From Gammaproteobacteria bacterium (GTDB lineage Bacteria > Pseudomonadota > Gammaproteobacteria > SZUA-152), in NCBI GenBank assembly GCA_021647705.1, contig JAKIUF010000039.1:1-42214 (forward strand): 42,214 nt of DNA, written 5' to 3'. Shown here piece after piece: positions 1 to 42,214 of the stretch; the stretch's first letter is position 1; each line of letters opens with the position of its first letter. The notes beneath the pieces are model-generated. The model ran no database searches and had not been told where the DNA came from. It worked only from the letters and a program-made list of their open reading frames with translations. Position numbers and translations under genes: made by a program.

Positions 1-425
1 AGGGTGTAACCCTTGCTGACGAGCCAGGATTTGAGGGCGCCAAAGACCCGCCGCTCCTCCATCGCGTTGATGTAGGTCATGGCCACCAGCAGGAACAGGA
101 ACAGCTCCCCATACTCGAGGATGTTGTGGCGTATGGCCTCTTCGGCGGTTTTGACATCACCGCTTTGGGCATACACCAGGCCGATCATCAGCCAGATGAT
201 GCCCGCCGCCAGAATCACCGGCTTGGACTTGCGCAGGTGCAGGAATTCCTCCGCCATGACCAGCGCGTAGGCCGTCACGAACACGGCGATGGAGGCATAG
301 CCGACCCAGCTGGTGGTCAGGTCCAGCCGGTTCATCACGCCTTCACTCGCGAGGGCGCCGGCCGGCATCAGCACCGTCAGCAACAGGGCCATCCAAGCCC
401 GGGGGGTTCCGAGGCTGAGGTTCAT
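1..425 (-). CDS. nhaD: NhaD-type Na+/H+ antiporter, N-terminal part (runs off window)
   Basis: Reading leftward from an ATG at 425, the frame stays open to the window edge, giving about 141 residues; the C-terminal part lies outside. A GGAG ribosome site sits about 8 bases upstream of the ATG. The product opens with a hydrophobic signal-like segment ending near ALASEG, then a membrane helix beginning TTSWVGYASIAVF, then the block MAEEFLHLRKSKPVILAAG, a second helix, and NILEYGELFLFLLVAMTYIN followed by AMEERRVFGALKSWL. This series of motifs is what I know from NhaD sodium/proton antiporters of the inner membrane, which exchange cytoplasmic Na+ for H+ in salt and pH homeostasis. It is the last gene of the leftward run visible here; lipA lies upstream with a 142-bp gap. 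Family assignment is from recall of conserved blocks; the transport core could not be inspected. Confidence 0.85.
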   Translation of the reverse strand, partial: MNLSLGTPRAWMALLLTVLMPAGALASEGVMNRLDLTTSWVGYASIAVFVTAYALVMAEEFLHLRKSKPVILAAGIIWLMIGLVYAQSGDVKTAEEAIRHNILEYGELFLFLLVAMTYINAMEERRVFGALKSWLVSKGYT

Positions 426-567
426 GGAATGGGATCTCCTGTTTGTTCTTCTCGATCGGGAGCACCGCGCAACAGCCCTGATGCGCGGCTTCTACCCTGT
501 ATATGTATCAGAAGCTGGGAATTTTACCGGGATTTTTTGCCGAACGGCACTATGGCAAGCGTATCCA

Positions 568-1521
568 TCACAGAATGGAACTGGCCTGCACGTCCGCATG
601 ATAGGACGAACGCACCATCGGACCACTGGCCACATGTTTAAAACCAATTTCCATTCCAATCTTATACAACATATCAAACTCATCTGGTGTCACATATCTT
701 TCAACAGCGAGGTGGTGTTTACTGGGCTGTAAGTATTGCCCTAGCGTTAACATGTCAACATCATGCGCACGCATGTCTTTCATTTCTTCGACGACTTCAT
801 CTAATTCTTCGCCCAGCCCTAACATGAGCCCTGATTTAGTCTTAACATCAGGATGCGCCTCTTTAAATTGTTTTAATAAATCTAGCGACCATTGGTAATC
901 CGAACCTGGGCGACATTTTTTATAAAGGCGCGGAATCGTTTCGAGATTATGATTAAATACATCCGGTGGTGACTGATGCATTATCTCCAACGCAACATCC
1001 ATTCGTCCGCGAAAATCTGGCACCAGAATTTCGATTTGAGTCTGTGGCGATGTTTCGCGTACGGCACGGATGCAATCTACAAAGTGCCCGGCACCCCCAT
1101 CACGCAGGTCGTCACGATCCACCGAGGTAATGACCACGTATTTGAGCTTGAGGATACCCAGAGTTTTGGCGAGATTGGCCGGTTCGTTGGCATCCAGCGG
1201 GTTTGGGCGGCCATGGGCCACGTCGCAAAATGGACAGCGTCGAGTGCAGATATCGCCCATGATCATAAACGTTGCGGTGCCGTGGCTGAAACATTCCCCC
1301 AGATTGGGGCAGGCAGCCTCCTCGCAGACAGTATGTAACTGGTGCTCGCGCAGCAGCTTTTTCACCCGCTGGGCTTCCACGCTGGTGGGTGCTTTAGCGC
1401 GAATCCATTGAGGTTTGCGTTTTACCTCGGTAGAAGGAATCACTTTAATGGGGATGCGTGCGACTTTCTCTGCACCACGCAAAGGAATGCCTTGTTGCCT
1501 TTTTTTCGGAGAATCTGTCAT
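568..1521 (-). CDS. lipA: Lipoyl synthase (radical SAM)
   Basis: LipA inserts two sulfurs into protein-bound octanoyl groups to make lipoyl cofactors, using S-adenosylmethionine and two 4Fe-4S clusters in the cytoplasm. The 317-residue product has the auxiliary-cluster cysteines C66, C71 and C77 ([12 protein letters not shown]), the radical SAM cysteines C92, C96 and C99 (CTRRCPFC) and the C-terminal RSSYHAD motif whose serine ligates the auxiliary cluster. The frame is open further upstream to 1605, but residues before [10 protein letters not shown] look untranslated; ATG 1521 fits the usual length. Its partner lipB lies about 4 kb away on the same strand, separated by an inserted rightward block, so the usual lipB-lipA adjacency is broken here and lipA probably has its own promoter in 1522-1772. 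Confidence 0.97.
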
Positions 1522-1772
1522 GGGAAAGCCTGGAAAATTGGGATAATGACAATAATACACTGAATTTATGTTGCGAAGCAGTGCAGTGGTGTCACAGGGT
1601 CGCATCGTTAGGAGGGCATATTAATGGATTGTTTCTATTCAGAGGGAGTGCTGACAACGACAACATTTTGTGACTTTTTTCACTTGCTAATAATGTCATG
1701 CTCTATAGGCTGGTGGCCTACGAGGCAGGTAGTGCCTGTTATTCTCGAATCAATCACAAGAGGAAAAAAAGA

Positions 1773-2120
1773 ATGACCGATGAAATGACAACCACGATGG
1801 GAAATGACAACTCACAAAAAACCATAGCCACAGTGGTATATGCATTACAGGCCGCCTCTTTTTTGTTTGGAATTACATTCATTATTGCCGTGATCGTCAA
1901 TTATGTTAAAAAGGATGATGTTAGTGGTACCTGGCTGGAGTCTCATTTTAGATGGCAGATACGAACATTCTGGTTTTCTCTTTTATGGTCAATAACAGGG
2001 CTTATAGGGTTGTTTTTTATCGTTGGTTATTTTGTATTGCTCGCAAATGTTGTTTGGGTGATTTATCGCATTGCCAAAGGGTGGTTGTGTTTGAATGATG
2101 GTAAGGAAATGTACATTTAA
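1773..2120 (+). CDS. Small membrane protein, DUF4870-like
   Basis: A 115-residue inner-membrane protein. After a polar N-terminus (to about residue 17) come three hydrophobic stretches, near residues 20-42, 66-84 and 84-102. The loop between the first two reads VSGTWLESHFRWQIRTFW and the end reads RIAKGWLCLNDG; this arrangement is what I recall from small proteins annotated DUF4870 or 'membrane protein', of unknown function. ATG 1773 is preceded by AGAGG at about 10 bases; the frame is open to 1698 but the extension looks non-coding. It is divergent from lipA. A weak hairpin (stem GTGATG at 2186-2191 with CATCAC at 2200-2205) lies between it and the following lipoprotein gene. Confidence 0.8.
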   Translation: MTDEMTTTMGNDNSQKTIATVVYALQAASFLFGITFIIAVIVNYVKKDDVSGTWLESHFRWQIRTFWFSLLWSITGLIGLFFIVGYFVLLANVVWVIYRIAKGWLCLNDGKEMYI

Positions 2121-2234
2121 GGGCATTGCTATCAGTTTTATATCTTGTTTTTCGGTTTCATGTGCATTTTAAAAGGGTTGGCAGAGTGATGGTATTGATC
2201 ATCACCTGATAGATTTTTAATGTAGGGGAAAAAA

Positions 2235-5200
2235 ATGGAAATTTTCACGAAAATAATAAATAAATTGTTTTGTGGTCAGCCGTTGGCTCAGATTATTTTG
2301 CCGGGTTTGTTCATCGTTGTAGTGAGTGGGTGCGGTGGTGGCGGTAGTAATAATGACAACGGTGGAAATGTAACCCCACAAAGTCAGGTGACGGTTGCCG
2401 GTGTGGTTAGCGGCAGTGGCGGTTTGATTGACGTTACTGTGTCTTCCGGCGGCAAATCTGCGACGACGGATGCCAATGGCTTTTACGAGCTGGCCAATAT
2501 TCCTGTTCCCTCCAGTGGTTCTGTTGTGCTGACCTATGAGAAGGATGGTTATGCCACGTTTCAGCGTTCGCTGCCGGTTGCTGATGGTGAGACCTATGCA
2601 GTTGCGGCCAGCTTGCTGCAATATCATCACAGCGAATCGATGGATGCTGCACAGAGCAATAACCTGATTGTCGCTGACCCCGATAATGTCACGGGCCATT
2701 CTCTGGCTGAAATATCATTTCCTGCCGGTAGTGTGGCGAGTAGCGGTAATGTGACTGTTGAAGTGGCAGTGGGCGACCCGACCACTGAAGCCGGGCGACC
2801 GACCTTCCCGGGTGATTATATGGCGGCCAGTACCCTGGGAGGGGAAGTTGATACACCATTGGAAAGTGTCGTCTTCACCGAAATCACCGTCACTGATGCT
2901 AATGGCACGGAGCTGACACAGCTCAACGAACCTGCCACAGTAACTGTGCGGTTACCGGATGCCTTGCAAGGTCAGTATTCGGTGGGTGATACCATCCCCT
3001 GGTGGTCTTACGATGAAAATACTGCCACCTGGGTGCGGGAAGATGCCAAGCCTGCCACTACGGTGCGGGATGATGCAGAAGTCATTGATTTGAATGGTAT
3101 GCTTTATGCCCAGGCCGAGGTGACTCACTTTTCCTGGTGGAACGTGGACGTACCGATGGATGAACATGCCTGTCTTTGTGTAACGGTGCAGGATGAAAAT
3201 GGTGAACCCAGCGTGGGCTCCCAGCTGATTGCCGAGGGCGTCAGCTACAACGGCATGTCACGCCCGGCGCGTACGGGCACGAATGGACGGGCTTGCGTCA
3301 CAGTCAAGCGCAGCACGGCCAGCATCACCGAGCGCGTCAAACTGTATATCGAAAGCGGTGGCGTCAGGTTTCACTATGATGTTACCGATGGCAGCGAAGG
3401 TGATGTGGACAACAACGAAATATTTACGCCAGTTACGCAAGGCAGCACAATTGATAGTAACAATCCCGGTCAGTGCGTGGATCTGGCGAATACCATTGGG
3501 CAGCGTTTCGATGGCATGGTTAGCGGTACTGTAATCAAAGAAGGCTCTGGCAACCCGGTTGCGGACTTTACCATTCTCAGCAATTTTGGACCGACGGCAA
3601 TTACTGATGCCTTGGGGCAATACAGTATGAATGTACCAGTAGGCATTCCTGTCTCACTATTTGCCGTTGGTCTGGTTAGTCAAGGAGTGACGGTGGCCAG
3701 TGCTGATACGCCTGTCATTATTAATTTCGTTGTACCCAACCGGGTGCCAGTGATTACACAATTCACCCGAGTGCCGGATGGTGCTGTAACCAGTGGGCAG
3801 ACTGTTACCTTGAATGTGACCGCCACAGACCCTGATGGTGATGCCCTGAATTATGTTTGGGATACCACGGCGGGCAGCTTGAACCAGACAGTGGGTGCCT
3901 CTGTAGTGTGGACGGCACCTGCTGAGGGTTCGGGTACTGCACAAACCACTGTTACCGTGACGGATGCGAATGGTGGACAAACCAGTCGGACAGCATCCAT
4001 TGTTTACAATGAAGTAGCACAAGCAGGAAATCGTCTGACCTTTGTGATCAAGGATGATCTGGATAGTGATCAGCCTGTGCAAGGCACGACTATTGCCTTG
4101 TACAACACGGACAATCGCACTATTGCACAGACCAAAATCAGTGATGCTAGCGGCGTGGTGGATTTTGGCGACATTGGACGCACTCGTGCCGCCGTTACCC
4201 TTGTCTATGAGGATGTTGGGGGAGGTCGTCATATTGATACTTTTGTTGATGTTTTAGTGGCGGAAAATATTGTTTATTACCTGGATAACAAAGTTGCTCT
4301 AGGTTCGGCTGGAGGGGGTGATACCGTTAAGAACAGCATTGCGGAAATTGATTTGACTCTGAACGATATTCCAGCGAATGCAGGATCTACGAAAGTACAC
4401 CCGCTGAATGTTGTTCAAGATCATTTAGCAGATGGTGGGGCACTGCGTAATATCCCGGTGGGAGAAACTCATTTGCAGGATGATGGCAAGCTGAGTATGT
4501 TAGCTTTGACTTATTCTGGCGCATTTCCCGAGTTTTCCAGCTTGATTGGTTATGGCTACTTGCTGGATCAAACTGTGGTGGATGGGGCAAGTTATGATAT
4601 TTCTCTTGTTCGTAGCCCCTCAAACCTAGGCTGGACAACTAGTCCCGTAATATCACTATATTCGCTGTTTATTCGTGGTGTTCATGGGGGGAATGAATAT
4701 ATCGTAGCGAATGATTTTCCAGGTCAGGCGACATCAGGCGTAGTGCCTTTTGCTAACGAATTTCCCGTGACGAATTACTGGGTTACAGCGTATACGCATG
4801 CTTCGGGAGAAGACACGGAATTGTTTAGTCAAGTACGCTACAACACTTTGCCACAATCCCTGGTGTTGTTGTTGCCTGATTACAGTATCGATAATTTTAG
4901 TTACGCAGAAGCAGTCCGTACCTTTAATTGGGAAATGACGGGTAGTTCGCCACATGATTATGTATCGATATATCTGACGGACTATGGTGATACTGGACAG
5001 CGGCTTACATGGTGGGTGTTTATGGCTGAAACTGTATCCAGTTGGCAGATTATGGATTTGCCTGTGCCTGCCAGCAATTGGATTAACACCGAAAATATTG
5101 CCAGTAGTATTGATTATATTGCTACTGAAGTGTGTGATTTTGATATTACCAATGGGATGGATCAACTTTGGCAGTTTTTCACTTCTGGGGGATCAATGCT

Positions 5201-5357
5201 TGAAGCGTCCCAGGCTATTAATTGTGGATGGATGCCTCTGGGTGAATCAGTAGGTATTGCCAGCCTAGAACGCAAGATAAAGTCAGGCAATCCATCACAA
5301 AATGTTAGCATTCCTGGCTTGCCAGCTAACAGTTTAGGACATTTGCGCCGCCGTTAG
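2235..5357 (+). CDS. Large lipoprotein with carboxypeptidase-regulatory-like and PKD/Ig-like domains
   Basis: A 1040-residue exported protein. Residues 1-32 form a lipoprotein signal peptide (hydrophobic core IILPGLFIVVV, lipobox VVSGC, Cys33), followed by a Gly/Asn linker. Around residues 50-130 is a carboxypeptidase-regulatory-like beta domain (TTDANGFYELANI); a middle region (about 150-310) resembles a ZU5/Ig-type beta region; a second regulatory-like repeat occurs near 430-495 (ITDALGQYSMNVPVG); near 500-595 is a PKD/cadherin-like domain (TATDPDGDALNYVWDTTAG). The last 350 residues are unrecognised. ATG 2235 has an AGGGGA site 5 bases upstream. It is closed by a strong terminator at 5374. 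The function is unknown; surface adhesion or cell-envelope scaffolding is only inference. The gene is transcribed against its conserved neighbours lipA and lipB, which suggests an inserted cassette. Confidence 0.85.
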   Translation: MEIFTKIINKLFCGQPLAQIILPGLFIVVVSGCGGGGSNNDNGGNVTPQSQVTVAGVVSGSGGLIDVTVSSGGKSATTDANGFYELANIPVPSSGSVVLTYEKDGYATFQRSLPVADGETYAVAASLLQYHHSESMDAAQSNNLIVADPDNVTGHSLAEISFPAGSVASSGNVTVEVAVGDPTTEAGRPTFPGDYMAASTLGGEVDTPLESVVFTEITVTDANGTELTQLNEPATVTVRLPDALQGQYSVGDTIPWWSYDENTATWVREDAKPATTVRDDAEVIDLNGMLYAQAEVTHFSWWNVDVPMDEHACLCVTVQDENGEPSVGSQLIAEGVSYNGMSRPARTGTNGRACVTVKRSTASITERVKLYIESGGVRFHYDVTDGSEGDVDNNEIFTPVTQGSTIDSNNPGQCVDLANTIGQRFDGMVSGTVIKEGSGNPVADFTILSNFGPTAITDALGQYSMNVPVGIPVSLFAVGLVSQGVTVASADTPVIINFVVPNRVPVITQFTRVPDGAVTSGQTVTLNVTATDPDGDALNYVWDTTAGSLNQTVGASVVWTAPAEGSGTAQTTVTVTDANGGQTSRTASIVYNEVAQAGNRLTFVIKDDLDSDQPVQGTTIALYNTDNRTIAQTKISDASGVVDFGDIGRTRAAVTLVYEDVGGGRHIDTFVDVLVAENIVYYLDNKVALGSAGGGDTVKNSIAEIDLTLNDIPANAGSTKVHPLNVVQDHLADGGALRNIPVGETHLQDDGKLSMLALTYSGAFPEFSSLIGYGYLLDQTVVDGASYDISLVRSPSNLGWTTSPVISLYSLFIRGVHGGNEYIVANDFPGQATSGVVPFANEFPVTNYWVTAYTHASGEDTELFSQVRYNTLPQSLVLLLPDYSIDNFSYAEAVRTFNWEMTGSSPHDYVSIYLTDYGDTGQRLTWWVFMAETVSSWQIMDLPVPASNWINTENIASSIDYIATEVCDFDITNGMDQLWQFFTSGGSMLEASQAINCGWMPLGESVGIASLERKIKSGNPSQNVSIPGLPANSLGHLRRR

Positions 5358-5373
5358 TGGCGATATAAATGAA

Positions 5374-5402
5374 GTATGGGGCAGCCTGAGGCTGCCCCAT
5401 AC
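5374..5402 (+). terminator. Rho-independent terminator of the large lipoprotein gene
   Basis: Perfect 13-bp stem: GTATGGGGCAGCC (5374-5386) pairs with GGCTGCCCCATAC (5390-5402), with a three-base TGA loop and a TGTTTT tail. It begins 16 bases after the stop codon at 5357. The symmetric stem may also act on leftward transcripts leaving lipB. Confidence 0.85.
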
Positions 5403-5433
5403 TGTTTTGCAATTACAAAACAGGAGTCTGTCG

Positions 5434-5532
5434 ATGAACAATCACAAATCTTTATTTTCATTAACTTTAAACAGACACACAGCTTGTGTATTGGAGCAAG
5501 TTACGCTGGAGAAATTTAAACAAAAACCCTAA
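5434..5532 (+). CDS. Possible 32-residue ORF or gene remnant
   Basis: An ATG at 5434 with a good AGGAG site 8 bases upstream opens a 32-codon frame (MNNHKSLFSLTLNRH at the start, stop TAA at 5530-5532). The first residues look like the start of a signal peptide that is then interrupted. I recognise no family. It may be the 5' stub of a lost gene, a leader peptide, or chance. It lies between the terminator at 5374 and the convergent lipB. Confidence 0.2.
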   Translation: MNNHKSLFSLTLNRHTACVLEQVTLEKFKQKP

Positions 5533-5589
5533 ATCAGTCCACAAGTTTTCTGGCTTGCCGGGTATGGTGAAGGCAGGTTTTGAAAAATG

Positions 5590-6225
5590 TCACTTAGCTA
5601 CAAGCTGTCGTGCCAACTGTTGCAGCAAAGCATCACCGGTATGCTCAACATCGATATCGGGTTGCAGGTCGAGTAACCGGGTGGTTTTTAGTCCTGTGTA
5701 ACCACAAGGGTTGATGCGGGAGAAAGGCTCCAGGTCCATGTTCACGTTGAGGCTGAGACCGTGATAACAGCAGCCCCGGCGTATACGCAGGCCGAGGGCG
5801 GCAATTTTTGCGTCATCGACATAAATGCCGGGCGCACCTTCACGACGTTGGCCATGAATGTCATTGTTTCGCAGCAAATCAATGATGGCTTGCTCCATTT
5901 TATACACCAGTGTTTTTACGCCTATTTCGCGGCGGTGCAAATCTAACAATAAATAGATTATCAATTGGCCGGGGCCGTGATAGGTCACTTGTCCGCCACG
6001 GTCGCATTTCACCACCGGGATGTCGCCGGTGGCGAGGATGTGTTCCAGCTTGCCGTTGAGGCCCAGGGTGAATACTGGAGGATGCTCCAGTAGCCAGATT
6101 TCGTCACGGGTGTCAGATGTACGAGTGTCGGTAAAACGCTGCATGTCGTGCCACACTTCCGGGTAATCCCGCAGGCCGAGGTGGCGAACAATGAAGTCTT
6201 TTCCTGAAGCGTCAGAAAGGTTCAC
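5590..6225 (-). CDS. lipB: Octanoyltransferase
   Basis: LipB moves an octanoyl group from acyl carrier protein to the lipoyl domains of 2-oxoacid dehydrogenases and GcvH, the step before LipA. The 211-residue product carries the family motifs [12 protein letters not shown] (76-87), GAPGIYV (130-136), the catalytic lysine K140 in [12 protein letters not shown] and the catalytic cysteine C174 in RINPCGY. Translation starts at GTG 6225, whose GTGA overlaps the stop of the upstream DUF493 gene, indicating translational coupling in a dat-ybeD-lipB operon read leftward. The downstream partner lipA is displaced by the 1773-5357 insert. Confidence 0.97.
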
Positions 6226-6497
6226 AGAGCCATGAGTACCTGTTCGCAGTCAGTGAGATCCAGATAAATGGCATCCAGTTGTGTGCGGCTTTCTGCGTTA
6301 ATAGTGACAGTGACAGATATGTATTTCCCATTGCTGCTGGGCCGACTTTTCAGTACATGCTCACCGGCTTCGGGCGCGTGGCGCTGTACAATTTCCAGCA
6401 CTGTCATATGCAAGGTTTCCGAGGCAAGCCCCATGGCCTTGATGGGGAATTCGCAGGGGAATTCCATAGCAGGTTTATTGTCGTCTGGTTTATCCAT
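6222..6497 (-). CDS. ybeD: YbeD/DUF493 family small regulatory-type protein
   Basis: A 91-residue protein of the DUF493 (YbeD) family, which has an ACT-like ferredoxin fold and usually sits next to lipB; its biochemical role is unsettled. Visible marks are the early [11 protein letters not shown] block, [12 protein letters not shown], the strand [14 protein letters not shown] and the end [19 protein letters not shown]. The frame extends upstream into the dat gene, but ATG 6497 gives the standard length and lies one base after the dat stop. Its stop overlaps the lipB GTG by four bases. Both junctions point to one transcript with coupled translation. Confidence 0.93.
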
Positions 6498-6498
6498 T

Positions 6499-7350
6499 TT
6501 ACGGGTCACGCAGTTGTTGTTTGTAGTCCTGATATAAGGCCAGCATGCGCTGAAACAAGGGGCCGGGCTGGCCGTTGGTAATGGATGCATCATCCAGCCG
6601 GGTAACTGGCAGAATTTCTTTGGTGGATGAGGTGAGCCAGATTTCATCGGCGCTTCGCAGTTCATCACGGCTGATGCTTTTTTCACAATGGGGAATATTA
6701 TTTGCTCCGGCCAGCTCCAGAATCAGGTCGCGGGTAATGCCCGGTAATAAAAATGGTCCAGTGGGCGGAGTGATGAGCATGCCGTCGTTAACGATAAACA
6801 GATTGCTGGCCGCGCCTTCAGTGGCAACGCCATCGCGTATCAAAATGGCCTCGGCGGCATCGTGATCCAATGCTTCCTGGCGTAACAAAATATTTGGCAG
6901 CAGGCTGATGGCTTTGATGTGGCAACGCTGCCAGCGGATATCATCAAGGGTGATGGCTGCGACACCGTGCTCACGAATGTGCTGACTGACGGGGTGCAAC
7001 GGATTGCTCATGGCAAACACGGTCGGTACAGGATCATCGGGCATGGCGTGGTCACGTTGTGCGCTGCCGCGGGTGACTTGCAGGTAAAGCGATTGCTCGT
7101 CCCCCTCATTTTGTGCGATGAGTTCGTTTAACATTATGCCCCAGTCTGCGTGGTCCAGCGGGTTGGGAATGCGCACGGCGCTGAGGCTGTTTTGCAGGCG
7201 TTGCAAATGTTCATCAAGCCGAAACAGTTTTCTCCCGTAGGCAGGAATGACTTCGTACACGCCGTCGCCAAAAATAAAACCGCGATCCAGCACTGGCACG
7301 CAAGCTTGGTCAGCGGGTAGGAATTCGTTGTTGAGGTAGACGATGTTCAT
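6499..7350 (-). CDS. dat: D-amino acid aminotransferase (class IV PLP enzyme)
   Basis: A 283-residue fold-type IV aminotransferase. The N-terminal block PVLDRGFIFGDGVYEVIP (19-36), the PLP-binding lysine K146 in CHIKAISLLPNILL, the TEGAASNLFIV block (177-187) and LLPGITRDLILELA near 201-214 are all present. In this genomic position next to ybeD-lipB and near dacA, the family member is normally D-amino acid transaminase, which makes D-Glu or D-Ala for peptidoglycan; a branched-chain aminotransferase or aminodeoxychorismate lyase is less likely. It is the first gene of the leftward dat-ybeD-lipB unit. ATG 7350 gives the expected start (NIVYLNNEFLP). Upstream, 7351-7541 would hold its promoter. 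Confidence 0.9.
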   Translation of the reverse strand: MNIVYLNNEFLPADQACVPVLDRGFIFGDGVYEVIPAYGRKLFRLDEHLQRLQNSLSAVRIPNPLDHADWGIMLNELIAQNEGDEQSLYLQVTRGSAQRDHAMPDDPVPTVFAMSNPLHPVSQHIREHGVAAITLDDIRWQRCHIKAISLLPNILLRQEALDHDAAEAILIRDGVATEGAASNLFIVNDGMLITPPTGPFLLPGITRDLILELAGANNIPHCEKSISRDELRSADEIWLTSSTKEILPVTRLDDASITNGQPGPLFQRMLALYQDYKQQLRDP

Positions 7351-7541
7351 GATGGCAGAGTATAAAGGAAAAGGGTGGGATAAAAAATAACAGTGCCATT
7401 CTTACTCATAAGTGCGTTACATCATTGACGGGCTGATCATAAGTAGGAGATAGGATGTGGCGTGGAAAAATGTCGCGAGATATTCACCTGTGCCAATTGG
7501 TTTAATCCGTTGATTTTTATTTAAACGCAAGGATATATGGT

Positions 7542-7831
7542 ATGAATAAAATAATTGTATCTGTAGGCCGTAATGGCAAGAATCATTCAGCAGATGTTGT
7601 CCTTATTCAAAAGTTTTTAAATGTTCAGAAACCCCAGGAAAAATCATACCACTTAAAGTGGACGGCATCATTGGTAACAAAACAATATCCCGAATCGAGC
7701 ACTTTCAGAAAGATATTGTGAATATGACTCAGGTGTTAAAATTATTTCTTAAAGTGCCAGTAACAGAGATATTTCAATATTTTTCTTTTTTGTACAAAAA
7801 TAAAACAGAGGCGGTTACAGCATCATGGTAA
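7542..7831 (+). pseudogene. Frameshifted peptidoglycan-binding-like protein gene
   Basis: ATG 7542 with an AAGGA site reads MNKIIVSVGRNGKNHSADVV then LIQKFLNVQKPQEK. At the A-run 7639-7643 the frame must shift (one A missing) to continue IIPLKVDGIIGNKTISRIEH then FQKDIVNM; without the shift it stops near 7719. Joined, this matches the pattern of short peptidoglycan-binding-domain proteins with an SVG(R)GGKN...DV..VQ..LN...L.VDG.IG.KTI..I..FQ layout, which I recall next to lysozyme-like or type VI secretion effectors. The shifted frame runs to TAA 7829-7831, overlapping the ATG (7825) of the next lipoprotein gene, so the two were probably coupled. The tail after about residue 65 is not recognised. 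Whether the shift is real, programmed or a base-call error cannot be told here. Confidence 0.6.
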
Positions 7832-8271
7832 AAATCATATTATCATTTTTTATCGCTTTGACGATGGGCTGTTCAGTTATCAACAATACAGATAAAATTC
7901 AGCAGTTATTTGAATTTAACTCTATTCATATTGATAGCAATGGTTCCTATTCTGGCTATATCAGCTTCAATGAAACAACAGAATACTGCAAAACCTTTGT
8001 TTTGAAAAAATCTGAAGTAGTTGATTTTTTCAAGCAATCACGAGCAGTAACATCAAGAGAATATGCACATGATTTAATGGCATCTAATTGCTATGCAAGT
8101 GGAGGTTTTATCCTGTCAACAGGCATTGCAGGAACCTGGAAAATTGATCGCGCTCGGAGAGGGATGATTAATTTTGATAATGGTGATGATACAAAATATT
8201 ATTATTGTTCAGAATGCAAGAGTACGTTGTTTTATGAATCATGTGACATAGAATGTGTTCATGGTCAGTAG
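7825..8271 (+). CDS. Small putative lipoprotein, possible immunity-type partner
   Basis: A 148-residue product with a short lipoprotein signal (VKIILSFFIALTMGC, Cys16). The mature part is hydrophilic with six further cysteines (CKTFVLKK, NCYASGG, and CSECKS...CDIEC near the end), suggesting disulfides in the periplasm. No family recognised. Its start overlaps the end of the reconstructed frame of the frameshifted peptidoglycan-binding-like gene, an effector/immunity-like layout, but that role is inference. Base composition is AT-rich compared with the flanking core genes, consistent with horizontal origin. Confidence 0.65.
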   Translation: MVKIILSFFIALTMGCSVINNTDKIQQLFEFNSIHIDSNGSYSGYISFNETTEYCKTFVLKKSEVVDFFKQSRAVTSREYAHDLMASNCYASGGFILSTGIAGTWKIDRARRGMINFDNGDDTKYYYCSECKSTLFYESCDIECVHGQ

Positions 8272-8297
8272 AATACATCATAAGCCGACTGGGGCAG

Positions 8298-8316
8298 TAG
8301 TGATTGCTGATCACTA
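8298..8316 (+). terminator. Weak hairpin between convergent genes
   Basis: Stem TAGTGAT (8298-8304) pairs with ATCACTA (8310-8316) around a TGCTG loop, followed by TTTG. It lies between the rightward lipoprotein gene ending at 8271 and the leftward gene whose stop codon begins at 8314. The stem is short and AT-rich and the T-run is poor. Confidence 0.35.
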
Positions 8317-11301
8317 TTTGCTGATCTGATAGGTCAGTATGCCTGTGTCACTATTCATGCTGCGTACGGGCATGTTGGGGATATTACTGTCTCCCGCATC
8401 GTGAATGGTGGATATTGTCAGGTTACGGTTAACGGCCCAGGAAATATTGTTGTCATTCCAGTTTGCTGTGTAACTGGAGAAGCCGCTCAGGTCCGAGATA
8501 TCGTCATTGTAAAATGTCAATTCAGGAGTGGTGACCCATTTACGAATGGTGACGGAATGCCCTGCGGGAATTTGATACCAGCCGTCAACGGATTCGATAG
8601 GCAATCCGGTATCGTTATTCAGCACGGTAAAGCGGCTTGTTGAAAAGTCAGCGGTTCCCGCTACGGATACTGAGGAGAGCACCGGTTTTGGATAACCGGT
8701 AACGGATTCATAGGCGTAAACTTCGCGCTGTTGAAAATAACGTTTTTGTGGGCAGGTCTGGGTGTTTGTAGTGCCCACCAAAGCCCAGGCAAGGACGTAG
8801 GCAGATGGTGGTACAAGGGCTGTTTCATCCAGGATGTAATCATAGCGATAAGTCAGGACCGTGGATGAGCTTTCCAGAGTGATAACTTCGAATCGCTCGT
8901 CGAAATCAGGCACATCATTCCAGGTTGACGGTGTCGGTGACAAGGGAAGAGCATCACTGGAAATAGCGGTCTCTGCGCTGAAGCTGGTATCCGGTACCTG
9001 TTCTGGCACCCAGGCAGAACCCGTAAAGTTCAGCACACTGGAAATGGATGTCCAGCCAGTCATTTCCGGGCACTGGGTGGAGGGCGTCATGAGCCCGATA
9101 CGCCATTCGGGTGTTGTTTTGAGCCTAATTTGATGCTCCCGCACCAGTTGTTCGACAGTTTGTGCGGTGGTGTGCATTGAGTCGTCTGCAAGGGACAGGT
9201 AAAAGGATTTTCCCACGGTATTGGTAAAGGTGTAAGCGATACTGGCGAATTCCAGCCCGTTGAGGTTTGCTCTGTCTGTAAACGGTGCGTCTGTGAAGAT
9301 GTTGCTCCCAAGATCGCTGATGGTATCTATGCTAAATGTGGGCACATAAAAATCCGTGCGGAAAAGAAAGCTCAGGTCGCTCAGGTTACCGGCAGCATCG
9401 CTGACTTCAACCCGAATCACATGCTCGTCTGCGGGGACTGCTTGATGCCAGTTTAGTGCCAGCATTTCAGATACCAATGGAATCAGGTATTCATCATTGA
9501 TGGCGGTAATGGTTCTCCAGGGGGTGATGATTTCACCGCTACGTTCGTACTGAATGCGTACCTGCATGTCTTCCGGTGCTGTGGTGGCATCCGGTCCCAT
9601 TTCATCCGTAATGCTGAAAGCAAAGTAGGGTATTGCGTTGTTGTTCAGTTCCAGGCGGTCAATGAGTACACCGTTGAGGTCAACGGCATTTGTTTCAAAA
9701 TACAATGGCAGGGTGTCGTTTATATTTTGCAAGGCTGCTTCGCTGTAGCTGCCATCACCATTGGAAAAACGTGCAAGGCTGTGCATGTCGGCCGAGGTAA
9801 TAATGGGGGCGATGAGATCCAAATGCAAAATGGTTTGGGTGTCTAGCCGCTCGCCGACCTGATCGATGACGCTGATAGGAATGATGTTTTCACCGGGCTC
9901 AAGATTGACGGTTGCATTCCAGGTTCCGTCGGTGAACAGGGTGGCCGCTTGCCCTTGAACGGTGATGGACTGAACGCCGGAGACGTTGTCGCTATATGTG
10001 CCGGTGAGCAGTGCCATTGCCAGCGAGCTTGCTGGCGGGGAATTGACGTTGACTACCGGTGCAGTGTTGTCAAATTGCACGATGAAGGTGTTGCTTGCTT
10101 CATTGCTCAATGCATCAGTGGCGGTGACGCGGATTTCATGCTCACCATCGGCATAATCTGTGGTGTCGATGATAGCCAGGGTATTTGTTGTGTCTGTGAG
10201 AGTGGTTGCCAGGTCACCATTGATGAATATACGAATATGTTCAGCGCCCAAAAGTCCACCAATGGTTATTTCAAAACGGAAAAGTCCGCTGTGATATTCA
10301 TTGGCTGATCGCGTTATAGTGATTTCAGGTGTTTGCTCATCAATGCTGACCGGGTCGGATGTGCCGAGTAGTGCGTCGGTTTGTGCGGCGATCTGTTGGG
10401 CCGGGGTGAGCAGCGTGTCGATACCCAGGCCAGTTTTGTTTTTGTCACTGTTGGCGATAGCCAGCATGTGCAGGGAAAATGCAATGCGAAAAGTATTTTC
10501 ATCAAGCGCTACCCGCCCAAAGGCTAATGGCATTAATGCTGTGCCTTCCCGGTTGTAACCCACGCCGTTAAATACACCATCAGAACGGATATCGTTGTAG
10601 AGAATCTGTGTCAAGGCAATGGATGAATAAATGCTGTGTGGTACATCGTTTTGATCACTTGCCCACAATGTCCAGCTGGACAGTCCGGCCAGATAAAATC
10701 CATACAATGCTGGATCGTTGAGCTCGGAGAGGGTGTTGTTTTCATCAGTAATCGCCAGAGGTGTTGTTGTGCTGGTATTGATGGCGAAGAAACGGTTAAT
10801 GTCTGCGTTTGCTTCAAGGATTGCCTGATCCACGGGCACGCCATTGTTAACCTTGTATTCTGCCAGACCGACGGCGAGGTGGGTCAGTGATGTCACCATG
10901 GCATCAAGCGAACTGCCTGATGTGTATTTTGTGATGGCGCGCAGTACTTGCCCATCGGCCAGGGTGATCACACTGCCGCTGGCATCTTCCAGATAGGTGC
11001 CGCCGCTGATTTCAATCAGGATCAGTTGATCGGGGACTTGCAATTCAATGGCATAACCACCCTGTTCATTAGTGATGGCTGTCCCTAGCAGGACGCCCCG
11101 CATCCCACTTTCAAAACCATAAATACTGACCTGAGAACCCACCAGAATGCCATCAACAACATTGCCCTGTATAACACCGGACGGGCGTTCTTCAGGTAAA
11201 TTCAGGGAATCGTTGGGTGAGCAAGCTGCCAGAAAAGACGCCAGCACAAGCAGCGGAACGGATAATAAAAGCAGTGGTTGTAATTGTTTGTGTGTTGGCA
11301 T
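8314..11301 (-). CDS. Large lipoprotein with Ig-like repeats
   Basis: A 995-residue exported protein. The signal peptide has a long leucine-rich core and the lipobox FLAAC (Cys27). Residues about 42-100 form a carboxypeptidase-regulatory-like domain (TNEQGGYAIELQVP). A helical region follows (about 120-320). Residues about 325-500 hold Ig-like/Big-type repeats with the typical TDYADGEHEIRVTATD and VNLEPGENIIPISVID patterns. A further beta-rich stretch contains VIRVEVSDAAGNLSDLSF. The C-terminal 300 residues are unrecognised. It is the last gene of a leftward unit behind the beta-barrel-like gene (12-bp gap) and the ExeA-like ATPase, so it may be the surface client of that apparatus; this is inference. 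Confidence 0.85.
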   Translation of the reverse strand: MPTHKQLQPLLLLSVPLLVLASFLAACSPNDSLNLPEERPSGVIQGNVVDGILVGSQVSIYGFESGMRGVLLGTAITNEQGGYAIELQVPDQLILIEISGGTYLEDASGSVITLADGQVLRAITKYTSGSSLDAMVTSLTHLAVGLAEYKVNNGVPVDQAILEANADINRFFAINTSTTTPLAITDENNTLSELNDPALYGFYLAGLSSWTLWASDQNDVPHSIYSSIALTQILYNDIRSDGVFNGVGYNREGTALMPLAFGRVALDENTFRIAFSLHMLAIANSDKNKTGLGIDTLLTPAQQIAAQTDALLGTSDPVSIDEQTPEITITRSANEYHSGLFRFEITIGGLLGAEHIRIFINGDLATTLTDTTNTLAIIDTTDYADGEHEIRVTATDALSNEASNTFIVQFDNTAPVVNVNSPPASSLAMALLTGTYSDNVSGVQSITVQGQAATLFTDGTWNATVNLEPGENIIPISVIDQVGERLDTQTILHLDLIAPIITSADMHSLARFSNGDGSYSEAALQNINDTLPLYFETNAVDLNGVLIDRLELNNNAIPYFAFSITDEMGPDATTAPEDMQVRIQYERSGEIITPWRTITAINDEYLIPLVSEMLALNWHQAVPADEHVIRVEVSDAAGNLSDLSFLFRTDFYVPTFSIDTISDLGSNIFTDAPFTDRANLNGLEFASIAYTFTNTVGKSFYLSLADDSMHTTAQTVEQLVREHQIRLKTTPEWRIGLMTPSTQCPEMTGWTSISSVLNFTGSAWVPEQVPDTSFSAETAISSDALPLSPTPSTWNDVPDFDERFEVITLESSSTVLTYRYDYILDETALVPPSAYVLAWALVGTTNTQTCPQKRYFQQREVYAYESVTGYPKPVLSSVSVAGTADFSTSRFTVLNNDTGLPIESVDGWYQIPAGHSVTIRKWVTTPELTFYNDDISDLSGFSSYTANWNDNNISWAVNRNLTISTIHDAGDSNIPNMPVRSMNSDTGILTYQISK

Positions 11302-11313
11302 GGTGTGCTCCGG

Positions 11314-11931
11314 TCAGTAGCGATACAGCAGCATTATCAGGGCTGAGCTTTCGCTGATATCCCCGTCAATAGGAATAGCCTGCTCAAGCTTTGCGCCAAT
11401 GTCCCAGTTACGGGTCAAGGGCCATTCACTGACAATGTTAAGTAATAATGTGACAGATGTTTGCTCGCGGTCGGGGTAAGCCGCAAGCAAAAAGCCATCC
11501 GGGTCTATGGTGTGACGAGTGGTATAAGTTACCCGGGAGGTACCGATACCCACGCCAAACCAAGGTGCCCACAAGCGCGTCATTCGCAGGCTTTTTTGCA
11601 GAGAGATGCGAAAACCATACTGTTCCACATTTTGGCCAACTTTGTTTGTTGTGGCGTCCAGCACGGCCGTGTAATAAAAAAGTTCTGACCAATAGCGTAT
11701 ATCCCCAAATAACCAGTCAGTATGGACCAGTGTCAGTGGCAGCAGGGTCCATTCCTTTGCGGTATTGTCGGCCGGGTCATCCACCGAAACATAAGCGGTA
11801 CCTATGGCGTACCCCAGCTTCGCGGTATTTTCCGGCAGGCCGAGCGCCGCGTATGCTGGATGGGCAACAAGCAGCAATAACAACATCAGGGCGATGAGAT
11901 AAGGTTTTTTCATCAGACCGATTTTAATCAT
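11314..11931 (-). CDS. Exported beta-barrel-like protein (about 205 residues)
   Basis: The product begins with a typical cleaved signal peptide (KKPYLIALMLLLLLVAHPAYA) and then shows alternating hydrophobic beta strands with aromatic girdle residues, such as WTLLPLTLVHTDWLFGDIRYW, GFRISLQKSLRM, WFGVGIGTSRVTY and a final SALIMLLYRY ending in an aromatic residue, as outer-membrane barrels do. About eight strands are likely. No named family recognised. ATG 11931 overlaps the stop codon of the upstream ATPase gene (ATGATTAA), suggesting coupling; ATG 11913 is an alternative start just before the signal peptide. Position between an inner-membrane ATPase and a large lipoprotein suggests an envelope-spanning unit. 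Confidence 0.75.
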   Translation of the reverse strand: MIKIGLMKKPYLIALMLLLLLVAHPAYAALGLPENTAKLGYAIGTAYVSVDDPADNTAKEWTLLPLTLVHTDWLFGDIRYWSELFYYTAVLDATTNKVGQNVEQYGFRISLQKSLRMTRLWAPWFGVGIGTSRVTYTTRHTIDPDGFLLAAYPDREQTSVTLLLNIVSEWPLTRNWDIGAKLEQAIPIDGDISESSALIMLLYRY

Positions 11932-14233
11932 AACGATAATCAAACTGTGTTATGACGATGCCCCGTGTGCTTTGAGCGACATCAAGCTCGATACTGCCAT
12001 CATAAGACGTCACTCTTCCAGCCCCTTTTTCACGTACGACTAACTGAAAGTTTCCGGTACCGTGCATTTGGTTTTTCACTTTTTTCCACTGAATATCACT
12101 GATCATCATTTTACGCATGTCAGTCACATCAAATAGCTTGCGATAGTCATCCTCAATGGCATTAAGGCTGGTTTTGTCATTGCTGCGGGCGTTTTCGGCA
12201 AAAACGCTGACCAATTTCCTCAGGTTTCCAGATTCATAAGCGGAGGTGAGTTTCGATAACAATATTTTCAAATCGACTGCCTGGATGTCTTTTTCCGTTG
12301 CTGTTGTTGGCTCTATCGGATTGCCAATAACGGGTGTTTGCTTAGGTGTGGCAGAAAGTATGATAGGTTCTAATGGGTCTTCAGCAGGTTTTGCGAGTGC
12401 CAAAGCGGGGGGTGCTGGCAAGGGAAAAGCAACAGCGGGTGTGTCTCTATTTGCAACCGCGCTGACCCCGACAGGCTTCCGGTTTTCTGACGGCAACCGG
12501 ACTTTTAATGGTTGGGAAGATGGTTTTGCTGTCTGTGGAAGTACGGCTGCCTTGTTATTGCTTGCCAGAGTCAGCGGTATACCCTCAGTTTTTTTCGCCT
12601 TTTCCTTTTGGTGCAATGTTTTGTTTTTTTCCGGCAGTCTATCTTGTTTCACTATCAATGGTTCTGTTGTTGGTGACGGATTGGTCTCAGTGACAATGTC
12701 GGTGAGGGATGCTCCGAGAGTTGTTGAGCTGTGATCACTTTGCCGCGAATCGATTATCGTTGCAGGGTCAGAAGCCGACATGCGGCTTTCTTCAATGGGC
12801 ATGACCGTCGCGACGCTCAACTGGTTTGTTGTTTTGCTGTCTGCGGTATTTAATGGCGTGGCGGGTTTATCGCTGTGTTGCAATTGAGGTGCAATGAACA
12901 CACCAAGGGCGGCAATACCTGCAACAGTGGCCCATTTCCACATGGATGAAAGACGGTAGATTACCCTGGCAGAGGGAGGTTGCGACGGGATAACAGGTAT
13001 GTCTGTATTGAGCTGCTGTATGTTGTCCGAAGATATCAGATGTGCCGACTCGGCTCTGATATAAAAGGCGACACTGGCACGTAACTCCCGGTCAGCCGAA
13101 CTGTCTTGCGTTAACGTGCGCAACAGCCGACGGGCACCATCGCGCGCTAATTCCTGTAGGACATGCGTATCGTCCAAGCTTGTGTGGTCGGCCGTCAATG
13201 CCGTGCTGATTGATGTGTTATCGATAGCAGGCAGTGTAAATTCAGGCTCTTTTATAGCGAGCGCCTGACTGGTAACGACTTTAAGATGAGGCACTGGTGT
13301 GCGGCGTCCCCGCGTGTTCGTATTCGCTGTTCGGGCTCGCTTATGTGGGAGAGCAAGTGTGTTAGAGCTTGGCGGTGAGGCTGTAAAACTTTCATTGGCG
13401 TCACACGGCGCATGAGCGACAGTTGTCTCCGCCAATAATTCTTTGATGACGTTATGCACAACATTGGCATCAATTTTATGCAGTTCATCGATATAGCCCT
13501 GCAATAACAGACGATTGCAAAAAAAATTGATTTGCCGAGGGATACCGCCTGTGAATTTATAGATGAGTGGATAAGCGTTATCGTAAAATCGGGGGTCACC
13601 TCTCCAGCCAGCCTGAATCAGGCGATGCTGAATATATTCCGTTGTTTCGGCTTCATCCATGGGGTCCAGGTGAGCGGAGGCAATGACACGCTGCTTGAGT
13701 TGTACCAGCTCCGGTTTTTTGAGTTTTTTCTCCAGCGCCTCTTGTCCTAGCAAAAAACAGCGCAGTATCGCCTTTTCGCCCAGTTGAAAATTGGACAGCA
13801 TGGAAAGCTCTACGAGAGAGGCGATCGACAGATTGTGTGCTTCATCAATCAGTAAAAATACTTGCTTGTCCTGACGGGCACAGGCAATGAAGAAATTTTC
13901 CAGCTTTTTGAGCAAAAGCCCCTTACCAAGACCTTCGGTGGGAAGCTCAAAGGAAGCCGCCACTAATTCCAGCAAATCATCTGCTTTCAGATTGGTTGAG
14001 ACGATTTTTGCAAATATGATGCGAGGAGAGTCAATTTCTTTGATGAGATTGAGCATCAACTCGGTTTTGCCGGTTCCCGGGCCGCCAGTGATGACAACAA
14101 AACCCTCGCCCTGCTGCATTGCATAGCGCAGATAGGCGGCCCCCCGCTTATGAGTGCGGCTCCTGAAGAAAAAATACGGATCGGGTGTCAGCCGAAACGG
14201 GGTTTTGTGCAGTCTGTAAAATGATTCGTACAT
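11924..14233 (-). CDS. ExeA/GspA-like membrane ATPase with periplasmic NTF2-like tail
   Basis: A 769-residue AAA-type ATPase. The start YESFYRLHKTPFRLTPDP is characteristic of ExeA/GspA-like ATPases. Walker A is GGPGTGKT (50-57), Walker B LLIDEAHN (127-134), and the sensor-type block GGIPRQINFFCNRLL lies near 229-243. After a low-complexity cytoplasmic linker comes one membrane helix (about 433-451, WATVAGIAALGVFIAP), then a long Pro/Thr-rich periplasmic stretch, and a C-terminal domain of about 115 residues (LLSKLTSAYESGNLRKLVSVF...) of NTF2/SnoaL-like type in place of the peptidoglycan-binding domain of classical GspA. GspA works with GspB in secretin assembly; no GspB or secretin is seen here. 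ATG 14233 is chosen to match the family start; GTG 14245 next to a GGGGAGG site is possible. Confidence 0.85.
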   Translation of the reverse strand: MYESFYRLHKTPFRLTPDPYFFFRSRTHKRGAAYLRYAMQQGEGFVVITGGPGTGKTELMLNLIKEIDSPRIIFAKIVSTNLKADDLLELVAASFELPTEGLGKGLLLKKLENFFIACARQDKQVFLLIDEAHNLSIASLVELSMLSNFQLGEKAILRCFLLGQEALEKKLKKPELVQLKQRVIASAHLDPMDEAETTEYIQHRLIQAGWRGDPRFYDNAYPLIYKFTGGIPRQINFFCNRLLLQGYIDELHKIDANVVHNVIKELLAETTVAHAPCDANESFTASPPSSNTLALPHKRARTANTNTRGRRTPVPHLKVVTSQALAIKEPEFTLPAIDNTSISTALTADHTSLDDTHVLQELARDGARRLLRTLTQDSSADRELRASVAFYIRAESAHLISSDNIQQLNTDIPVIPSQPPSARVIYRLSSMWKWATVAGIAALGVFIAPQLQHSDKPATPLNTADSKTTNQLSVATVMPIEESRMSASDPATIIDSRQSDHSSTTLGASLTDIVTETNPSPTTEPLIVKQDRLPEKNKTLHQKEKAKKTEGIPLTLASNNKAAVLPQTAKPSSQPLKVRLPSENRKPVGVSAVANRDTPAVAFPLPAPPALALAKPAEDPLEPIILSATPKQTPVIGNPIEPTTATEKDIQAVDLKILLSKLTSAYESGNLRKLVSVFAENARSNDKTSLNAIEDDYRKLFDVTDMRKMMISDIQWKKVKNQMHGTGNFQLVVREKGAGRVTSYDGSIELDVAQSTRGIVITQFDYRYD

Positions 14234-14630
14234 CCTCGTTCTCACGCCTCCCCTTTATAGGGTTACATCGCGTTGCGGGAGCTTTCCACCGGTCGAGGCA
14301 TCCATTCATGGGCTCCCCCTACAATTCTAGTTATTTTGGAGAGGCATTACCAGAGCGCTATGACTTGAACTACCGTTCTTGCCAAAATTACTCAGCAGGT
14401 TGGACGGAGACATTTTGCTTTTAAAAAGAGATTAAGATTTTATTGGGGGGTAGAATGCCGTACAGATCATAGTCTTTGGAGCATAAAAGGTGTTGCAGGG
14501 AATGATGGTTGGCTTGAATTCATTCGCTATTCCCAGATACATCGCTTCCCAATGGGAGATAATAACGGAGATAACGTAGCCGGTTTTTATCGCCTGTGAA
14601 AACCCTTTTTGATACCATGTCACAAAATGA
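14234..14630. other. Intergenic stretch upstream of the ATPase operon
   Basis: I see no convincing gene here. It must contain the promoter of the leftward ATPase-barrel-lipoprotein unit, but no clear -35/-10 pair stands out. A 63-codon leftward open frame (14432-14623) directly follows the hipA-like remnant and resembles no protein I know. Confidence 0.5.
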
Positions 14631-14861
14631 TTATTTTTTTTGAAAATCTTCGTGCAAATTACTCCAATGATCCTTGAGTCTTTGCTTATGTTCTTCGTTC
14701 ATAGGAAGCTCTTTTAGCGCCTTGGGCCACAAACCTCGTGCTTTTTCCATGGCGTCATCAATATGTGGTTTTATGGCACGCCACGGAACACCAGCCCGGT
14801 CAGCCCAAACCTGAAAGTTCGCATAGGAGGCCTCGTACCATTCCTTAATGCAGGAGCGTAA
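14631..14861 (-). pseudogene. 3' remnant of a HipA-family kinase toxin gene
   Basis: A leftward frame of 77 codons, bounded upstream by an in-frame stop and with no start, ends at TAA 14631-14633. It reads CIKEWYEASYANFQVWADRA, GVPWRAIKPHIDDAMEKARG, LWPKALKELPMNEEHKQRL and KDHWSNLHEDFQ. The LWP..L..LPM...H...L..HW..LH.DF ending is the pattern I associate with the C-terminus of HipA-like serine/threonine kinase toxins. The kinase core and any HipB antitoxin are absent, so it is a decayed remnant. A MITE-like element lies 45 bp beyond its broken end. Assignment rests on recall and is moderate. Confidence 0.5.
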
Positions 14862-14905
14862 TTAATAAATTTGGTAGAAATGCCGGGGCCAGAGGTTTCC
14901 AATGT

Positions 14906-15036
14906 CATTAAGTTAACAAAAAACGGCGTGTTGTAGGTTGGTGGTGAGCTTGCGAACCTCAACGGAGTCGATGATGTTGGGGTTCGCAAGCTCACCACCA
15001 ACCTACAATAAGTCGGAAATTTGGCTTAACTTAATG
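14906..15036. repeat. 131-bp MITE-like double palindrome
   Basis: Outer 11-bp inverted repeats CATTAAGTTAA (14906-14916) and TTAACTTAATG (15026-15036) enclose a perfect 28-bp inverted repeat (14931-14958 with 14981-15008; core GAGCTTGCGAACC) around a 22-bp loop. No coding capacity. The inner arm resembles GTAGGTTGG...GAGCTTGCGAA palindromes that I recall as dispersed repeats in diverse bacteria. It lies between the hipA remnant and dacA. Confidence 0.8.
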
Positions 15037-15155
15037 AGGTTGGCAGCGTCCTCTTTTTTCTGGGAATAGCATAGTGAAGGTAGGTTGCTCCATACGGGAT
15101 GTTGTCTTCACTTTATATTTTTTGTCCCTTTCCTGGGCGCATGTACGTCCGCTCT

Positions 15156-16307
15156 TTATTCAAATAATAATTTAATTTCATCAACAAGATTGCCAAACAG
15201 GCCGCCGGATTCGATGGGAGAGAGTGCGATCAATTTACGTTTGGCATATTGTTCATCACCGAGGCTGATATTGACCGAACCAAAGGCTTGGCCTTGTTTG
15301 ATGGGTGCGGTAATACGTGCATCAAGATCCATGTTGGCCTCCAGTTTTTTATACTGGCCTTTGGGGATGGTCAGGTAAAGGTCTTCATTTAGGCCCAGTG
15401 ATAACTCTTCCTGCGCACCTTTCCACACGCGGGCGGTGGTGAGTGGTTCATTGGCTTTGTAGAGACGATGGGTTTCAAAAAAGCGGAAGCCGTAGGTGAG
15501 CAGTTTCTGGCTTTCGCTGGAGCGGGTTTCATCGTTGCGTGTGCCCAGCACGACGGAAATGAGGCGCATGCCGTCACGTTCGGCTGAGGCTACCAGACAG
15601 TAGCCCGCAGATTCGGTATGGCCGGTTTTTATACCGTCCACATATTTGTTGCGCCACAATAGACGATTACGATTGTATTGTTTGATGTCGTTGTAAACGA
15701 ATTCTTTTTGTGAGTACCAGGCGTAGTGTGTGGGGTAGTCACGAATCAGTGCGATGGCCAGTTTGGCGAGGTCACGCGGTGTGGTGTAGTGGTCTTTGTG
15801 CGGCAGGCCGGTGCTGTTGACGAAGTGGCTGTCGAGCATGCCCAGTTCGGCGGCGTGCTGGTTCATCAGGGAGACGAAGGCGTCTTCGCTGCCGGCCACA
15901 TGTTCAGCCAAAGCCACGGTAGCATCATTGCCGGACTGGATGATGACGCCCTTGAGCAAGTCCTCCACGGAGACTTTTTTACCCACTTCAATGAACATGC
16001 GTGAGCCTTCCATGCGCCAGGCTTTTTCGCTGATGCGGACTTCGTCATTGAGGCTGATGTTGCCTTTGGCCAGTTCGTGGTCGATGACGTAGGCGGAGAG
16101 CATTTTGGTCAGACTGGCGGGTTCCAGGCGTTGGTCGGATTTTTTCTCTGCCAGCACGCGACCGCTGTTGAAGTCGATGAGCAAATATCCCTTGGCTTTT
16201 ATTTTGGGGGTGGCGGGAATCAGTGTTGCTGCTTGCACAGGGGCTAAAAACAACATGAACAAGATGACGATAAAAAAGGGTAATAAACGGTGCATGGCAG
16301 TGCTCAT
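15156..16307 (-). CDS. dacA: D-alanyl-D-alanine carboxypeptidase (PBP5/6 type)
   Basis: A 383-residue low-molecular-weight penicillin-binding protein that trims the terminal D-Ala from peptidoglycan stem pentapeptides in the periplasm. A signal peptide ends near APVQA. The active-site motifs are S65-L-T-K68, S125-G-N127 and K227-T-G229. The C-terminal domain ends in an amphipathic helix (LFGNLVDEIKLLFE) that anchors PBP5 to the outer face of the inner membrane. ATG 16307 is used; ATG 16295 is also possible. It is the distal gene of the leftward mreB-to-dacA series, 83 bp after rlpA. In related genomes dat/ybeD/lipB would follow directly, but here an accessory block intervenes. Confidence 0.96.
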   Translation of the reverse strand: MSTAMHRLLPFFIVILFMLFLAPVQAATLIPATPKIKAKGYLLIDFNSGRVLAEKKSDQRLEPASLTKMLSAYVIDHELAKGNISLNDEVRISEKAWRMEGSRMFIEVGKKVSVEDLLKGVIIQSGNDATVALAEHVAGSEDAFVSLMNQHAAELGMLDSHFVNSTGLPHKDHYTTPRDLAKLAIALIRDYPTHYAWYSQKEFVYNDIKQYNRNRLLWRNKYVDGIKTGHTESAGYCLVASAERDGMRLISVVLGTRNDETRSSESQKLLTYGFRFFETHRLYKANEPLTTARVWKGAQEELSLGLNEDLYLTIPKGQYKKLEANMDLDARITAPIKQGQAFGSVNISLGDEQYAKRKLIALSPIESGGLFGNLVDEIKLLFE

Positions 16308-16390
16308 GGTGGTGTACTCAATGGATGATGCAGTTAATTTTGTTGAAATCAGTGTACGACACGGGGAGGCAGAGGATAGCGATTTTTACC

Positions 16391-17272
16391 TTATTCCACA
16401 ACGATATGCGGCGAGTCTATACCCAGAGGCGATAGTTGTGAACGTAGTTTCAGTGCATCTGCTTCGGATTGCAATGGTCCAATACGCACGCGGTAAACAT
16501 TGTAGTTGTTGGTGGCTTTGCGATTGATGGATATGTTTTGCTGGGTGGCGCTGACCAGACGATTGAGCAATTGCGAGGCGTTGTCGCGGTTGGTAAAGGC
16601 ACCCACTTGCAGGTAAAGCTGGCCAGGATTGTTGGCAGCAACGGTAACTGCCGGCTGAGGAGTGGCGGGGCGTGACAGTGTGACGGGGGTGGTGTTGGCC
16701 TGTGATGTTTTTGCGGATGCGGCGGGGTCGATGACACGGATTTTTACCCGACCGGTCCCTTTGGTGGTGATGCCCAGTTTTTTGGCGGCGACGTACGACA
16801 GGTCAATGATGCGCCCGCTGATAAAGGGGCCACGGTCGTTGACGCGCACAATAATTTTGCGCTGGTTGTCGAGATTGTGGACTTCAACATAACTGGGAAT
16901 AGGGATCGTTTTGTGTGCTGCGGTCATTGCGTACATGTCGTAGGGCTCACCACTGGAGGTGCGGTGGCCGTGAAACTTTGTGCCGTACCAGGAGGCATCG
17001 CCTGTTTGTACAAAACCACGGGCGGATTGGCGCACCGTGTAACGTTTGCCTTGTACCACGTAGGATTTGGGGTTGCCGTATTTGCTGCGTGGTTCGACTT
17101 TGGGCACAGCGTCGGCAACGCGGGTATGGTCCACATCTTTGGTGGGTGCGCTGTCTTGTGCGAAGCCGTAACGGTCATGTGGCAGTGAACCGCAGGCGCT
17201 GAGTAGCAGGCTGCTGGTTAACAGTAAAAAGACGGATTGCACCGTGCGGTTGTGTGGAAAAGATACGCGCAT
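16391..17272 (-). CDS. rlpA: RlpA septal-ring-type lytic transglycosylase lipoprotein
   Basis: A 293-residue outer-membrane lipoprotein (lipobox LLLSAC, Cys27). A double-psi beta-barrel domain (about 90-165; GDASWYGTKFHGHRTSSGE, VRVNDRGPFISGRIIDLS) is followed by a linker rich in Thr/Pro and a C-terminal SPOR domain (about 215-292; YLQVGAFTNRDNASQLLNRL, YRVRIGPL) that binds denuded glycan at division sites. RlpA of Pseudomonas cleaves such naked glycan strands. It starts 5 bp after the mltB stop, inside the rod-system operon. Confidence 0.95.
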   Translation of the reverse strand: MRVSFPHNRTVQSVFLLLTSSLLLSACGSLPHDRYGFAQDSAPTKDVDHTRVADAVPKVEPRSKYGNPKSYVVQGKRYTVRQSARGFVQTGDASWYGTKFHGHRTSSGEPYDMYAMTAAHKTIPIPSYVEVHNLDNQRKIIVRVNDRGPFISGRIIDLSYVAAKKLGITTKGTGRVKIRVIDPAASAKTSQANTTPVTLSRPATPQPAVTVAANNPGQLYLQVGAFTNRDNASQLLNRLVSATQQNISINRKATNNYNVYRVRIGPLQSEADALKLRSQLSPLGIDSPHIVVE

Positions 17273-17277
17273 GATGG

Positions 17278-18348
17278 TCAGCCGTTGATGTTTTTGCCTG
17301 AATCTGTTTTGGCGGATTCAGCGGCCTGTTTTGACATGATGGCTTGTCCTAGCTGATAAACGGCCATAGCGTACAGCGGGCTGTGATTGTATCGGGTAAT
17401 GACATAAAAGTTATCCAGGGCGATCCAGTGCTCGCGGCCAGCAAGAGTTTTCAGTTCGAGGAGTGCGCCCATGGCATTGAGGTCGAGTTTGCTCTTTGCG
17501 GTGGCTCCGCGTTTGCGCAGCTCGGCGATGGTACTGTGTGGCTTGTAACCTTTTTCGACCAGCACCTGAATGTGGTTGCTGCCGACAACGGCGGGCACGA
17601 CGATGGGGTTGCCGGGCTGCCATTTATGGCGTTTGAAATAATTGGCGACACTGCCGATGGCGTCAACGGTGTTGTTCCACAGGTCACGTTTGCCGTCGCC
17701 GTCAAAGTCGATAGCGTAGTGACGGTAACTGCTGGAGATAAACTGGGGTTTGCCCATGGCTCCTGCGTAAGAGCCTTTGAGGGAGAGTGGTTCAATGTTT
17801 TCTTCGCGCGTCAATAATAAATAGTGTTCCAGTTCGCTGCGGAAAAATTTACTGCGTTTGGGGTATTGGAAGGCGAGAGTGGAGAGTGAGTCCATTACCC
17901 GGTAGCTGCCTTTGTGTCGTCCATAGCGGGTTTCGACGCCGATGATGGCGACGATGATTTCTGGTGGTACGCCGTATTCTTTTTCTGCTCGTTCCAGGGT
18001 TTCCCGGTTTTCATTCCAGAAGGTGACGCCTTCGTTAATGCGGGTTTGGGTGACAAAGATGGGACGATATTGATGCCAGGATTTGCTTTCTGCCGGACGG
18101 GTGATGGCGTTGACGATTTTTTCCCGGAGTTCGACTTGTTTAAACAGGGTGGTGAGCTTGTCTGCATCAAAGTCGTGTTTTTCCACCATTTCGCCAATGA
18201 ACTGCTGCACATCGGCACGGGCGGCGACATCCTGTTCATCTATCGGTGTCGTGGCCATCACTGGCAGTGTTAGCAGGCAAAGAGCCGCGCAAGCGAGTTT
18301 GCAGCGAATAGACGTAGCGTGAAACAGGGATATGTGAGGTGTGGACAT
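17278..18348 (-). CDS. mltB: Lytic murein transglycosylase B
   Basis: A 356-residue soluble or membrane-associated lytic transglycosylase that cleaves glycan between MurNAc and GlcNAc with formation of 1,6-anhydroMurNAc. The N-terminus is a signal peptide without an evident lipobox. The catalytic glutamate is E139 in IIGVETRYGRHKGSYRVMDS. The family block YAGAMGKPQFISSSYRHYAI followed by DFDGDGKRDLW is present, as is the C-terminal YNHSPLYAMAVYQLGQAI. It lies between rodA (17-bp gap) and rlpA. Confidence 0.95.
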   Translation of the reverse strand: MSTPHISLFHATSIRCKLACAALCLLTLPVMATTPIDEQDVAARADVQQFIGEMVEKHDFDADKLTTLFKQVELREKIVNAITRPAESKSWHQYRPIFVTQTRINEGVTFWNENRETLERAEKEYGVPPEIIVAIIGVETRYGRHKGSYRVMDSLSTLAFQYPKRSKFFRSELEHYLLLTREENIEPLSLKGSYAGAMGKPQFISSSYRHYAIDFDGDGKRDLWNNTVDAIGSVANYFKRHKWQPGNPIVVPAVVGSNHIQVLVEKGYKPHSTIAELRKRGATAKSKLDLNAMGALLELKTLAGREHWIALDNFYVITRYNHSPLYAMAVYQLGQAIMSKQAAESAKTDSGKNING

Positions 18349-18365
18349 GAAAAGTCTCTTGGCCC

Positions 18366-19493
18366 TTATCGGGGCAGTAATTTACGATGTGTGTGTATGG
18401 ACATGAGGATACCGAAACCAGCCATCAGGGTCACCATGGATGTGCCACCATAACTGATTAGTGGCAATGGCACACCGACGACGGGTAACAGACCGGTGAC
18501 CATGCCGATGTTAACAAAAATATAAATGAAGAAAGTCATTACCAAGCCGCCGCCGAGTAGGCGGGTATAGGTGTCCTGTGCCTGACTGGCAATGAGCAGG
18601 CCGCGCATGATGATCAGCAGGTACACGGCGAGCAGGGCGAGGATACCAAACAGACCAAACTCTTCTGCATAGGCGGCGAAGATAAAATCGGTGGAGCGCT
18701 CGGGCAAAAAATTCAGCTGTGACTGGGTACCGTTGAGCCAGCCTTTGCCATATAGCCCGCCGGAGCCGATGGCGATTTTGGATTGAATAATGTGATAACC
18801 GGCTCCCAGTGGTGACTGTTCCGGATTGAGAAAAGTGAGTACCCGCTGGCGTTGGTAGTCACGCATAAAGTGCCACAGTATCGGGGCGCTGGCCGCCAGC
18901 ACGGTGGCAGAGGCGAAGATCAGTCGCCAGGAAATGCCGGCAAACAACAATACAAAAATACCGGCACCAGCGATGAGCAGGGCGGTGCCCAGGTCCGGCT
19001 GTTTGGCGATGAGCAGGGTGGGAATAATGATCATCAGGCAGGCTATTAACAGGCGTTTCGAGGTGGGTGGCAACGGGTGGTCGCTGAGATACCAGGCCAC
19101 CATCATGGGCACGGCGAGCTTCATCATTTCTGAGGGCTGAAAACGAAACAGACCAAGCTCCAGCCAGCGTTGCGCCCCTTTGCCGGTTTCACCAAAAAAC
19201 AGTACGGCCAGCAGCAGGCCAATGCCCAGCCCGAAAAACCAGGGTGTCCAGCGTTTCAGTGTAGCGGGGGTGATTTGTGCCAGTGCCAGCATAATGGAAA
19301 AGGCTACGCCCAGGCGCACGACCTGACGCCAGACGATGTCGATGTTTTGCCCGCTGGCGCTGTACAGTACAAACAGGCTGACCACGGAGAGTGCGAGCAG
19401 ACAAATCAGTAGTGGGGCATCCAGGTGCAGAGTTTCGGCCAGGGTGCGGCGATTAGTGCGCAATGCCTCGGCGCGGGCCTCAAACAGACTCAC
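18366..19493 (-). CDS. rodA: RodA peptidoglycan glycosyltransferase (SEDS family)
   Basis: A 375-residue polytopic inner-membrane protein with about ten helices. RodA polymerises lipid II into glycan strands for cell elongation together with PBP2. Family marks include VLYSASGQ in the first helix region, the block GETGKGAQRWLELGLFRFQP ahead of SEMMKLAVPM, KQPDLGTALLI, the segment FLPERSTDFIFAAYAEEFG and the C-terminal VPLPLISYGGTSM. The ATG at 19493 overlaps the mrdA stop by four bases (ATGA), so RodA and PBP2 are translationally coupled. Confidence 0.97.
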   Translation of the reverse strand: MSLFEARAEALRTNRRTLAETLHLDAPLLICLLALSVVSLFVLYSASGQNIDIVWRQVVRLGVAFSIMLALAQITPATLKRWTPWFFGLGIGLLLAVLFFGETGKGAQRWLELGLFRFQPSEMMKLAVPMMVAWYLSDHPLPPTSKRLLIACLMIIIPTLLIAKQPDLGTALLIAGAGIFVLLFAGISWRLIFASATVLAASAPILWHFMRDYQRQRVLTFLNPEQSPLGAGYHIIQSKIAIGSGGLYGKGWLNGTQSQLNFLPERSTDFIFAAYAEEFGLFGILALLAVYLLIIMRGLLIASQAQDTYTRLLGGGLVMTFFIYIFVNIGMVTGLLPVVGVPLPLISYGGTSMVTLMAGFGILMSIHTHRKLLPR

Positions 19494-21376
19494 GATTCTT
19501 GTTCCTTTTGCTCTGGTTGCACTGGGCTTTCTAACATTTGGTGCAGATAATAATCCATGACTTTGCGCGCAATAGGTGCGGCCACTGCACCGCCGCTACC
19601 GCCATTTTCTACCACGACAGCTACCGCAATGCGTGAATCTTCCACTGGGGCAAAGCCTACAAACAGGGCGTGATCACGTAGCTTTTTGGCAATTTCTTCT
19701 TCCACATATTCTTCGTCTTGTTTGATGCCAAATACCTGTGCGGTACCGGTTTTGCCCGCAATTTTGTATTTTATGCCCTGACCAATACGACGTGCCGTGC
19801 CTTTGGGGCTGTGTACCACCTTGGTCATGGCGCGGATGATGTAGTCCCAATTGGCCTGGTTGAGCACGGGCACAGCAATATTGGGTACGGCAGGCTGGCC
19901 AATGATTTCCAGGCTGTCCGGATCTTCGGTGGCTGCCAGCAGGCGCGGACGCAGCTGGTGGCCGTAGCGGGACAGCGTGGCGGTGGCTTCTGCCAGATGC
20001 AACGGTGTGGCCAGAAAAAAGCCCTGACCGATCCCCGTAATCAGGGTTTCGCCAGGGTACCACGGGGTGCGTTTGGCTCGGCGTTTCCATTGGCGTGAGG
20101 GTACCAGTCCTGTCAATTCACCACTGGTGTCGATGCCAGTGAGGTCATTGAAGCCGAAGGGTTCAAGAAACTGGAAAATCCGGTCAATGCCCAGGGTCAG
20201 CGCCAGATCATAAAAATAAACATCGCAGGATTCAACAATGGCCTGGGTGAGGTCCATGCGGCCGTGGCCGGTTTTTTTCCAGTCACGGTATTTGTGATCG
20301 TCGCCATCCAGCATGTACCAGCCTTGGCAATAAGTAGAAACATTGGGGTCAATGAGGCCGTATTCCAGTCCGGCCAGTCCAACGAAAGGTTTGATGGTGG
20401 AGCCCGGCGGATAACGGCCGCGCAGGACACGATTGAACATGGGTTGGTCCGGGGAGTCCTGTAATGCACGGTAAGTTTTGCTGTCGATACCTCCCACAAA
20501 CAGATTGGGATCAAAAGTCGGCATGCTCACCAGTGCCAGTACGCTGCCATTGCTGGGATCGATGGCAGCCAGCGCACCATTGTTATCGCCAAAAGCAGCT
20601 TCGGCGATACGTTGTAATTCAATGTCCAGATTCAGATACAAATTGAGGCCGGGTATGGGAGGGGTGCGTTCCAATACCCGCAGGGTGCGACCCTGGGCAT
20701 TGGTTTCCACCTGTTCGACACCTACTTCACCGTGCAGCAGATCCTCGTAGAATTTTTCGATGCCGGTTTTGCCAATAAAGTCTGTGCCTTCGTAGTTAGT
20801 GCTGTCGATGCGTTGCAATTCCAGCTCATTGATGCGCCCCACATAACCCAGTGCATGTACGCCACGGCCATTAAAGGGGTAATGACGATAGAGATGGGCG
20901 ACCGTATCGACACCGGGGAAACGGTGTCGGTTAACGGCGAAGCGCGCAACTTCGACATCGGAAAGCCGGGTGCGCAGGGATACCGGCTTGTGGCGCTGGG
21001 TGCGTTTCAGGCGTTTCTTGAAGCGGGCAATGTTTTCGTCACTGATCTCGATGAGCTGGCGCAATTCAGCGATAGTGGCATCTAGGTCGGCCACCCGTTC
21101 ACGGGTGATTTCCAGTTGATAGCTGGGCAGGTTTTCTGCCAGCAGTGCGCCGTTGCGGTCGTAAATTAGCCCACGGGTAGGCGGCACGGCACGAATATGC
21201 ACGCGGTTTTTGTCGGAGAGTACAGAGTAAGTATCGTGTTGCAGTACCTGTAAATCAAACAGGCGTACCAGCAGAAGAATCATCAGGGCTGCGGTCAACA
21301 GCAATGCAATAACGGCCCGGTTGGTGAACAGGCGGGTTTCGCGAAAGTGGTCCTTGAGTGTGGAATGTGAAGCCAT
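19490..21376 (-). CDS. mrdA: Penicillin-binding protein 2 (elongation transpeptidase)
   Basis: A 628-residue class B PBP that cross-links peptidoglycan in the elongasome with RodA. One N-terminal membrane helix (about 20-40) is followed by the pedestal domain (with PTRGLIYDRNGALLAENLPS, 66-85) and the transpeptidase domain with active site S326-T-I-K329 (PPGSTIKPF), S383-C-D385 and K542-T-G544. It is bounded by mreD (35-bp gap) and overlaps rodA. Length and motif spacing are normal. Confidence 0.97.
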   Translation of the reverse strand: MASHSTLKDHFRETRLFTNRAVIALLLTAALMILLLVRLFDLQVLQHDTYSVLSDKNRVHIRAVPPTRGLIYDRNGALLAENLPSYQLEITRERVADLDATIAELRQLIEISDENIARFKKRLKRTQRHKPVSLRTRLSDVEVARFAVNRHRFPGVDTVAHLYRHYPFNGRGVHALGYVGRINELELQRIDSTNYEGTDFIGKTGIEKFYEDLLHGEVGVEQVETNAQGRTLRVLERTPPIPGLNLYLNLDIELQRIAEAAFGDNNGALAAIDPSNGSVLALVSMPTFDPNLFVGGIDSKTYRALQDSPDQPMFNRVLRGRYPPGSTIKPFVGLAGLEYGLIDPNVSTYCQGWYMLDGDDHKYRDWKKTGHGRMDLTQAIVESCDVYFYDLALTLGIDRIFQFLEPFGFNDLTGIDTSGELTGLVPSRQWKRRAKRTPWYPGETLITGIGQGFFLATPLHLAEATATLSRYGHQLRPRLLAATEDPDSLEIIGQPAVPNIAVPVLNQANWDYIIRAMTKVVHSPKGTARRIGQGIKYKIAGKTGTAQVFGIKQDEEYVEEEIAKKLRDHALFVGFAPVEDSRIAVAVVVENGGSGGAVAAPIARKVMDYYLHQMLESPVQPEQKEQES

Positions 21377-21411
21377 GGGGCAATGTTTAGTGGTTTGTTA
21401 TTGTTGCGAGT

Positions 21412-21906
21412 TTAGCGGACACGATAGGTTCGGCGCAGGCCACGCAAGACGATAAACAAGAGCGGCCACACCAACATGCTGGTGAGTGCAGGCAGCCAGT
21501 AAGCCCAGGTTTCTGCCGACTGTCCGGTGGCTCCCTTGATCCAGAACACCAGCATCAAATGCAGCGCAATCAGCAACAGCACGCTGACGGCCTGCTGCCA
21601 CAGAGGAAACAAGCGGATGCGCTGGTGCAGGCGTAACGCTAAATAGGCGACCACGGCCAGTGCCAGGGCATTTTGTCCCAGCAGGGCACCGTGAGCCACG
21701 TCCAGCATCAGTCCAGCCAGCCAGCCGATGCCAACGCCAACACGCTCGGGCAAGGCGATACACCAATAGATCAGCACCAGGGCCACCCAGTCTGGGCGCA
21801 GGGTTTGTGCCCAGTCAGGCAGGGGCAGCATTTGCAGCAGCAAGGCAGCGACGAAAGTGAGCAGCAGGGTGAGCCCGCCGTGATGTCGGGCTATGTTTGC
21901 GGACAT
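21412..21906 (-). CDS. mreD: Rod shape-determining protein MreD
   Basis: A 164-residue inner-membrane protein with about five hydrophobic helices, part of the MreBCD-RodA-PBP2 elongasome. The blocks LPDWAQTLRPDWVALVLIYW, CIALPERVGVGIGWLAGLML, ALLGQNALALAVVAYLAL and RLHQRIRLFPLWQQA are the typical gammaproteobacterial MreD sequence. ATG 21906 fits the family start. Upstream of it the same frame remains open through a 15-bp tandem repeat but contains no usable start, so the repeat is probably untranslated in this frame. Confidence 0.95.
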   Translation of the reverse strand: MSANIARHHGGLTLLLTFVAALLLQMLPLPDWAQTLRPDWVALVLIYWCIALPERVGVGIGWLAGLMLDVAHGALLGQNALALAVVAYLALRLHQRIRLFPLWQQAVSVLLLIALHLMLVFWIKGATGQSAETWAYWLPALTSMLVWPLLFIVLRGLRRTYRVR

Positions 21907-21915
21907 GGGCTTATG

Positions 21916-21990
21916 TTCAGGGCCATTCTGTTCAAGGCCATTCTGTTCAAGGACAGTGTGTTCAGGACCATTGCGCTCAAGGCTGTGCTG
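21916..21990. repeat. Five imperfect copies of a 15-bp tandem repeat
   Basis: Consecutive 15-mers: TTCAGGGCCATTCTG, TTCAAGGCCATTCTG, TTCAAGGACAGTGTG, TTCAGGACCATTGCG and CTCAAGGCTGTGCTG. The last copy covers the mreC stop (21977-21979) and the array ends ten bases before the mreD start. On the leftward strand and in the mreD frame it would encode pentapeptides of the form NG(P/L)E(H/Q), but there is no start codon. Confidence 0.75.
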
Positions 21991-22855
21991 CTCCGGTGGC
22001 TGCTTGTGGCGTTGCGGCCTGCTCGTCCTTGTGTTGAGTGGTGGGCCAGATCAACAGGACTTCGCGAGCCTGTTCCAGTCGCGCAGTGGGCATGGCAGAA
22101 ATGATTGCATAGGGCAGGGTGGGGTCTTTGACAATCCTGGTCACCACCGCCACGGGATAACCCGCTGGAAAACGTCCGCCCAATCCAGAGGTGGTGAGCA
22201 AATCGCCCTCGACAATATCGGCGCTGATGGGCAGATAGGGAATGTCCAGTTTGTCAGGTGCGCCAGTGCCCAAAGCGATGGCGCGCAGACCATTGCGGTT
22301 TACCTGGACGGGAATGGCGTGATTGGCGTCGGTGATCAACATGGCAGTGCTGGAAAATGGCCCAAGGTGGACGACTTGTCCCATGGCACCTTCGGCGTCC
22401 ATTAGCGGTTGGCCGAGATAAACTTCATTGCGGCTGCCTTTGTTAATGACAATTTGTCGGGTGAAAGGCTCCAGACTCACCGCCAGCAATTCGCCGATGA
22501 GCACTCGCTCACTGATTTTTTTGGAAGATTGCAATAATTCACGCAGACGCTGGTTTTCTGCTTTTAATGATTGAAGCTTTTGCAGGCGCGCTTTGAACAA
22601 GGTCTGCTGAAGTTTAAGCCGGTTGTTTTCTGCCAGCAGGGTTGTTCTGCTGGAAAAACTGTCACCCACCCAGTGGCTTGCCGCTACGGGCAGGTTGATG
22701 ACATATTGCAGCGGATAAATCAGCAGAGAGAGGCCAGAGCGAATGCCTTCAAGATGATTCTGGCGATGATCCAGTGCCATCATCAACAAAGAGAAGATGA
22801 CCAGCACCACCAGACGGGTAGTAATCGATGGTCCCTGTATGAATAGCGGTTTTAT
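21977..22855 (-). CDS. mreC: Rod shape-determining protein MreC, start codon apparently ATA
   Basis: MreC is a bitopic inner-membrane protein whose periplasmic coiled coil and beta domains organise the elongasome. Here a helix (LVVLVIFSLLMMALDHRQ) is followed by a coiled coil (LLAENNRLKLQQTLFKARLQ, QSLKAENQRLRELL) and the beta region with VINKGSRNEVYLGQPL and TTSGLGGRFPAGYPVAVV. MreC proteins start MKP(I/L)F..GPS; here the frame reads KPLFIQGPSITTRLVV directly after an ATA codon (22853-22855), with GAGG eight bases upstream and no ATG, GTG or TTG between the upstream stop (22871-22873) and GTG 22810. That GTG lies within the membrane helix and has no ribosome site. I annotate from the ATA (292 residues); from GTG 22810 it is 277. 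Confidence 0.9.
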   Translation of the reverse strand: MKPLFIQGPSITTRLVVLVIFSLLMMALDHRQNHLEGIRSGLSLLIYPLQYVINLPVAASHWVGDSFSSRTTLLAENNRLKLQQTLFKARLQKLQSLKAENQRLRELLQSSKKISERVLIGELLAVSLEPFTRQIVINKGSRNEVYLGQPLMDAEGAMGQVVHLGPFSSTAMLITDANHAIPVQVNRNGLRAIALGTGAPDKLDIPYLPISADIVEGDLLTTSGLGGRFPAGYPVAVVTRIVKDPTLPYAIISAMPTARLEQAREVLLIWPTTQHKDEQAATPQAATGAAQP

Positions 22856-22873
22856 CTTGGGAGCCTCGGCTTA

Positions 22874-23164
22874 GGAATGGAACACAATAACGCATAGCAA
22901 GTGGCATCTCTGCTTCAGCCCGTCTTCGCCCGTTCTTCAATCGCAAAAGCTCGAAATAAGAACGATTATTCCTGCACTTTTGCTTAATCTGAACGAGCAC
23001 CAACAGTAGGCGCTTTAGGCGAATACAAACTCAATCAGAGCGCCACTTATTATAAATTATTTAATTGCTATTTCTTAAGTCTGAACAAAAAATTGAAATG
23101 TATTGCCTGCAGTTTACACCTGGGGCAGAAACGGCTGTTCGATAGTTTTTACCCAGTCGTTTTT
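22874..23164. other. Intergenic region between mreB and mreC
   Basis: About 290 bp with no convincing gene. It presumably contains either a promoter for mreC or processing signals separating it from mreB. A 14-bp word AGTAGGCGCTTTAG (23005-23018) recurs inverted at 30546-30559. Confidence 0.5.
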
Positions 23165-24491
<1,327 letters not shown>

Positions 24492-24779
24492 ATGTCCCTG
24501 GAAAAAAACGACATCGAAAAAATCGCGCATCTTGCCCGGCTGGGCATCCATGATGCCGATATACTGGACTATGCCCGTAACCTGTCCGACATTCTTGATC
24601 TTGTCGAGCAGATGTCGGCTGTGGATACTCGCGGTGTGACGCCTATGGCGCATCCGCTGGATGCCCAGCAACGTCTGCGCGCCGATGAGGTGACGGAAGT
24701 AAATCAACGTGAACAACTACAGGCCAATGCACCCCAGATGGAAGCGGGCCTGTTTCTGGTCCCCCAGGTCATCGAATAA
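24492..24779 (+). CDS. gatC: Asp/Glu-tRNA amidotransferase subunit C
   Basis: A 95-residue small subunit that holds GatA and GatB together in the amidotransferase converting Glu-tRNA(Gln) and Asp-tRNA(Asn) into the amidated forms. Recognised by [12 protein letters not shown] near the N-terminus, the Met/Asp-rich centre [20 protein letters not shown] and the end [20 protein letters not shown]. First gene of gatCAB; a 74-bp gap separates it from gatA. Confidence 0.96.
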
Positions 24780-24853
24780 AAAACAAACGTGTGTCAGTTT
24801 TTTATCGTTCTTTTTATTTTTAATTACTTTTCTCTCATTGGCCTGAATTTATA

Positions 24854-26320
24854 ATGCACAACAAATCTATTGCGGAATTATCACAGGGGCTGGCCAGCGG
24901 CGAGTTTTCATCTGCCGAATTGACCCGCGTCTATCTTGACCGTATCGAAAAGCACAATGCCGGGCTTAATGCGCTGGTCAGTGTCACGGCGGACGAAGCC
25001 ACGGCCGCTGCACAGCTGGCGGATCAAACACGGCAGGCAGGCAACGCCGGATTGCTGACCGGTGTTCCGTTGATTCACAAAGATATTTTTTGCACCGAAG
25101 GCGTGAAAACGTCGTGTGGCTCAAAAATGCTGGATAATTTTATTGCGCCTTACGATGCCACCGTAGTGGCCAAATGCAAGGCGGCTGGCATGCCCATGCT
25201 GGGCAAGGCCAATATGGATGAGTTCGCCATGGGGTCGTCCAACGAAACCAGTTTTTATGGTCCGGTGAAAAACCCCTGGGATATTGAAACAGTACCCGGT
25301 GGCTCCTCCGGCGGTTCTGCGGCAGTCGTGGCGGCACGTTTGGCACCCATTGCCACGGGTACCGATACGGGCGGTTCGATTCGTCAGCCAGCGGCCTTGT
25401 GCGGTATCACCGGCCTTAAACCCACTTACGGGCGGGTGTCGCGTTACGGCATGATTGCTTTTGCGTCGAGCCTTGATCAGGCTGGCCCGATGACCCGCAG
25501 TGCTGAAGATGCTGCCTGGCTGCTCAATATTATGGCCGGTTTTGATGAGCGTGACTCCACTAGCGTTGAGCGTGATGTACCGGATTACACCGCAGCGCTG
25601 AATAACGACCTGCAAGGTTTGAAAATTGGTCTGCCCAAAGAATATTTTGGTGAAGGTCTGGACGCTGACGTGGGCCGGGTGGTGGACGCAGCGATCAAAC
25701 AGTATCAGCAAATGGGTGCCGAGCTGGTGGACATCAGCCTGCCGAACTCGAATTTGTCAGTGCCCACTTATTATGTGGTGGCCCCCGCAGAGTGCTCTTC
25801 GAACCTGTCACGTTTTGACGGAGTGCGTTTTGGTTATCGTTGTGAAGATCCTCAGGACTTGGAAGACCTCTACAAGCGGTCACGCGGGGAAGGTTTCGGA
25901 GCAGAAGTGAAACGGCGCATCATGATAGGCACTTATGCGTTGTCTGCCGGTTATTACGATGCTTATTACCTGAAGGCACAACAGTTACGCCAGCTCATCA
26001 GCGATGATTTTAAACAGGCTTTTAAGAAGGTGGATGTGATCATGGGGCCGACGGCACCTGATGTGGCCTTCAAACTGGGCGCTAAAGCCAGTGATCCGGT
26101 GAGCATGTATCTGTCAGATATTTATACCATTGCCACCAACCTTGCGGGATTACCCGGTATGTCGATTCCTGCGGGGTTCGTCGCCGGAAGCAAGGGCGAT
26201 ATGCCGGTAGGTTTGCAAATTATTGGTCAGTATTTTGACGAATCGCGTTTGTTGAATGTGGCGCACCAATTCCAGCTGGCTACCGATTGGCATCAGCGTA
26301 CGCCAGCAGGGTTTGAATAA
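24854..26320 (+). CDS. gatA: Asp/Glu-tRNA amidotransferase subunit A
   Basis: A 488-residue amidase-signature enzyme that releases ammonia from glutamine for transfer to the misacylated tRNA on GatB. The catalytic triad is K76 (LIHKDIFC), the cis-serine S151 in [11 protein letters not shown] and the nucleophile S175 in [11 protein letters not shown]. Further family blocks are [20 protein letters not shown] and [13 protein letters not shown]. Length is standard. Confidence 0.98.
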
Positions 26321-26330
26321 TTAAAAATCC

Positions 26331-26412
26331 AAGGCAAAAATGCAAAGGCGCAGAGAATGCAAAGCTATATTTTCTGGCCAGTATTCTCTAAACCTTTTGC
26401 GTTTTTGCGTTA
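26331..26412. repeat. Imperfect inverted repeat in the gatA-gatB gap
   Basis: The left arm reads AGGCAAAAATGCAAAGG followed by cgcAGAGAATgc; the right arm, read in reverse complement, is GCAAAAACGCAAAAGG followed by tttAGAGAATac. The copies match with several mismatches around a central TTTTCTGGCC. It resembles dispersed 'GCAAA' intergenic repeats common in bacterial genomes. It could fold in the gatCAB transcript. Confidence 0.5.
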
Positions 26413-26455
26413 GATTGTATGTTGTAAAAACAAACACCAAACAGAGACTGAATTT

Positions 26456-27892
26456 ATGGCATGGGAAGTTGTGATCGGGCTGGAAATCCACGCCCAGCTT
26501 GCTACCAAAAGTAAAATTTTTTCCGGCGCATCCACTGCTTATGGCGCAGAGCCGAATACTCAGGCTTGCGCGGTAGACCTGGGGCTGCCGGGTGTGTTGC
26601 CGGTTTTGAATAAAGAAGCGGTGCGCATGGCGGCCAAATTTGGTCTGGCTATCGGTGCCAATGTGTCACGGCGCTCGGTATTTGCACGCAAAAATTATTT
26701 TTATCCTGATCTGCCCAAGGGTTACCAGATCAGTCAAATGGAATTGCCCATCGTTGAAACAGGCCAGTTGGAAATCGAACTGGAAGATGGCTCCAGCAAA
26801 ATAGTCGGCATCACCCGCGCGCATCTGGAAGAAGATGCAGGTAAATCCATGCACGGTGATTTTCATGGCATGACGGGGATTGATCTCAATCGTGCAGGTA
26901 CACCGCTGCTGGAAATTGTTTCCGAGCCGGATATGCGCTCCGCCAAAGAAGCGGTTGCCTACATGAAAAAAATCCACTCTCTGGTGCAGTATCTGGAAAT
27001 TTGTGACGGCAATATGCAGGAAGGCAGTTTCCGTTGTGACGCCAATGTTTCAGTGCGACCGGCAGGACAGAAAGAATACGGCACACGCGCCGAGTTAAAA
27101 AACATTAACTCTTTCCGTTTTGTGGAAAAGGCTATTGATATCGAAGTGGAACGGCAGATTGATCTCATTGAGGCCGGAGGTAAGGTCGTGCAGGAGACAC
27201 GCCTCTACGATTCCGATAAAAACGAAACCCGTTCTATGCGTAGCAAGGAAGAGGCCAACGATTATCGTTATTTTCCCGACCCGGATTTGTTGCCAGTGGT
27301 GATTGAAGAAAGCTTCCTGGATGAAGTGAAGTCTACGCTGCCGGAGTTGCCTGATGAAAAAAGGCAGCGGTTTGTGCAGGCGTTTTCTTTGAGCAGCTAC
27401 GATGCCGCTGTGTTGACAGCGAGTCGGGAGCTGGCCGACTATTTTGAGCGGGTGACACAAGTGGCAGGCGGTGAAGCCAAACTGGCAGCCAACTGGGTGG
27501 CCGGGGACTTGATGGGCGCACTGAATAAAGTGGGTCAGGAAATTGCGGAAAGTCCGGTGAGCGCAGAAATGCTGGGTGGCATGATCAAGCGCATTCAGGA
27601 CAATACCATTTCCGGTAAAATCGCCAAGGAAGTGTTCGAGGCGATGTGGCAGGGCGAAGGCGATGCTGATACCGTCATTGAAGCGCGTGGCCTGAAACAG
27701 ATTACGGACTCCAGTGCGATTGAACCGGTTATTGATGACATTATTGCCAACAACCCGGGACAGGTGGAGCAGTACCGTGGGGGTAAAGACAAGCTGTTTG
27801 GTTTTTTTGTTGGCCAGGTCATGAAGGCGACTCAGGGCAAGGCTAATCCGCAGCAGGTGAACGAATTGCTCAAACAAAAACTCAGTGGTTAA
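26456..27892 (+). CDS. gatB: Asp/Glu-tRNA amidotransferase subunit B
   Basis: A 478-residue subunit that binds the misacylated tRNA, activates the side-chain carboxylate with ATP and accepts ammonia from GatA. Family signatures: [20 protein letters not shown] at the start, [45 protein letters not shown] and the tail helical domain ending [15 protein letters not shown]. It lies 135 bp downstream of gatA, across a repeat. Confidence 0.98.
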
Positions 27893-27930
27893 TATACTGT
27901 TTTTTTGTTAATCATCTGTATCGGAGTGGC

Positions 27931-29508
27931 TCAGGATGTGGCGTCTTGTAAATATGAGTTATCTTGCAAGGCGGTATTGTAAATAATGACCTGATTGCGA
28001 CCATTGTTTTTTGCAGCGTACAGCGCTTTGTCGGCATGAAACAGCAGAGTGGTTAATGCTGCCTCTGCATCCAGTTGGTTCTCGGTGAATCCGATGCCGA
28101 TACTGGTGGTCATGCTGATGAGTGCCTGTTTGTATGTGACCGGGTTTTTTGCCAGGGTGTCACGAATTTTTTCTGCCAGGATTTTTCCTCCTTGAGTCGT
28201 GTCACTCAAACTCAGAATTAAAAACTCTTCTCCGCCCATGCGAAAAATGTAGTCACTGGCGCGACAGGATTCTTTTAATACTTCACCCATGTGGGCAAGA
28301 CATTGGTCACCGACGAGGTGGCCGTATTGATCGTTAATGCGTTTAAAATAATCCAGGTCCAGCATGAGTCCGCTAAGACAGTGAGTTTCACGTTGTGTTT
28401 GTGCAAACAGCTGCGGGAATATTTGTTTGAGGTAGCGACGATTATGCAAGCCGGTGAGTGAGTCGGTGATGGCCGATTCTTCCAGCCGTCTGTGGGCGCG
28501 GTCGATCTCTTCCTGTTTTTCACGCAGGCTTTGCAGCATTTCGGAAAAACGATTGGACAACGTGTCGATTTCGTTGGTTTCCACGGCCCGGCCCATCATG
28601 GGTAATGCGCCCCGCGTCACTGCACGGGTGATCTCCATTAACTGGTTTAGTGGCCGGTTGAAGTCACGCGCAATGATCAAACCCATGGTTAGTGTGGCAA
28701 GACTGCCGAGTATGGCCAATGCAAGAATGATTTGGCTGTGTCGTTTTAATTGTTTGAGCACTTCCTGCTCTGAAATACCGTGCCACAGATGAGGTGTGCT
28801 CAGATTCTCACCCGCGAGGGGGATAGCGCGCACCTGATAAATGGTGTCGTTCATCACAATACTGCCACCGCGCGGCAGAAAAGTTTTACCTTCGCTTTCG
28901 GGCAGGCTGCTTAATTGCACGACATTGTATTTTTCGATGAACAGGTGGCCGCTACTGTAATTTTGATGCTGGCGGAGCCAATGATTGTCGAGCAGGTGAG
29001 TAATGGCAATGGTACCTAATAAAATGCCTTGGTAAGAAATAGACGCCCAGGCGACCAGTTCAAGTCCGCGTGAGCCCTGGGTGTAAAAAATGTTGTTTTG
29101 TGACTGACGCATGTGTTCCTGCACAGTATTGGCAAGGTCGGCATTTTTTGTGTTGAGTCGTGGTCGCCCATTCAGGTCGAGAAAGACAAAACGTTCTACA
29201 GGCAGCCAGCCAAAATCGCGCTTGAAAAGCCGACGCAAGGCTTCTTCTTCAGCCCCTATTTTGGTGACCATATACATATATTCCTGGATGCGTGGGTCAT
29301 CACGAATGACTTCGGCATGATGCAGGAGCCCATTTTCTTCCATTTCGATATTGCCGGAGAGTAGGCGAGCTGTGTTTGCAAGGTTGTATCTGGCCTGTTC
29401 CAGAATGGCGTCGCGGGAATAAATATAGGTATACGCAAGCGTTGTCACCAAAAATGTGATGAGCAAAACGGTGTAAAAAAACAGGCGTGCGCGGTAGGTG
29501 GTCAGCAT
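27931..29508 (-). CDS. Membrane diguanylate cyclase (HAMP-GGDEF)
   Basis: A 525-residue sensor: membrane helix about 8-30, a periplasmic domain (about 31-257), second helix about 258-280, HAMP linker (about 281-335), short coiled coil, then a GGDEF domain (345-510) with TDSLTGLHNRRYL, DLDYFKRINDQYGH and the active-site GGEEF (425-429). An inhibitory-site R-x-x-D (R416-D419) lies five residues before GGEEF, so feedback inhibition by c-di-GMP is likely. The enzyme should make c-di-GMP from two GTP. It follows the PstS-like gene by 12 bp on the same strand; that protein may feed ligand information to this cyclase. Converges with gatB. Confidence 0.92.
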   Translation of the reverse strand: MLTTYRARLFFYTVLLITFLVTTLAYTYIYSRDAILEQARYNLANTARLLSGNIEMEENGLLHHAEVIRDDPRIQEYMYMVTKIGAEEEALRRLFKRDFGWLPVERFVFLDLNGRPRLNTKNADLANTVQEHMRQSQNNIFYTQGSRGLELVAWASISYQGILLGTIAITHLLDNHWLRQHQNYSSGHLFIEKYNVVQLSSLPESEGKTFLPRGGSIVMNDTIYQVRAIPLAGENLSTPHLWHGISEQEVLKQLKRHSQIILALAILGSLATLTMGLIIARDFNRPLNQLMEITRAVTRGALPMMGRAVETNEIDTLSNRFSEMLQSLREKQEEIDRAHRRLEESAITDSLTGLHNRRYLKQIFPQLFAQTQRETHCLSGLMLDLDYFKRINDQYGHLVGDQCLAHMGEVLKESCRASDYIFRMGGEEFLILSLSDTTQGGKILAEKIRDTLAKNPVTYKQALISMTTSIGIGFTENQLDAEAALTTLLFHADKALYAAKNNGRNQVIIYNTALQDNSYLQDATS

Positions 29509-29520
29509 AAACAGAAAATA

Positions 29521-30441
29521 TTATTGTGTTGCGACATTTGCTGGTGACTTTCGTCGCATCGGGTTGAGCGGTAGCAGCTCATATTGCCGGGCAACCTTGC
29601 GGAAGGCTTTGCCGGCTTGTGCTTCATTAATAAGTGTGACCACATCCGGTGACGGATTACGATTAGTGATGGCCGAGAGTTGGCGATAAAAGGGATATTT
29701 ACCATTGCTCAGGTTTTCTGCTGTGGGCTTGAAACCATCCACCTTGATGATTTTTATCTGGTCTTTGGCGTCGAATATCCAGGTGGCACCGGTATGGCCA
29801 ATGGCTCCGCTGAAATCGCTTACCCGCTGCACCATGGCCGCAGCACTGGTGACATTCAGGCGCTCCTGACGAAATGCCTTATGGTCGGGCAAAATGGTTT
29901 TCCAGTGACCGGGACGTTTTTTGCAGTGCAGGCGTGTAACCACCACGATGGGGTTATCCGTTTCATCTACGTCAGCCCAGTTTGTCAGATCACCACGGAA
30001 AATAGCGCGTACCTGATCTGAACTGAGGTTGTCCACCGGGTTGTCTTTGTGGGTAAGAATCAGAATGGGTTCTTTGACCAGTGGATAGACGATAAGTTGT
30101 TCTTTTTCGATTTCTTCATCGCTTAATGAACAGCAGATAAAACCAAATGTTTCCTGGCTTTGAGTGGCTTGCCTGGCGGCTTTGATGCCTGCATTGCAGC
30201 CGACGCCAAGCATGGAATTCTCACCAAACAAAATGACACGGCGTCCGACTTTGGTTTCCAGGTCGGTCTTGATGGCATCAAACAGAATCCACGCAAAATG
30301 AGCACCGACACCCATGAGAGCGTTGTCATTTTCGTGATTGGTGGCGTTGTGGTCAGCCGAATTTGTTGAAAAGGCAGGCCACGGGAAAAAGGTGATGAAT
30401 ACACACAAACATATACCTATGGTGCGCTGGCCTGCGTTCAT
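29521..30441 (-). CDS. PstS-like periplasmic substrate-binding protein
   Basis: A 306-residue exported protein: signal peptide to about residue 26 (FITFFPWPAFSTN), then a periplasmic-binding-protein fold of the phosphate-binding PBP-like type, with ILTHKDNPVDNLSSDQVRAI followed by FRGDLTNWADV, the block that marks PstS-like proteins, and a SAAAMVQRVSDFSGAIGHTG segment. No ABC permease or ATPase gene is beside it; instead a diguanylate cyclase follows in the same transcript, which favours a sensory or ligand-capture role over transport. The ligand (phosphate or another oxyanion) is not shown by the sequence. Confidence 0.82.
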   Translation of the reverse strand: MNAGQRTIGICLCVFITFFPWPAFSTNSADHNATNHENDNALMGVGAHFAWILFDAIKTDLETKVGRRVILFGENSMLGVGCNAGIKAARQATQSQETFGFICCSLSDEEIEKEQLIVYPLVKEPILILTHKDNPVDNLSSDQVRAIFRGDLTNWADVDETDNPIVVVTRLHCKKRPGHWKTILPDHKAFRQERLNVTSAAAMVQRVSDFSGAIGHTGATWIFDAKDQIKIIKVDGFKPTAENLSNGKYPFYRQLSAITNRNPSPDVVTLINEAQAGKAFRKVARQYELLPLNPMRRKSPANVATQ

Positions 30442-30834
30442 TTTAAGTTTTCCCCAATTTCCCTATATTTGGTGTCTTGGTTTTGTTTCCAAAGTCACCG
30501 CCCGCTTCTTGCGTCCATGCCGCCGCCGTTTTCAGCCTGTTTTCGCTAAAGCGCCTACTTATTGTTGTGCCCGTACTTTTGTTCAATGTTTTCGTTTTTT
30601 GCCGACACTTTGCAGGCAATTAGGATGAACGAAGACAGGTTGAAGTATAGGTGCTAAACAGGGGGTTATTACATGCACGTTTCTTAACAATACGTCAACA
30701 GCATGTTATGTAATATTTTTGCGGGTGTTAACATCATGTCGGGTGAGCGGGAAAGATTAACCGGCCCGGGCCCGGGCTGTCGGGAAAATATATCGTTAGA
30801 ACGGTAGGGTCAATTTCTTTATGTTTATTAAGGG
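30442..30834. other. Gene-free intergenic stretch with repeats
   Basis: About 390 bp without a credible gene. It contains the 14-bp word CTAAAGCGCCTACT (30546-30559), an inverted copy of one near mreC, and a perfect 14-bp GC palindrome GCCCGGGCCCGGGC (30764-30777). It presumably carries the promoter of the PstS-like/cyclase pair and the 3' end of the prfA-moeB transcript. Confidence 0.6.
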
Positions 30835-31611
30835 TTATATTTTGGCGGGTATGTCTGGTGATTGACTACAGATAGGGCATTGCGGGTCACGGCGCAGGCG
30901 AATTTCGCGGAATTCCAGAGTGCTGGCATCCAGAGTTAACAAGCGTCCGGCAAGAGGTGTGCCCAGTCCACTGAGCAGTTTGAGGGCTTCGGTGGCCTGA
31001 ATGCTGCCGATGATGCCCACCAGAGGGGCAAGCACACCCGTTTCGCTGCATCTGGCTTCGGCTTCTGGAATGTCATCGTAGAGGCAGCGATAACAGGGGG
31101 CATTGGTCGCTTCGTCGGGTGTATTCGGGAAAACGGATACCTGACCCTCCAGGCGAATGGCCGCGCCGGACACCAGCGGTGTGTGTGTGCTGACGCAGGC
31201 CTGATTGATGGCAAAACGGGTGGCAAAATTGTCGCAGGCATCGATGACCACATCTGCCTGCCGAACAGCTTGAGTGAGTGCTTCGTCAGTGAGTTTTTTG
31301 TCCAGCGTGTTTATTTTGATTTCCGGGTTCAGGGCATGCAGTGTGTCTGCTGCGGAGTCCACCTTGGCGCGGCCAATGTCACTGTGGCGGTGAACAATCT
31401 GCCGTTGCAGATTGGATAAATCCACGGTATCAAAATCCACCAGCGTCAGTTGCCCCACGCCAGCTGATGCCAGATACATGGCGACGGGAGAGCCCAGGCC
31501 GCCGAGGCCGATAATCAATGCGTGGGACTGCATCAGGCGTTGCTGTCCGGCAATGTCCATCTGGGGCAGCATGATTTGTCGGCTATAGCGGAGGAGTTGG
31601 TGATCGTTCAT
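30835..31611 (-). CDS. moeB: MoeB/ThiF-family adenylyltransferase
   Basis: A 258-residue E1-like enzyme that adenylates the C-terminal glycine of MoaD (or ThiS-like) for sulfur transfer in molybdopterin synthesis. The ATP loop is GLGGLGS (35-41) with DFDTVDLSNLQRQIVH (59-74); VVIDACDNFATRFAIN is the family middle block; zinc-binding cysteines are C173/C176 (CYRC) and C245/C248 (CPIC); ARCSETGVLAPLVGIIGSIQ holds C188, the usual catalytic-type cysteine. It has no rhodanese domain. Last gene of the leftward prfA-prmC-conserved protein-moeB run, an arrangement common in gammaproteobacteria. Confidence 0.92.
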   Translation of the reverse strand: MNDHQLLRYSRQIMLPQMDIAGQQRLMQSHALIIGLGGLGSPVAMYLASAGVGQLTLVDFDTVDLSNLQRQIVHRHSDIGRAKVDSAADTLHALNPEIKINTLDKKLTDEALTQAVRQADVVIDACDNFATRFAINQACVSTHTPLVSGAAIRLEGQVSVFPNTPDEATNAPCYRCLYDDIPEAEARCSETGVLAPLVGIIGSIQATEALKLLSGLGTPLAGRLLTLDASTLEFREIRLRRDPQCPICSQSPDIPAKI

Positions 31612-31647
31612 CGAAGGTCTCAGGGATAATCGAAAGTGGGCGCTTTT

Positions 31648-32058
31648 TCAGGAGTAATGTCGCAGATACTCCGGCCGTTGATCACGGCAGCCATGTTTAC
31701 GTTGATTATAACAATTAACAAAGATATCGAGTGTGGAACTGGCCTGATCATGTTGATAACCCAGGTTCATCAACTGGGTTTCTTCCGTGTAATAAAATAA
31801 TGCGCGTTTCATTTTGATCAACAGGCTGTTGTCGAGATGGAAGCCCACTTCCATCAGCGCAGCTTCCAGTGTTTGCAGGGTAACCTGGCGGATGTCGTAA
31901 CTGACCTGAATACAGTGGTCAGTCAGGGCCCGGACATTTTCAATGCCGGGCACGTCCAGCAACAGGAGCAATGCCTCGCGGGCATCGTTGTTTGCCGGGT
32001 CCACATTGTGAAAGTGGATTTCACGGGTTTTAATGAAATCGGTAGCGAGTGAATCCAT
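31648..32058 (-). CDS. Conserved gammaproteobacterial protein, HMA-like
   Basis: A 136-residue protein of unknown function. The first half (REIHFHNVDPANNDAREALL, IENVRALTDHCIQVSYDIRQ, LEAALMEVGFHLD) has the beta-alpha-beta pattern of a ferredoxin-like or heavy-metal-associated fold but lacks a CxxC. The second half has NSLLIKMKRALFYYTEETQL and a Cys pair in FVNCYNQRKHGCRDQRPEY. I recognise this as a conserved uncharacterised protein that recurs between moeB and prmC-type genes. It sits 36 bp from moeB and 32 bp from prmC in the same direction. Confidence 0.8.
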   Translation of the reverse strand: MDSLATDFIKTREIHFHNVDPANNDAREALLLLLDVPGIENVRALTDHCIQVSYDIRQVTLQTLEAALMEVGFHLDNSLLIKMKRALFYYTEETQLMNLGYQHDQASSTLDIFVNCYNQRKHGCRDQRPEYLRHYS

Positions 32059-32090
32059 ACCCTAATCCTAGCCCGATTACGGCCGAAATT

Positions 32091-32996
32091 CTACGTTTCT
32101 TGTGTGGACTCTACCCAGCGTCCTAGGCTGACACGGTCGTTTTGCGCCAGATCCTTTTGGGCTTGGACCTGCTGATAACCCAGTTTGCGCAAAATAGTGG
32201 GCACTGCCGTGCCCTGATTGTAACCGTGTTCCAGTAGCAGCCAGCCGGGTGGTGTACACAGATGCTGGCGGGCTTCGCTGCAAATAATACGGATGTCTGC
32301 AAGGCCATCCGGACCGGATTGCAGCGCGGTGAGCGGTTCAAAACGCAGATCACCCTGTTGCAGGTGAGGGTCGCCGGAATGCACATAGGGCGGGTTGCTG
32401 ATCATCATTTCAAAATGTTCGTTGGCTAGAGGCGCACACCAGTGTCCTTCGGCAAAATGAATATTGTTGATCTTGAGTCTGGCTGCGTTGTTGCGGGCAA
32501 TGGCCAGTGCATCAGGTGAAATATCGGTGGCGACGATTTGGCAATGTGGTCGTTCACGGGCAATAGCCAGAGCGATGGCTCCACTGCCTGTGCCGAGGTC
32601 AGCGATGCGCCAAGTGGCGTCGAGGGGGATTTTTTCCAAAGCCAGTTCCACCAGCGTTTCCGTTTCCGGGCGGGGGATGAGGGTATGAGGTGAGACGGTG
32701 AGCGTCATGTCCCAAAAGTCACGTTTGCCAGTAAGATAGGCGACGGGTTCGCCCTGGCAACGTCGTACAAGCAAGGTCTGGAATTGTGTGAGGTGCGCTG
32801 ATTCGAGCATGCGCTCCGGCCACGTACGCAAAAAGGTGCGTGTTTGGTCCAGAGCATGGGCCAACAGAATTTCGGCATCCAGTTGAGGGTGTTCGTTCAA
32901 ACCCGCGTTACGCAGTTGCGCTTCTGCATCCAGCAGGCTGTTTTTGATGCTGTCGGGCACGGCGAGCGGTGTGGTATTGTTGGGGTTATTCGTCAC
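32091..32996 (-). CDS. prmC: Release factor glutamine methyltransferase
   Basis: A 301-residue S-adenosylmethionine methylase that modifies the GGQ glutamine of release factors RF1 and RF2. The N-terminal helical domain is followed by [15 protein letters not shown] (106-120), the SAM loop [13 protein letters not shown] (132-144), [17 protein letters not shown] and the substrate-binding NPPY (201-204). It starts at GTG 32996, overlapping the end of prfA by 11 bp, so enzyme and substrate are co-translated. Confidence 0.96.
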
Positions 32997-34071
32997 TTAA
33001 TTGTGCAAGCTGTTGAATTTGATGCTCGTTGATCAGTGGCTCAACAATCGGGTCAAGATTACCCTGCATAATCTCGTCCAGCTTGTACAGAGTCAGGTTG
33101 ATGCGGTGGTCCGTGATGCGTCCCTGCGGATAATTGTAAGTACGAATACGCCCGGAACGGTCACCACTGCCAACGAGTGATTTGCGTGTTTCAGCCTGTT
33201 CAGCATCCTGTTTTTCACGTTCAGCATTGGTGATACGGGCCTGCAATAATGACATGGCTCGAGCGCGATTTTTATGCTGTGAACGTTCGTCCTGACACTC
33301 CACCACAGTGCCTGTGGGCAAATGGGTGATGCGAATGGCTGAGTCGGTTTTGTTGACGTGCTGACCACCTGCGCCGGAGGCGCGAAAGGTATCCACCTTC
33401 AGGTCAGCGGTGTTGATTTCAATCTGTTCCACTTCCGCTATTTCTGGCATGACGGCAACGGTACAGGCTGATGTGTGAATACGTCCCTGGGATTCGGTTT
33501 CCGGCACACGCTGTACACGGTGGCCACCGGATTCAAATTTGAGCCGCGAGTAAGCTCCCTGGCCGATAATACGCAGAATGATTTCTTTGTAGCCGCCATG
33601 TTCACCCTGACTTTCACTGATAATTTCGATTTGCCAGCGACGGTTTTCCGCATAACGTGAATACATGCGAAACAGGTCTCCTGCAAACAGAGCGGCTTCG
33701 TCACCGCCGGTACCTGCACGGATTTCCAGAAAAGTATTGCTGTTGTCGTTGGGGTCAGTGGGTAATAACAGTTTTTGTAATTCGAGTTCCAGTACCTGCT
33801 GGCGGTCTTTGGCGTTTTTGAGTTCTTCCTCCCCCATCTCGCGCATGTCGGGGTCGTCATCTTTGAGCAATGATTCTGCTTCGTCAAGATCGTTTAACGT
33901 GGACTGGTAATCCTTGAAACATTTCACCACCGGGTCAATTTGTGCGTATTCTTTGGATAGCTCGCGGAACTGGTTTTGGTCCGACATGACATCTGGGTCA
34001 GCGAGCAGGGCGCTGACTTCTTCAAGGCGGTCTGCAATGGTTTCCAGTTTATTGTGGATTGATGATTTCAT
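32986..34071 (-). CDS. prfA: Peptide chain release factor 1
   Basis: A 361-residue RF1 that reads UAA and UAG and triggers peptide release. The GGQ motif is at 235-237 in [20 protein letters not shown]; the codon-recognition PxT is PET in [34 protein letters not shown] and [14 protein letters not shown] complete the RF1 signature. The usual upstream partner hemA is not present: upstream is a terminator and then an IS element, so prfA must have its own promoter within about 34072-34125 or depend on read-through. Confidence 0.97.
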
Positions 34072-34125
34072 AGTGTGCCTGTGCGTTACTTTGCTTCACA
34101 GAGAAAAGAACAATTCCCACCCATA

Positions 34126-34152
34126 AAAAACGGCTGCCGAAGCAGCCGTTTT
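34126..34152 (-). terminator. Leftward Rho-independent terminator with TTCG tetraloop
   Basis: On the leftward strand the stem AAAACGGCTGC (complement of 34142-34152) pairs with GCAGCCGTTTT around a TTCG loop and is followed by a run of six T. It points toward prfA, so it ended a leftward gene that once lay upstream; only an IS element and the rhs region are found there now. Confidence 0.85.
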
Positions 34153-34305
34153 GTATCGGTGTGAGAATACTCGTTACGCGGTGACCCTAACAATCTTGTG
34201 GTGTAATAGCAATAAAAATAAAAACACGATGTATAAGAGCCTCTTAAAATGTGAATTAAGCGCTGAAAATACTTTTTTTAACAAATTACCCGGTATTTAA
34301 CACTA

Positions 34306-35158
34306 GGGCCTGTTGACGTTTCACCTTGGTAACCAAAGAAAGCTGCAAGCGAGTGCCAGCATGCTCTGATAATTTCGCTTTAATTTGTCATATCTCGTCG
34401 CAATTGACCGGAAATGCTTAAGGCGAGCAAAGACATTTTCAACCAAATGCCGATACTTGTACAAGCACCAGTCCATATCATCATTGCCAACCGTTGAATT
34501 GCTTTTCCTCTGAATAACAGGAATTGATCGCTTTTCTTTAATTTGAATGCGCAAGGCCTCGCTATCATAACCCTTGTCCGCAATGACATATTCACTTCGT
34601 GGTAACGCCTCTACCAACACCGGGGCCGCCTTGCAATCGTGAGCCTGACCACCGGTGAGCATAAACAAAACCGGTAACCCAAACGCATCAACCGCCATGT
34701 GGATTTTTGTGGTTTTGCCCCCTCGGCTATCCCCAATTCCCTGATCTGCTGCGCTCGCAGCAGCGGCACTGTGTTGGTGGGCTTTTACGATGCTGCCATC
34801 AATAAACGCCCATTCCAAATCAGGTTCATTTACCAGCGATTGAAATATCTTCATCAGTTTATCTTTTGATGACCAATCGTTGAAGCGTTTGTACACCGTA
34901 TTCCACTGGCCAAAATAATCAGGTAAATCTCGCCAGGGGCAGCCAACACGTAGTCGATAGAAGATTCCTTCAACAATCAGTCGATGTTTTGGCTTGTCAT
35001 AGATATTTTCCGCACGCATGATGGTACGCAGCTTCAACCAGTGCTCGTCGCTGAGCATTAACCGGGGCATGGCAAACTCGTTTTGTTGTTTTCGCAAAAC
35101 AAACAATACGAGGTTGCCTATTTATTTCAATAGCTTGGCACGAAACGTCAACAGGCCC
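34306..35158 (-). mobile_element. IS5-family insertion sequence, complete
   Basis: Terminal inverted repeats are GGGCCTGTTGACGTTTC (34306-34322) and its exact complement at 35142-35158, flanked by TA on both sides (34304-34305 and 35159-35160), consistent with a TA target duplication as in the IS427 group. One transposase gene fills the element. The ends and gene look intact. Confidence 0.9.
34321..35070 (-). CDS. IS5-family DDE transposase
   Basis: A 249-residue transposase starting PRLMLSDEHWLKLRTIM. The N-terminal DUF4096-type domain (YRLRVGCPWRDLPDYFGQW) is followed by the DDE catalytic core: D91 in WAFIDGSIVKAHQH, D165 in YVIADKGYDSEALR and E211 in RHLVENVFARLKHFRSIATR. The frame is open to 35106 but ATG 35070 fits the family start. 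Its stop lies within the left terminal repeat. No frameshift is needed for expression. Confidence 0.95.
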   Translation of the reverse strand: MPRLMLSDEHWLKLRTIMRAENIYDKPKHRLIVEGIFYRLRVGCPWRDLPDYFGQWNTVYKRFNDWSSKDKLMKIFQSLVNEPDLEWAFIDGSIVKAHQHSAAAASAADQGIGDSRGGKTTKIHMAVDAFGLPVLFMLTGGQAHDCKAAPVLVEALPRSEYVIADKGYDSEALRIQIKEKRSIPVIQRKSNSTVGNDDMDWCLYKYRHLVENVFARLKHFRSIATRYDKLKRNYQSMLALACSFLWLPR

Positions 35159-35405
35159 TAGAGTGCAGAGACGCTGAAGGCGTAACCCTCTGGGTTCCGG
35201 TTAACAACATACTACGAGACGAGGTGCTCTCAGCAAAAAAGCACTTACAGAGTGATTCAGTCCTTAATTCAGCCAAGCTGCACTGACACCCTTGTTATTT
35301 GCTACGATGCGACGTCTGGATATCAGCGTACAGTCCCCGGCCTTTCTGTTGCTTTTTTCAGTTATTATTAATTGCAAAGCCTCGTTCCCAACATATGCTC
35401 ATTCT

Positions 35406-38400
35406 ATGAAAACCCTCATCGACAAAACCGGCAATATTTTCACCTTTCGCCAACGCTCCTCCGGCCAGCCTGCGGCCAAAAACAGCAAATCCTTCCGTAC
35501 CTCTGTTGAGGCACGTACCTTCCTGCAACAATTTCCCTCCGTACAACTGAGCCAGCTGGGTGCTCTGTTCAGCGACGAGAATCAAACACCTCTGACAGAT
35601 CCGGTAAGTATCCAGGCTCAAGTCATCAAAAACCTGTGTAAGGGGTCTCTCGTCGTGACCAGCCCCCCTAGGCCGATACCGAATAACACCGTCAAAACAC
35701 CCGCTGGCACAACACAAAAAACCGGACCGGTGGAATACATCGACCCAGTGCCCGCCAGCGAACCGCCGCCGGCAAATCCGTCCCCTACCGACGCTGAAGC
35801 CACCGAAACCAAAGAGCAGCCCAACGTCACGAAGGAGGCGGAGACGCCCTGTGAAAGCGACCCGGTGAGCATGACCACCGGCGAAGAGCTGCTCAGCCTG
35901 GACGACTTCATGTTACCCGGCCCGGTCCCGCTGGTCTGGCGCAGAACCTACCGCAGCAGCCACAGCCGCAACATCGGGCTCGGCGCAGGCTGGGCCCACA
36001 CCGGGTGCGAACATCTTTTATTGCACGACACCCGCGTGGAATATTTAGACGCCGAAGGCCGGAGCATTCCTTTTGCGCGCCCTCGCATCAAACAACGCAG
36101 CCAGCAGCTTAGCGAAGGGCTCTCTCTGGACTGGGACAATACCGACCAGTTTTGCCTGCACCAGACCGGCCAGCCAGACAAAATCTTCACCCGCATCAGC
36201 GGCAACCACTACCGCCTCAGCCAGCTTCGCCACAAAGCTTACCACCCGCCTGACCGGGACATTGCCCCCCGTCAGCGCGACACCGGCGAGCGCGGCTACG
36301 CCCTGAATTTTCACTACAACGCCCGGGGTCAGCTGACGCGTATCCTGAGCAACCGGGGGCGGGGACTGCTGTTTGAGCGTGATAGCCAAGGCCACATTCG
36401 TGCGATTTATCCGCTGGACACCGACGGACAACCGCTCACTCCCGCCCTTGCCGAATACGACTATGCCGACAGTGACCTCGTCGCTCACCGCAATGCCGAT
36501 GGCCATGGCGAGTGCTATGCCTATCAAAACCACGTCATCACCCGCCGCACCCTCGCCACCGGTTTCAGCTTCCATTTTGACTGGGACCAGCACACCCCCG
36601 AAGGCCGCTGCCAGCGCCAGTGGGGTGATCACGATATTTATCATTACACCTTCGACTGGGATCCGGACAACCACACCAGTTACGCCACCGATAGTCTGGG
36701 CCACACCGCCCGTTATCACTACGATACCCATGGTCGGGTACTGGAAGAAATCGACAGACTGGGTGAGCACACACAGCACGCCTACAACGCCTGTGGCAAA
36801 CGCATCACCACCACAGACCCGCTGGGCCACCAGACGCACTACCACTATGACGAGCAACAGCGCAGCACCGGCTATACTGATGCGCTGGGCCATTACACTG
36901 GTGGCCATTATTTCCGGGGCGAAATGACTAGCTTCTCCGATGCCGCCGGGCACACCTGGCAACGGCACTTTGGCCGCGACGGCCTACTCAGCGAAGTCAC
37001 CGACCCGCAAAAAAACACCACCACCTACACGCATAACCGCGACGGTCTGCTGACCTGCATCACCGACCCGACCGGTCGCAGCACCCGCTACGGCTGGAAT
37101 ACCCTAGGTGAACTGATCCGGGAAACGGATCCCACCGGCAACCATCGACACTACCGCTACGACACCCGAGGCCGGATGATTGCCGTCACCGCACAAGCGG
37201 TAGGCCAACCCTTAAAAAAAGCCCAACAACAAGCCACCACCCGATATATCTACACCGCCAGCGGGCAAATGCGGCGCGTCACCACTCCCGAAGGAGAACA
37301 CCGGGACTTTCAATACAACGAAGCCGGCCACCTGACCCGCTATACCGACGGTCAGGGACGCATCACCGAATACCAGTATGCCAAAGGACTAAGCCAGCCC
37401 GATCAACGCATTGACCCCGCAGGCCACATCCTGCACTACGAATACGACAGGGAGCGCAACCTCACCGCCCTGATCAACGAAAACGGCGACCGTCACACCT
37501 TCACCTACGACGCCAACGAACGCCTGATTCAGGAACAAGGCTTTGACGGCAGAATACAACGCTATGAATACAACCCTGCTGGGCATCTGATCCGACATCA
37601 GGATGGAGATCACATCCAGACAGACTTTGACCGCGACGCCCTGGGCCGACTGCACAGCAAGCTCAGTCGACACCTGATAGACCCGGATCAAAAGCCAGAG
37701 CAAAGCCTATACCGCTATGACCCTCTGGGCCGTTTGATCGAAACCGACAATGAACACCAACACCTGGCCTTTGACTACGATCCCCGGGGTAACATCACCC
37801 GCGAACACCAGCACGACCTCAACGGGGAAAAGCAACGCATTGGTGATCCACAGGACATTCACCACCGCTACAACCCGCTGGGCCAACGCATCGCCACACA
37901 ACGGCCCGATGGTCGGCAGATCCGCTACGACTACCACGAAAGCCTGGGCTTTCAATCCCTCCATTTCGATGGGCAGTTGATCACTCAGGTCCAGCGGGAC
38001 AGTCTGGGTCGGGAAATCACCCGTGAGCAAGGTGAACTGCACACCCGTACAGACTACGACCCGCAAGGACGGTTACAACAACAACGCACCCAACATCAGG
38101 CCCGGCAACACCCCCTGATTCAGCGCGACTACGGCTACGACAGCTTCGGCAATATCAACCGGATCAAAGACGGCAGCGAAGAAACCCGGTACCTTTACGA
38201 CACCCTCAACCGGCTCAAACGCACCGAAGGCAGCCACCCGGAGTTTTTCGACTTTGACCCGGCAGGTAATATCCTCAGCATTAGCGAAAGCCCACATCAC
38301 ACGCCGGGCTTGAGCAAAGGCAACCGCCTGCTCATACAGGGTGACAAACACTTTGAGTACGATGAACGCGGTAATCTGATTAAGGAAACCCGAGGCAAAA

Positions 38401-39446
38401 ACGGCAAGCTTGAAAAACGTTTTCAATACAATTTGCAAAACCAGCTGGTCAGAGTCGAGACCAACACCCGGCACGAAACGGTCACTTACAAATACGACCC
38501 GCTTGGTCGACGCATCGAAAAACACGATGCTTTTGGCTCAACACGATACCAATGGACCGACAACCAGCTGTCCCAGGAAACCCGGAAGGGGATCAAAAAG
38601 ACGTATCTCTACGAACCGGCGAGTTTCCGCCCGGTGGCGCTGGTGCAGGATGATCAGGTCTACCACTACCACCTGGACCATCTGGGCACACCGAGGGAAC
38701 TCACGGACGAACAGGGAAAAATCGTCTGGCGGGTTAAATACAAGACCTATGGTAATGTGGCCCTCAAAGAAATCGAGGACATTGAAAACAACCTACGATT
38801 TCAGGGGCAGTATTTTGATGAAGAGACCGGGCTGCACTATAACCGTCATAGATACTATAATCCTGATACTGGGCAATTTATCAACCAAGACCCCATAGGA
38901 TTACTGGGTGGGGTTAATAATTATCAGTATGCACCCAATCCGACGGGGTGGATTGATCCGTTTGGGTTGGCATGTAAAGAAGAAATTGAAAAGCTGATGA
39001 AATCAACTAATCCTGTTGATCGGCAGAAAGCTATTGATGAAGCTATAATCTTATATAAAATTGATACAGTGGGCATTAAATCTATAACGTACGATCCAAC
39101 ATTAACACACAATGGGGTGGCGTCGTTTGATGGTACAGTTAAAATAGGTAAAGCCGCATTTGCAGCCTCAGCAACAGCTGGATGGCTAGGTTCAACTATT
39201 GCGCACGAAGGTGAAATCCACATAATACAACAAGCTAATAAGAAGCTTTGGTGGGGAGATGAGCAGGGTACTGCACTACAGGAAGTGCAAGCTTACGATC
39301 ATGAGATCAACAAGGCTAAAAGATTTGGGCTTACTGAAACAGAAGTTGCAGACTTGAAGTGGGAAAGAAAAGGCTATTACAGTGATTTAAACGCGGAAAA
39401 TAAAGCAAGGGCTGATAAAGGTGATTTTGCAACATATACAAAATAA
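35406..39446 (+). CDS. Rhs polymorphic toxin with metallopeptidase-like C-terminal tip
   Basis: A 1346-residue Rhs protein. Residues 1-145 are a variable Pro-rich region without a PAAR or VgrG domain or signal peptide. From about 150 the Rhs N-terminal block appears (DPVSMTTGEELLSLDDFMLP, VWRRTYRSSHSRNIGLGAGW), then dozens of YD repeats (GRLIETDN, YDPRGNITRE) forming the cocoon, then the core end LGGVNNYQYAPNP followed by TGWIDPFGLA. The 157-residue tip (1190-1346) has GWLGSTIAHEGEIHIIQQ and GTALQEVQAYDHEI: H-E-x-x-x-H with a downstream E, reminiscent of zinc peptidases but with one extra residue. The core is GC-rich and the tip AT-rich, typical of tip exchange. Start ATG 35406 lacks a clear ribosome site; ATG 35307 or TTG 35292 in the same frame would add a hydrophobic leader. 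Confidence 0.88.
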   Translation: MKTLIDKTGNIFTFRQRSSGQPAAKNSKSFRTSVEARTFLQQFPSVQLSQLGALFSDENQTPLTDPVSIQAQVIKNLCKGSLVVTSPPRPIPNNTVKTPAGTTQKTGPVEYIDPVPASEPPPANPSPTDAEATETKEQPNVTKEAETPCESDPVSMTTGEELLSLDDFMLPGPVPLVWRRTYRSSHSRNIGLGAGWAHTGCEHLLLHDTRVEYLDAEGRSIPFARPRIKQRSQQLSEGLSLDWDNTDQFCLHQTGQPDKIFTRISGNHYRLSQLRHKAYHPPDRDIAPRQRDTGERGYALNFHYNARGQLTRILSNRGRGLLFERDSQGHIRAIYPLDTDGQPLTPALAEYDYADSDLVAHRNADGHGECYAYQNHVITRRTLATGFSFHFDWDQHTPEGRCQRQWGDHDIYHYTFDWDPDNHTSYATDSLGHTARYHYDTHGRVLEEIDRLGEHTQHAYNACGKRITTTDPLGHQTHYHYDEQQRSTGYTDALGHYTGGHYFRGEMTSFSDAAGHTWQRHFGRDGLLSEVTDPQKNTTTYTHNRDGLLTCITDPTGRSTRYGWNTLGELIRETDPTGNHRHYRYDTRGRMIAVTAQAVGQPLKKAQQQATTRYIYTASGQMRRVTTPEGEHRDFQYNEAGHLTRYTDGQGRITEYQYAKGLSQPDQRIDPAGHILHYEYDRERNLTALINENGDRHTFTYDANERLIQEQGFDGRIQRYEYNPAGHLIRHQDGDHIQTDFDRDALGRLHSKLSRHLIDPDQKPEQSLYRYDPLGRLIETDNEHQHLAFDYDPRGNITREHQHDLNGEKQRIGDPQDIHHRYNPLGQRIATQRPDGRQIRYDYHESLGFQSLHFDGQLITQVQRDSLGREITREQGELHTRTDYDPQGRLQQQRTQHQARQHPLIQRDYGYDSFGNINRIKDGSEETRYLYDTLNRLKRTEGSHPEFFDFDPAGNILSISESPHHTPGLSKGNRLLIQGDKHFEYDERGNLIKETRGKNGKLEKRFQYNLQNQLVRVETNTRHETVTYKYDPLGRRIEKHDAFGSTRYQWTDNQLSQETRKGIKKTYLYEPASFRPVALVQDDQVYHYHLDHLGTPRELTDEQGKIVWRVKYKTYGNVALKEIEDIENNLRFQGQYFDEETGLHYNRHRYYNPDTGQFINQDPIGLLGGVNNYQYAPNPTGWIDPFGLACKEEIEKLMKSTNPVDRQKAIDEAIILYKIDTVGIKSITYDPTLTHNGVASFDGTVKIGKAAFAASATAGWLGSTIAHEGEIHIIQQANKKLWWGDEQGTALQEVQAYDHEINKAKRFGLTETEVADLKWERKGYYSDLNAENKARADKGDFATYTK

Positions 39447-39903
39447 TAAATTATTTACCTATATTATTCTTTTATTTCTGTTTTATTCTATTGAGAGTAT
39501 AGCGATGGAACCGATAAAGTTTACCATTGATGTTGATGAAGAAAGTCTTAGATTCACCTTAATCAATACAAGTTACAATGATATTGTAGTAAGCCAAATA
39601 TTGTCTGTGGGCCCTTCTGGCAAACGAGGAAATGTTGAACTTTTTTTTATTGATAAACAAGGTGGGAAACATATTCTTTCGGCCAAAATTAATTTTAGAC
39701 GATCCAAGGAGAGTGACTTTATTTCCTTGTCTCCTGATTCATTTATTGGGAAAATATTTTCATTTGAAAAAGTGAAAAGTTATTATAATTTGGTGCCTGG
39801 GGTGTATAAAGTAGAAGGTTTTTATAAAAATTACGACGGAGAAAAATACGGTGCATATACAGGGAAATCGAATACATCAAAATTATCAATCAATATAAAA
39901 TAA
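39421..39903 (+). CDS. Candidate immunity protein of the Rhs toxin, exported
   Basis: A 160-residue product beginning at GTG 39421 inside the last codons of the rhs gene (26-bp overlap). A hydrophobic signal-peptide-like segment (LFTYIILLFLFYSIESIA) precedes a beta-rich, probably Ig-like mature domain (FTIDVDEESLRFTLINTSYN, LSVGPSGKRGNVELFFIDKQ, LVPGVYKVEGFYKNYDGEKY). No named family recognised. Position directly after a toxin tip is the standard place for immunity genes, and the signal peptide suggests that protection is needed in the periplasm. AT-rich like the tip, so the two likely moved together. Confidence 0.7.
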   Translation: MILQHIQNNKLFTYIILLFLFYSIESIAMEPIKFTIDVDEESLRFTLINTSYNDIVVSQILSVGPSGKRGNVELFFIDKQGGKHILSAKINFRRSKESDFISLSPDSFIGKIFSFEKVKSYYNLVPGVYKVEGFYKNYDGEKYGAYTGKSNTSKLSINIK

Positions 39904-40041
39904 GTAACTTATGTGGACTCCCCCGTTGTCAACCAAATCGATTGATTATTGATAATCTTCAGATTTTCTATCCCTTTCTCGCGTTTTCAATGCTACTTGG
40001 TGAGCAGTTAATTTTTCAACAAGAAATATAAAAACATCTTA

Positions 40042-40539
40042 ACTGGGATCCGGACAACCACACCAGTTACGCCACCGATAGTCTGGGCCACACCGCCCGT
40101 TATCACTACGATACCCATGGTCGGGTACTGGAAGAAATCGACAGACTGGGTGAGCACACACAGCACGCCTACAACGCCTGTGGCAAACACATCACCACCA
40201 CAGACCCGCTGGGCCACCAGACGCACTACCACTATGACGAGCAACAGCGCAGCACCGGCTATACTGATGCGCTGGGCCATTACACTGGTGGCCATTATTT
40301 CCGGGGCGAAATGACTAGCTTCTCCGATGCCGCCGGGCACACCTGGCAACGGCACTTTGGCCGCGACGGCCTGCTTAGCGAAATCACAGACCCGCAAAAA
40401 AACACGACCACCTACACGCATAACCGCGACGGTCTGCTGACCCGCGTCACCGACCCGACCGGTCGCAGCACCCGCTACGGCTGGAATACCCTAGGTGAAC
40501 TGATCCGGGAAACGGATCCCACCGGCAACCATCGACACT
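40042..40539 (+). pseudogene. Orphan internal rhs core fragment
   Basis: This 498-bp segment is colinear without gaps with 36655-37152 of the intact rhs gene and differs at only a handful of bases (for example CGC to CAC, CTACTC to CTGCTT, TGCATC to CGCGTC). It keeps an open frame from 40032 to TAG 40550 with YD repeats (SLGHTARYHYDTHGR, DPTGRSTRYGWNTLGELIRE) but has no start at its left edge and no toxin tip. It is a duplicated piece of the core, perhaps left by recombination that swapped tips. Confidence 0.85.
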
Positions 40540-40571
40540 CCACCCAATAGCAGTTTTAAATCCGACAATAA

Positions 40572-40746
40572 TTTAACCTGGGAACCTCAGCTGGATCGTA
40601 TTTCAAGTGCCCTTTAGCGTATTGCTGGCAAGGCACAACGACGCGGAATAGCAGGCTCTTTCAAGGCGTTGTAACGCCGCCAGCGGTGCGCTAAAGGGTG
40701 CATGAAGTGCGATAGCGATCTTCACCCAACAGGTGAACAGGTTAAA
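40572..40746. repeat. 175-bp MITE-like element with terminal inverted repeats
   Basis: Ends TTTAACCTG (40572-40580) and CAGGTTAAA (40738-40746) are exact inverted repeats. Inside, CCCTTTAGCG (40610-40619) pairs with CGCTAAAGGG near 40689-40698, extended imperfectly by GCTGGC/GCCAGC, and a central GGCGTTGTAACGCC is a perfect small hairpin. No coding potential. The whole would fold into a long multi-step hairpin, as MITE or REP-derived elements do. It follows the orphan rhs fragment by 22 bp. Confidence 0.7.
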
Positions 40747-40916
40747 TATAATGAAGCGTAAATGTATCAACAGGGTAGTTATGATCTCAAGCGGTCAACT
40801 GAGGTTTCCAGGTTTAAGTGTTGTAGCAATATCATTAAGTTAATGAAATATTGTCACCAACATCATAATGTTACGACAGACAGAGTGCGCTGTGCGCACC
40901 CTGTGATCTATCGGTA

Positions 40917-41159
40917 TTGCCCCGTAATTGCTATGAGGGCAGTGATACCTGTGAATGGCCGGTGTTTCGTTACTCAGAAAAGGGTAATCGCTCTGTGGGT
41001 GAAATGTCGATTCAGAAGCTAAAGATTTTGGCGGGAGGATTGAAACTCGCTATTGGATCACAGGAAGAAAAGGTTGCAACCATGGCGAGGCTTATCGGGA
41101 TAAAACGGCTAAAGATTGATGTGAAAGAGAGGCTAATCGGATCTCTTGTGGAATGCTGA
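40917..41159 (+). CDS. Possible small ORF or gene remnant
   Basis: An open frame from about 40869 to TGA 41157-41159 with weak starts (TTG 40917, ATG 41004). The C-terminal part (SIQKLKILAGGLKLAIGSQE, EKVATMARLIG) has the helix-turn-helix spacing of a SAP-like motif, but this is a loose resemblance. There is no convincing ribosome site. Treated as doubtful; 40747-40916 and 41160-41217 hold nothing recognised. Confidence 0.25.
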   Translation: MPRNCYEGSDTCEWPVFRYSEKGNRSVGEMSIQKLKILAGGLKLAIGSQEEKVATMARLIGIKRLKIDVKERLIGSLVEC

Positions 41160-41217
41160 ATATAAGGGGTTGGGTGCTCGGTGCGCATCTCTCTGCTCAT
41201 TTCCAAAAATATAAATA

Positions 41218-41230
41218 TACCTAACAGGTA
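41218..41230. promoter_or_regulatory. Palindrome upstream of higB, candidate operator
   Basis: TACCTAACAGGTA is a perfect 5-bp inverted repeat around a 3-base centre, 23 bp before the toxin start. HigA-type antitoxins bind palindromes near their own promoter, so this is a reasonable candidate; binding is inferred. Confidence 0.4.
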
Positions 41231-41253
41231 AAGCTTGATAGGATAAGGCCGAT

Positions 41254-41583
41254 TTGGAAATTAGATTCAATGACAAAAAACTCCGTCGATTGTGCGAGGA
41301 ACGGGCTGTTGCTGAGCGGAAACTTGGGGCGGCTTGTGCCCGTAAACTGCGTGCGCGCTTGAGCGACCTGGAGGCTGCTTCGGTGGTTACTGAACTGCCA
41401 ACAGGTAATCCTCACCCCCTGAAAGGAGACCGGGCTGGCCAGTTTGCACTCAACCTGGCCGGTGCCAGGCGTCTGGTTTTTTCCCCGGCCAACGATCCTT
41501 GTCCTCGACATGCTGATGGTGGCATTGACGGGTCCCAGGTCACGATTGTAAATATTGAATATATAGGGGATTACCATGACTGA
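41254..41583 (+). CDS. higB: HigB-type (RelE/ParE superfamily) toxin
   Basis: A 109-residue toxin-like protein starting at TTG 41254 with AAGG about 6 bases upstream. It shows the family series EIRFNDKKLRRLCEE, NPHPLKGDRAGQFALNLAG, RRLVFSPANDPCPRHADGG and the end VNIEYIGDYHD. HigB-like toxins cleave mRNA on the ribosome. Its last codons overlap the antitoxin ATG by 8 bp, giving the toxin-first order typical of higBA. Confidence 0.85.
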   Translation: MEIRFNDKKLRRLCEERAVAERKLGAACARKLRARLSDLEAASVVTELPTGNPHPLKGDRAGQFALNLAGARRLVFSPANDPCPRHADGGIDGSQVTIVNIEYIGDYHD

Positions 41584-42214
41584 GTTGAGTGCTCCGTTTG
41601 CGCCAGGCTGGGCCTCCCCCCCTGGCGACACCATTCTCGACCTTATCGAAGAGCGCGGCTGGACTCAGGCTGAGCTGGCTGTGCGGCTGGGTTATAGCTC
41701 AAAACATGTCAATCAGCTGGTCAAAGGCAAGGTGCCGCTCTCTGAAGACGCTGCCTTGAAACTGGAGCGCGTTCTCGGTAGCTCGGTTGATTTTTGGCTG
41801 AGCCGCGAAGCCAAATATCGCACACATTGTGCCCGTTTGGCGGCAGCTCAAACCCATGCTAACTGGATCGGTTGGCTTGATGAACTACCGCTTAAGGAGT
41901 TGATGGCCGTGGGGGCGATTACAAAATGCCGCATTGATGCCAAAGCCAAACCCGCTTTAGTGGGCGCATGTCTACGTTTCTTTGGTGTTGCATCACCGGA
42001 CGAGTGGCGTAATCACTATGGTGGCATGCAGTATAGTTTTCGCCGTAGCCGTGAAGAACAGAGTGATATCGGCGCAATCTCCGCCTGGTTGCGTATGGGT
42101 GAACGCCAAGCCGGAGCGCCAGACGGCCCAAAATATAACCGCGTCAAATTCGAGTCGGCGCTTAAAGCGATTCGTCAATTGACCCGAGAGACGCCACAGC
42201 AGTTTGAACCCAAA
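41576..42214 (+). CDS. higA: HigA-type antitoxin with XRE helix-turn-helix, 5' part (runs off window)
   Basis: Open from ATG 41576 to the window end, 213 codons so far with no stop. An N-terminal helix-turn-helix of the HigA/XRE type is seen at about 15-70 (TILDLIEERGWTQAELAVRL, YSSKHVNQLVKGKVPLSEDA, LKLERVLGSSVDFW). The following region (THANWIGWLDELPLKELMAV, RFFGVASPDEWRNHY, SAWLRMGERQAG) belongs to the long HigA form that usually ends in an ImmA/IrrE-like peptidase domain; that part would lie outside. It should neutralise HigB and repress the operon. Confidence 0.88.
   Translation, partial: MTELSAPFAPGWASPPGDTILDLIEERGWTQAELAVRLGYSSKHVNQLVKGKVPLSEDAALKLERVLGSSVDFWLSREAKYRTHCARLAAAQTHANWIGWLDELPLKELMAVGAITKCRIDAKAKPALVGACLRFFGVASPDEWRNHYGGMQYSFRRSREEQSDIGAISAWLRMGERQAGAPDGPKYNRVKFESALKAIRQLTRETPQQFEPK

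Follow-up and report, generated by a model that had tools for sequence, protein, structure and literature searches.

An Rhs toxin tip with a HExxxH motif and an overlapping, likely exported immunity candidate in a gammaproteobacterial genome

Metallopeptidase toxins active in the periplasm and paired with periplasm-exposed immunity proteins are described for VgrG2b/PA0261 and Tpe1/Tpi1 (PMC6899460), and a 2012 survey of polymorphic toxins lists its metallopeptidases with the HExxH motif, the PVC-metallopeptidase signature being given as HExxHxxQ-E (PMC3482391). The longer HExxxH is unusual as a metallopeptidase motif but has precedents and is credible. In DPP III (M49) both histidines of HEXXGH hold the zinc together with a glutamate from the motif EEXR(K)AE(D); His448, His453 and Glu476, with a spacing of 23 between the last two, are the ligands reported for the B. 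thetaiotaomicron enzyme (PMC5667867). Porphyromonas DPP III is reported to carry HEXXXH (PMC5708649), and the zinc site of a thermophile M49 member with HExxH is described as not significantly different (PMC5805324). In TldD a helix distortion takes up the extra residue (PMC5810440), the HExxxH proteins TMCP1/2 are classed among the gluzincins (PMC10499314) and HEXXXH peptidases with a predicted helix bend are described in some phage polyvalent (conflict) proteins (PMC5512222). Our literature searches found no paper pairing 'Rhs' with 'HExxxH'; of two papers with 'polymorphic toxin' and 'HEXXXH', one is the phage report (PMC5512222) and the other has the motif in its reference list only.

The window, the whole 42,214-nucleotide stretch of contig JAKIUF010000039.1 from a Gammaproteobacteria bacterium, carries an Rhs gene whose last part and next gene are compared here with these systems. 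The features of the locus are as follows.

34300-35164, reverse strand: insertion sequence that immediately precedes the Rhs gene (Pfam DDE_Tnp_1, DUF4096; inverted repeats)
35406-39446, forward strand: Rhs protein gene, ATG 35406 being the likely start (matches to DUF6531, RHS_repeat, RHS and Rhs_assc_core)
35856-35885, forward strand: SDPVSMTTGE, a motif of the autocleavage type found near the N-terminus in Rhs shells, located in the sequence
38889-38969, forward strand: pair of C-terminal autocleavage motifs between shell and toxin, DPIGL and DPFGL, spaced by 17 residues and located in the sequence
38970-39446, forward strand: toxin tip, 158 aa after DPFGL (157 aa from 38973), G+C 39%
39204-39221, forward strand: HEGEIH, tip residues 78-83 with H78, E79 and H83, candidate metal-binding/catalytic HExxxH
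39282-39305, forward strand: EVQAYDHE, tip residues 104-111, E104, which lies within ExxA, being the candidate for a third ligand
39421-39903, forward strand: candidate immunity gene for a protein of 160 aa, starting with GTG and overlapping the Rhs gene by 26 bp, G+C 30%
40042-40539, forward strand: mid-core Rhs fragment of 498 bp, remnant of a second copy, 98.4% identical to 36655-37152

We propose that the tip and the next gene form a horizontally exchanged Rhs toxin/immunity cassette and that the Rhs shell's own cleavage at DPFGL would free the tip. The freed tip would most likely fold into a small gluzincin-like metallopeptidase, in which zinc would be held by H78 and H83 of the HExxxH motif and by E104 while E79 would activate water, and a helix bend would absorb the extra residue as in DPP III and TldD. 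The tip would cut some protein in the periplasm of competitors, and its partner, a small, mostly-beta protein exported to the producer's own periplasm, would block it there, presumably by binding. We place the probability of this whole chain, a periplasm-acting gluzincin-like metallopeptidase toxin with a periplasmic antidote, at about 0.5 because the peptidase and periplasm inferences support each other.

The Rhs reading frame is open from TTG 35292 to 39446 on the forward strand (1384 aa). Pfam and NCBIfam models place DUF6531 at residues 190-261 and Rhs_assc_core at residues 1150-1226, RHS/YD repeats and an RHS domain are also present, and PF05593, PF03527, TIGR01643 and TIGR03696 all match ahead of the variable tip, as in the shell of a polymorphic toxin. 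A PVSMxTGE-type motif opens the shell and DPxGL lies between shell and tip, in agreement with the available description of Rhs motifs, where PVSMVTGE is preceded by a conserved aspartate (PMC8636562). The shell motifs are those described for a T6SS Rhs protein, and cleavage at them is predicted from the sequence. ATG 35307 is another possible start and would add a hydrophobic N-terminus: the additional stretch (35307-35405) is signal-like with a mean hydropathy of 2.1 over 14 residues. If the protein begins there, this N-terminus would suit a Sec-dependent route.

G+C content is 57% for the core but only 39% for the tip and 30% for the partner gene; part of the drop is gradual, the final 500 bp of the core already being at 50%. 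In base composition the AT-rich tip and partner resemble exchanged toxin/immunity cassettes. The overlap of the two genes and the piece of Rhs core beyond the partner also favour an exchanged cassette, while the gradual part of the G+C drop counts against it. The gene directly downstream of the tip, with its 26-bp overlap, fits the position of a cognate immunity gene and is treated here as a candidate. That a toxin/immunity cassette stands at the end of this Rhs gene is, in our judgement, very likely.

An earlier note, made from the letters of the window, had described a 157-residue Rhs tip with HExxxH and a later EVQAYDHE, and both motifs are found in the tip at 38973-39446. E104 lies 21 residues beyond H83, IIQ directly follows HEGEIH and the tip contains four histidines (46, 78, 83 and 110). 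The stop-to-stop frames of the window of at least 100 aa (22,211 residues) contain a single HExxxH and no HExxH. When the tip was shuffled, HExxxH arose in 0.67% of 200,000 shuffles, HEx2-3H followed by ExxA in 0.35% of 200,000 and HEx2-3HxxQ in 0.045% of 300,000, or in 0.008% when a later ExxA was also required; these patterns, the longer ones above all, were picked after the tip sequence had been seen. In the open frames of the window and of further stretches (143,829 residues, three loci with the same tip excluded), the longest pattern has four matches, namely the tip and three of the four loci that a similar pattern had picked out beforehand.

These frequencies bear on a second explanation, in which the tip is a toxin of another kind, such as a nuclease, a transferase or a membrane-acting domain, with an accidental or otherwise used HExxxH, and the partner is its immunity protein. 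We take this to be a serious possibility, if one short of an even chance. A motif found by itself at the shuffle frequency of HExxxH is not vanishingly rare if many tips are read, peptidase profiles give no match to the tip and the poor tip model has no helix at the motif, but a HExxxH that is joined by HxxQ and, at gluzincin-like spacing, by a later ExxA is far rarer, though this combination was chosen post hoc. A HExxxH metallopeptidase is in our view the probable identity of the tip. The likeness to a zinc peptidase claimed in the earlier note stays plausible in that HExxxH is a real metallopeptidase motif and the spacing of E104 fits gluzincins; its weak side is that no peptidase profile matches.

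Compared with M49 enzymes, the tip shares HExxxH and a downstream glutamate in ExxA, with a spacing of 21 as against the 23 described for B. thetaiotaomicron DPP III. Unlike the M49 proteins described, which have about 550-738 aa, HEXXGH or HEXXH, and EEXR(K)AE(D), it has 157 aa and an isoleucine before H83. Membership in M49 was rejected on HEGEIH lacking the glycine, EVQAY in place of EExRA and the missing Pfam match. The resemblance to VgrG2b/PA0261 and Tpe1/Tpi1, as these are described, lies in a metallopeptidase-type toxin followed by a small downstream gene with a product in or facing the periplasm. Those toxins carry HEXXH on a VgrG or as cargo, whereas here the carrier is an Rhs protein, the motif is HExxxH and the genome has no T6SS marker; assignment of the tip to the VgrG2b/Tpe metallopeptidases was rejected on HExxxH and on the lack of a significant Pfam, NCBIfam or PDB-sequence match. 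Like the Tox-MPTase1-5 and PVC toxins, described as small zincin-like domains behind RHS repeats, the tip follows such repeats, and its HExxxHxxQ...E recalls HExxHxxQ-E; unlike the HExxH of those toxins, its motif is one residue longer, and no Pfam model matches. With HExxxH instead of HExxH and no such Pfam match, the tip was rejected as a member of either group, and the likeness is one of resemblance only. The HEXXXH peptidases of phage polyvalent proteins, compared by their published description, are conflict-related zincins as proposed for the tip, on other carriers.

Searches of Pfam, NCBIfam, PHROGs and PADLOC assigned the tip to no family of toxins or peptidases. Its only profile match is to DUF6531, an Rhs N-terminal domain, over residues 66-102 at E 0.05-0.13, below cut-off; the Tox-MPTase1-5 and PVC-metallopeptidase (DUF4157) models in Pfam do not match it at E up to 5 and 10, and PDB sequences gave chance-level matches with a best E of 0.94. 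The statement of the earlier note that the toxin family could not be named agrees with this outcome, nothing being above cut-off or clearly significant in any of these five collections. That none of these searches linked the tip significantly to a peptidase counts against a metallopeptidase tip. The sequence pattern of a gluzincin, HExxxH and a downstream Glu, is present in a tip whose single-sequence AlphaFold model reaches a pLDDT of 42.4. In this model the HExxxH region lies in strands (block pLDDT 28-30) and E104 in a helix. The prediction is poor because no alignment was available, too poor for reading zinc-site geometry from it, and the strands at HExxxH in so low-confidence a model carry little weight against a metallopeptidase.

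The tip finds only itself in its own genome at E up to 1. It has matches in 2 of 186 genomes of relatives and 2 of 369 of the class (E up to 0.01), in 4 of 398 of a phylum set (E up to 0.05), in 1 of 24 of its own order and none of the 25 and 298 genomes of the G435 genus and family (E up to 0.001), and in 1 of 250 of the G129 family (E up to 0.01). These sets overlap and the genome of the window is counted wherever it was in a set; the matches other than the window itself, in G162, G539, G621, G171 and G1201 (E 0.006-0.04), were judged to be chance. The G171 alignment (L005) lacks the HE motif, those of G539 and G621 (L003, L004) span residues 7-74 only and gave no tip match in a tblastn re-run, the G1201 locus (L021) was inspected, and the judgement on G162 (L002) is based on its ORF list only.

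Plasmids gave no tip match under E limits of 0.1 and of 10, nor did phages at E up to 10. A peptide-pattern scan of IMG/VR matched 24 stretches, none of them confirmed; two further pattern sets had no match, and another had one, in a large protein judged unrelated and phage-tail-like. A degenerate-pattern scan of contigs from 84,980 species gave four matches without a tblastn relation to the tip; the pattern demanded a CAC histidine codon, the glutamine and EVxAY, and more divergent relatives could escape it. One of the four (L009:344-772) is a small protein that carries HExxH, HxxQ and EVEAY and resembles DUF6647, just below the cut-off of that model; its pattern is an ordinary zincin-like one that parallels the motifs of the tip, and the likeness of its EVEAY to the EVQAY of the tip is imposed by the search pattern. 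At the DNA level, the cassette has short matches in 31 plasmid records, none covering 80% of it and the best 20 of the 31 covering 3-6%, and none in E. coli genomes at E up to 0.1. A second copy of the tip by which its co-occurrence with the partner could be judged was not found in the genome, plasmid, phage and IMG/VR searches made. Tips like this one may exist in other Rhs proteins.

The partner gene consists of a leader (39421-39504) and a mature part (39505-39900). Residues 1-28 form a hydrophobic, signal-peptide-like leader that ends in SIA, and among 20,000 dinucleotide shuffles 0.25% were stop-free, equally hydrophobic and provided with an AxA-like end. The earlier note's account of a next gene that overlaps the tip by 26 bp and has an export-like leader is borne out, the gene starting at GTG 39421 and so few shuffles doing as well. 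Export of the partner, as predicted from this leader, is likely but not certain because translation from an internal ATG at 39505, which has a GAGAG stretch upstream as a putative ribosome site, would give a protein that lacks the leader. That ATG gives rise to another explanation, in which the partner is a cytoplasmic immunity protein made from ATG 39505, the tip acts in the cytoplasm and the leader is a by-product of AT-rich sequence; such a partner would be compatible with a metallopeptidase tip. The GAGAG stretch speaks for it, as does the composition of the 58 bases before the ATG, which are 79% A+T and in which the frame stays open in 13% of shuffles. The further demands of hydrophobicity and an AxA-like site leave just the 0.25% given above, and it is the GTG start that makes the two genes overlap, as those of toxins and their immunity proteins often do. 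We consider a cytoplasmic partner distinctly unlikely and a periplasmic site of action probable.

For the mature part, single-sequence modelling gave a largely beta structure that includes two short helices, at low confidence (pLDDT 55.9). With this model, the best Foldseek match had an E of 0.055 and VIA gave no Z of 5 or more, results too weak to interpret. Two profile matches of the partner are weak and non-significant, NF047662 (E 0.05, scoring 13 bits where the cut-off is 240) and phrog_36074 (function unknown, E 0.019), and the best PDB sequence match has an E of 1.4. Of 186 genomes 2 have a match to the partner, its own and, weakly, G119 (L011, E 0.007); plasmids and phages gave none, and none of 10 IMG/VR pattern matches was confirmed. 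These searches established no relative of the tip or of the partner.

The genome of the window (4.44 Mb, 82 contigs) is about 96% complete and gave no match to TssK or TssB, an assembly gap being possible; TssB is matched in 9 of the 24 genomes of the host order, 8 of them above cut-off, and the control for both searches matched 1 of 14 named genomes, that of E. coli. In the 1384-aa Rhs frame Pfam found no PAAR domain, a mark of a T6SS-type N-terminus. Delivery of this Rhs protein by a T6SS of its host is unsupported because neither TssB nor TssK has a match in the host genome. Delivery may have depended on a system since lost or hidden by an assembly gap, or may take another route, as proposed for Bcn-A. 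This Xanthomonas Rhs-type bacteriocin is reported to be T6SS-independent, culture supernatant showing its activity and a type II secretion mutant having lost it (PMC7259588).

The surroundings of the gene raise the further question of whether the locus is decaying, the Rhs promoter or original N-terminus having been lost to the insertion sequence and no secretion system being left, so that the pair would be inert or the immunity gene alone would be kept; the reading of the tip is compatible with such decay. The insertion sequence, a DDE transposase (34321-35106, reverse strand) between 23-nt inverted repeats (34300-34322 and 35142-35164, 96% complementary), ends at 35164, about 240 bp ahead of the likely Rhs start. 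The missing PAAR match, the absence of TssK and TssB and the Rhs core fragment downstream, which we read as the remnant of an Rhs rearrangement, also point towards decay. Against it, the Rhs gene can be read from ATG 35406 without interruption for 1346 codons, genes may be missing from a genome of this completeness and contig number, and the report on Bcn-A describes an Rhs-type toxin that does without a T6SS. On balance we regard decay as unlikely. A scan for promoters and terminators was of no use, with 9 promoter-like sites where 4.4 were expected.

If the metallopeptidase tip is real, a working HExxxH would be a motif missed by annotation based on HExxH, the form in which the 2012 survey gives its tips (PMC3482391), and the pair would be a new enzyme and inhibitor with a possible periplasmic target. 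The stronger statement, that an unnamed family of HExxxH-gluzincin Rhs tips has its first representative in this tip, which would act in the periplasm, be paired with an unnamed mostly-beta periplasmic inhibitor and be delivered without a T6SS, seems to us somewhat doubtful.

The genome carries three Rhs cores in all, the other two with different tips. In one of these, on contig 23 (L025:3-3291), a second Rhs gene has behind its tip an ORF of 149 aa whose beginning (LFGCGSS) resembles that of a lipoprotein, another candidate for an exported immunity protein. In the window, a 35-nt inverted repeat (77% complementary, 49-nt spacer) with a MITE-like look lies at 40595-40713 behind the Rhs remnant. 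Further on, at 41254-42214, a HigB-like ORF (E 0.006, below cut-off) is followed by an HTH protein that runs off the contig, possibly forming a toxin-antitoxin pair.
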